Shown here: positions 1 to 41,353 of the stretch, in pieces
Layout: every line of letters starts with the position of its first letter
Position numbering within the stretch: the first letter of the stretch is position 1
Origin: Gemmatimonadaceae bacterium
Lineage (GTDB): Bacteria > Gemmatimonadota > Gemmatimonadetes > Gemmatimonadales > Gemmatimonadaceae
Assembly (NCBI GenBank): GCA_036273715.1
Contig: DASUHB010000055.1
Span: forward strand, 1 to 41,353
DNA length: 41,353 bases
Direction of reading: 5' to 3'
Made by a program: the position numbers and the translations under genes
Notes under the pieces: model-generated
Database searches by the model: none
What the model was told of the DNA's origin: nothing
What the model saw: the letters and a program-made list of their open reading frames with translations, nothing else

Positions 1-144
1 GACGCACGCGGCGTCACCGCAGTAGCCATCAACGCGCACGGAGATTTTTCAGGCGCCATGCCGACCAGCCTCGCCGCAGCGCTCGAGCAGCGCTTTCCCC
101 TCCACGAGCAGATCGGCCGCTTCACCCTGCGGTGGCGCGAATGA
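1..144 (+). CDS. C-terminal end of an unidentified protein (partial)
   Basis: Frame 1 is open from the window edge to a TGA at 142-144, giving 47 residues that include AINAHGDFSGAMPTSLAAAL and end in TLRWRE. The start lies outside the window. I do not recognise the family from this tail. The stop overlaps the ATG of the methyltransferase at 141 in an ATGA junction, so the two are probably translationally coupled and part of one operon with the glycosyltransferase and second methyltransferase that follow. Codon use resembles the neighbours. The frame and stop are directly visible; the function is unknown. Confidence 0.6.
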   Translation, partial: DARGVTAVAINAHGDFSGAMPTSLAAALEQRFPLHEQIGRFTLRWRE

Positions 145-743
145 ACGTCGCGGCGAGAATCATGGAACACACGGCGGCCTACCGCCTCTGGCAAGCGCCC
201 TTCGCCGAGTCGAAGCTGGCGCCCGTCTTTCGCCACACCGATCGCCAATCCATTCGCCGAGTGCTCGACGTGGGCTGCGGTCCCGGCACCAACACCCGCC
301 ACTTCTCGCACTGCGACTACCTTGGCATCGATGTGAACCCGGACTATATCGCGTACGCGCGCGAACGACACGCACGCCGCTTCGTGGTCGCCGATGCGAC
401 CACGTACACCGTGCCCGCCGGCGAACGCTTCGACTTCGTGCTCGTCAACAGCTTCCTGCACCACGTCGACACGGCCAGCGCCCGCCGCATCCTCGAGCAC
501 CTGCGCACCCTGCTCACCAGCGATGGCTATCTCCACGTGCTGGACCTGGTGCTGCCGGCGCACGCTTCAGTTGGGCGAATGCTCGCCCGCTGGGATCGCG
601 GCGACTATCCGCGGCCGCTCGAGGAATGGCGCGATCTCCTTGGGCTATGGTTCGAGACGGTAGTCTTCGAGCCGTATCCACTCGGCGCCGCCGGCCTAAC
701 GCTCTGGAACATGCTCTACTTCAAGGGCCGGGCACGGACATGA
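141..743 (+). CDS. class I SAM-dependent methyltransferase
   Basis: About 200 residues with a Rossmann-type methyltransferase fold. Motif I is VLDVGCGPGTNTRHF near residue 45. The acidic loop after strand 2 is YLGIDVNPDYIAYARE, and the motif IV/V region is FDFVLVNSFLHHVDTASA followed by LLTSDGYLHVLDLVLP. The GTG at 132 is possible, but the ATG at 141 makes an ATGA overlap with the upstream stop and is preferred. Its own stop overlaps the next start at 740 in the same way. The tight coupling to a DPM1/GtrB-like glycosyltransferase suggests methylation of a glycolipid or polyprenyl-linked sugar, but the substrate cannot be read from the sequence. Confidence 0.88.
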   Translation: MNVAARIMEHTAAYRLWQAPFAESKLAPVFRHTDRQSIRRVLDVGCGPGTNTRHFSHCDYLGIDVNPDYIAYARERHARRFVVADATTYTVPAGERFDFVLVNSFLHHVDTASARRILEHLRTLLTSDGYLHVLDLVLPAHASVGRMLARWDRGDYPRPLEEWRDLLGLWFETVVFEPYPLGAAGLTLWNMLYFKGRART

Positions 744-1738
744 TCGCGCCGCCGCTCCGCGTGTCCGTCGCCATTCCCGTGTACAACGAAGAGGATGGCA
801 TCGCCGAATTGCTGCGTCGCGTCGGCGATGCACTCCGCGCCGTACCCGGCGGACCGCACGAAATCGTGATCGTGAACGACGGCAGCCGCGACGACACCTT
901 GGCGAGACTCGCCCAACACGCCATGACCGATGACCGAGTGGTCATCGTGTCGCTGTCACGCAACTTCGGCCACCAAGCCGCCCTCACCGCGGCGCTCGAT
1001 CATGTGACGGGGGATGTCGCCATCGTCATGGACGGAGATCTCCAGGACCCGCCGGAGTTGATCCCCGCCCTGCTCGCACTCCACGCAACCGGACACGATG
1101 TCGTGTACGCGCGTCGCAGCAGCCGCAAGGAACCGTGGTGGCTGCGCGCCTCGTACTTTCTGTTCTATCGACTGCTCGATCGATTGTCCACGGTGCGCGT
1201 CCCGCTCGACGCGGGCGATTTTGGCCTGCTGTCGCGCCGTGTGGTCGACGAGCTCCGGCGGATGCCCGAGCACCACCGCTTTCTGCGCGGCATGCGGACC
1301 TGGGTCGGGTTCCGGCAGACGTCGATCGCCGTCGACCGCGGCGAGCGCCATGCCGGCGCGAGCAAGTACACGGTTCGCAAGCTGCTCACGCTCGCCTTCG
1401 ACGGAATCTTCGCGTTCTCGGTCGTCCCGATTCGCGCGGCCGCGCTGTTAGGCGCGCTCGTCATCTCGTTGACCGGCGTGTTCGGCGCGTACTCGGTGTG
1501 GGCCAAGCTCTTCATGCACCAGAGCCCGCGCGGATTCACCGCGCTGACGCTGCTCATCAGCTTTCTCTCCGGCGTGCAATTGTTTTTCCTGGGCGTGATC
1601 GGCGAATACGTCGGGCGCGTGTACGAGCAGAGCAAGGGACGCCCGATTTACATCGTCGATCAGATCATCGGCCGCGAGACGGCCATCGACGCCAGCCGTC
1701 GATCGCGTGTCGCCGCCGCACGCCGGCAGCGAGCCTAA
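740..1738 (+). CDS. family 2 glycosyltransferase, polyprenyl-phosphate sugar synthase type (GtrB/ArnC/DPM1-like)
   Basis: 332 residues. The N-terminal GT-A domain has VAIPVYNEEDG (residues 10-20), EIVIVNDGSRDDT (41-53), SRNFGHQAAL and the metal-binding MDGDLQDPPE with D98/D100. The polyprenyl-phosphate subfamily signature GASKYTVRKLLTLAFDGIFAFS (split near 206-226) follows, then two hydrophobic helices at about 231-254 and 266-288. These are typical of GtrB and ArnC, which move a sugar from a nucleotide donor to undecaprenyl phosphate at the cytoplasmic membrane. The ATG at 740 overlaps the upstream stop (ATGA). The stop TAA lies inside a GCCTAAC motif. The donor sugar is unknown. Methyltransferases on both sides suggest one surface glycan or glycolipid pathway. 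Confidence 0.92.
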   Translation: MIAPPLRVSVAIPVYNEEDGIAELLRRVGDALRAVPGGPHEIVIVNDGSRDDTLARLAQHAMTDDRVVIVSLSRNFGHQAALTAALDHVTGDVAIVMDGDLQDPPELIPALLALHATGHDVVYARRSSRKEPWWLRASYFLFYRLLDRLSTVRVPLDAGDFGLLSRRVVDELRRMPEHHRFLRGMRTWVGFRQTSIAVDRGERHAGASKYTVRKLLTLAFDGIFAFSVVPIRAAALLGALVISLTGVFGAYSVWAKLFMHQSPRGFTALTLLISFLSGVQLFFLGVIGEYVGRVYEQSKGRPIYIVDQIIGRETAIDASRRSRVAAARRQRA

Positions 1739-1741
1739 CGC

Positions 1742-2551
1742 GTGCAATCGGAGTACGCCGCCGTGTACCGGGAGCTCTACGACCACCACTGGTGGTGGCG
1801 CGCCCGCGAGGACCGCATCGTCTCGGTGCTTCGCCGCCTCGGCTTGTCGGGCAAGAACGCCGCGATTCTCGATGTGGGCTGCGGCGACGGCTTGTTCTTC
1901 GACCGGCTGCGCGAGTTCGGCGTCGCCGAAGGCGTCGAACCCGACGCATCGCTCCTCCAGCCGGACGGTCCCCACCGCAGCAGCATCTACGCGCGCGCAT
2001 TCGATGACACCTTCCAGCCGGCCGGCGAACGCCGCCGGTACGACGTCATCCTCATGCTCGACGTGCTCGAGCACATGCCGAACGCTGAAGCGGCGCTCCG
2101 GCACGCGCTGTCGTTGCTCGCGCCGGACGGCGTCATCGTCGCGACGGTCCCTGCGTTTCAAGCGCTATGGACCGGCCACGACGTCATCAACCAGCACGTG
2201 ATGCGGTATGACCGGGCGGCATTCCGCCGCCTCGCCGACGCCGCCGGCATGCGCATCGACATGGCGCGATACCTGTTCCATTGGGTCGCGCCCCTCAAGC
2301 TCGCGACGCATCTGGCGGAGCGGTGCGATCCGCGCAACGACGGCGTGCGTCAGCCGCGCCCACCGCGCGTTCCACCGCGGCCGGTGAACCGCACGCTCTA
2401 TTGGTTCACGCGCCTCGAGCAGCAGCTGTTCGACCGCGTCCCGCTGCCATTCGGGAGCTCCCTGCTGGTGATCGGCGGCCCGTTAGGCGGGGCGGTCGCC
2501 GATCAGCGCGCGACGCCCCCCGTGCCACACCGCGATCGACGCTCCGAGTAG
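1742..2551 (+). CDS. class I SAM-dependent methyltransferase
   Basis: 269 residues starting at GTG 1742, three bases after the upstream stop. No ATG is available near the conserved start of the domain. Motif I is ILDVGCGDGLFFDRL (about residues 40-54). The acidic strand-2 residue is in GVEPDASLL, and the post-motif is YDVILMLDVLEHMPNAEAAL with LLAPDGVIVATVPAFQALW, as in Methyltransf_23/UbiG-like enzymes. The C-terminal part (YWFTRLEQQLFDRVPLPFGS) resembles sequences often seen in methyltransferases encoded beside GtrB-like glycosyltransferases. It is the last gene of the operon; 159 bp without a gene follow. The substrate is unknown, plausibly the lipid or sugar handled by the adjacent glycosyltransferase. 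Confidence 0.88.
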   Translation: MQSEYAAVYRELYDHHWWWRAREDRIVSVLRRLGLSGKNAAILDVGCGDGLFFDRLREFGVAEGVEPDASLLQPDGPHRSSIYARAFDDTFQPAGERRRYDVILMLDVLEHMPNAEAALRHALSLLAPDGVIVATVPAFQALWTGHDVINQHVMRYDRAAFRRLADAAGMRIDMARYLFHWVAPLKLATHLAERCDPRNDGVRQPRPPRVPPRPVNRTLYWFTRLEQQLFDRVPLPFGSSLLVIGGPLGGAVADQRATPPVPHRDRRSE

Positions 2552-2613
2552 CCCTCGCCTTGAGACGCGATGACGGCGATCTACCTCACCGAGCAAACAC
2601 CGAACTACTATAT

Positions 2614-2637
2614 TATGATCGTATAGTATGATCGTAT
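2614..2637. promoter_or_regulatory. tandem 11-bp AT-rich repeat upstream of the kinase gene
   Basis: TATGATCGTAT occurs twice, at 2614-2624 and 2627-2637, with a 13-bp period, inside a short AT-rich island (about 2605-2638) in otherwise GC-rich DNA. Each unit is a near-palindrome around GATC. It lies 74 bp before the kinase start at 2711 and could be a promoter with operator sites. I could not assign a -35 box at a good distance. It has no known regulator. Confidence 0.4.
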
Positions 2638-2710
2638 CACGGACCCGCCGGTCGTCGTCGGCCAGCCGGCGGGGAGTGGTGGATTTCTCGGTTCGTCATA
2701 ACGTTATCCC

Positions 2711-5314
2711 ATGCCCGAGCCCCCCCACCTCACCACCGCCCTCAGCGACCGCTACGTCATCCAGCGTGAGTTGGGATCCGGCGGCATGGCCGTGGTCTAC
2801 CTGGCGCACGACCGCAAGCTCGACCGCGACGTCGCCCTCAAAGTCCTCCGCCCGGAGTTAGGCGCGGTCCTCGGCGCCGAACGATTCCTAACGGAGATCA
2901 AGATCTCGGCGCAGCTCGACCACCCGCACATCCTCACGCTCATCGACTCGGGCGACGCCGACGGCATGCTCTACTACGTGCTGCCGTACGTCCGCGGGGA
3001 AACGCTGCGCCACAAGCTGAATCGCGAACGCCAGTTGGGCATCGAGGAAGCGTTCGCCATCACCAAACAGGTCGCGAGCGCGCTCGATTACGCGCACCGC
3101 CGCGACCTCGTCCACCGCGACATCAAGCCCGAGAACATCCTGCTGCAGGAAGGCGAAGCGATGCTCACCGACTTCGGCATCGCGCTCGCCGTCAAGGAAG
3201 CCGGCGGCAATCGCCTCACGCAGACCGGCCTCTCGCTCGGCACCCCGCAGTACATGAGCCCCGAGCAAGCCACCGGCGATCGCACCGTCGACGGACGCAG
3301 CGACATCTATTCGCTCGCCTCCGTGCTCTACGAAATGCTCGTCGGCGAACCGCCGGTGACCGGCTCCAATGCCCAGGTCATGATCGCCAAGCTCATGACC
3401 GAGAAGCCCACGCACGTCCGCGTGCTGCGCGACACGGTCCCGCAAGCCGTGGATGACGCGATCTCCAAGGCCCTGGCCAAGACGGCCGCCGACCGGTTCG
3501 CAACCGCCGGCGACTTCGTTCGCGCGCTCGAAGCCGGCTTGAAACCCGCCGCGGCGACAGTCGCGCTCCCGGCCGCTGCCCGACCGCGGCGCACCGGCGT
3601 CGCGTTAGGCATCGCGGCCGCCGCGGTCGCTGCCGTCGTCATCGGCGCGCTCGCCATCCGCGGGCGCTCCACGCCGATCGCCGGCAGCCAGGCCTCGCTC
3701 AGCAGCAAAACGCAGCTCACCGTCTCGGGCGGCATCTACTATCCGGCCATTTCCCCGGATGGCAAGCAGCTCGCGTTCATCGCGCGCCACTGCACCGGCG
3801 CCGACTGCACGTATTCCGTCGTCGTGCAGGACGTCGGCGGCACCACCACGCGCTCGATCCTCGACGGCGCCACCGCCGTATACGACCTTCGCTGGAGCCC
3901 GGATCGCCGCAATCTCATGATGAACGGCACGATTGGAGGGCGTTTCGGATCGTATCTGCTCTCCGCGCTTGGCGGACCACCCAAGTTTCTTACGTTAGGA
4001 CCCGCCGCGTTCTACGCCGATGGCGATTCGCTGCTCATCGGCTCCGGCAATTCGCAGGACTCCGTCTATTGGGTCGGCGTCGCGGGCCTCGACGGCGTCG
4101 CCCGCGACAGCGTGCGCGTGCGCGGGAACGGCCAGTACCTCGCCAGTCTCTCCGCCATCCCGGGAACGCGCTGGATTCTCGCGCTCATCGTCCAGGCACC
4201 GCACGGTCTCTGGCAGATCATCGGCCGCGACGGCAAGGTGGCGGACCACGTCGTGAACCAATGCACGTGCGGCGGCATCGGTACGGTAGACGCCGTGTGG
4301 CTCGACCGCGCCGGAGACGCCGAAGGAGAATCGGTCGTCCGCATCGCGATCGACCCCAAGACCGGCCGCCTCTCCGCCAAGCAGGACACGATGGTCACCG
4401 GCATGTTCACCAACGTGTCCGTTACAGCTGACGGCGCCAGGATGGTGATGGACCAGGGCACGCTGGACTTCAGCGTCTGGACCGCCACGCTCCCGCACCT
4501 CATCGCCGGACAGCTCGGCCCGACCCCGATCGCGCGCGCCTCGAGCAGCGTCCTGGCCGCCATCTCGCCTAACGGTCAGCGCCTGCTCGTACAGCGCGTC
4601 GTGCCCACCAGCGGCGAGCACACGGAAGCGCGCTTCAGCATCCGCACCTACGATGGAGGCGTCGAGTCGCCGCTCAGGACGAGCGGCACGATCCGCGATG
4701 CATCGTGGGTCGACTCGACGTCGGTGTCCACCATCCAGACCGGAGCGCAAGGCAGGGTGCACCTGGGCCTGGTCGACGTCACGAGCGGCGCTGAACGCGA
4801 CCCGTTAGACCTGAGCGACTCATCGATCGCCGACGCGACGCCGATCCCCGGCGGTTGGGCCTACATCCCGGTGGCGGGCGATGGCCTGGTGCTGCACACG
4901 GGCGGCACGCAGCGCACGGTGCCGCTCCCGGGCTGGTTCAGCCGCTTCATGCAGGTCATCGCCGATCCCGCGCACGGACGGCTCTTTGTCACGGGCTTCA
5001 ACCGCACCACAAACGACACGGTCGGCGTAGCCGCCCTCGACGTATCGACCGGAGCGGTTACCAAGTGGGGTGAGGTGTTCGGCGAATTCGGATGGATTTC
5101 GCTGCTCGATGGCGGCGCCGTTCTGCTGGCCGTGCACCGCACCGGGGATCGGCTCGACCTGCACAAGCTCACCGGCCCCGGCGCGATGCAATCGTTAGGC
5201 AGTCCGGCAGTGCCGCTGTTGTGGGCCAGCGTATCGGCCGATCTCAAGCGCGCCACAGCGATCCAGCGCGACTACAACGCCGACGCCTGGATGTACACCG
5301 TGGTCAAGCGCTGA
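2711..5314 (+). CDS. transmembrane Ser/Thr protein kinase with C-terminal TolB/WD40-like beta-propeller
   Basis: 867 residues. The Hanks-type kinase domain spans about residues 14-275: glycine loop LGSGGMAVVYLA (21-32), catalytic Lys44 in VALKVL, HRDIKPEN with D137, DFG at 154-156, activation segment GTPQYMSPEQ and DGRSDIYSLASVLYEML. A single membrane helix lies near 298-318 (GIAAAAVAAVVIGALAI). The remainder is an extracytoplasmic repeat region with PD40/TolB-type strands such as YYPAISPDGKQLAFIA and VLAAISPNGQRLLVQ. This architecture, a cytoplasmic kinase with an outside propeller sensor, is common in Gemmatimonadota and Acidobacteriota. All catalytic residues are present, so it should be active. 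No clear ribosome binding site precedes the ATG at 2711. The gene stands alone and converges on the oxidase gene. Confidence 0.93.
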   Translation: MPEPPHLTTALSDRYVIQRELGSGGMAVVYLAHDRKLDRDVALKVLRPELGAVLGAERFLTEIKISAQLDHPHILTLIDSGDADGMLYYVLPYVRGETLRHKLNRERQLGIEEAFAITKQVASALDYAHRRDLVHRDIKPENILLQEGEAMLTDFGIALAVKEAGGNRLTQTGLSLGTPQYMSPEQATGDRTVDGRSDIYSLASVLYEMLVGEPPVTGSNAQVMIAKLMTEKPTHVRVLRDTVPQAVDDAISKALAKTAADRFATAGDFVRALEAGLKPAAATVALPAAARPRRTGVALGIAAAAVAAVVIGALAIRGRSTPIAGSQASLSSKTQLTVSGGIYYPAISPDGKQLAFIARHCTGADCTYSVVVQDVGGTTTRSILDGATAVYDLRWSPDRRNLMMNGTIGGRFGSYLLSALGGPPKFLTLGPAAFYADGDSLLIGSGNSQDSVYWVGVAGLDGVARDSVRVRGNGQYLASLSAIPGTRWILALIVQAPHGLWQIIGRDGKVADHVVNQCTCGGIGTVDAVWLDRAGDAEGESVVRIAIDPKTGRLSAKQDTMVTGMFTNVSVTADGARMVMDQGTLDFSVWTATLPHLIAGQLGPTPIARASSSVLAAISPNGQRLLVQRVVPTSGEHTEARFSIRTYDGGVESPLRTSGTIRDASWVDSTSVSTIQTGAQGRVHLGLVDVTSGAERDPLDLSDSSIADATPIPGGWAYIPVAGDGLVLHTGGTQRTVPLPGWFSRFMQVIADPAHGRLFVTGFNRTTNDTVGVAALDVSTGAVTKWGEVFGEFGWISLLDGGAVLLAVHRTGDRLDLHKLTGPGAMQSLGSPAVPLLWASVSADLKRATAIQRDYNADAWMYTVVKR

Positions 5315-5336
5315 AACCAACCGCTGCCCCTGCGGC

Positions 5337-7289
5337 TCACTCCACCAGAATGGGCACTCTGACCATGAGCTGCCCCGACCTGGTTCGAACTTCCAGCAGG
5401 AGGTGCCCCGGCTCGACCGGACGGTAGTCGAAGTCGTAGGTCTCGCCTATGCCGACGATCTGTCGCGCGCGCCGGACGCGCTGCGCCACACCAGGCAGAT
5501 CGAACCCGTCCTTGGCGACCTCGCGCCACTCGGCCACCATGGTATCGCGCGCCAGGTTGAACGCGCTGTCGGGACGCGTCGTGAGCGAAAAAACGGGCGC
5601 CACGTTGAATGTCGACAGGTTGATCAGCCGCACTCGTGCCGGCCGACCGACGTGCAGGATGACCGTGTCCGGGTTCACTTGCCCGTTGATCTCGAGCGGG
5701 AATCCCTCGTCGTTGATTGCGCCCTTGAGGAAGAAGGCGTGGTCATCGGCCGATGGCGCTGTGCCGGAATCGCGCACGACCAACGTTCCCTCGAGGCCGG
5801 CAACCTGCTCGCGCAGCTCATCGAAGTGCGCGTGATACATGAACGTTCCGGAACGCGGCGGCGTGAACTGCACGGTGAACGAATCGCCCGGCGCGATGCT
5901 CGGCGCGAGATGATTGCCGGCGCCGCTGAAGCCCGGCACTCCATCCACGTAGCTGTCCTCCACTTCGATGCCGTGCCAGTGGACACTGGTGGGCTGCGCG
6001 AGGTGGTTCACGATCGTGATCGACACCGGCTCATTGCGCGTGAGATCCAGCTCGGGACTCATCTGCGGCCTTCCTTCGACCCGACGACCCTGTTCCTCGA
6101 GCACGAAGTGCATCGTCGGCAACGTGTCCTGCCCGCCGCCTGCTACCAGGACCTGACCGGCTTCCGCAATGAGTCGCAGCCGGCGAAGCGGCGCCGGCGC
6201 GGCAGCAACATGAGCGCCGGGTCGATCGGCGACCACCACGCCCAATGCCATACCCGACATGTCTCGCATCCGCGCCGTTCCGCGGTTCTGCCGAACTTGA
6301 GGCGGATCGAGAAAGGGGTCGCTCTCCAGGTGAAACGCGATGTGGCAGTGGAAGAACCAGTTCCCCGGCCGATCCGGTGACCAGGTCATGGACATGGAGG
6401 AAAGGGGCGGCAGGATTTGGGTCACGACCAACTCGCCTGGCCCCGGCCGTGGGAAACGCGCCGACAGTCCTCCCGTGAGCGTGTCGACGCGAAAATAGAA
6501 GCCGTGCATGTGCATGGCATGCAGCTGCTCCGACGCGTTGATCACGCGCCAATGCAGGCTGTCGCCGGCGGTAGCGCGGATCCGTTCTGTGTTAGGCCAC
6601 GTGAGGCCGTTGATCGTGTAGGTGAACCGGCCGCCGACGCCGCGTCGCAGCGCCGCCAGCTCGGACGGCGAAGGGGTGTGGCCGAGGGAGTTGACGCCGT
6701 CCACCCACTGCGTGTCGGGCAGCGCCATGATCACGAGCACGCGATCGCGCACCGGAGCGCCTACGCCAGCGGTGTCGATCACGATGGCGCCCGCCAGCGC
6801 CCCGGTCACCTCGGCCAGTCGACTCGCGTAATCGGGAGCGGTGGCGCGGTACACGTAGTTGCCGGCCACCGAGGCAGTGGTCGTGAACTGCCTATCCGCG
6901 CCCGCAGGCACGACCACGGAATCCATCACATCGGGTTCCGAGCTGCCGTGGATCGCCGCCGGCACGATGAAGGTGAGTGGCGCCGACAGCGTGTTGCGCA
7001 GCGACAGACGGAGCTCCGTGCCCTGCGGCGCTCGAATCAGCGGCCCGGGCACCAGCGGGGCCTTACCGGCCTCCGAGAACGCGGCGAGCGGCAGCGGGAC
7101 CTGATGCGAACCGACTGCGATCCACTGGGTCTGCTTGGCTTCGAGGGCGACAGTGAGGACGCCACGCTCCAGGCGGCCGGCTCGGTCGACGTTGCGATTT
7201 GGCTCTGCGGTCGGTAGCGCACGCCGGGGCAGTGAGCCCAAGACGGTTGTCACGATACCCGCGATCGCGACGAAGCGGCTAACGCTCAT
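5337..7289 (-). CDS. secreted multicopper oxidase with permuted copper-motif order
   Basis: 650 residues with an N-terminal signal-like segment (MSVSRFVAIAGIVTTVLGSL). Several cupredoxin domains are visible. The T1/T3 motifs usually found at the C-terminus of laccases come first: HAMHMH (H257, H260, H262) and HCHIAFH (H314, C315, H316, H320). The motifs usually N-terminal come later: HWHG (H437, H439) and YHAH (H486, H488). Together these give ten His and one Cys, a full set for type 1, 2 and 3 copper, so the enzyme can plausibly oxidise phenols or metals with oxygen in the periplasm. The first domain keeps only a trace of the pattern (IHGS at 113-116). The ribosome binding site GAGGTG lies 7 bases before the ATG. 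The gene is divergent from the aldolase gene and not linked to visible copper-resistance genes. Confidence 0.92.
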   Translation of the reverse strand: MSVSRFVAIAGIVTTVLGSLPRRALPTAEPNRNVDRAGRLERGVLTVALEAKQTQWIAVGSHQVPLPLAAFSEAGKAPLVPGPLIRAPQGTELRLSLRNTLSAPLTFIVPAAIHGSSEPDVMDSVVVPAGADRQFTTTASVAGNYVYRATAPDYASRLAEVTGALAGAIVIDTAGVGAPVRDRVLVIMALPDTQWVDGVNSLGHTPSPSELAALRRGVGGRFTYTINGLTWPNTERIRATAGDSLHWRVINASEQLHAMHMHGFYFRVDTLTGGLSARFPRPGPGELVVTQILPPLSSMSMTWSPDRPGNWFFHCHIAFHLESDPFLDPPQVRQNRGTARMRDMSGMALGVVVADRPGAHVAAAPAPLRRLRLIAEAGQVLVAGGGQDTLPTMHFVLEEQGRRVEGRPQMSPELDLTRNEPVSITIVNHLAQPTSVHWHGIEVEDSYVDGVPGFSGAGNHLAPSIAPGDSFTVQFTPPRSGTFMYHAHFDELREQVAGLEGTLVVRDSGTAPSADDHAFFLKGAINDEGFPLEINGQVNPDTVILHVGRPARVRLINLSTFNVAPVFSLTTRPDSAFNLARDTMVAEWREVAKDGFDLPGVAQRVRRARQIVGIGETYDFDYRPVEPGHLLLEVRTRSGQLMVRVPILVE

Positions 7290-7441
7290 GAAGACACCTC
7301 AATTATGGGTGCGCACACGAGTTCCATCACGCGTTCGACATTCCGAGGCGAGCGCCCGTGGACCGGTGCTGGTAATGGCGGGGTGACGTGGTCCTGCACG
7401 GCCACTACGCTGGGAAACACTCGTAACTCAGCCGTTTGCAT

Positions 7442-7464
7442 GCCGTCACTCGTCGGGTGACGGC
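7442..7464. promoter_or_regulatory. 8-bp perfect inverted repeat, possible operator
   Basis: GCCGTCAC (7442-7449) and GTGACGGC (7457-7464) are exact reverse complements with a 7-base spacer. It lies about 150 bp upstream of the oxidase start and has no T tract, so an operator is more likely than a terminator. Chance occurrence in GC-rich DNA is possible. Confidence 0.3.
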
Positions 7465-7523
7465 CGCCGAGCGAGAAGAACTCGCGCGCGCGAACGAAGC
7501 GCCGCGGCACCGCGATCGGGGCG

Positions 7524-7568
7524 CATCAGAGAGTTTTTGCCTACTAAGTAGGCAAAAACTCTCTGATG
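7524..7568. repeat. 45-bp dispersed palindrome, copy 1
   Basis: Perfect inverted repeat with 22-bp arms and one central base. The right arm core GTAGGCAAAAACTC is identical in all three copies in this window. Compared with copies 2 and 3, the outer part reads CATCAGAGAG instead of CATCATGGAG, and the right arm carries the matching changes, so pairing is kept. It lies 114 bp upstream of the aldolase gene. Confidence 0.88.
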
Positions 7569-7681
7569 ATCGACGCGCGGATCCTGTCGCGCCCGTTCGA
7601 TGGCGGTCGCGCCCGTTGCGCCCGCGACCCGTCGGCGCCCCGCGCCATCACGCCGCGTCGCAACGGCTATCTTTAGCGCCC

Positions 7682-9739
7682 ATGAACGTCGACGACCGTT
7701 GGAAAGGCGGACCGCCCGGCGCGAGCGCCGATGCGCTCGACCAACTGGTCTACCTCTCCAACCTCATCGGTCTCGAAACCCGGCTCGTGCAGCCGGGCGG
7801 CGGCAACACATCCATCAAGATCGGGGATGAGTTGTTCGTCAAAGGAAGCGGCACCGACCTGCGCACGATCGGCCGGTCGGGATTCACACGCCTGTCGCTG
7901 CCGGCACTGGCGTCGCTCGGAACCGTCGAGTCGATGCGCGACGACGAGATGATGCGGTTGATGGCGCGGTGCATGACGGATCCCGGCGGCCCGACTCCGA
8001 GCGTCGAGACTCCGTTGCACTCGCTCATGCCCAACCGGGTGATCGCGCACACGCACGACGTCGCGACGATGAGCCTCACCGACATCGACGACGCCACGGC
8101 GGCGCGGCTGGTACGCGACGTGTTAGGCGGCGAAATCACCTATGTGCCGTACGTGCGCCCCGGCTTCCCGTTGGCCAAAGCGGTGGCGCGCATGGCCGGC
8201 CGCCTGCCGCCGGGCACGATCGGGCTTGCACTGGCGCATCACGGCCTGATGGTGTGGGCAGACGATGCGCGCGAGTGTTACGCACGCTTGCTCCGCACCG
8301 TAAACCGCATCGAGGACTTCCTGGCCGCGAAGCGGCGCGCGCGGCCGGCGCCCCCGGTGATCGCGGATCGCATACCGCCGGCCGATGTGCGTCGTCGTTG
8401 TGCCGAAGGGCTGCTGCCGGTCCTTCGCGGCCACCTCGGCGCGGCGAGCCGGGTCATTCTGCACTACGACGACGGCGACGACGTCCTGCACGCGATCGCC
8501 GACACACGCATGCAGGAGCTGACGCGCCGCGGGATGGCCACGCCCGAGCACATCCTGCGCGCCGGCCGGCTCCCCCTCTGGTTGAGCATCGACCCGTCGA
8601 TTGCGCCGGAGGAGTTGGCCACAGCCGCACGCGCGCAGCTGTCGAGCCAGCACGCGGAGTACGAGGCGAATCACGCCCGACATGCGGCGCCGGGCGAGCG
8701 CCCCCTCGACGATTGGGCCAAGGTGCTGCTCGTGCCCGGACTCGGAATGATCACCGCGTCGCGGGACAAGCGCGGCGCGATCACGGCGAACACGTGCTAT
8801 CGCGCTGTGCTCGAGACGATCGCGAACGCCGCAGCAATCGACGCGTTCAATTTCATCGCCGAGTCAGAGGTGTTCGAGTTCGAGCACTGGCCGCTCGAGC
8901 GCCGCAAGATCGACGAGCAGGATGCGCGCGAACGCGCCACCCTGCTCTTGCCGCGCCACGTGGCCGTGATCGTCGGCGGCGCGAGCGGAATCGGCAAAGC
9001 CGCCGCGCACCGCTTCGCGAACGAAGGCGCGCACGTCGTCGTGGCCGACCTCGATGGGCCGGCCGCCGAAGCGGTCGCGTCGGACATATGCCTAACGCAC
9101 AAGGGCCGCGCCATCGCCGTCACGCTCGACGTGCGCGACGACGCGAGTCTTGGCGCGCTCGTGCAGCAGACCGTGTTGGCGTTCGGCGGCATCGATTCGT
9201 TGTTCTACACCGCCGGCCAGGCGCCGCGATTCGCCCGCGTGACGGCGCTGCGGCGCGACGAGCTCCAGCGGCAGGTGGACGTGCACTACATGGGTGCCGT
9301 GCTCGCCATGGGCGCCGCTGCCACGGTAATGCAACGGCAGCGGCTCGGTGGGTCGATCGTCGCGTCGGTGTCCAAGGCGGCGGTCGCGCCCGGCCGCGAT
9401 GCCGCCGCGTACGGGGGAAGCAAGGCCGCGCTGCTCCAGGCGATGCGCGTCGCCGCCGTCGAGTTAGGCGGCGACGGCATTCGCGTCAACGCCATCAACG
9501 CCGATCAGGTGGAGACGCCGCTCTTCCTGCGCTTCGTCCAGGAACGCGCCGCGATGCGGGGCGTGACGCCGGAGCAGCAATTGGAGACGTATCGCAGCCG
9601 GAATGCCATGGGCGTGTCGCTCATTCCGGCCGAGTCGGTGGCCGGCGTCGCCGCGCTGCTGGCGAGCGAGCGCTTCCGCTACACCACGGGCGACATCATC
9701 ACGATCGACGGCGGCCTGTCCGACGCGTTTCCGCGATAG
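7682..9739 (+). CDS. rhaD: bifunctional class II aldolase / short-chain dehydrogenase (rhamnulose-1-phosphate aldolase/lactaldehyde dehydrogenase type)
   Basis: 685 residues. The N-terminal class II aldolase/adducin domain has the phosphate loop GGGNTSIK (39-46), zinc ligands in IAHTHDVATM and LALAHHGLMVW, and a long insertion typical of the bifunctional RhaD/RhaE-type enzymes. The C-terminal SDR domain has the nucleotide loop GGASGIGKAAA (about 428-438), a VADLDG strand-2 end and the catalytic Ser, then YGGSK with Tyr near 577 and Lys near 581. In the nonphosphorylated or phosphorylated rhamnose pathway such fusions cleave rhamnulose-1-phosphate and process lactaldehyde. No other rhamnose gene is nearby, so the substrate is inferred from family only. 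The ATG at 7682 begins the conserved part; no strong ribosome binding site is seen. Confidence 0.88.
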   Translation: MNVDDRWKGGPPGASADALDQLVYLSNLIGLETRLVQPGGGNTSIKIGDELFVKGSGTDLRTIGRSGFTRLSLPALASLGTVESMRDDEMMRLMARCMTDPGGPTPSVETPLHSLMPNRVIAHTHDVATMSLTDIDDATAARLVRDVLGGEITYVPYVRPGFPLAKAVARMAGRLPPGTIGLALAHHGLMVWADDARECYARLLRTVNRIEDFLAAKRRARPAPPVIADRIPPADVRRRCAEGLLPVLRGHLGAASRVILHYDDGDDVLHAIADTRMQELTRRGMATPEHILRAGRLPLWLSIDPSIAPEELATAARAQLSSQHAEYEANHARHAAPGERPLDDWAKVLLVPGLGMITASRDKRGAITANTCYRAVLETIANAAAIDAFNFIAESEVFEFEHWPLERRKIDEQDARERATLLLPRHVAVIVGGASGIGKAAAHRFANEGAHVVVADLDGPAAEAVASDICLTHKGRAIAVTLDVRDDASLGALVQQTVLAFGGIDSLFYTAGQAPRFARVTALRRDELQRQVDVHYMGAVLAMGAAATVMQRQRLGGSIVASVSKAAVAPGRDAAAYGGSKAALLQAMRVAAVELGGDGIRVNAINADQVETPLFLRFVQERAAMRGVTPEQQLETYRSRNAMGVSLIPAESVAGVAALLASERFRYTTGDIITIDGGLSDAFPR

Positions 9740-9789
9740 ACAGCGTGCGCGAACGGCCGGGAGCACGCCGACGGATTGACTCGCGGCGG

Positions 9790-9839
9790 ATGGCCAACGC
9801 CTGAGTAACGGCCGGGCAACGGATGTCGGCCAGAATCGA
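9790..9839 (+). promoter_or_regulatory. promoter with three 11-bp-phased direct repeats, copy A
   Basis: Units CAACGCC (9795), TAACGGC (9806) and CAACGGA (9817) recur at exactly 11-bp spacing, followed by CGGCCAGAAT, whose CAGAAT (9831-9836) fits a -10 box. The lipoprotein ATG is at 9885. A 50-bp segment aligns without gaps to 31804-31853, upstream of another secreted-protein gene, with about ten differences. Direct repeats of 11 bp are the known binding pattern of OmpR/PhoB-type response regulators. Confidence 0.55.
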
Positions 9840-9884
9840 AGTTCGTCGATCGAACCGATTCCCGCGATCCGAGGAGCACCACCC

Positions 9885-10535
9885 ATGACATTCTCCCGCC
9901 CCTGCATCGTGCCCATCGCCGTTGTTCTGATGTTAGGCCTGTCGATCGCCGGCTGCTCCGGCGCGCCGCGCGCCGATACCGCGAGCGCCGCCACGGCGAC
10001 CAGCGACACAACCGACTCGATTGGCGGCACGAAGGTTCGGTGCAATCAGCTGACGAAGGCGCAGGTCCAGCCGCTTTTGGCGAACACGATCACCGACGTC
10101 AAGGTGACCGCGGCCGGCACCGACGCCGAGGGACAGCAGTGCGTGTTTTCCGCCCCGGACGGCACCGGCGCGATCGACGTGCTGGTGTTGAGCGGAACCG
10201 ACGCACAACAGGCCTACGCGGGCGCGATCAAAGCCGAGACGCACGGTCCGGTGCCCGTGCCGGGCGTCGGCGACAAGGCGAGCCGCGATACCGGCGACGG
10301 CCAGATCGACTCGATGAAGGGCGATCTCTACTGCGCTGTGTCACTCGGCTCCAGCGGCGACATGCCGGGCATCGGCAAGCTCGAGCAGGCGGCGGGAGGC
10401 ACGACCCACATCGCCGAAAGCGCGTACGCGGCAATGGCCGTGGCGCTGGGGACGCTCTGCAACCGCATCTACGGCAGCGGCAATACGACGCCCGACCTGA
10501 CCATGCTAACGGGAGCGGCCTCGCGCGCCCATTAG
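9885..10535 (+). CDS. secreted lipoprotein, DUF3558-like
   Basis: 216 residues. The signal peptide ends in the lipobox LSIAGC, so the mature protein is probably lipid-anchored. A low-complexity Thr/Ala/Ser linker follows, then KVRCNQLTKAQVQPLLANTI and a second Cys in GQQCVFSAP. The arrangement of C-x-x-[LV]-T-x-A at the domain start, with a later C-[VK]-[FY/W], is shared with the proteins at 19861 and 24832 and resembles the DUF3558-type lipoprotein domain. The function is unknown. GGAG stands 10 bases before the ATG. The gene has the 11-bp-phased promoter shared with the gene at 31914, suggesting co-regulation by one response regulator. Confidence 0.8.
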   Translation: MTFSRPCIVPIAVVLMLGLSIAGCSGAPRADTASAATATSDTTDSIGGTKVRCNQLTKAQVQPLLANTITDVKVTAAGTDAEGQQCVFSAPDGTGAIDVLVLSGTDAQQAYAGAIKAETHGPVPVPGVGDKASRDTGDGQIDSMKGDLYCAVSLGSSGDMPGIGKLEQAAGGTTHIAESAYAAMAVALGTLCNRIYGSGNTTPDLTMLTGAASRAH

Positions 10536-10698
10536 ACCTCCGCACGCGTTAGGCGCGGTGCCGTCATGACCGACAACCATACTTTGATGGAATACGAAGC
10601 GTCCCGCTGCGGTGGGCGTTAGCCTATGGCCTGCACGTACCAACGCCGGGCCAATGGCGCGCGACCAGGCTTCTCTCTCCATGAGGTTGGACTCGTTC

Positions 10699-11571
10699 AT
10701 GACCCGGTTCTCCGTGGCGCGATCCGCTGGCATGGTCGCGTGTCTGGCCTGCCCCGGCCTGACCGCGGCAGCGCAGTCGACCACGCCGGTCGCCGTCATC
10801 CACTTCGATCCATATCCGTTAGGCGACCACCTGACGACGGTACACGGCTCGATCCGAGGCCACGCCGGGACGTTTCTCTTCGATACGGGCGAAGGCGTGA
10901 CGCTGATCAGCACGAAGTTGGCGCAGGCGATCGGCTGCACGCCGTGGGGCCAGGTCACCGCCATTCGCATGCGAGGCGATCGGATCGATGCGCCGCATTG
11001 CGACCATATTCCGTTCGACATCGACGGCCAACATCTCAGTGCACCGAGCGTGATGGTGTTCGACATCATGAAGTTCTTCCCGCCTGACGCGCCGAGCCTC
11101 GACGGATCGATCGGTCTGGACCTCTTCGCGGGTCGCGCGGTCACCTTCGAGCTGGCGCGGAATGAACTGATCGTCGAAAGCCCGCAGAGCCTCGCATCGC
11201 GTGTCGGCCACGCGACCCCGGTGCCGCTCCGGATCGTTCGCGACGTCCAGGGCCTCGCACTCACCGCCGACATCGGCGTGGACACGCCCGATGGCACGGC
11301 GTGGATGGAGCTCGACTCGGGAAGCGGCGGCATCATCGTGTCGAAAGTCATCGCGCCGCTCTTGAAGCTCGATCCGGACTCCACCGCGGGTCAGGCGGTG
11401 AAACTCACGATCGGCGACACAGTCGCAGTCGAAGGACGCGCACGCGTGATGGATCGGATGATCATGGATGGCAACATCGGCGTATCATTCCTGACGAAGT
11501 GGAACGTCACGCTGGACCTGGCGGATGGCCGCGCGTGGATCGCGCCAGTGGAGACATCCCCGTCTCGTTAG
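10699..11571 (+). CDS. secreted retropepsin-like aspartyl protease
   Basis: About 290 residues. The signal peptide MTRFSVARSAGMVACLACPG is followed by Ala-rich cleavage residues. Two aspartyl-protease signatures are visible: LFDTGEGVTLIS in the first lobe and MELDSGSGGIIVS in the second, each followed by hydrophobic-hydrophobic-Gly stretches (GSIGLDLFAG, GNIGVSFLTKW). This is the pattern of bacterial pepsin/retropepsin-like proteins with two lobes in one chain. The start at 10699 gives the most normal signal peptide and has GAGG 12 bases upstream; ATG 10681 in the same frame is an alternative. The stop TAG is embedded in CGTTAGGC. The gene ends three bases from the stop of the convergent aminopeptidase gene. 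The substrate is unknown. Confidence 0.82.
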   Translation: MTRFSVARSAGMVACLACPGLTAAAQSTTPVAVIHFDPYPLGDHLTTVHGSIRGHAGTFLFDTGEGVTLISTKLAQAIGCTPWGQVTAIRMRGDRIDAPHCDHIPFDIDGQHLSAPSVMVFDIMKFFPPDAPSLDGSIGLDLFAGRAVTFELARNELIVESPQSLASRVGHATPVPLRIVRDVQGLALTADIGVDTPDGTAWMELDSGSGGIIVSKVIAPLLKLDPDSTAGQAVKLTIGDTVAVEGRARVMDRMIMDGNIGVSFLTKWNVTLDLADGRAWIAPVETSPSR

Positions 11572-11574
11572 GCA

Positions 11575-14106
11575 TCAGCGGCGCGCCGCATCGAGCTTGT
11601 CGAGCACCTGGCGCGCGAGGCGGCTCTGGATGACGAGCGGCGCATCAGCGTCACGTGCCACATCGGCCCGCAGCTGTTCCAGAGCGAACGCGCCCGTCAG
11701 ATCCTCGCCGGCGAGGCGCAGCGTTAGGACAGGGCTCTCGAGCGCCGCGCGGGCCGCCGCCAGTACGCGCGCCGAGTCGCCGGCGGGCACCGAGTCTCTC
11801 ATCGCCGCGAGGTCGCCGAGCGCGCTCGAGCGGATGTCCTCTCGTACGCCGGGTTGCGACGCATCGAGCAACACGGACGCCGCGCGTGGATCCTGCGTTG
11901 CGGCCAGCGCCGCGAGCACGGCCTTGAACACATGGACCTCGGGTCCCGATCGCACCTCCGCCGCGAGCACCGCTTCGGCGTTCGGGTTCCGCGATCGGCC
12001 GATGCCGCGAGCAGCCGCGGCCGCGACGGCATAGCTGGAATCTCCGTGCATCGCGTTCGCGAGCGCCGCGTAGACATCGCTGTCGCCGCTCGAGCGGCCC
12101 AAGCCCGACGCGGCGGCGGCGCGCACGCGGCTGTCGGGCTGCGTCCGCAGGGCGTCGACGAGGGCAGCCCGCGCGTCCCTCGATCCGATGCGGCCGAGCG
12201 ACGCCGCGGCCGCGGCACGGACCCCGTAGAAGGCATCGGTGCCGAGCACCTGCGCCAGCGCGCGAACGCGCCCGCCTAACGCAGAATCTCCCATGGCGCC
12301 GAGCTGCTCGGCTGCGCCTAACCGGCTCATCATGTGCCGGTCGCGCTCCGCTTTGGCCGCGAGCGCCGCGACCGGCTGCGGAAAGTCCAGCGTCTTGTCG
12401 ATGAAGCCGTCGGGATCGAAGTCCACCCAGGCGGGCGCGAACGCGAGCGGAATCTCGAAGTCCTGCGACGCCAGCGAATCTTCCACCTGCACCGTCCGGG
12501 ACTCCGCGCCCGCGCCGTGGAAGGCGAGCTCGACCGGCATCCGGAACAGCGGCGTCAGCGAATCGACGCGCTGCACCTGTTCCACGTGGACCAGCTCGAC
12601 GCGTCGCGTCGAATCGTGCCGCGCCGACACCCGGTAGCTCGGCGTGCCCGCCATGAAGACCCACTGGTGAAAGAACCAGCCTAACTCCAGCCCCGTGGAT
12701 TCCCGCAACGCATCGATGAGCGTGCTCGTCGTCGCCGTATGCGTGTGGTGGAGCGCCAGGTAGTGGTGGAGGGCGCGAAAGAACGGCTCGCGCTGCGACG
12801 CCGGGTGGCTGGCCGCCGAAGACCCATCGACGACGTAGCGCAGCATGTCGAGCACGGCGGCGCCCTTCTCGTGCGTGATCGCGTCGAACATGTCTAACGG
12901 ATCGTCGTAGTGGCGGTCGACGATCGGGCGGAGATAGTCGCGGCGGTCCTGCGCCCGGGCCAGCTCTTCGTCCTGCAGCATCTCGTAGCGGAAGGCATCG
13001 TTGCCCTCGTGGTGCTGCGTGTACAGCGCTTCCATGTACGTCGCGAATCCCTCGTTGAGCCAGATGTCGGCCCAGTCGCGGCCCTGTACGTCGTCGCCGA
13101 ACCATTCCTGCCCCAGCTCGTGCGCCACGAGCGCGGTGCTGGGGTAGTCGGCGTCCGCGCGCGCGTCGTGCAGCGTGTTGTCGGTGAGCGTCGTCGCGCT
13201 CACGTTCTCCTGTCCGCCGAACAGATAGTCGTGGACCGTGGTTTGCGCGTACTGTTCGTACGGATACGGCACACCCGTCGCCCGGCCGAAGAACGCGATC
13301 ATGTCGGGCGTTAGGCGGAAGGACCGGCGGATGGTGGCCGTGTCGACGGTCCGCGGCGCGTAGTACGCCACCGGCGTCGCTCCAGCGTGGTCGGAGATCT
13401 TGCGCCACGGCCCAACGGCGAGCGAGATCAGATACGAGCTGTGCGGTACGCGCTCGACCCAGTCGTACGTGGTCGTGTGCGCGCCATGCGTCACCCGCAC
13501 CAGGCGGCCGTTGGACACCACGACCTGTCCCGCGGGGACGGTGGTGATGGTCTCGCTGGTCGCCATGTCGTTCGGGTAGTCCCAGCACGGGAACCAGTAG
13601 TGGTTGAGCTCGGGCTCGCCCTGCGAGAACACCTCGTGCGGCGCGTTCGGGTACGCGTCGGTGGGGTTCACGAAAAAAAGGCCGGTGCGCGGTGCGCCGT
13701 GGTAGATGACGCGCACGCGCAGCGTCGCGCCGGCATCGTACGCATGGTCGAGCGTGATCCAGAGGCGCGACGGGTCCGTCGTGAACGCCAGCGGCGCGTC
13801 GGCCGCGGCCGCCCGCTCGAGGCGCACGGAATCTATCGTTAGGCCGGAGCTGTTGAAATAGAACGTGCGGAACGCGTCGCCGAATGGGCGGAGTGTGACC
13901 ACTTCGTCGCCGAACACGACGCCGTGCGGCTCGTCGAAACGCAGCGCCAGCCGGTAGTCGAGCACGTGGTAGGTGCGGCTGGGCGCCCAGTGCCACACCG
14001 CCGGATTGCCGAATGGCGGCGGCGCATGCTGGGCCGGCGCCGAGGCGGTCAGGCAGCCGGCCGTGAGCCACAGGCCGATGCTGCACGTGCGTACCACGGG
14101 TGTCAT
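11575..14106 (-). CDS. secreted M1-family aminopeptidase-like protein with C-terminal HEAT repeats and altered zinc motif
   Basis: 843 residues. The signal peptide has a lipobox-like LTAGC (14-18). The M1 catalytic domain carries GGQEN at 297-301 in place of the usual G-x-MEN, and HELGQEWFG at 329-337 followed by WLNEGFATYMEA with E352. In M1 peptidases the motif is HExxH with the distant Glu as third zinc ligand. Here the second His is Gln333 (codon CAG, 13110-13108), so zinc binding may be weakened or lost. The C-terminal third is a run of alpha-helical HEAT-like repeats (for example VRAAAAASLGRIGSRDARAAL, repeated about every 30 residues). Family assignment is firm; peptidase activity is doubtful. 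It is transcribed alone, convergent with the aspartyl protease. Confidence 0.9.
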   Translation of the reverse strand: MTPVVRTCSIGLWLTAGCLTASAPAQHAPPPFGNPAVWHWAPSRTYHVLDYRLALRFDEPHGVVFGDEVVTLRPFGDAFRTFYFNSSGLTIDSVRLERAAAADAPLAFTTDPSRLWITLDHAYDAGATLRVRVIYHGAPRTGLFFVNPTDAYPNAPHEVFSQGEPELNHYWFPCWDYPNDMATSETITTVPAGQVVVSNGRLVRVTHGAHTTTYDWVERVPHSSYLISLAVGPWRKISDHAGATPVAYYAPRTVDTATIRRSFRLTPDMIAFFGRATGVPYPYEQYAQTTVHDYLFGGQENVSATTLTDNTLHDARADADYPSTALVAHELGQEWFGDDVQGRDWADIWLNEGFATYMEALYTQHHEGNDAFRYEMLQDEELARAQDRRDYLRPIVDRHYDDPLDMFDAITHEKGAAVLDMLRYVVDGSSAASHPASQREPFFRALHHYLALHHTHTATTSTLIDALRESTGLELGWFFHQWVFMAGTPSYRVSARHDSTRRVELVHVEQVQRVDSLTPLFRMPVELAFHGAGAESRTVQVEDSLASQDFEIPLAFAPAWVDFDPDGFIDKTLDFPQPVAALAAKAERDRHMMSRLGAAEQLGAMGDSALGGRVRALAQVLGTDAFYGVRAAAAASLGRIGSRDARAALVDALRTQPDSRVRAAAASGLGRSSGDSDVYAALANAMHGDSSYAVAAAAARGIGRSRNPNAEAVLAAEVRSGPEVHVFKAVLAALAATQDPRAASVLLDASQPGVREDIRSSALGDLAAMRDSVPAGDSARVLAAARAALESPVLTLRLAGEDLTGAFALEQLRADVARDADAPLVIQSRLARQVLDKLDAARR

Positions 14107-14455
14107 CGATGCAGGCAGTCGCTCATGTGAGGTCGAGGAGTCGGCCAGACGTGGCCGTTAGGCGGGGCGCAGCACGAACCGCGCCTCGCTCATCGTGGCC
14201 GAGCCAGTTTTGATTTCCATGCTCTCGTTCTCCGATGGAGTCAGACGCTAGTGCGCGACACTCGACAACGCTTCGTCGGCGGTCAAACCGTGGCCGCCGC
14301 ACGGCATCCGGCTCCGCCCGGAACGAGGATGGCAGGCGTCTTGTAGGATGTCAACAACGCTGCCGGGCACGCGTGCGCTGCCGCGTGCGCGCATCATGGA
14401 GTTGCTGCCTGCCAAGTAGGCAAAAACTCCATGATGCGCCGAACACAGCGGTGAG
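14107..14455. other. intergenic region with palindrome copy 2
   Basis: About 350 bp without a supported gene. It contains the upstream region of the aminopeptidase gene, a GTTAGGC at about 14157 and the second 45-bp palindrome at 14392-14436, just after the stop of the membrane protein gene. Confidence 0.55.
14392..14436. repeat. 45-bp dispersed palindrome, copy 2
   Basis: Arms 14392-14412 and 14416-14436 with a 3-base loop (CAA). Three mismatches all lie in the left arm (TTGCTGCCTGC against TTTTTGCCTAC); the right arm matches copy 3 exactly. Pairing can extend three further base pairs outward. It lies 19 bp past the end of the membrane protein gene, so it could act in the 3' end of that transcript. 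Confidence 0.85.
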
Positions 14456-15160
14456 CTACGCAGCCAGCGCGGCCGTCGACACGGCCCGCGGCGCGCGGAG
14501 CTTGCGCAGAATCAGGAGATGCATGAGGAAGTACGCCGGCACCAACAACGTCGGAATCAGCACCCACGGCAGCGTCGTCACCTGCTCGGCCGACCCGCTG
14601 AATACGCGGAACGGTGCCCCGGGCTGCGAGGTGACGCCTAACGCAACCGCGGTGATCAGGTCGAGCATGCCGAGCGCGTTCCACAGCCAGATCCAGATCG
14701 GACGCACGGATCCCGACGCGGCCATCGCGGCCAGCGGCAACGCGATCACTCCGACCGCGACGTCGCCCCAGCCCGCTGACGGCGCGAACGGGGCCGGTAG
14801 CCGGCCCACGCCGTAGAGGATGAGAAAGAAGACGCCCAACACGCGCCCGATGTTCGCGGCGATGAGTACGGGCATCGGAATCCGGAGTACGCGCTCCCGG
14901 AACCGCGGCACGCGGAAGTACGCGATCAGTCCGGCTGCCAGCGCCGCGAACAGCGCGATGCCCACGGCGGGAACGGGACCGGTGGCACCCGGTCCAAACC
15001 CTCCAACGGCGCCGATGGCCACGAGCGCGGCCAACCAGAGCCCGACGCCGACGAACGCCGCGATGCGCGCCCGCAACGTGAGCGATGTCGCGCCGACGAA
15101 GAGGCCGGCCAGGATGGCGACGAGTGCAACTTCGGCGATAGTGCCAATGAGATCGAGCAT
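14456..15160 (-). CDS. polytopic membrane protein of unknown function, MarR-controlled
   Basis: 234 residues, almost entirely hydrophobic, with about seven predicted membrane helices separated by short loops (for example IGTIAEVALVAILAGLFVG, VGIALFAALAAGLIAYF and LPWVLIPTLLVPAYFLMHLL). I do not recognise a named family. The ATG at 15160 has a strong ribosome binding site, TGGAGGC, 5 bases upstream on the minus strand. The 12-bp site GTGTATATGCAC lies 17-28 bp upstream and is identical to the site in front of the MarR gene that precedes it on the same strand. This strongly suggests the membrane protein is the target of that regulator, perhaps in stress or small-molecule response. Confidence 0.82.
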   Translation of the reverse strand: MLDLIGTIAEVALVAILAGLFVGATSLTLRARIAAFVGVGLWLAALVAIGAVGGFGPGATGPVPAVGIALFAALAAGLIAYFRVPRFRERVLRIPMPVLIAANIGRVLGVFFLILYGVGRLPAPFAPSAGWGDVAVGVIALPLAAMAASGSVRPIWIWLWNALGMLDLITAVALGVTSQPGAPFRVFSGSAEQVTTLPWVLIPTLLVPAYFLMHLLILRKLRAPRAVSTAALAA

Positions 15161-15176
15161 GGAAGCCTCCAGTTAA

Positions 15177-15188
15177 GTGTATATGCAC
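15177..15188. promoter_or_regulatory. MarR operator, copy 1
   Basis: GTGTATATGCAC, a near-palindrome (10 of 12 positions symmetric), sits 17-28 bp before the membrane protein start. The same 12 bases recur at 15663-15674 before the MarR gene, which argues for binding by that regulator. The regulator link is inferred. Confidence 0.65.
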
Positions 15189-15229
15189 CTATTTGACGCG
15201 CGCCGCACAGGCAGCGGGCGCAGGTCGCG

Positions 15230-15649
15230 TTAGGCCGTCGGAGCCGTGATCCGTGTCCTGTTCGCGATGGGGTTCTTCTTGTCGATCAGCCGCTGAGCCC
15301 GCTGCCAGGCCGGATACGCCTCGTGCAGCTTCCGGCGGCCGGCGGCACTGAGCTTCACGCGGTGTTCGCGGCCGTCCTCCGACCGTGCCGAGACGATCCA
15401 GCCCTTTCGCCGCATGAGGGCCGCGCTACGCGTGAACGTCGTCCGATCGAGGCCCAGTGAATCGGCGAGCATGGCCAAGGGCGCCCCCGGGCCGACCTCG
15501 AGCGCCACGAGCACGGAGAACTGCGTCGCCCGCAGTCCGTACGGGCGCAGCTGCTCGTCGTACAGACGCGAAATCGCGCGCGCCTGCCGCCGCGCGTCCA
15601 GGCAGTGGCAGTCGGTCGCGCAGACAGCGAAATCGATTCTACGGGTCAT
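15230..15649 (-). CDS. MarR-family transcriptional regulator
   Basis: 139 residues. The winged helix-turn-helix is clear: LRPYGLRATQFSVLVALEV, then LAMLADSLGLDRTTFTRSAALMRRKGWI and the wing ARSEDGREHRVKLSAAGRRKL. The N-terminus carries three closely spaced cysteines (C10, C14, C16), as in some MarR proteins that sense oxidants or electrophiles; redox sensing here is inference. The ATG at 15649 has AGGA 9 bases upstream. A 12-bp near-palindrome 14-25 bp upstream of the start is repeated exactly before the membrane protein gene downstream, so it is probably autoregulated and controls that gene. The stop TAA is part of a GCCTAAC motif on the coding strand. Confidence 0.9.
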   Translation of the reverse strand: MTRRIDFAVCATDCHCLDARRQARAISRLYDEQLRPYGLRATQFSVLVALEVGPGAPLAMLADSLGLDRTTFTRSAALMRRKGWIVSARSEDGREHRVKLSAAGRRKLHEAYPAWQRAQRLIDKKNPIANRTRITAPTA

Positions 15650-15662
15650 GGCTCGAAATCCT

Positions 15663-15674
15663 GTGTATATGCAC
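15663..15674. promoter_or_regulatory. MarR operator, copy 2
   Basis: GTGTATATGCAC, identical to 15177-15188, placed 14-25 bp before the MarR start codon, where bound protein would block initiation. This fits autorepression, the usual arrangement for MarR regulators. Confidence 0.65.
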
Positions 15675-15728
15675 GCATCTAACGGTGCAACCGGGGTGGC
15701 GCCGGCGTTGTTCCCGCGGTCGAGCCCG

Positions 15729-16613
15729 TCACGCCACGCTGAAATACACCGCCCCGCCGAGAATCAGGACACCGCCCGCGATCGCCAGGCTGCCCAATAC
15801 ATCGTGCAGCACGATCACGCCTAAAATAGCGCCGACGAGCGGCTCCAGATTGACGAATATGCCCGCGCGCGACGCCGGCACGCGTTTGAGACCCCAGTTC
15901 CAGAGCAGCGTCGTGGCGGCGGTCACCAACAATCCCTGCGCCACGACCGCCAGCCACGCGCGACGCGAATAATGCACAGGCGGGATACCATGGATGGCGA
16001 CGACCGCTACTGCCAGCATTGCCGTGCCGATCCAATACACGACTACCGTCACCATTACTGCTGCATGGTGTCGCATGAGCCGCTTCGAAATCAGGATCCA
16101 TCCGATGGCGGCAACCATCGACGCGACCACCAGCAGGTCGCCCAGCGCGCTCGCCTGCGTCGCGCCCGAGCGCGTCGTACTCGAAAACGCAATCAAGGCC
16201 GCGCCGACACTCGACGCCAGGAGCGCGAACCACCCTTGCCTTCGCAACCGCTCGCCCGAGAAGATCGCGGCCGCGACCGCGAGCAGCATCGGCAACGACG
16301 CGACCATGAGCGAGGCGTGCGACACGCTGGTGAGCGCCAGCCCCTCGAACTGGACGAGATACTGGATCGGTACGCCCAACACCGCGGCGCCTAACACCCA
16401 CCCCCACTCGGTCCGGTCGAAGCGCGATCGAAAGAAGAAAGCGCACGGCACCAACACGGCGCAGCCGACCACGAAGCGAAACAGGACCATGTCGGCGACG
16501 GGCATCTCGGTCAAGGCGATTTTGCCGAGCAGGAAGCCCGTGCCCCAAACGGAGCCGGCCGTGGCCAACGCAATCGTCGGCAGGAAGCGGTGCGCCCGCA
16601 TGTCGTTAGCCAT
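15729..16613 (-). CDS. EamA/DMT-family membrane transporter
   Basis: 294 residues with ten hydrophobic segments arranged as two EamA halves. The first half begins ATAGSVWGTGFLLGKIAL and has FRFVVGCAVLVPCAFFF. The second begins near ALGDLLVVASMVAAIGWIL and ends VNLEPLVGAILGVIVLHDVLGSLAIAGGVLILGG, with the conserved E-P-L motif of the family. DMT transporters export amino acids, metabolites or drugs; the substrate cannot be predicted here. The ATG at 16613 is used, with ATG four codons later as an alternative; neither has a clear ribosome binding site. It is on the same strand as the MarR gene with an 80-bp gap that holds the MarR operator, so it is probably a separate transcript. Confidence 0.9.
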   Translation of the reverse strand: MANDMRAHRFLPTIALATAGSVWGTGFLLGKIALTEMPVADMVLFRFVVGCAVLVPCAFFFRSRFDRTEWGWVLGAAVLGVPIQYLVQFEGLALTSVSHASLMVASLPMLLAVAAAIFSGERLRRQGWFALLASSVGAALIAFSSTTRSGATQASALGDLLVVASMVAAIGWILISKRLMRHHAAVMVTVVVYWIGTAMLAVAVVAIHGIPPVHYSRRAWLAVVAQGLLVTAATTLLWNWGLKRVPASRAGIFVNLEPLVGAILGVIVLHDVLGSLAIAGGVLILGGAVYFSVA

Positions 16614-16705
16614 TGGCGCGCGTCGGACCCCTCCCGGATCCCACCGCCCGCCCGAACAACGGATGCGCTATTCTTGATTCATCCGAACCCTTGCCTGACG
16701 GGCGC

Positions 16706-16939
16706 ATGACATCGCTGACGCTGCGTGTGAAAGTGAAACCGAGGTCCAACACCACGTCGCTCACCCAGTCGCCGGATGGAACGTGGGTGGCGCGCCTCAG
16801 GTCGCCCCCGGTGGATGGGAAGGCCAACGACGAACTCATTGCGTTGGTCGCCGAGCAGTTTCGGTGCCGTAAGGCGGACGTCCGCATCGCCGCCGGCGCG
16901 ACCGCTCGCATGAAACGGCTCACGATCGACCTGTCCTGA
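16706..16939 (+). CDS. yggU: DUF167/YggU-family protein
   Basis: 77 residues matching the small YggU/DUF167 domain over its full length: LRVKVKPRSNTTSLTQSPDG, then ARLRSPPVDGKANDELIALVAEQF and VRIAAGATARMKRLTID. The V-K-P-R-[SA] and P-[VP]-[DE]-G-K-A-N signatures are diagnostic. The molecular function is not established; the fold is alpha/beta. An upstream extension in the same frame to 16613 lacks family similarity, so the ATG at 16706 is chosen. The gene lies alone between the divergent EamA gene and the convergent TetR gene. Confidence 0.9.
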   Translation: MTSLTLRVKVKPRSNTTSLTQSPDGTWVARLRSPPVDGKANDELIALVAEQFRCRKADVRIAAGATARMKRLTIDLS

Positions 16940-16993
16940 ACTCGGTGCGATGTCGCGCTCGCACCGGCAGGCCGCATCCCGCGCGACGCGCGG

Positions 16994-17602
16994 TCACGCC
17001 GGCGACGACGCCAACTGTCCGAGCAAGCTGTGCGCCGCAGTCAGATACTCGTCGATGTCGAACCGCGGATCGATGATCGATTGGATCGCGCACCCCTTGA
17101 TGAAGCTCACCGCGAGGCCCGCGAGTCCCGCGGGCTGGACGCTCCCGAACCGCCCGGGCTCGGCCCGGAGGATCTCGTCGGCCATTGGCCGGAACGCCTC
17201 GCGATAGCGGCCGAGCTCGGCGCGCATCTTCCGCCGGATCTCGGGATGGCGCGTGCCTAACAACCAGTACTCGAAGAAGAGCCGGATGCGCCTGGGCTCG
17301 CTGGACAGGCGATGCATCTCGCGCTCGAGAAGCGCCAGGAGCCGCTCGAGCGGGCTCGGAAGGGCGGCGATGTCGTCGGTCACGTGCAGCACCGTGGTCG
17401 TGGACAGAAGCCAGTCCAGGAGTGCGACGAGGAGGTGCTCCCTGGTCTTGAAGTGGAACAGCACCAGGCCCGCGCTCAGATGCGCGCGCTCCGCCACCAG
17501 GCGGGTGGTCAGCCCGTCGAGTCCGCGGCGAGCCGCCACGTCGAACGCCGCGGCGATGATCTGCGCACGTCGTTCCTCTTCGGGCGCCTTGGTTCCCGGC
17601 AT
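16994..17602 (-). CDS. TetR-family regulator, BetI-like
   Basis: 202 residues. The N-terminal TetR helix-turn-helix reads RRAQIIAAAFDVAARRGLDG, then LTTRLVAERAHLSAGLVLFHFKTREHLL. The C-terminal ligand domain (LFFEYWLLGTRHPEIRRKM, ending GCAIQSIIDPRFDIDEYL) resembles the BetI/TetR_C_6 type. The start at 17602 has AGAGGAG on the minus strand 8 bases upstream; an in-frame ATG at 17668 lies between the start and the operator sites and is less likely. Two 18-bp ATTGA/ATTAA-N8-TCAAT sites, matching the known BetI operator pattern, lie at 17669-17718 between this gene and the divergent SulP gene, so it probably represses both. No choline pathway gene is near, so the ligand is unknown. Confidence 0.9.
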   Translation of the reverse strand: MPGTKAPEEERRAQIIAAAFDVAARRGLDGLTTRLVAERAHLSAGLVLFHFKTREHLLVALLDWLLSTTTVLHVTDDIAALPSPLERLLALLEREMHRLSSEPRRIRLFFEYWLLGTRHPEIRRKMRAELGRYREAFRPMADEILRAEPGRFGSVQPAGLAGLAVSFIKGCAIQSIIDPRFDIDEYLTAAHSLLGQLASSPA

Positions 17603-17668
17603 GTCGCTGCTCCTCTGCAAGACCGTGATCGTTCCACGCGATCCCGACGGCTCGACCGCTCGCCCCAT

Positions 17669-17686
17669 ATTGACTCCCCGTTCAAT
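17669..17686. promoter_or_regulatory. BetI-like operator, site 1
   Basis: ATTGACTCCCCGTTCAAT: ATTGA and TCAAT half-sites 8 bp apart. It overlaps a TTGACT that could be the -35 box of the SulP promoter. Site 2, with the same half-site spacing, starts 32 bp further on. Confidence 0.55.
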
Positions 17687-17700
17687 GATTCGTCAATATC

Positions 17701-17718
17701 ATTAAACAGCCGCTCAAT
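17701..17718. promoter_or_regulatory. BetI-like operator, site 2
   Basis: ATTAAACAGCCGCTCAAT: same layout as site 1 with one half-site change (ATTAA for ATTGA). The 32-bp offset, about three helical turns, puts both sites on one DNA face. Confidence 0.5.
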
Positions 17719-17781
17719 GCAGGCCGCGCGACCGCGCGGCCGCGTGCGCGGCATTCTTCGTTTGCCCCCCGAGGTATCGGC

Positions 17782-19440
17782 GTGCTGCTGCCCAAAAGTG
17801 TGACGACCCTCAAGACGTACACGAGGGAGCAGTTTCTGGCCGACACCGCCGCCGGCGTCATCGTCGGCATCGTCGCGCTGCCGCTCGCGATCGCCTTCGC
17901 CATCGCCAGCGGCGTCACACCCGACCGCGGCCTCTACACCGCCATCGTCGCCGGCTTCCTCATCTCCGCGTTAGGCGGGAGCCGGGTGCAGATCGGCGGG
18001 CCGACGGGCGCGTTCATCGTCATCGTGTACGGGATCGTGCAGCAGTACGGCGTCGACGGACTCCTGGTCGCCACGATGATCGCGGGCGTGCTGTTGATTG
18101 CGTTGGGCGTGGCCAAGTTAGGAGGCGCGATCAAGTTCATCCCCTTCCCGGTCACGATCGGCTTCACGAGCGGCATCGCCCTCATCATCTTCTCGAGCCA
18201 GGTCAAGGACTTCCTCGGCCTCCGCATGGGCGCCGTCCCGGCGGACTTCTTTCCCAAGTGGAGCGCGTTCCTCCATCACCTGGCGAGCGCCAACCCGTGG
18301 GCCGTCGGGTTGTCGATGGGCTCGATGCTGATCATGGTGTTCTGGCCGCGCGTGAGTCGCCGCATCCCGGGGCCATTCGTGGCGCTCATCGTCACCACCG
18401 TCGCCGCGCACGTGCTGCGCATGCCTGTCGACACCATCGGCAGCCGCTTCGGCGCGCTCGACATCGGCCTGCCCCACCCCGTGCTCCCCCACATCGCGTG
18501 GACCACGATGCGGGGTCTCGTGCAGCCGGCGGTCGCGATCGCGCTGCTGGCAGCGATCGAGTCGCTGCTCTCCGCCGTCGTCGCCGACGGCATGATCGGC
18601 GGACGGCATCGCTCCAACATGGAGCTGGTGGCGCAGGGCATCGCGAACATTGCCTCGCCGATCTTTGGCGGCATTCCGGCGACGGGCGCGATCGCGCGCA
18701 CGGCGACCAACGTGAAGAACGGCGGCCGGACGCCCGTCGCCGGGATGGTGCATGCCGTGACGCTGCTGCTCATCACGGTGGCCTTCGGCCGGTGGGCCGA
18801 GTTGATTCCGTTAGCCACGCTCGCGGCGATTCTCGTCGTCGTTGCCTACCACATGAGCGAGTGGCGCACCTTCAAAGCCGAGCTCCGCGCGCCCAAGAGC
18901 GACGTGGTCGTGATGCTGCTCACCTTTGGCCTAACGGTGGCCGTCGACCTGACGGTCGCGATCGAGGTCGGCATCGTCACCGCGGTGTTCCTGTTCATGC
19001 GGCGCATGTCCGAGGTGACCAACGTGGGCGCGGTGACGCGCGAGTTCGGCGAGCCGCGGGAGGAGGATGAGACCGACGCCGACCGGGCGCGCCGTCGCCG
19101 GCTGCCCCCCGGTGTCGAGATCTACGAGATCAACGGGCCATTTTTCTTCGGCGCCGCCGAAAAATTCAAGGACACGCTCGCCGCCGTGGCGCGCAATCCC
19201 AAGGTGCTCATCATCCGGCTGCGCAACGTGCCGGCGATCGATTCGACGGGACTCAACGCATTCAAGGATCTGGTGCGCCGCACGCGGCACGAGGGCACGC
19301 TCGTCCTGCTCTCCGATGTGCATGCCCAACCGATGGTCGCACTCGGCCGCTCAGCGCTGCTCGACGAGTTAGGCGAGGAGAACGTATTCGGCGACATCGA
19401 CGCGGCGCTCGATCGCGCGGCGGCGTACGTCACGGATTAG
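17782..19440 (+). CDS. SulP-family anion transporter with STAS domain
   Basis: 552 residues. The membrane part has the SulP signature region AGVIVGIVALPLAIAFAIASG and GPTGAFIVIVYGIV, with conserved inner motifs such as FTSGIALIIFSSQVKDFLGL and GIPATGAIARTATNVKNGGRTP. After the last helix, a cytoplasmic STAS domain (about 440-552) begins PPGVEIYEINGPFFFGAAEKF and contains RLRNVPAIDSTGLNAFKDLV. Family members carry sulfate, bicarbonate or dicarboxylates; the ion cannot be assigned. The start is GTG 17782 with GAGG 7 bases upstream. It is divergent from the TetR gene and shares its operator region, so expression is probably under TetR control. A short sequence like its 3' end recurs in the remnant at 19677-19735. 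Confidence 0.93.
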   Translation: MLLPKSVTTLKTYTREQFLADTAAGVIVGIVALPLAIAFAIASGVTPDRGLYTAIVAGFLISALGGSRVQIGGPTGAFIVIVYGIVQQYGVDGLLVATMIAGVLLIALGVAKLGGAIKFIPFPVTIGFTSGIALIIFSSQVKDFLGLRMGAVPADFFPKWSAFLHHLASANPWAVGLSMGSMLIMVFWPRVSRRIPGPFVALIVTTVAAHVLRMPVDTIGSRFGALDIGLPHPVLPHIAWTTMRGLVQPAVAIALLAAIESLLSAVVADGMIGGRHRSNMELVAQGIANIASPIFGGIPATGAIARTATNVKNGGRTPVAGMVHAVTLLLITVAFGRWAELIPLATLAAILVVVAYHMSEWRTFKAELRAPKSDVVVMLLTFGLTVAVDLTVAIEVGIVTAVFLFMRRMSEVTNVGAVTREFGEPREEDETDADRARRRRLPPGVEIYEINGPFFFGAAEKFKDTLAAVARNPKVLIIRLRNVPAIDSTGLNAFKDLVRRTRHEGTLVLLSDVHAQPMVALGRSALLDELGEENVFGDIDAALDRAAAYVTD

Positions 19441-19583
19441 TCCGCGCCGCGGAGCATCATGACGCCATAACGTTGCGTGGCTGGCCACGATTCACGTTTC
19501 CCGAAGGCTCGCTAGGGTTCGCGATTCGGGGCTCGCGCCGTCGCGCTTTCGCACGACGATTCCGTGCCGACGATGCATGATTC

Positions 19584-19735
19584 CCGGCCACAACCGGCGG
19601 CGGGTTCCGAATCAGCATAACCAACTGGGAGCAGACGGGGGACGGCTCGGTCCAACTGTCGGTGGACGACGCACTCGACGCGGCCCTGGATTGCGCCGCC
19701 GCCTACGTCGCCGCGCGGGCCGGCCGGTCATCTTG
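19584..19735 (+). pseudogene. chimeric gene remnant: serine hydrolase fragment joined to a SulP-like tail
   Basis: Positions 19593-19676 align without gaps to 21335-21418 in the serine hydrolase gene with about 6 differences in 84 bases. The changes fall mostly at third codon positions (Gly, Arg and Ser codons kept, Met to Ile, Ser to Thr), so the fragment came from a diverged coding paralogue and is not a fresh copy. Directly after, the frame continues as DAALDCAAAYV, close to the SulP C-terminus DAALDRAAAYV at 19400-19430, again with third-position changes, then stops at TGA 19733-19735. An in-frame TGA at 19578 and lack of a start make it non-functional. The serine hydrolase part is firm; the SulP part is short and less certain. 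Confidence 0.6.
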
Positions 19736-19860
19736 AGTGCTTGCGAATCCGCGCCAAACGCGGGACAATTATCGGGCCGCGTCCTGGGCGCCATCCGATA
19801 CAGGCGTCGCCCAAGCACGTCACAACGGGCGCCATGAATTCCACTTAGGAGTTGCCGCAC

Positions 19861-20310
19861 ATGCGCTCAATCACGCTTCTGGCCCTCGCCGCTGCCGCCG
19901 TCACATTCCCTTTCCTCGGCGTGCGCGCGCAGAATGCCTGCGGCCTGGTCACTGTCGCTCAGGTCAGCGCGGTCGCGGGAGGATCGATGCATCAAGCGCC
20001 GGGCCTCGTTAGCACTACCGGCTGTGCGTGGGGCGGCGACGCCGAGACGCCCAAGCGCAGCGTGTCCATCTCGATTCGGCCCTCGTCCGAGTACAACACC
20101 GTCAAGTCCCGACTCGGCTCCATGCTCGTCGCGGTCTCCAGCCTGGGCGACAGTGCGTTCTTCTTCCCCACCAAACACAACAACGTCATGCTGTATGTTC
20201 TCAAGGGAACGCACGTATACGTCGTGACGGTCAGCGTCGCCAATAATACGCTCGAGCAGAATGAGTCCGCCGAAAAGACGCTCGCCGGAGAGATCCTCAC
20301 CCATCTCTGA
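19861..20310 (+). CDS. small secreted protein, DUF3558-like
   Basis: 149 residues. The signal peptide MRSITLLALAAAAVTFPFLG ends at VRAQ before NACGLVTVAQVSAVAGG. A second Cys comes in STTGCAWGG. The pattern N-[AP]-C-x-[LV]-[IV]-T-x-A and the later C-x-[WYF] are shared with the proteins at 9885 and 24832. The rest is a beta-rich domain (SVSISIRP, HVYVVTVSVANNT). AGGAG 9 bases upstream supports the ATG at 19861 over a TTG at 19852. The function is unknown; secretion is well supported. It is followed by the third 45-bp palindrome and the serine hydrolase gene. Confidence 0.8.
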   Translation: MRSITLLALAAAAVTFPFLGVRAQNACGLVTVAQVSAVAGGSMHQAPGLVSTTGCAWGGDAETPKRSVSISIRPSSEYNTVKSRLGSMLVAVSSLGDSAFFFPTKHNNVMLYVLKGTHVYVVTVSVANNTLEQNESAEKTLAGEILTHL

Positions 20311-20403
20311 TTCACATCGACGACACGCCGTTCAGCTGGCGGACGTCCTGGGCTTGTGAGCAGCCCGCACACCGGACCCGGCCACAACAGGGCGTGGCGC
20401 GAG

Positions 20404-20448
20404 CATCATGGAGTTTCTGCCTACTTTGTAGGCAAAAACTCCATGATG
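20404..20448. repeat. 45-bp dispersed palindrome, copy 3
   Basis: Arms 20404-20424 and 20428-20448, loop TTT, one mismatch (a C in the left arm facing A). The right arm is identical to copy 2. It lies 93 bp after the end of the small secreted protein gene and 140 bp before the serine hydrolase start. Confidence 0.88.
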
Positions 20449-20587
20449 GTACGCTGAGACCACCCCGGCCCACGCTGGATGGCTGCCGCCGACAGCGAAG
20501 CGCCTGCGACGCGGAGTGATGCCGATAAGGGCGTATGTCTTCTGGATTTCTCTGGACGGAGCCGATCCGCTGCCGCATGTTACCCGC

Positions 20588-22318
20588 GTGCCCAGATCGT
20601 TCCTCGTCGCGCTCATTCTGTTAGGCGCCGCAGGCGGCGCGGGCGCTCAATCCCCGCGAACCGGGGCGATGCGCACCGCGAGCCCCGCGCCGGTGTTGGA
20701 CCAAGCCCAACGCAGGGCAATCGACGCGATCTTCAAGCCATACGACAAGCCGGCCGTCCCGGGCTGCGCGCTCGGCGTCTTCCGCGATGGGCGCATGGCG
20801 TACGCGCGCGGCTACGGTTGGGCCGACCTCGAGCGCCGCGTACCCATCACGCCTGCCACGCTGTTCGATATCGGCTCCACGTCAAAGCAGTTCGCCGCCG
20901 CCAGCGTCGCGCTGCTGGCGGAAGAGCACAAACTGCGTTTCGACGACGAAGTCCGTAAATACATCCCCGAGCTCCCGGACTACGGCGCGCCGCTCACTAT
21001 CGACAACCTGATGCGGCACACCAGCGGACTGCGTGACTACGCCGGGTTGCTCGTGCTCGCCGGCCACAGCCTGGAGGAAGTCACCACCGATTCCCAGGCG
21101 CTCCACCTGATCGTGCACCAACGCCACCTCAATTTCCCCAGCGGAACACGATTCTCGTACTCCAACACCGGATACTTCCTGCTCTCGGTAATCGTGCAGC
21201 GCGTCAGCGGCATGTCCCTCTCCGACTTCGCGCGCACGCACATTTTTCTGCCGCTCGGCATGACGCACACCGTGTATCGCAACCACTTCGACATGCTGAT
21301 CCCGAACCGCGCGTTAGGCTACGCGCCAGCCCCGACCGGCGGCGGATTCCGGATCAGTATGTCCAACTGGGAGCAGACGGGAGACGGCTCGGTCCAACTG
21401 TCGGTGGACGACGCACTCAAGTGGGACGAGAACTTCTATCATCCGCGCCTCGGCGGCCAGACCATGGTGGACGAGCTCCAGCAGCGCGGGACGTTGTCGA
21501 ACGGCGATTCGATCGGCTACGGCCGCGGATTGTTCCTCGACACGTATCGCGGACTTCGCCGCGTGCAGCATGGCGGCGATTGGATCGGCTATCACGCCGC
21601 ATACGCGCGGTTCCCGGCGCAGCACACGTCGGTCATCGTGCTCTGCAACTCCGACGGCATCTCGCCGGAGCCGTTGGGCGATCGCGTCGCCGACGTCGTG
21701 CTGGCGAAAGCGTTCTCGTCGTCAAAGCCTAACGCAACGGTCGCCGTACGCCCTCGAGCAACGCAGAGTGGCGGGAACCCATCGGTGACGCTGGCCGGCG
21801 GCTATTTCGCGTCAGCCACCGGCGAAGTGTACCGGATCGTGACCCATGACAGTGGCATGGTTGTCGAGTTCGCCGGTCAGTCGTTCCGGCTGCACCGGCA
21901 GGGCCCGCTCGAGTACCGCGTCGCCGCGTTCCCGATTTCCATCACGTTCGTCGCCGACAGCGGCAACGCCGCGACCGCGCTCTGGCTGCGCACTGGACCG
22001 AGCGACAGCCTCGAGGCCCAACGATTTGTTCCCGCCACACCGGATGCGGCCGAGCTCGCGAGTTACGCGGGTCGGTACTACAGCCCGGAGCTCGGAGTCA
22101 CCTGGCCCATCACGTTCGATCACGGCGCACTTACGTTAGGCACGACATCCTCTGAGCTGATGGACATTTCCGGCAAGCTTGTGCCGGCGATGCAGGGAAC
22201 GTTCACGGCGGGAAGTGGAACGCTCCAGTTTGTGCGCGATGCGTCCGGGCGCGTAACCGGGATGACCTTGAGTGCGAGTCGCATGCGCGGCATCGAATTC
22301 GACCGGCTCCCCGACTAG
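20588..22318 (+). CDS. secreted serine hydrolase of the class C beta-lactamase/PBP-like family
   Basis: About 576 residues. With GTG 20588 as start, the signal peptide is PRSFLVALILLGAAGGAGA; starts at GTG 20516 or ATG 20519 would add a 24-residue polar extension. The beta-lactamase-fold domain has S97-x-x-K100 (GSTSKQFAAAS), Y191-S-N193 (FSYSNTGYFLL) and H328-G-G (VQHGGDWIGYHA), the three motifs of AmpC-like hydrolases. Two beta-rich C-terminal domains follow (ATGEVYRIVTHDSGMVVEFA and YAGRYYSPELGVTWPITF). The family includes D-aminopeptidases, esterases and carboxypeptidases, so beta-lactam resistance is not implied. Fragments of paralogues lie at 19584 and 31555. Confidence 0.88.
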   Translation: MPRSFLVALILLGAAGGAGAQSPRTGAMRTASPAPVLDQAQRRAIDAIFKPYDKPAVPGCALGVFRDGRMAYARGYGWADLERRVPITPATLFDIGSTSKQFAAASVALLAEEHKLRFDDEVRKYIPELPDYGAPLTIDNLMRHTSGLRDYAGLLVLAGHSLEEVTTDSQALHLIVHQRHLNFPSGTRFSYSNTGYFLLSVIVQRVSGMSLSDFARTHIFLPLGMTHTVYRNHFDMLIPNRALGYAPAPTGGGFRISMSNWEQTGDGSVQLSVDDALKWDENFYHPRLGGQTMVDELQQRGTLSNGDSIGYGRGLFLDTYRGLRRVQHGGDWIGYHAAYARFPAQHTSVIVLCNSDGISPEPLGDRVADVVLAKAFSSSKPNATVAVRPRATQSGGNPSVTLAGGYFASATGEVYRIVTHDSGMVVEFAGQSFRLHRQGPLEYRVAAFPISITFVADSGNAATALWLRTGPSDSLEAQRFVPATPDAAELASYAGRYYSPELGVTWPITFDHGALTLGTTSSELMDISGKLVPAMQGTFTAGSGTLQFVRDASGRVTGMTLSASRMRGIEFDRLPD

Positions 22319-22706
22319 GGAACGCCGCTCCAGGTCCCGATTGACCGCTGTTCGCGACCCATTGGAAAGATGAGAATTCACAGTCCGGTCAAACCCTCCT
22401 GACGTTCGCGGTGTCCAGCATCCCTAGCTCAACCTCGTCGCGCTAGCCCCTGTCAAACGACCATGAGTGATTTGCTGCAGCTGCTCCGCACAGCGCATCG
22501 CCGTCTGGCCCAGAGCCCCGCGTTGGCAACTCACGAGCCCGAACCGGGCTGTGTTCGCGGCTCCAAGTCCTGATTGCCGGTGTTCAGGGCTCCTGGACGT
22601 CGTCGCTGAATGTGCAACTTGACGTTCGACAGTCGTCTCTGATGCACAGCACGTGGCGCCGACCGCCACTTGGGAGCCGCCTCACTGGCACCGATTTGGA
22701 GACCCT
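22319..22706. other. intergenic region, no gene found
   Basis: About 390 bp between the serine hydrolase and the DUF4139 gene. It is somewhat less GC-rich in places, lacks GTTAGGC motifs and shows no family similarity in any frame. TTGACG at about 22619-22624 could be a -35 box, but no matching -10 box is convincing. Confidence 0.4.
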
Positions 22707-24803
22707 ATGAAGACCCGTCTGATCGCGATCCTCCTGCTCGCACTCGTCTCGAGCCGGGTCGCCGCTGCGCAAACCAGCCACGCCGCACCCGCCACGACCA
22801 CGGCGCAGGTGCCCGTGACGAAAGTCGTGCTCTTCTCGTCCGGCGTCGGCTATTTCGAGCATGCCGGCACGGTGCACGGCACCAGCGCGACCGAGCTTCG
22901 CTTCAAGACGAGCCAGATCAACGACATCCTCAAGTCGCTCGTGCTCCAGGACGAGGACGGCGGGCGCGTGGGCGCGATCACGTATCCATCGCAGGATCCG
23001 TTAGCCAAGACGCTCAAGAGCTTTCAGGTCGACATCACACAGAATCCGAGCCTCGCCGACCTGCTCAATCAGCTGCGCGGCGCGCGCGTCACCATCCAAC
23101 GGCAGGCCGAAACGCTCTCCGGCACGATCCTCGGCGTCGAGACACGCGTCAAGGGTGGGGACAAGAGCGATTCCTTCGAGGTGCCAGTGCTCAATCTCCT
23201 AACCGGCGCCACGATTCACGCGGTCGAGCTGCCCTCGATCACCAACCTGACGTTGGACGATCTGCAACTCGAGGAGGAGCTGACGCGTGCGCTCGGCGCC
23301 TTGGTGCAGGCGCGCGATCAAGACCAGAAGCCCGTGACGATCAACTTCACCGGCACGGGCGAGCGGCGCGTTCGCATCGGGTATGTGGTCGAAACGCCGG
23401 TCTGGAAGACCAGCTACCGCTTGCTCCTCGACGACCACGGAAAGTTAGGCAAGCTGCAAGGATGGGCCATCGTCGAGAATCAGACGGAGAGCGACTGGAA
23501 CCACGTCGCGCTCTCGCTCGTGAGCGGCCGGCCGATCTCGTTCACGATGGATCTCTATCAGCCGCTGTACGCAAGTCGGCCTAACGTGGTTCCGGAGATG
23601 TACACCGGGTTGCGCCCGCAGCTGTACGAGGGCGCGACCGCGACCGACAGCGCTCGCGTGCAAATGGGGGGCGCTGCCGGAGGTGCCGGGCTCCAGCGCC
23701 GGATCGGCTACGACCAATACGGTCGGCCGTCGAAGCTGGCGCTCAGCGAGCTCGTGGTCACCCCGGCCAGCGGTGGCTCGCGCGACACGCCCATCGACGC
23801 CGCCGCATCGGTCGCGGCAGTCGCGTCGGCCGCGCGGCTCGGCGCACTGTTCCAGTACACGGTGCCGGATGTCACGCTCGCACGACAGAAATCCGCCATG
23901 CTCCCGATCATCACCGACAGCATCGAGGCCGAGCCCGTCTCGATCTACAACGCGTCCGTGCTGCGGTCGAATCCCTTGAACGGCGTGCTGCTCAAGAACA
24001 CCACGGGCAAGCACCTGCTGCAAGGTCCGGTCACGGTGCTCGACAAGGGCGTCTACGCCGGCGATGCGCGCATCGACAACGTGCCGCCGGGCCAGGAACG
24101 GCTGCTGAGCTACGGCATCGACCTCGACATGGTGGTCGACGACACGAAGAACACGCAGAACACCACACTCCTAACGGCGAAGATCGACAAGGGCGTGCTC
24201 ACCCTGAGCCGCAAGCTCGTCGCGTCGCAGGAGTACGCGGCCGACAACAAGACCAACAAGGACAAGACCCTCATCATCGAGCGGCCGATCCGCTCCGGCT
24301 GGAAGCTCGTCGACACGCCGAAGCCGTTCGAGACGACGCCGGACCTGTACCGCTTCAAGGGGACCGCCGTCGCCAACAAGGTGACCGTTCTCACGGTGAA
24401 CGAAGAGGTCGTGACTAACGAAACGGTCATGCTCGCGTCGACGGGCCTGGACCAACTGCTATTCTACAGCCGCACGGGGACCGGAGCCGGCGACATGCCG
24501 GCAGACGTGCGCGCCGCGCTCGCCAAGGCGATTCAGCTCGAGCAATCCATCGCCGCTGTCGAGGCCGACATCAACGCGCACACCCAGCGGGTGGGCGAGA
24601 TCACCGCCGAGCAGAACAGGATTCGCGAGAACATGAAGACGGTGGCGCAGTCGACCCAGTATTACAGTCGGCTGCTCGAGAAGCTCAACGAGCAGGAGAC
24701 ATCCATCGAGGGCCTGCAGAAGGAGCGGGATGCGCTCACGGCGAAGCGGGACTCGTTGCGTAAGGAATTGGATGACTATCTCAACGGGCTGACGGTGGAT
24801 TGA
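22707..24803 (+). CDS. secreted DUF4139-domain protein
   Basis: 698 residues. The signal peptide is MKTRLIAILLLALVSSRVAA. The start of the mature part (VTKVVLFSSGVGYFEHAGTV) and the central region (RIGYVVETPVWKTSYRLLLD, then GWAIVENQTESDWNHVALSL and VSGRPISFTMDLYQPLY) match the DUF4139/mucoidy-inhibitor-like family. A Gly/Ala-rich insertion with GRPSKLALSELVVTPASGG interrupts the domain near residues 330-390. The last 110 residues are a charged coiled coil (IQLEQSIAAVEADINAHTQR, NEQETSIEGLQKERDALTAK). GGAG 6 bases upstream supports ATG 22707. The function is unknown; it is probably periplasmic or surface-exposed. Confidence 0.87.
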   Translation: MKTRLIAILLLALVSSRVAAAQTSHAAPATTTAQVPVTKVVLFSSGVGYFEHAGTVHGTSATELRFKTSQINDILKSLVLQDEDGGRVGAITYPSQDPLAKTLKSFQVDITQNPSLADLLNQLRGARVTIQRQAETLSGTILGVETRVKGGDKSDSFEVPVLNLLTGATIHAVELPSITNLTLDDLQLEEELTRALGALVQARDQDQKPVTINFTGTGERRVRIGYVVETPVWKTSYRLLLDDHGKLGKLQGWAIVENQTESDWNHVALSLVSGRPISFTMDLYQPLYASRPNVVPEMYTGLRPQLYEGATATDSARVQMGGAAGGAGLQRRIGYDQYGRPSKLALSELVVTPASGGSRDTPIDAAASVAAVASAARLGALFQYTVPDVTLARQKSAMLPIITDSIEAEPVSIYNASVLRSNPLNGVLLKNTTGKHLLQGPVTVLDKGVYAGDARIDNVPPGQERLLSYGIDLDMVVDDTKNTQNTTLLTAKIDKGVLTLSRKLVASQEYAADNKTNKDKTLIIERPIRSGWKLVDTPKPFETTPDLYRFKGTAVANKVTVLTVNEEVVTNETVMLASTGLDQLLFYSRTGTGAGDMPADVRAALAKAIQLEQSIAAVEADINAHTQRVGEITAEQNRIRENMKTVAQSTQYYSRLLEKLNEQETSIEGLQKERDALTAKRDSLRKELDDYLNGLTVD

Positions 24804-24831
24804 GCCATGCGCGAGGTGAACGCCTTCGCGG

Positions 24832-26154
24832 TCAGTGGTAGCAGGACTTCTTCTCCGCCGCGAACGACGGATATCGGTTCCCCGTCTCCGTTAGCATTCG
24901 ATCGTCGAACGCAGATCCGAGAGCGCGCATGGCATCGTCCGGCAGTCGAGCCATGACGGCCGCGTCCACCAGACACCGGCAATAAATCTCCATCGCTGTC
25001 GCTTCGCCGGAGGCGGCCGCACCCGCCGTGTGCTCGCTGCATCCCTTCTTCATCGCCCGGGGCGGTGTGATCGCTCTCGGCGCGCGCGGATCGAATCCGA
25101 TCTGCTTCTGTGCATCGGCCCTCAGCTGCGCATAGAAACCGGCGTCATCCTCGACATCCGGCGGCAGTTTGCGCCGCTGCTCCGCAAGCAGCGCGATGTT
25201 GTCGTACAGGTGCTTCATCTGCGGGCTCATGCAGTCATTCGGATCGATTTCGAAGTCGTCCGGTATCTCATCCTGCTGAAAGATCACGAATGTCTTGGCA
25301 TCCTCGTGCGCGATTTCCATCATGTGGGGCCGCGTGCGCTTGAACAGATTGACGACATCGTGAAACATCTTCGGCGCGTCACCGGCGAACGCCGATTTGA
25401 ACATGTCTTTCTGGCCGTTGTATTCGTTGTAGTATCCGAACTCGAGGAGTGCGAGCGGATCGGGCACGCTCGGGCAGATTGAATTGAACGACTGCCCCAG
25501 CGACAGCACGTAGCTGCGCGTGAGCGGATCGTCCGCGAGCTGACTGAAGGTGCCGAGATAGAGCGAGCTCAGGATGCGCGGCGCGTAGTACTCCTTGAAG
25601 GTGATCGGCATCTGCTTCCAGGCGTAGGCGAAGTTGGTCTTGCCTGCGCCGCCGAGTGCGCGAATCGCGAACCGCTTCGCCGCGGCGAGCGCCGCGTCCT
25701 GTTTCGCCCCGCTGATCTTGACCGCGACTTCGGTGGTGCCCCCGCGAAACGCGTAGAGCGCGCCTAACCGATTGCCGGCCCACACCCAGATGGCGGCATC
25801 GCCCGGTCCGCCCAACTCTCTGATCGTGAGCGGCAGGAGCGAGCTGTCTCTCATCACCGCGAGCCGGCGCGTGTTGACGGCTTCGGGATCGGGCTGGTCG
25901 ACCCACACGCCAATGGTGACGAGCCGTATCGCCGACGGCGTCTCACCGTAGCCCTGCTCGTAATACTTGCAGAGCGTCCCCTGCGGACTCCGCGAAGGGC
26001 CGATCAGCTGACCGCCGACGATTGCCTCGGCTTCCGCCTTGGTGATGACGTTGCACGGGTTCCGGATCTGCGCATTGAGCGACACCGCGCAGAGCAGCGC
26101 AGAGCACAGGGCGCACAGCACACGCGTGCGCACGACGTGACCAGAGCACCTCAT
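24832..26154 (-). CDS. secreted Cys-rich protein with DUF3558-like N-terminal domain, function unknown
   Basis: 440 residues. ATG 26154 is preferred because GAGGAGGTG lies just upstream; an ATG 11 codons earlier lacks this. The signal peptide VLCALCSALLCAVSLNA is followed by IRNPCNVITKAEAEAIVGG and a second Cys in GTLCKYY, the same opening pattern as the proteins at 9885 and 19861. The rest is helical and unrecognised (FKEYYAPRILSSLYLGTFSQ, MFHDVVNLFKRTRPHMMEIA) and ends with several Cys (KKGCSEHTAG, IYCRCLVDAA, KKSCYH). It is convergent with the DUF4139 gene at 28 bp and divergent from the ADOP permease gene. The enzymatic role, if any, is unknown. Confidence 0.78.
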   Translation of the reverse strand: MRCSGHVVRTRVLCALCSALLCAVSLNAQIRNPCNVITKAEAEAIVGGQLIGPSRSPQGTLCKYYEQGYGETPSAIRLVTIGVWVDQPDPEAVNTRRLAVMRDSSLLPLTIRELGGPGDAAIWVWAGNRLGALYAFRGGTTEVAVKISGAKQDAALAAAKRFAIRALGGAGKTNFAYAWKQMPITFKEYYAPRILSSLYLGTFSQLADDPLTRSYVLSLGQSFNSICPSVPDPLALLEFGYYNEYNGQKDMFKSAFAGDAPKMFHDVVNLFKRTRPHMMEIAHEDAKTFVIFQQDEIPDDFEIDPNDCMSPQMKHLYDNIALLAEQRRKLPPDVEDDAGFYAQLRADAQKQIGFDPRAPRAITPPRAMKKGCSEHTAGAAASGEATAMEIYCRCLVDAAVMARLPDDAMRALGSAFDDRMLTETGNRYPSFAAEKKSCYH

Positions 26155-26410
26155 GCAGCCACCTCCTCGTCCTGATCCGGTGAACAACGACTCGGTTAGG
26201 CGTTCCGCACTGTGCGAACAGACGTCCGAATATAGCAGAGGCCGTCAGGGCGCGACATGGGCGTCGTGCGACGTCAGACCATGGCTCGGCGTGCTGGTTT
26301 AGTCCGAGTCGACCACGTGAGGTAAACGCGGGAGGCCGCTCCCGGGAATAGAGGGTGCGGCCAGGCGCCATCCGCCGAACGAGCCGCCAAACCCAACCCG
26401 GAACTGTCAC

Positions 26411-28885
26411 GTGCCCGAGCCTCGCCGAGCGTTAGTTGCGCCCCTGCTCCGCCGCCGCGCGGCGCGCTGGGTCGATGCCCTGCGCGCAGCCCTGAGCGCC
26501 TTACGCGCATCTCCAGGATTCAGCATTGCCGCCCTGGCCACGCTCGCCATCGGAATCGGCCCGACCACGGCCATCTTCAGCGTCGTCGATGGCGTGCTCC
26601 TCAAGCCCTTGCCGTTCTCACAGCCGGACCGCGTGGTCGCGCTGTTCCAGAACAACCGCAAGAGCGGCAACGACCACGACGATGTTGCTCCCGCCAACTT
26701 CACCGACTGGCAAGCGCGGACGACGTCGTTCGCGGCAATGGCCGCCGCCGAGCCGTTCGCGCTCAGGTACACCGGTCCTGATGGCGTCGAGCAAATCTAT
26801 GACTGGAACGTCACGCGAGACTTCTTCTCCGTCCTCGACGCGCGACCGGCACTCGGGCGCCTCTTCGTGGCCGGCGATTTCGCGCCGGGGCCGCCCCACG
26901 CCCTCGTCCTAACGTACGCCTCCTGGCAAAACCGCTTCGGCGGCGATCCCGACATCATCGGCAAGCAGTTGCGCATCGGCAGCGGCTCGGCAACAGTGGT
27001 CGGCGTGCTGCCGCGGAACTTCGATTACCTCGAGAGCGCGAAGATGGAGGTCTATGCGCCAACGATGTTCAGTTCGTCGGAGAAACAGATCCGCAACACA
27101 GCCTGGATCCACGTCGTGGGCCGGCTCAAACCCGGCGCATCGCTCGATGCGGCGCGCGCCGATGCGTCGCGCATCGCCGCCGAGCTCTCCCGGGAATATG
27201 CGGCGACTAACGCAAACACCGGCGTCACGGTCGAGCGGCTCGATCAGGCCATCGTCGGCGATGCGCGGCGCGCCGTACTGCTGCTCTTGGGAGCGGTGTC
27301 GTTGGTGCTGCTCATCGCCTGCGTCAACGTCGCAAGCCTCGTCCTCACGCGTACGGCGCGCCGCAGTAAGGAGCTCGCGATCCGAAGCGCGCTCGGCGCA
27401 TCGCGGGGTCGCCTGGCAAGCGAGATGCTCATCGAGCACGTGCTCGTCGCGCTTGGAGGCGGTGCCCTCGGAGCCGGTGTGGCCGCGTGGAGTGTCGCCA
27501 TCATTCGCCGCGTGAGTCCGGTGTCCGTCCCCCGCGTGGCCGACATGCGAATGGACGCGCGTGCGCTCGCCTTCACACTCGCCGTGGTCGCCCTGGCCAC
27601 CGTCGTGTTCGGCCTGCTGCCGGCGCTGCGCGGCGCCCAACCGAATGCGGTAACCGAGCTGCGCTCGGGCGACCGATCGGCCGGCAGCGCGTCGCGCCGC
27701 AGACCGCGCCAGTTGCTCGTGGTCGCCGAGATCACGTTCGCCGTGATTCTGTTAGTCGGATCCGGTCTGCTCATGCGAAGCTTCGTGTCTGTCGTTCACG
27801 CCGACCGTGGCTACGAGTCGGACCACGTGCTCGCTGCCACCGTATTCATCTACCAGTGGGAGCCGACGCCGGCCTCGCAGGTGAACTTCATGTCGCAGCT
27901 CGTCGCGCGCGCCGGTACGATTCCGGGTGTGGTGGCCGCAGGCGCGACCTCGTCGCTGCCGTTAGACATCGCCATTGGCGCGGACCGGGGAACGTTCACC
28001 ATCGATGGCCAGCCGGTTCCCGTGGGCAGCGAGCCATCGGCGCACATGACGGCCATCACGCCCGGCACATTGCAAACGCTCCGCATTCCGGTGCATCGTG
28101 GACGAACGTTCTCGTCCCGGGACGACTCGGCGAGCGCACCGGTGGTGATCATCAATGATGCCATGGCCCGCCGATACTGGCCCGGTGCGGATCCGATTGG
28201 CCGCCGCATTCGATTCGCATTCTACAGCAAGCCGCTCGAGCGGGAGGTGGTAGGCGTGGTCGCGGACAGCAAGCAGACGGCACTCGACAGGCCCGGCGAA
28301 CCGATCATCTACATGCCGCTCGCACAGGCGCCGACCGGCGCCATGGCGGTCGTGCTGCGAACCGCGAGCCAGGACCCGCGCTCGGTGTTGGGCGCGTTCA
28401 AGCGGACGGTTGCGCAGTTGAATCCCGCCCTGCCGCTGGCCGGCATCGAGACGCTCGACGAGCTGGCCGACGCGTCGGTGCGATTTCGCCGATTCACGCT
28501 CTCCCTCTTCGCCGCGTTCGCCGCCTGCGCGCTGCTGTTAGGCTTGGTCGGCACCTACGCGGTCGTCGGCCAGGGGGTCGCGGAACGCCGCCGGGAGCTC
28601 GGCGTCCGGCTTGCGTTAGGCGCACAAGCGGGCGACGTCATCCGGCTCGTGATGCGGGATGGCCTCGGGCCGGCCGCCGCCGGGGTAGCGTTAGGCCTGA
28701 CCGGCGGCGCGGCCGCGACGGGGTTATTGCGTCGGATGCTGGTCGGCGTGCAGCCATTCGACGCCGCGACCTTCGCGGGTGTCGCGGCCCTCATGCTCGC
28801 CGCGGCCACCGTGGCCTGCTTCCTTCCGGCCCGGCGCGCAACCATGGCGTCGCCGGTCGATACACTGCGCGCGCCGAGTGGCTGA
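26411..28885 (+). CDS. ADOP-type ABC permease (MacB/FtsX family)
   Basis: 824 residues. The start (LRASPGFSIAALATLAIGIG, then TTAIFSVVDGVLLKPLPFSQ) is the hallmark of the duplicated orphan permeases first described in Acidobacteria. A large periplasmic MacB core (TYASWQNRFGGDPDIIGKQL) is followed by an FtsX domain with three helices near residues 290-410. A second helix and MacB core follow (RQLLVVAEITFAVILLVGSG, NDAMARRYWPGADPIGRRIR), and a final FtsX domain (GVRLALGAQAGDVIRLVMRD). No ATPase gene is adjacent. Start GTG 26411 is chosen from family alignment; no ribosome binding site is obvious. Its 3' end overlaps the sigma factor start by 8 bases, so it leads an operon. Confidence 0.92.
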   Translation: MPEPRRALVAPLLRRRAARWVDALRAALSALRASPGFSIAALATLAIGIGPTTAIFSVVDGVLLKPLPFSQPDRVVALFQNNRKSGNDHDDVAPANFTDWQARTTSFAAMAAAEPFALRYTGPDGVEQIYDWNVTRDFFSVLDARPALGRLFVAGDFAPGPPHALVLTYASWQNRFGGDPDIIGKQLRIGSGSATVVGVLPRNFDYLESAKMEVYAPTMFSSSEKQIRNTAWIHVVGRLKPGASLDAARADASRIAAELSREYAATNANTGVTVERLDQAIVGDARRAVLLLLGAVSLVLLIACVNVASLVLTRTARRSKELAIRSALGASRGRLASEMLIEHVLVALGGGALGAGVAAWSVAIIRRVSPVSVPRVADMRMDARALAFTLAVVALATVVFGLLPALRGAQPNAVTELRSGDRSAGSASRRRPRQLLVVAEITFAVILLVGSGLLMRSFVSVVHADRGYESDHVLAATVFIYQWEPTPASQVNFMSQLVARAGTIPGVVAAGATSSLPLDIAIGADRGTFTIDGQPVPVGSEPSAHMTAITPGTLQTLRIPVHRGRTFSSRDDSASAPVVIINDAMARRYWPGADPIGRRIRFAFYSKPLEREVVGVVADSKQTALDRPGEPIIYMPLAQAPTGAMAVVLRTASQDPRSVLGAFKRTVAQLNPALPLAGIETLDELADASVRFRRFTLSLFAAFAACALLLGLVGTYAVVGQGVAERRRELGVRLALGAQAGDVIRLVMRDGLGPAAAGVALGLTGGAAATGLLRRMLVGVQPFDAATFAGVAALMLAAATVACFLPARRATMASPVDTLRAPSG

Positions 28886-29492
28886 CGAACAGGACGACGC
28901 TACACTGCTGGCGGCGATCGCCGCCGGCGACGAAACCGCCTGCCGGTCGCTCGTTGAGCGGTACCTGCGGAGCGCGACGCTGTTCGCCGCCCAGCTCACC
29001 GGCGACCGTGATGATGCGGAGGATGTCGTGCAGTCCGCGTTCCTTGTCGCCATCGAGCGGGCGGCAACCCTGGATCCTGGGCGTCCGTTTGCGCCCTGGT
29101 TGTTCGGCGTGGTGAGGCGGCTGGCGCTGAAGGTGCACACCCGCCGAACGCGGCGCCGAGCACTGTGGGATCGCTGGATGGCTCACAATGCCGCGAGTCG
29201 CGACGCGAGCGATGCGGGAATCGAAGCGGCGAGCGATCTCGCGGTGGTGCGCCGGCACCTCGCCGCGCTGCCCGAGATGCAGCGCGCATGTTTCGAGCTG
29301 GTCGTGCTGCGGGACGTGGCCATCGACCATGTGGCTGCGATGTACGAGATCAGCCCGTCGACAGTGCGACAGCACGTCTTTCGCGCGCGGCGGGCCCTGC
29401 GGCTGTCACTCGAGCCGCTCTTCGGAGCGCGCACGAAACGGTGGACCGGCGACGAGCCCACAGACGAATCGACCGAATGCTGCTCATCCTGA
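28878..29492 (+). CDS. ECF-type RNA polymerase sigma factor
   Basis: 204 residues. Region 2 reads SLVERYLRSATLFAAQLTGD, then RDDAEDVVQSAFLVAIERA, with the region 2.2 DAED-[VI]-[VL]-Q core. Region 4 reads HLAALPEMQRACFELVVLRD, then IDHVAAMYEISPSTVRQHVF and RARRALR, a clear helix-turn-helix. The GTG at 28878 overlaps the permease stop by 8 bases, suggesting translational coupling. It is followed after 11 bp by a small single-helix membrane protein and then a CpxP-like protein. This order suggests an envelope-stress sigma, its anti-sigma and a periplasmic sensor. Promoter sites for this sigma could not be identified by eye. Confidence 0.9.
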   Translation: MADEQDDATLLAAIAAGDETACRSLVERYLRSATLFAAQLTGDRDDAEDVVQSAFLVAIERAATLDPGRPFAPWLFGVVRRLALKVHTRRTRRRALWDRWMAHNAASRDASDAGIEAASDLAVVRRHLAALPEMQRACFELVVLRDVAIDHVAAMYEISPSTVRQHVFRARRALRLSLEPLFGARTKRWTGDEPTDESTECCSS

Positions 29493-29503
29493 GGGAGGCC
29501 ATC

Positions 29504-29848
29504 ATGCCCAACGTGTTCGATACCTCGTCGATTCGGGACGACGCCGAATACTGGCGCTCGCTTTCGGCGCGCGTGATGCGCGCCGTTAGGCGGCGGCGGT
29601 CTGGTGCGGCGTGGGTGGGAAGCCGGCCGCGCGGGTGGATGCTGACTGCGTACGCCGCCGCTGCCGCCGTCGTCATCGCCGCGCTGCTGTTGGCCGGGCG
29701 CCCGCGGCGCGCCGACGCACCCGCCCAACTCGGCCTCGTGCTCGCGCCTAACGGAGCGCTCGGCGAAGCATTGTCGCGCGCGCCCGTACCACCCCCGCTC
29801 GCCGAATTGGAATGGGCGCCTTCTTCTCGCGCTGCGGAGGAACGATGA
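29504..29848 (+). CDS. putative anti-sigma factor, single-pass membrane protein
   Basis: 114 residues: a cytoplasmic N-terminus with DAEYWRSLSARVMRAVRRRR, one membrane helix (WMLTAYAAAAAVVIAALLLA) and a short Pro/Ala-rich outside tail. No conserved zinc-binding HxxxCxxC is present. The assignment as anti-sigma rests on position directly after the sigma gene and on the topology. AGGGAGG 6 bases upstream supports ATG 29504. The stop overlaps the next start as ATGA, so the two are probably co-translated. Confidence 0.65.
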   Translation: MPNVFDTSSIRDDAEYWRSLSARVMRAVRRRRSGAAWVGSRPRGWMLTAYAAAAAVVIAALLLAGRPRRADAPAQLGLVLAPNGALGEALSRAPVPPPLAELEWAPSSRAAEER

Positions 29849-30216
29849 TCTCGACATCCGTACGGGGATGGCTGCTGCTCGTCACCTTTTTCGCGGCGGG
29901 CCTCGTGGCAGGATACGCCATCGGCCGCCCCCACGGTGGTCGCCCGTCTCGCGCGGACAATCCGATGGAGCCGCACGTGTTCGTCGAGCGCTTGAGCAGC
30001 GATCTCCATCTCGACGCGCCGCAGCGGGACTCGATCACGGAGATTCTCACGCGGCGTCAACGCGTGATCGATTCCGCATGGCGCGCGCTCGCGCCAAGTG
30101 TTCGTGCGACGATCGACTCCGCGCAGCGGGAAATCATCGCCGTGTTGCGGCCGGATCAGCGAACAAAGTACATGGAACTGTTCCGCGCAGCGCACGGCAG
30201 CATGAGCGGCCCGTGA
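29845..30216 (+). CDS. membrane-anchored CpxP/Spy-like (heavy-metal sensor type) protein
   Basis: 123 residues. An N-terminal helix (GWLLLVTFFAAGLVAGYAIG) anchors a helical periplasmic domain: HVFVERLSSDLHLDAPQRDS, then ITEILTRRQRVIDSAWRALA and IIAVLRPDQRTKYMELFRA. The L-x-x-x-Q-R-D and L-x-x-[DE]-Q repeats resemble the LTxxQ pattern of Spy, CpxP and ZraP proteins, which sense or buffer misfolded protein and metals in the periplasm. The start overlaps the preceding stop (ATGA). With the sigma and anti-sigma genes it makes a plausible envelope-stress module. Family assignment is moderate because the protein is short. Confidence 0.72.
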   Translation: MISTSVRGWLLLVTFFAAGLVAGYAIGRPHGGRPSRADNPMEPHVFVERLSSDLHLDAPQRDSITEILTRRQRVIDSAWRALAPSVRATIDSAQREIIAVLRPDQRTKYMELFRAAHGSMSGP

Positions 30217-30254
30217 GTGCGCGCACCAGCACTCTGCCCGTCCGGCCGGTCCAT

Positions 30255-30677
30255 TCAGGAACCGCCATGCTTGCCAGCTGCTGCCGCCACGAAATCGTGT
30301 GCTTCACGCGCCAGCTCGGCCCACGACAGCTTCGAGCCCGTCACGACAAACCATTCCTTCATGATCCGTCCGTGACCGGGGTCGAACCGCTTCCCGTGTC
30401 CGGCCTGCACGAGTTCATCCACCCGCGGCTTCGGCAACTTGACGACCAGTGTGTCCTGCGCCGACATTGCGAAGATCTTTCCGTTAGCACGCAACCCGTT
30501 CGACCCGAATTTGCGCGGTGACCCTGACGCGGCATTCGCCACGAACTCGGCCACTGATTGCCGATACCGCGCATCCGCGGCAAGCGCGTCGCACAGTCGC
30601 GCGAACCGCGGATCCTGGCGTCGGTTGGCGATGCTGCGTGATCGCTTCGTCGGGACCTTCCTTTTGCGAGGTTGCAT
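30255..30677 (-). CDS. TfoX/Sxy N-terminal-like protein
   Basis: 140 residues. After a basic N-terminal tail (MQPRKRKVPTKRSRSIANRR), the domain reads PRKFGSNGLRANGKIFAMSA, then QDTLVVKLPKPRVDELVQAG and FDPGHGRIMKEWFVV. The F-G-x-x-G-[LM]-x-x-[ND]-G-K-[IM]-F-A motif and the K-E-W end are typical of the TfoX_N domain. In gamma-proteobacteria TfoX/Sxy promotes competence; in most other bacteria the role of stand-alone TfoX_N proteins is unknown. ATG 30677 has GGAGGAG 4 bases upstream. The gene is divergent from the next secreted protein gene and convergent with the CpxP-like gene. Confidence 0.8.
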   Translation of the reverse strand: MQPRKRKVPTKRSRSIANRRQDPRFARLCDALAADARYRQSVAEFVANAASGSPRKFGSNGLRANGKIFAMSAQDTLVVKLPKPRVDELVQAGHGKRFDPGHGRIMKEWFVVTGSKLSWAELAREAHDFVAAAAGKHGGS

Positions 30678-30725
30678 GTCTCCTCCCATAGCGTATTGGA
30701 TCGCGCCGGCAGCGGGTCGGACGTA

Positions 30726-31478
30726 GTGCAGTATACACGTCGTCTCCACTGTTTCCTCCTATTGACGAGGCTGTTTGCGTTCTGCCGGGTCGCGTGCCTG
30801 GCGGGAGTATGGTTAGGCGTCGCTCCTGCGATTGCGGCGCAAGCTTCGCAGGCGGCCCGTCCGCCGGTGCTGGCAGTCCGTCGCCTCGAGGAAGCTGGTA
30901 CGCACTTCAGGCTCGTCCCGGATGGGCGGCGTACGCGCGACACCACCAGCTGGACCGTCGCACGCCACGTGGTCGATCGCTCGCACGGGCTCGCCGTGCA
31001 GGTGATGACATCGGTGAGTGGTGGTGACACGGCTGTCGACTCGGTTTTGTTCAACGTGCGCACACTGGTCCCGATGTGGGAACACGCCCACGGACGGCAA
31101 TCGTGGGACGTGGCGTTCGACACCGCGCGGGTCACCGGACATGTGTCGAGCTTCGGCGCCGCCGACACACCGATCGACGTCAAAATCCCAGGCTTCGCCT
31201 ACAGCTCGACCATGGACAACACCGTGGTGTGCGCCTTGCCCCTCAGAGCGGGTTATACGGTCGTACTGCCGTTCTGGGATGGCGGCCATCTGGAGATGGA
31301 TACCGTTCGCGTGCCTGCGTTAGGCAACAATTCGACGGGGCCGTGGATTGTCCAGTTCGTCGAGCCGTTCGCGACGGAAACGCTGTGGATCGATCGTGCC
31401 TCACGCCGCCTCGTACGCCACATGTACGTCCATCCGAGAACAGGCTCTCGCGAACACGTCGACTGGTCCGGCCCATGA
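30726..31478 (+). CDS. secreted beta-rich protein of unknown function
   Basis: About 250 residues. The N-terminus includes a signal-like stretch (VACLAGVWLGVAPAIAAQAS). The rest is beta-rich: TSWTVARHVVDRSHGLAVQV, then DSVLFNVRTLVPMWEHAHG and FATETLWIDRASRRLVRHMY. It faintly resembles DUF3108-like outer-envelope proteins, but I cannot confirm a family. The start is uncertain: GTG 30726 is chosen, TTG 30762 and TTG 30672 are alternatives, and none has a clear ribosome binding site. Its stop is followed at once by the serine hydrolase remnant at 31555. Confidence 0.68.
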   Translation: MQYTRRLHCFLLLTRLFAFCRVACLAGVWLGVAPAIAAQASQAARPPVLAVRRLEEAGTHFRLVPDGRRTRDTTSWTVARHVVDRSHGLAVQVMTSVSGGDTAVDSVLFNVRTLVPMWEHAHGRQSWDVAFDTARVTGHVSSFGAADTPIDVKIPGFAYSSTMDNTVVCALPLRAGYTVVLPFWDGGHLEMDTVRVPALGNNSTGPWIVQFVEPFATETLWIDRASRRLVRHMYVHPRTGSREHVDWSGP

Positions 31479-31554
31479 GTACGTCCTGTGCACCTGTAGC
31501 CGTACCTGCGCGACCGGGCAGGTCATGGCAAGTCCACGCGACGGTCGCCGCCTG

Positions 31555-31765
31555 GCCACGGGCGAGGTGTTCGGGATCGCGGCACAGGAGACCGGGCTCG
31601 TCTTCGAGTACGCCGGGCAGTCGTTCCCGCTCGAAGCCGAAACCCCGCTCGAGTACCGCGTCGCGGCGCTGCCCATTTCGATCACGTTCGTCTCCGGCAG
31701 CGTCCAGCATGATCTCGAGTGCGAACCGCGTACGCGGCATTGAATTCAACCGAATCCCCGACTAG
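31555..31765 (+). pseudogene. C-terminal remnant of a serine hydrolase gene
   Basis: Translation of 31555-31692 gives ATGEVFGIAAQETGLVFEYA, then GQSFPLEAETPLEYRVAALP and ISITFV, closely matching the C-terminal domain of the serine hydrolase at 21815-21955 (ATGEVYRIVTHDSGMVVEFA and onward). After that about 330 bases present in the intact gene are missing, the frame shifts, and the last codons (RGIEFNRIPD then TAG) match the intact end (RGIEFDRLPD). There is no start or catalytic domain, so it is a decayed fragment of a paralogue. Confidence 0.78.
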
Positions 31766-31803
31766 CCAACTCGGAGACATCCGCTCGATCACCTTCGCGC
31801 GGC

Positions 31804-31853
31804 ATGGCTAACGGCAGGATAACGGCGAGGCAACGGCTGCCGGCCAGAATCGA
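31804..31853 (+). promoter_or_regulatory. promoter with three 11-bp-phased direct repeats, copy B
   Basis: TAACGGC at 31809 and 31820 and CAACGGC at 31831 are spaced exactly 11 bp apart and are followed by CCGGCCAGAATCGA, where CAGAAT fits a -10 box. The segment matches 9790-9839 along 50 bases. The secreted protein ATG lies at 31914. Confidence 0.55.
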
Positions 31854-31913
31854 GTGCGGACACCCCGGGCCCTCTCGCCCGGGCCGACTCACTTCTCGCT
31901 GGAGCCCGCCGTC

Positions 31914-32465
31914 ATGAACCGCACATCTCGAGTCACGCAACGCTGTCTCCTCCTCGCTGGCGCCGTGCTGCTCGCGTCACCCCAGATCCGCGCTCAAGCG
32001 TCCAATTGTGCGGCCGTGCGTGCGGCATCGCTCAAGATGGATGCCACGCCCTACCACCTGTACTTCGTCGACAGCGCAAACGCCGTGGAGGCCGAAAACG
32101 GCGGCAAACCGAAGACTGGCGAGTCGATCTCCGTTGGAGGAACGATGTACTTCCTCAGCCATGGAAAGTGGGTCAGGAGTCCGGTGAGTTTGGCCGAGAT
32201 GAAGGCGGAACGCGATAAACACGATTGGACGAAGGACACGTGCACGCACCTGCGCGACGAAAGCGTGAACGGGGAGGCCGCATCGGTCTGGCGGACGCAC
32301 GTCGTGACGGAGATGTCGGCGGTCGACACCGACATGTGGATCTCGAAGAGTCGCGGCCTGGTGCTCAAGGCGAACAGTGTCATGGACCTCGGCGCCGGGC
32401 AAAAGAACCACAGCAGCGCTCGCTATGACTATAGCGACGTCAAGGCGCCTGCCGGTGTCAGGTGA
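31914..32465 (+). CDS. small secreted protein of unknown function
   Basis: 183 residues. The signal peptide RCLLLAGAVLLASPQIRAQA is clear. The mature part contains YHLYFVDSANAVEAENGGKP, then SVGGTMYFLSHGKWVRSPVS and VVTEMSAVDTDMWISKSRGL, a beta-rich fold that may relate to LolA/outer-membrane lipoprotein-sorting-like domains; this is a guess. ATG 31914 has GGAG 9 bases upstream and gives a normal signal peptide. It has the 11-bp-phased promoter shared with the lipoprotein gene at 9885. A 226-bp non-coding stretch with a GTTAGGC at about 32483 follows. Confidence 0.75.
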   Translation: MNRTSRVTQRCLLLAGAVLLASPQIRAQASNCAAVRAASLKMDATPYHLYFVDSANAVEAENGGKPKTGESISVGGTMYFLSHGKWVRSPVSLAEMKAERDKHDWTKDTCTHLRDESVNGEAASVWRTHVVTEMSAVDTDMWISKSRGLVLKANSVMDLGAGQKNHSSARYDYSDVKAPAGVR

Positions 32466-32566
32466 GCGGAATCGGCGGTCGCGTTAGGCGGTCGCAGCGC
32501 CGACGGGCATCACCGGAGGATGACCGGGCGTACCGGGACCCAGCGCGCCCGCGTCACGTGTGTGGC

Positions 32567-32595
32567 TTGCCCGCCGGCGGTGAATAGCATATACT
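32567..32595 (+). promoter_or_regulatory. sigma-70-like promoter of the dacB gene
   Basis: TTGCCC (32567-32572), 17 bases, then TATACT (32590-32595), about 97 bp upstream of the ATG at 32692. The spacing is ideal and AT-rich hexamers are rare here. A GTATAC at 32609-32614 could be part of an operator. Confidence 0.5.
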
Positions 32596-32691
32596 GGCGC
32601 GCCTCTTAGTATACAAAACTGCCCGGCGTCACTCAGCTCCCCGAAGTCGACCGCGAGTGCACGCCCGGGCAGTCACACCGGCGCTCACTCC

Positions 32692-34326
32692 ATGACTAAC
32701 CCGCTCCGCACCGCCCGCAACGAGCTCGCGTCGCTCCTCGTGTGCGGCGTCGGCCTCGCCATCACTGGGGCTCTCGCACCAAGCCGGGCCCACGCTCAAA
32801 CGTCCGCCGCGCCGCTCGCGCCGCAAAATGCGCTCGCTTCGCGAATCGACTCCATCGTCGACCGCCCTGAATACCGACACGCATTCTTCGGCATCGAGAT
32901 CATGTCGCTCGATACGCACCAACCGATCTACCAACTGAACGCCGAGAAATTCTTCGTCCCGGGCTCGACCACCAAGCTCCTAACGGAAGGCACCGTTCTC
33001 GAGCTGCTCGGCGCCGACCACCGCTTCCACACCCGCGTCTATCGCACCGGGCCTGTCCAACGGGACGGGACGCTCGACGGGAATCTCGTGCTCGTCGCCG
33101 GCGGCGACCCCGATCTCTCGAATCGCGTGCAGCCCGATGGCAGTCTCGCGTTTGAGAACGAAGATCACTCCTATGGCGGCAGCCCCGATACGCGGGCCGT
33201 ACCCGGCGATCCCCTGCAGGTGTTGCGCGAGCTCGCGCATCAAGTTAGGCAGCAGGGGATCAGCGCCGTGCGCGGCAGCGTGATCGTCGACGCGTCGCTC
33301 TTTCCCGAGGGCGATCGCGAGCTCGGCACGGGCGTCGTGATATCGCCCATCGTCGTCAACGACAACGTGGTGGACCTCACCGTGGCGCCGGGGACGACGC
33401 CGGGTGACTCGGTCGCGCTGCACGTCTCGCCGGCAACGCCGTACGTGCGGTTCGTGAACCGCGCGACGACGAGCGTCCCGGATTCGGCTCCCAGCATCAA
33501 CTGGGCATCGGACAGCACCGCCCCCGACGGTTCGCACATCGTGGTCGTCACCGGCACCGTACCGGCCGGCAAACCGGGCGTCCTGTTCAGTTGGCCCGTG
33601 GACGAGCCGACGCGGTTCGCCGAGGTGTCGTTCGCTCAAGCGTTAGGCGCGGAGGGGGTGCGGGCGAACGCGATCGCGCCCGGTCGCCGTCTCGACCTCG
33701 CGAGCCTGGCGCGGGGATACGCCGATTCGATGGTGGTCGCCGAGCACGTGTCCCCGCCCCTCGCGCAGGAGGTGAAGGTGACGCTGAAGGTGAGCCAGAA
33801 CCTGCACGCGAGCATGGGACCTTTTCTGTTAGGCGCGCTCGTGGCGCACGAAGGAACTGCGAAAGCCGGGTTCGCCCAGGAGCGCCGGTTTCTGACGCAG
33901 GCCGGGTTGGACCTCACCGGCGCGTCGCAGAGCGACGGCGCCGGGGGCTCGGCTCACTTCACGCCCGACTTCATGGTGCACTTCCTGGCATACATGTCGG
34001 CACGGAAGGATTTCCCCGTGTACTACGCGGCGCTGCCGGTGCTGGGCCGCGACGGCACGTTGTGGAACATTCAAGTGAATTCGCCGGCGGCGGGGCACGT
34101 GCATGCCAAGACCGGGACGTACGAACGGGACGATCTGCTCAACGACATGATGATGGTGGACGGGAAGGGATTGGCGGGATACATGACGACAGCGGACGGG
34201 CGTCACCTGGCGTTCGCCATCTACGCCAACAATGTTGCGGCGGGGACGGATCCCGACGCGATCACGCGCGGCGTGGGGCAAGCGTTAGGCGAGATTGCGG
34301 CAGCGGCATACGGCGTGGCGCCGTAA
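32692..34326 (+). CDS. dacB: D-alanyl-D-alanine carboxypeptidase/endopeptidase (PBP4, S13 family)
   Basis: 544 residues with an N-terminal signal region. The three penicillin-binding motifs of the S13 family are present: S92-T-T-K95 in FVPGSTTKLLTEG, S368-Q-N370 in LKVSQNLHASMG and K473-T-G475 in HAKTGTYERDD. Between the first and second motifs lies the long insertion typical of PBP4 (GNLVLVAGGDPDLSNR, then RGSVIVDASLFPEGDRELG). The protein trims peptidoglycan peptides in the periplasm by removing terminal D-Ala or cutting cross-links. A good promoter lies upstream. It stands alone and converges on the GT39-like gene. Confidence 0.93.
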   Translation: MTNPLRTARNELASLLVCGVGLAITGALAPSRAHAQTSAAPLAPQNALASRIDSIVDRPEYRHAFFGIEIMSLDTHQPIYQLNAEKFFVPGSTTKLLTEGTVLELLGADHRFHTRVYRTGPVQRDGTLDGNLVLVAGGDPDLSNRVQPDGSLAFENEDHSYGGSPDTRAVPGDPLQVLRELAHQVRQQGISAVRGSVIVDASLFPEGDRELGTGVVISPIVVNDNVVDLTVAPGTTPGDSVALHVSPATPYVRFVNRATTSVPDSAPSINWASDSTAPDGSHIVVVTGTVPAGKPGVLFSWPVDEPTRFAEVSFAQALGAEGVRANAIAPGRRLDLASLARGYADSMVVAEHVSPPLAQEVKVTLKVSQNLHASMGPFLLGALVAHEGTAKAGFAQERRFLTQAGLDLTGASQSDGAGGSAHFTPDFMVHFLAYMSARKDFPVYYAALPVLGRDGTLWNIQVNSPAAGHVHAKTGTYERDDLLNDMMMVDGKGLAGYMTTADGRHLAFAIYANNVAAGTDPDAITRGVGQALGEIAAAAYGVAP

Positions 34327-34355
34327 GGCGAAGCCGGGATTTCGTGGCGGCGCAG

Positions 34356-35909
34356 CTACCGCCTGCATGAATCGCATCGCGGGTCGAGTCTGGGCCACAA
34401 CGCTTGCAGCGTGGTCTTGGGCTCGGTGGACACGAACAACGGGACGTCCTGCTCTTCCGGCACGGCGAGGGTGTCGACCAGGCGGCCGGCCGGGGTCACG
34501 TCGCCGTAGAACCCGCGCAATGCCGCCTCCGCGACGCCGATGGTGACGAGGACCGTGCCCGGTTTGGTGCCGGGCCCGAAGAACCAATACGTGCCGCACC
34601 CACAAAGAGCGTTAGGCAGGCCTAACGATGGGCCGTAGTAGTCGATCGCCCCTGCCTCGCCGTAGTTGGTGGCGCCGATGACCGCGTTCGCGCGCTCGGC
34701 CGGGGGCAGCGAGTCGTACACGTGCGCGACGGCGGCCACGCGCCGGCGCCAATGGAGCATGTCGGCGTAGTCCTGCGGCAAGCGCAGGACGCGATCGGTG
34801 TTCGTCGTCACGCCCCCGGTTGGCCCGTGCTCGGCGTAGCGCACCATCGTTTCCGGCGCGAGCACGGGCAGTCCGAACGGAAGCGCCAGTGCCCCGTATG
34901 CGGCGACGATGGCGAGCGCGGTCGCGCGCGCCGTCGTTCCGAGTCCGCTGCGCGCCCCCGTGGCGGTGTAGCGCTCGAGCCACGCCGCGCCGCCGCCGAC
35001 CAGCGCCGGATACACCGGCAGCAGGTAGTACGACTTGCCGTGGAACCAGAGAATGATGCCTAACGCAACCAGGCACGACACGGCGACCACGCGCACCTGC
35101 GGCTCGCGCCAGTATGCCCACAGGCCCGCCAGCGCGAGCGCCGCCCCCAGGCCGAGCATCTGGACCTGGCTCACGAAAAAGCCCGCAACCGTGACGTGCA
35201 CGAGTTGTTGCGCCGAGAGCTCGCGCTCGTAGAGCACCGCCGTCCAGCCCGTGTGCATCTGGCCGGCGATGCTCGGACTTCCCAGGGCAAACGCCAGCAC
35301 CGCCGCGGCATACGGCCACGGTGTGGCCAGCCAGCGCCGCTCCGGCAAGGCGAGGACCGCGACCAGCACCCCGGCGCCGATGATCGCGATGCTGAACTTG
35401 ACGAGCAGCCCGAGACCTGCCGCCGCGCCTAACGCGAGCCACCACCGGCCGTCACCCGTTCTCGCAAGGCGCAGGAGCGCGAACAACACCAGTGCCCACG
35501 CGAGTTGGTCGAACACCACCGGTTGGAAGAGCGTCCCGCTTCTCAGCAGCGCCGGACTCGCCACGATCGTGAGCGCGGCCAGCGCCTGCGCGTACGCGCG
35601 CCCGCCAAACTCGCATGCAAAGTACGCCGCGAAGACCACCAGGCCGGCGGACGCAAGGCCAGGCAGGATGCGCACCGGCACCAGCCCCAGTCCCGTCGTC
35701 GCGCGCATGAGTTGGGACAGGATTGCCATCGCCGGCGGGAAGTCCATCGACCAGAGATGGAGATGCGCGCCCATCGCGAAGTAGAGGAACTCGTCGCGCT
35801 GGAAACCGTAGGGCGTGATGAGCGCCGTCATCACGTGGAGCGCGAGATCGAGAACAACCGCGGCAGCGAGAACTCGCGCGGCGATGGCGGGACGGGAATC
35901 GGAGGTCAT
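34356..35909 (-). CDS. GT39/ArnT-like membrane glycosyltransferase
   Basis: 517 residues from ATG 35909, about ten membrane helices. The first periplasmic loop carries the catalytic-type D39-E40 in PYGFQRDEFLYFAMG and D56 in LWSMDFPPAMAI, a pattern of the PMT_2/ArnT superfamily of polyprenyl-phosphate-sugar-dependent transferases. Later helices include LVKFSIAIIGAGVLVAVLAL and GYFV-like loops, then a C-terminal soluble part (VIGATNYGEAGAIDYYGPSL, CGCGTYWFFGPG). A longer in-frame start at 35987 overlaps the downstream end of the glucosidase region and lacks similarity. The gene follows the glucosidase gene on the same strand with a 78-bp gap. Donor and acceptor are unknown; it could use the product of the GtrB-like enzyme at 740. 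Confidence 0.87.
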   Translation of the reverse strand: MTSDSRPAIAARVLAAAVVLDLALHVMTALITPYGFQRDEFLYFAMGAHLHLWSMDFPPAMAILSQLMRATTGLGLVPVRILPGLASAGLVVFAAYFACEFGGRAYAQALAALTIVASPALLRSGTLFQPVVFDQLAWALVLFALLRLARTGDGRWWLALGAAAGLGLLVKFSIAIIGAGVLVAVLALPERRWLATPWPYAAAVLAFALGSPSIAGQMHTGWTAVLYERELSAQQLVHVTVAGFFVSQVQMLGLGAALALAGLWAYWREPQVRVVAVSCLVALGIILWFHGKSYYLLPVYPALVGGGAAWLERYTATGARSGLGTTARATALAIVAAYGALALPFGLPVLAPETMVRYAEHGPTGGVTTNTDRVLRLPQDYADMLHWRRRVAAVAHVYDSLPPAERANAVIGATNYGEAGAIDYYGPSLGLPNALCGCGTYWFFGPGTKPGTVLVTIGVAEAALRGFYGDVTPAGRLVDTLAVPEEQDVPLFVSTEPKTTLQALWPRLDPRCDSCRR

Positions 35910-35987
35910 ATCGGTCCACCGAAAATACCGTCCGCAAAGGCCGCATACCACCGGGTTCGTGCGCCAACTCGAACGTCCGGTGCGCAA

Positions 35988-38222
35988 TTAGTGATGCAGA
36001 ACGCTTCGAAAGATCGCGGCCAGCCGATCGAATGCCGTCGTACGCAACGATTGAATCGGCGGTTGATGCAAGAGGCGCAGCGTCCCATCGAGCTCGACGA
36101 TCTCCGATCGCGCCCGGCCCGCGTCGCCGCGAGTGAAGCGAATCGTCGCCGTCGCGTCTGCCACGCGAATATTGCGAACCACGATTTCAGGCAGCCACGA
36201 TGGAAGTACCGGATCCACGACGAGCGTTCGCAATGGCGACAGCGGCTGCAAGCCTAACAGAACATGGATGAGCAGCACATACGCCGTCTGATTCCATAGC
36301 TGCAGGGGGTTTGCGCGCGGGTAGGCCCCAGGCTGCGGGAATTCGGTGCGCGCATAGCCGCCCACGCACTCCGGGATGCGACCGTAATCGTAGAGCTGGC
36401 CCAGATCGAAGAGGCCGCCGGCTAACGAGACCGCGCGCTCATCGAAGCCGTAGCGCCTGAGTCCGAACGCGATCGTCGCGTTCTCGACGGGCCACACGCT
36501 GCCCAGGTGGTAGGCGAGCGGGCTGTACGAAGGATGCTCCGCCGAGAGCGTGCGAATCCCCCAGCCGCTGAACATGTCCGGCGCAAACAGGCGCTCGACG
36601 ACGCGCGGCACGTACGCATCATCGATGATGCCGCACGCGAGGCAATGCCCAACGTTGGAGGTGATACTGCGCGCCAATCGCTTCTTGGCGTCGAACGCGA
36701 GCGCGAAGAAGCTCTCGTCTTCCATCCACCAACCGCGGTTGAATCGTTCTTTCAGGGCAAGCGACGAATCCCACAACGCGCGCGCGTCATCGTGTTGGCC
36801 CTGAACCCAACTGAGCACCGCCATGAATTGCTGCGCCGCGAACCAGTAGCCCTGCAATTCACACGTGCCGAGCGGCGACGGCACCGCCCTGCCGTCTTCG
36901 TATACGATGGCATTGCCGCTGTCCTTCCATCCCTGATTCTTGGTGCCGACGGTCGACCGAGTGTGATACTCGAGATAGCCGTCGCCGTCCATGTCGCCGT
37001 AGTCGCGAGCCCAATCGAGAATGCGGCGCGCGGTATCCCAGTGCCGCGCGACCACTGCCCTGTTCCCCGACCACGCGAACGCGTGGCCGAGCGCGATGAT
37101 GTACATGAACGGGCTGGCGAAGTCCGCGTAGTATTCGCCGAACGGATTCAGGTTGAGGCGGGCGAGCGGACCGCGTCGCATCTGGAACGGGATGCGGCCC
37201 GGTTGGGCATCGGTCCAGTCATCGACGCGACTGGACTGGCGACGGCCGAGTTTCGCCAGCGCGGATTCGGTCATGGCGCCGGCGTCGAGCATGGCGGTCT
37301 GCCATCCCGCCGTTAACGCATCGCGGCCAAAGAGCGCCGGGTAGAACGGCAAGCCGGCTTGCGGCATCAACCACTCATCCTCGGCGCCCTCGAGCACGGC
37401 GAGTGACGTCACATCGGAAACGGCGTTTTGGATGATGCGCTCGAGCACTCCGTTGGACGGTATCTCGATGGTCGCGAGCGAGGAGCGCCACGCCTGGAGT
37501 CTGCGCGTACGGCGCGCATCGCGTTGGTCATCGTTGGGCGAAGTCTCATCGAGCGCCGTTATTTCGAGTCCCGTCTCGACTGCCGTGCGCGGCTCCAAGC
37601 GCACATGCGTGACGAGGCGATCGCGCGATGCGGTCCACGTTAGGCCGCCCGTCGCGACGACCCTCGTTGCCAGCGGCAATTGCGGATGGCCGTATCGCAG
37701 GCGAACGCCGTGCTCGAGCGGTTCTCGTTCGACCGGCGCCTCCTGGTGGCGTGAGCCGGAGAGCGCTTCCTGCAGGTCGGCGAAATCGGCAGCGAACGTC
37801 CACGCGATCTCGAGATCGGCCGCCAGCGCCGTCCGATTCGCGAGGGTGAGCGCGATGTCGAGCCCATCGAACCGCACGCGCTCGCGCACGCGAACGTCGA
37901 TGCCGCGCTGGATCACGCCGTGCGAATCCCGCGACGTCGTGTCATCGGAGACATCGGTGCCGCCGCCGCCAAAGTGCGTGAGCTCCGGATACACGTACAC
38001 GAAATCGAGCTCGTGTTGCGACCCGACAGCATCGGCGCAGAGCCACGGCGCGGCGCCGTTCACCTCGAGGCGCATCACCGACAGATGACGCGCTTCGTGA
38101 AAATAGAAACCAGTGAGGAAGTCCTGTTCAGAGCATTCGCCGCGAGCCGTCGTGATCAGCAACGACGGACCGTTCCAGGCATATCGTGCGTCGCCCAAGA
38201 CGTGGCAGAGCGGAGTCGTCAT
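35988..38222 (-). CDS. amylo-alpha-1,6-glucosidase/glycogen debranching-type protein
   Basis: 744 residues, cytoplasmic (no signal peptide). The N-terminal GDE_N-bis-like domain has LLITTARGECSEQDFLTGFY, then FHEARHLSVMRLEVNG and DFVYVYPELTHFGGGGTDVS. The C-terminal (alpha/alpha)6 glucosidase domain has GLPFYPALFGRDALTAGWQT, DMDGDGYLEYHTRS and NQGWKDSGNAI around residue 430, which contains the acidic residue used as general acid in this family. The end (PQPGAYPRANPLQLWNQTAY) also matches. Members act on alpha-1,6 branches or related alpha-glucosides in storage polysaccharide. No other glycogen gene is in the window. It heads a two-gene run with the GT39-like gene and is divergent from the DUF2231 gene. 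Confidence 0.9.
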   Translation of the reverse strand: MTTPLCHVLGDARYAWNGPSLLITTARGECSEQDFLTGFYFHEARHLSVMRLEVNGAAPWLCADAVGSQHELDFVYVYPELTHFGGGGTDVSDDTTSRDSHGVIQRGIDVRVRERVRFDGLDIALTLANRTALAADLEIAWTFAADFADLQEALSGSRHQEAPVEREPLEHGVRLRYGHPQLPLATRVVATGGLTWTASRDRLVTHVRLEPRTAVETGLEITALDETSPNDDQRDARRTRRLQAWRSSLATIEIPSNGVLERIIQNAVSDVTSLAVLEGAEDEWLMPQAGLPFYPALFGRDALTAGWQTAMLDAGAMTESALAKLGRRQSSRVDDWTDAQPGRIPFQMRRGPLARLNLNPFGEYYADFASPFMYIIALGHAFAWSGNRAVVARHWDTARRILDWARDYGDMDGDGYLEYHTRSTVGTKNQGWKDSGNAIVYEDGRAVPSPLGTCELQGYWFAAQQFMAVLSWVQGQHDDARALWDSSLALKERFNRGWWMEDESFFALAFDAKKRLARSITSNVGHCLACGIIDDAYVPRVVERLFAPDMFSGWGIRTLSAEHPSYSPLAYHLGSVWPVENATIAFGLRRYGFDERAVSLAGGLFDLGQLYDYGRIPECVGGYARTEFPQPGAYPRANPLQLWNQTAYVLLIHVLLGLQPLSPLRTLVVDPVLPSWLPEIVVRNIRVADATATIRFTRGDAGRARSEIVELDGTLRLLHQPPIQSLRTTAFDRLAAIFRSVLHH

Positions 38223-38398
38223 CGTCCGATGGCGGATGGGCAGCCATACAGCGAGCGGCGTGCCGGGCTGCCGTGGCCAGGCGGAGAAACGGGCCGGCGG
38301 CGCGTCTTATGCACTGGACCGCCGGGGTCGCCGCCCGGCGGGACGCGCCGGGGAGGGGCCATTGTTAGGCATCCGCCGGCGCTCACAGGGAGGGACCA

Positions 38399-38878
38399 AT
38401 GCCAAAGCTCGTTGGGCACTACATCCATCCGATGCTCATCGTGTTTCCGCTCGGACTCTTCGTGACCGCGCTCATCTTCGACATCATCCACTTCATCTGG
38501 GGCGCGCCGTCGCTGCCGATCGCGAGCTTCTGGATGATTGGCGCCGGCGTGATCGGCGGGTTGCTGGCCGCCGTGTTTGGGTTGGCGGATTGGCTGTCGG
38601 TGACACCCGGCACGCGTGCGCGCCGCGTGGGAATGTGGCACGGCCTGGGCAACGTGGTCGTCGTCGTACTGTTCGCCATCAGCTGGTTTCTTCGTCGCGG
38701 CGATCCGGCCTCGCCAACGGTCGCCGCGTTCGTCCTGGTGATCATCGGCGGGGCCCTGGGACTGGTTACGAGCTGGCTTGGCGGCGAGCTGGTCGAACGG
38801 TTAGGCGTGGGGATCGACAAGGGCGCAAACCCCAACGCGCCGACCTCGCTGGCCACGAAACGGGTCGACGGTGCGTGA
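38399..38878 (+). CDS. DUF2231 membrane protein
   Basis: 159 residues with four membrane helices: IHPMLIVFPLGLFVTALIFD, FWMIGAGVIGGLLAAVFGLA, VVVVLFAISWFL and AFVLVIIGGALGLVTSWLGG. The H-P-M-L-[IV]-x-[FL]-P-[LI]-G start, the D-[WYF] after helix 2 and the ending L-G-G-E-L-V are typical of DUF2231, a family of unknown function sometimes linked to heme or cytochrome contexts. GGGAGGG 7 bases before ATG 38399 is a strong ribosome binding site. The gene is divergent from the glucosidase gene and separate from the ABC transporter operon. Confidence 0.88.
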   Translation: MPKLVGHYIHPMLIVFPLGLFVTALIFDIIHFIWGAPSLPIASFWMIGAGVIGGLLAAVFGLADWLSVTPGTRARRVGMWHGLGNVVVVVLFAISWFLRRGDPASPTVAAFVLVIIGGALGLVTSWLGGELVERLGVGIDKGANPNAPTSLATKRVDGA

Positions 38879-38979
38879 TCGCTTGCCGACCCCACGACGC
38901 CTGGCAACGCGCAGGCCGGCACTTCGTCGGCGAGCTCCGTGATCGTCGCGCCTCACCGGTGACGGAGCAAGCCGACGAG

Positions 38980-38993
38980 GGTCCAGCTGGACC
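38980..38993. promoter_or_regulatory. 14-bp perfect palindrome upstream of ABC transporter genes
   Basis: GGTCCAGCTGGACC is a perfect palindrome about 110 bp before the ATPase start. It could be an operator, for example for a GntR- or PadR-type repressor, but no regulator gene is adjacent. Confidence 0.3.
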
Positions 38994-39022
38994 TTCACGC
39001 AAGCAGGGGGCTGACGGAACCT

Positions 39023-39065
39023 GACGACCTGCCGTAACGTAGTGCGCAGAGTCGGCAGGCTCGTC
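39023..39065 (+). other. hairpin in the leader of the ABC transporter genes
   Basis: GACGACCTGCCG (39023-39034) pairs with CGGCAGGCTCGTC (39053-39065) with one bulged base and an 18-base loop. It ends 39 bases before the ATPase ATG and has no T tract, so a leader RNA structure or operator is possible rather than a terminator. Confidence 0.35.
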
Positions 39066-39104
39066 CAGAAGGGAAAGTCCCATTCGCCTCCCCGCACGCA
39101 CTAA

Positions 39105-40031
39105 ATGCGCGTCATCGAGACCCAACAGCTGACGAAGCGCTTCGGTGCCACGCTGGCTGTGGACGACCTGAGCTTCTCGGTCGACTCCGGCCAGGTGTTC
39201 GGGTTTCTCGGGCCTAACGGCAGCGGGAAGACCACCACCATCGGCATGCTCCTCGGTATCATCACGCCGACCAGCGGCGCGTTTCGACTGCTCGGCGAGC
39301 AGGATGCGCGCGGGTTGCGGCGCGCGCGTCTCAACATCGGGGCGACCCTCGAGACAGCGAACTTCTATCCGTATCTGAGCGGCTGGGACAACCTGCGGCT
39401 GGTGGCGAACATCAAGGGTGCAAGTCATGCCCGGATCGAAGCGGCGCTCCATCACGTTGGGCTCTTCGATCGCCGCGCGGATCGCTTTCGCGGGTATTCC
39501 CTCGGGATGAAGCAGCGGCTGGCGATCGCGGCCACTCTGTTAGGCGACCCCGAGCTCATCATCCTCGACGAGCCGATGAACGGGCTCGATCCCGAAGGCA
39601 TGCGCGAGATTCGCGACCTCATCGCGCAGCTCGCGTCCGAGGGGAAGACGATCTTTCTGTCGAGCCATCTGCTCAACGAGGTGGAACGGAGCTGCACACA
39701 CGTCGCCATCCTCAAACGCGGCCGGATCATCCGGCAGGCGAGTGTGAGCGAGCTCATCGCGGGCGGCAGTGCTCTCTGCATCGGCACTGACGGAGATGTC
39801 GAGCAACTGCTGCGCTTGGCGCTCCAGTATCCCGGCGCGCACAGCGCGGAGCGCGACGGGAACGACGTGGTGGTGCGCCTCGCCGACGGCGACGCTGGAT
39901 CGCTCAACCGCTTTCTCGCCGAACGGGGGTGCTACGTGTCGAAGCTCGTGCCGGTCGAGACGACGCTCGAGGACGCGTTCATGGATTTGACTGGAGCCGA
40001 GTCGGGAGATCCAGTGCAGCAGCAGCCGTGA
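39105..40031 (+). CDS. ABC transporter ATP-binding protein (ABC-2 exporter type)
   Basis: 308 residues. Walker A is GPNGSGKTTT (36-45), the Q-loop region is NIGATLETANFYPYLSGWDN, the signature is YSLGMKQRLAIA (about 130-141), Walker B is ELIILDEPMNGLDP and the H-loop is TIFLSSHLLNEVERS. The C-terminal extension (ALCIGTDGDVEQLLRLAL, RFLAERGCYVSKLVPVETTL, ending EDAFMDLT) is the usual accessory domain of DrrA/NatA-type exporters. The permease gene follows 28 bases after the stop, giving a two-component exporter of unknown substrate, perhaps a drug, lipid or Na+. A hairpin and a palindrome precede the start codon; no strong ribosome binding site is visible. Confidence 0.93.
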   Translation: MRVIETQQLTKRFGATLAVDDLSFSVDSGQVFGFLGPNGSGKTTTIGMLLGIITPTSGAFRLLGEQDARGLRRARLNIGATLETANFYPYLSGWDNLRLVANIKGASHARIEAALHHVGLFDRRADRFRGYSLGMKQRLAIAATLLGDPELIILDEPMNGLDPEGMREIRDLIAQLASEGKTIFLSSHLLNEVERSCTHVAILKRGRIIRQASVSELIAGGSALCIGTDGDVEQLLRLALQYPGAHSAERDGNDVVVRLADGDAGSLNRFLAERGCYVSKLVPVETTLEDAFMDLTGAESGDPVQQQP

Positions 40032-40059
40032 ACGCGTCGCCTAACGCATCGAGGGTGTG

Positions 40060-40884
40060 ATGAGACTTGCCGTCCTGGTCCGATCCGAGAGCATCAAGAC
40101 GTTTCGGCGCCCCGCGTTCGCCGTGACGGTCGCCGCGCTGGCGGCATTGCTGCTGCTGGTCTTCGGTGCCATGCATGTTCGCTCTGTCATCGGCAGCGGC
40201 GGTGGATCCCCCGGCCTGCCTAACGCCTGGGCGAACATTCTGGACCTCGCCGACCTGCCGGGCGTCTTCGCGGCGATCCTCATCATCCTGCTCGTGGCCA
40301 GCGAATTCTCGTGGCGCACCGCGCGGCAGAATGTGATCGACGGCCTCACGAAGGGCGAGTTCTTTGCCGCCAAGCTGTGCCTCGTGCCCGCCGTCGGGAT
40401 CGGGCTCTATCTCGCGCTGGTCGCCATTGGTGTGATGTTCGCTCTGCCCGGGATGGGCGGCCACCACGTGAACGCACTCGTCCGGCCGATAGATGCGGTG
40501 CACATGGGTGGCGCGGCGCTCGAGTGCCTGGGCATGGCGACGATCGGGTTCTTCTGTGGGATGGTCATTCAGAGTCCGGGGCCGGCCACCGGGGTATTCT
40601 TTTTGTACGTCGTCGTCGACCAGCTCTTGGAAGCCGTACTCCAAGGCGCTGGCGGCGCAGCACGTACGGTGGGCGCATCGCTGCCGTGGGGGACGTTCAC
40701 GCGGTTAGGCAAGCGCGCCCAGTACGATCCCGGCGCGCTTGCTCAGGCGGTAGGGCACGCGGAGTCAGCCAGACCTGCTCACGTGACCATGAGCAGCACC
40801 ACGGAGGTGGTCGCGCTGGCAGCGCTGTACATCGTGGCAATCGTTAGTCTTTCCTATTTGATCTTTCGCAAGCGCGATCTGTAG
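40060..40884 (+). CDS. ABC-2 type transporter permease
   Basis: 274 residues with six hydrophobic segments: VTVAALAALLLLVFGAMHVR, GVFAAILIILLVASEFSW, LVPAVGIGLYLALVAIGVMF, CLGMATIGFFCGMVIQSPGP, GVFFLYVVVDQLLEAVLQG and EVVALAALYIVAIVSLSYLI. The E-F-[ST]-W-[RG]-T-x-R-Q-[NL] segment after helix 2 is typical of ABC-2 permeases. ATG 40060 follows GAGG by 5 bases; GTG one codon earlier is also possible. It forms an operon with the ATPase gene. A GCCTAAC motif lies in the 28-bp junction between the two genes. Confidence 0.9.
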   Translation: MRLAVLVRSESIKTFRRPAFAVTVAALAALLLLVFGAMHVRSVIGSGGGSPGLPNAWANILDLADLPGVFAAILIILLVASEFSWRTARQNVIDGLTKGEFFAAKLCLVPAVGIGLYLALVAIGVMFALPGMGGHHVNALVRPIDAVHMGGAALECLGMATIGFFCGMVIQSPGPATGVFFLYVVVDQLLEAVLQGAGGAARTVGASLPWGTFTRLGKRAQYDPGALAQAVGHAESARPAHVTMSSTTEVVALAALYIVAIVSLSYLIFRKRDL

Positions 40885-40899
40885 TGCGTGCGTTGTCGC

Positions 40900-41160
40900 T
40901 CACAGCGCGCCATCGAGCTCCGCAAACTGGCTGATCCGCACAGAGCCATCTGGGAACTCGGCGACGATCACCAGCTGGCCACCCATCGCTACGACGAAGC
41001 GACGCAAGGTGCTCAAGTACATATCAGTGCGACTCGCGATGCGAGAAACCTCTGGCTGCGTGGTGCCGAGGCGTTCTGCTAGGGCCTGCTGTGAGAGCTC
41101 CGAGGCGCGGGGGCCGTGACCGCGTGGCGAGTCTCCAACCGAAAAGCCACAGGGAGAGAT
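40900..41160 (-). pseudogene. N-terminally truncated XRE/HigA-like antitoxin gene
   Basis: The minus strand reads ELSQQALAERLGTTQPEVSR, then TDMYLSTLRRFVVAMGGQ and VIVAEFPDGSVRISQFAEL, ending in TGA at 40902-40900. This is the second half of the helix-turn-helix plus the distinctive C-terminal tail of HigA-type antitoxins (the R-T-D-M-Y-L-S-T-L-R-R-[FY]-V motif). Upstream the frame gives non-family residues and hits TAG at 41163-41161 with no ATG, GTG or TTG in between, so the normal N-terminus has been lost. The usual Glu before the RT-D-M-Y motif is Ala here. The break coincides with the edge of the inverted repeat at 41161. Confidence 0.75.
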
Positions 41161-41353
41161 CTACGACAAACGCTCAAAAGGAAAGCAAAAATGATGCAGG
41201 TGATGGAGAAGATCGCTGCCACGCGAGGGAGGGTGCGTTGTTCGCGCGCGTGACCTACCCCAGATACGTGAACGATGATGTTTGGACGTCCATGGCTGCG
41301 ATCTTCCCCATCCCTTACATCCTTTTCGTTTTCCTTTGAACCCTTTGTCGTGG
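41161..41353. repeat. 63-bp imperfect inverted repeat with 67-bp spacer at the window edge
   Basis: 41161-41223 and the reverse complement of 41291-41353 align without gaps at about 49 of 63 positions (78%). Both arms are A-rich on one strand (for example ACGACAAA and GAAGATCGC are shared), unlike surrounding DNA. The spacer is 41224-41290. The right arm reaches the window end and may continue. Short reading frames inside have no recognisable product. It could be a MITE-like element or the ends of a mobile element that broke the antitoxin gene. Confidence 0.6.

Follow-up and report, generated by a model that had tools for sequence, protein, structure and literature searches.

The oxidase gene and its surroundings

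The window (the whole 41,353-nucleotide stretch of Gemmatimonadaceae DNA analysed here) contains, as a single open frame on the minus strand with an ATG start, the gene of a 650-residue multicopper oxidase (Table 1). The protein carries the full set of copper ligands, ten histidines and one cysteine (H257, H260, H262, H314, C315, H316, H320, H437, H439, H486 and H488). The HxxHxH and HCHxxxH motifs (residues 257-320) lie upstream of HWHG and HxH (437-488). The Pfam domains follow suit: Cu-oxidase_2 (residues 209-323; 79.2 bits, gathering threshold 20.4) precedes Cu-oxidase_3 (411-508; 107.6 bits, gathering threshold 21), which is the reverse of the usual order. A frame error or a gene fusion was considered as the source of this arrangement and rejected, as there is one open frame and the same architecture is found in three paralogues of the same genome and in other phyla.

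Table 1 Features of the oxidase gene. The T1, T2 and T3 roles are those we assign by homology, from knowledge of the family.
Feature	Residues	Position in the window	Strand	Basis
Complete gene of a probably secreted four-domain multicopper oxidase (650 aa)		5337..7289	-	ORF, Pfam, model
Signal peptide-like segment, no RR before the hydrophobic stretch	about 1-26	7212..7289	-	model helix 4-16
D1, D3 (Cu-oxidase_3)-type cupredoxin without copper ligands	30-178	6756..7202	-	hhalign D1-D3, model
Decayed HxHG of D1	106-110	6960..6974	-	alignment, hhalign
D2, cupredoxin with type 1 copper and half of the trinuclear ligands	179-360	6210..6755	-	Pfam Cu-oxidase_2, model
HAMHMH, T1, T2 and T3 ligands	257-262	6504..6521	-	71/71 rows
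HCHIAFH, T3, T1 (Cys), T3 and T1 ligands	314-320	6330..6350	-	71/71 rows
M344, candidate axial T1 ligand (inferred role)	344	6258..6260	-	Met in 70/71 rows
D3, cupredoxin with the other half of the trinuclear ligands	364-509	5763..6200	-	Pfam Cu-oxidase_3, model
HWHG, T2 and T3 ligands	437-440	5970..5981	-	71/71 rows
D449, at the presumed site of the proton-relay Asp	449	5943..5945	-	71/71 rows
HAH, two T3 ligands	486-488	5826..5834	-	71/71 rows
D4, D2-related cupredoxin without copper ligands	512-650	5340..5756	-	hhalign D2-D4

The N-terminus resembles a Sec signal peptide. Of 72 frames examined, 64 have a hydrophobic N-terminus and 10 match a loose RR pattern. The loop that joins H320 to M344 (residues 321-340) is variable in the alignment and modelled with a pLDDT of 54-59. 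Three methionines lie at 341-347, among which M344 alone is conserved; no Met-rich segment was noticed elsewhere in the window protein. To judge from its sequence variation, this loop on the T1 side may correspond to different substrates among paralogues. The position of D449 is, we take it, that of the proton-relay aspartate of other multicopper oxidases. Some oxidases also have an acidic residue near HCHxxxH, such as E506 in CueO and E487 in Fet3p. No conserved acidic residue was found there in the 71-row alignment, as columns 318 and 321 are not conserved.

The oxidase gene lies between an aldolase/short-chain dehydrogenase gene and a gene for a PD40-repeat protein kinase. As these neighbours are on the opposite strand, no operon is evident. 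The adjoining aldolase/dehydrogenase gene (7436-9736) is a single 767-aa frame in which Aldolase_II is fused to the short-chain dehydrogenase. Further along the window, positions 11578-14106 encode an M1 metallopeptidase with C-terminal HEAT repeats. No conserved operon was found in the 46 pattern-fetched loci, although the flanks of many are short. Among frames of 110 aa or more, two recur at four or more of these loci, the oxidase at 43 and a frame that by eye is kinase-like at 6, and no recurring neighbour at the 46 loci pointed to copper or to a substrate. Neither a sigma-70 promoter nor a terminator was found near the gene, a result that is uninformative for this phylum.

Conservation and distribution of the family

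All eleven ligand columns are invariant in the 71 aligned rows, window included, which are 30-56% identical to the window protein. Cu-oxidase_2 and Cu-oxidase_3 were both matched at E <= 0.01 in every row. For the order of the motifs, we scanned the frames of 158 loci without a motif filter and counted those with a profile E <= 1e-60 as full-length. This gave 95 full-length frames, which the removal of 16 duplicates reduced to 79 (window included), with 11 partial frames set aside. The permuted order with all four motifs was present in 79 of 79. At least 79 loci, those with the best matches, had been drawn from genome contigs with patterns that include two of the motifs, a bias that favours an intact D2. 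A permuted-order frame was also present in each of 30 loci from a whole-profile search of 298 genomes of the window's phylum; its profile was itself built from permuted paralogues, and the 30 include one of the genome's own paralogues again (L088, identical to L004) and several near-copies of pattern-fetched loci. The ligand set and order given by an earlier sequence-only reading of this DNA hold to the residue, and since the order is kept in every frame and the ligands in every row, a chance origin of the order is ruled out.

The window genome (4.34 Mb, 98.7% complete) contains four members of the family, the window copy included, and the three own paralogues share its architecture at 59, 42 and 38% identity. 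Two four-domain paralogues, L157 17286-19286 (G000 C62:29285-31285) and L158 11354-13300 (C62:42854-44800), both given as stop-to-stop frames, share a contig, with about 12 kb between them. An 810-aa oxidase frame of ordinary motif order (L005) is on this contig as well, together with frames that by eye are CcdA-like and DUF305-like. The family is separable from other oxidases because of a gap in the profile scores: 80 full-length frames reach at least 433 bits and five truncated ones 314-568 bits, with the next oxidase at 175.

To count members by phylum, we scored the best 4-9 candidates per genome with the 71-row profile, so that members may have been missed and the numbers for each genome are lower bounds. 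In the window's own phylum, Gemmatimonadota, 89 of 298 sampled genomes had a match at E <= 1e-60, the window genome included and some of the matches being fragments. Members were found in 4 of 247 genomes of the phylum of a Terriglobia locus (L014) and in 4 of 296 genomes of the phylum of Flavihumibacter profundi, the starting genome included in each case. In 140 genomes around a Polyangiaceae locus and 200 around a Rhodospirillales locus, the matches at E <= 1e-30 reached 3e-37 at best, and the matching frames measured at most 1027 aa (L141). One contig named as alphaproteobacterial (L027) has a member beside frames that by eye encode threonyl-tRNA synthetase and initiation factor 3. Among 191 matching plasmid records, one covers at least 80% of the query: the 1.1 Mb plasmid 1 of Gemmatirosa kalamazoonensis KBS708 (L154, record 418940-420655), with the same motif order. 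A scan for viral copies, which reaches close relatives only, returned one stretch that matched a pattern and was no relative.

In a quick tree of the 71 rows, those with a label group by phylum and the number of changes is small (Gemmatimonadota 4, Acidobacteriota 2, Bacteroidota 2), with 28 rows unlabelled and 20 of 68 inner branches weak. The window protein groups with L002, L009, L089 and L090 (support 100). Among the other paralogues of the same genome, L004 falls at a different place within this 19-row group and L003 in another group, and this separation suggests that the paralogues of this genome stem from old duplications. Gemmatimonadota have a probably secreted oxidase family that is apparently uncharacterised.

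Two homologous halves and a predicted four-domain fold

To compare the domains with each other, the alignment was cut at the limits given in Table 1 and the parts were compared by hhalign. The two halves, D1D2 and D3D4, match each other with an E-value of 5e-19 (probability 99.1). The best pairs of single domains are D1-D3 (2e-12), D2-D4 (5.5e-10) and D2-D3 (2.6e-9), followed by D1-D2 (2e-6), D1-D4 (7e-5) and D3-D4 (1e-4). As D2 resembles D3 nearly as well as D4, the kinship of the domains is not clean, and we regard the match of the whole halves as the stronger evidence. The alignments pair H437/H439 of D3 with T106/I108 of D1, H486/H488 with R148/T150, and H314-C315-H316 of D2 with E633-V634-R635 of D4. 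Thus, D1 and D4 have decayed at the ligand positions, and column 108 is still a histidine in 24 of 71 rows. The architecture is D1 (ligands lost)-D2-D3-D4 (ligands lost), composed of two homologous halves. This bears out the N-terminal cupredoxin with lost ligands described in the sequence-only reading, which is homologous to D3. The IHGS at residues 113-116, which that reading took for the lost motif, is not what pairs with the D3 histidines; they align with T106 and I108 instead.

We also aligned 12 hand-chosen ordinary-order oxidases to each half. Eleven of them align in one stretch across D1D2 (110-166 bits) and ten, including the three-domain L086, in one stretch across most of D3D4 (72-144 bits). 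L086 is split on D1D2, whilst L070 and L078 are partial or split on D3D4. L061 reaches 166 bits on D1D2 and 138 bits on D3D4. L061, L062 and L063 are short two-domain oxidases that rank among the best of the 12 on both halves; their contig titles name Woesebacteria, an unclassified bacterium and Levyibacteriota, respectively. Permutation after duplication, as proposed from the sequence alone, agrees with the homology of the halves and with the alignment of two-domain oxidases to both, although that proposal had missed the decayed C-terminal D4.

AlphaFold2, run on the 71-row alignment, predicted a four-domain fold with a pLDDT of 88.1 and a pTM of 0.89. The first 17 Foldseek matches to this model were ceruloplasmin, factors V and VIII, the venom factor V-like protein and MnxG, characterized by E-values of 1.1e-34 to 8.6e-28 and query TM-scores of 0.53-0.62. 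MnxG (9bxa_A) was the last of these, at rank 17 (8.6e-28), behind ceruloplasmin and most factor V/VIII entries, and the first three-domain oxidase followed at 7.9e-23. VIA-align superimposed residues 43-650 of the window protein onto residues 1-697 of ceruloplasmin (4enz), which we take to be domains 1-4, with Z 27.0 and an rmsd of 4.5 Å over 511 residues. Other matches were the venom factor V-like protein 4bxs_V (Z 25.5) and factor VIII 4bdv_A (Z 20.2). The layout of the first four domains of ceruloplasmin and of factors V and VIII thus superposes on the window model.

D2-D3 modelled alone gave a pLDDT of 85.9 and a pTM of 0.83, and D2 is packed against D3 within one chain in both single-chain models. 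The D2-D3 model aligned with residues 187-548 of ceruloplasmin 4enz (Z 18.5, rmsd 4.2 Å over 289 residues), with residues 550-884 of ceruloplasmin 2j5w (Z 13.7 over 277 residues) and with residues 44-466 of the 477-residue oxidase 6xiz_A (Z 16.3, rmsd 4.3 Å over 235 residues, domain correspondence unspecified). MnxG 9bxa was again among the Foldseek matches, its aligned domains likewise unspecified. Because the D2-D3 model superposes on ceruloplasmin domain contacts, we infer that the ligands converge and that a trinuclear site lies at the D2/D3 contact. The superpositions are loose (rmsd 4-5 Å), and the aligned 2/3 contact of ceruloplasmin is without copper, so that it provides no copper-filled reference interface (PMC3600357, in excerpt).

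Relation to known oxidases and proposed origin

Multicopper oxidases are classed as two-, three- and six-domain proteins (PMC7036934, in excerpt). According to the excerpted text of PMC3600357, the trinuclear histidines lie in domains 2 and 3 in green-algal ferroxidases and in all bacterial six-domain oxidases analysed, and the bacterial six-domain (MnxG-like) proteins have a mononuclear site in domain 2 only. Ceruloplasmin has its working trinuclear site at the domain 1/6 contact, and its 2/3 contact is regarded as a former site of this kind that was lost. The same excerpts derive the six-domain proteins from two-domain ones by triplication, via a six-domain ancestor. The window family resembles the six-domain MnxG type in having trinuclear ligands in domains 2 and 3 and T1 in domain 2 only, but is set apart by domain count and length (four domains, about 650 aa). 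The path of the trinuclear site, which the sequence-only reading held to be unusual, has therefore been published for bacterial six-domain and green-algal oxidases. The permuted order is likewise already described for six-domain oxidases (PMC3600357, in excerpt), and in this part the order belongs to a known type, whilst the four-domain form would be the new part. No description of a four-domain multicopper oxidase was found in the open-licence full-text literature, in some cases among the matches listed. The six-domain set of PMC3600357, as excerpted, spans 1217-2681 aa and kept only sequences over 800 aa; such a cut would exclude the four-domain family, with its proteins of about 650 aa.

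MnxG was absent from the best 60 of 186, 181 and 159 matches in PDB sequence searches; it was also absent among the 50 VIA-align matches listed, which is no evidence of absence. Three-domain laccases, CueO and CopA share the ligand set and the multicopper oxidase superfamily with the window family, but their motif order is the reverse of that in all 79 frames and they have one domain fewer. Against the six NCBIfam models listed, the window protein stays far below every cut-off, with 105.5 bits against 478.95 for copper_res_A, 58.5 against 525 for CueO and 41.6 against 558.9 for laccase. IoxA is described as phylogenetically distinct (PMC9415286, in excerpt). It belongs to an iox cluster with SCO1/SenC genes. 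The recurring frames at our 46 loci are the oxidase and the kinase-like frame, and L027 by eye has other genes around it. Two-domain (SLAC-like) oxidases align to both halves of the window protein and likewise have T1 in the second domain of the unit, but they have one such unit per chain; the window family has two, with complementary loss.

Taken together, we consider it highly probable that the protein is a secreted four-domain oxidase descended from a two-domain one through tandem duplication and loss of the D1 and D4 sites, leaving a single active site between D2 and D3. From the data above we infer duplication as the route, copper loading, the ligand geometry and oxidase activity. A two-domain (laccase-like) oxidase would have been duplicated in tandem, after which the outer copper sites, those of D1 and D4, would have been lost. 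Reduced substrate would give electrons to the type 1 copper of D2 (H257, C315, H320 and probably M344), from which they would pass via H314-C315-H316 to the trinuclear copper. This site would be formed at the D2/D3 interface by H260, H262, H314 and H316 of D2 and H437, H439, H486 and H488 of D3, and O2 would be reduced there to water. Two-domain oxidases build the trinuclear interface between subunits. Here, the interface would be internal to one chain, and D1 and D4 would flank it in a structural role.

Two other routes to the same motif order have to be weighed. Loss of domains 5 and 6 from an MnxG-type or algal six-domain oxidase would account for the domain 2/3 site and, for the bacterial type, for a T1 in domain 2 only (PMC3600357, in excerpt), and Foldseek matched MnxG 9bxa with both the whole model and D2-D3. 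The rank of MnxG, 17th after ceruloplasmin and most factor V/VIII entries, argues weakly against such a truncation, which we regard as unlikely. A circular permutation of a three-domain laccase (D1-D2-D3 to D3-D1-D2) with an extra N-terminal domain would explain why three-domain oxidases (e.g. 4f7k_A and 2xu9_A) align to D3-D4 with their first two domains and to D2 with their last part. It fits poorly with the hhalign E-values of D1, which is nearest to D3 (2e-12, against 2e-6 for D2 and 7e-5 for D4), and D1D2 aligns in order with two-domain oxidases, as duplication predicts. This makes circular permutation distinctly unlikely.

The location and integrity of the active site can be questioned in turn. 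An active site between chains, by domain swap or in a multi-chain ring, has a precedent in two-domain laccases, which place the trinuclear site between subunits, and the four-domain arc, being two thirds of a six-domain ring, could oligomerise. The packing of D2 against D3 in one chain, in a ceruloplasmin-like layout, speaks against it in the single-chain models, and we hold this arrangement to be very improbable. That the family consists of copper-free or inactive structural relatives might be read from the decay of two of its four domains, but is hardly credible for proteins that keep eleven invariant ligands in rows 30-56% identical to the window protein.

Returning to duplication and complementary loss, we lean towards the view that the family is an undescribed domain-count class (2, 3, 4, 6), that is, a duplicated two-domain oxidase at the four-domain stage whose outer sites decayed complementarily. 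If so, it would show directly how motif order can be permuted by duplication and loss, and how a site shared between subunits can come to lie within a single chain; steps like this have been postulated for the descent of six-domain oxidases. Multicopper oxidases would gain a further class, widespread and with a single internal trinuclear site, for which it would provide a single-chain system. The duplication-and-loss model would become testable by domain-level phylogeny and by domain removal. The copy on plasmid 1 of KBS708, coming from a named isolate, is a convenient source for expression.
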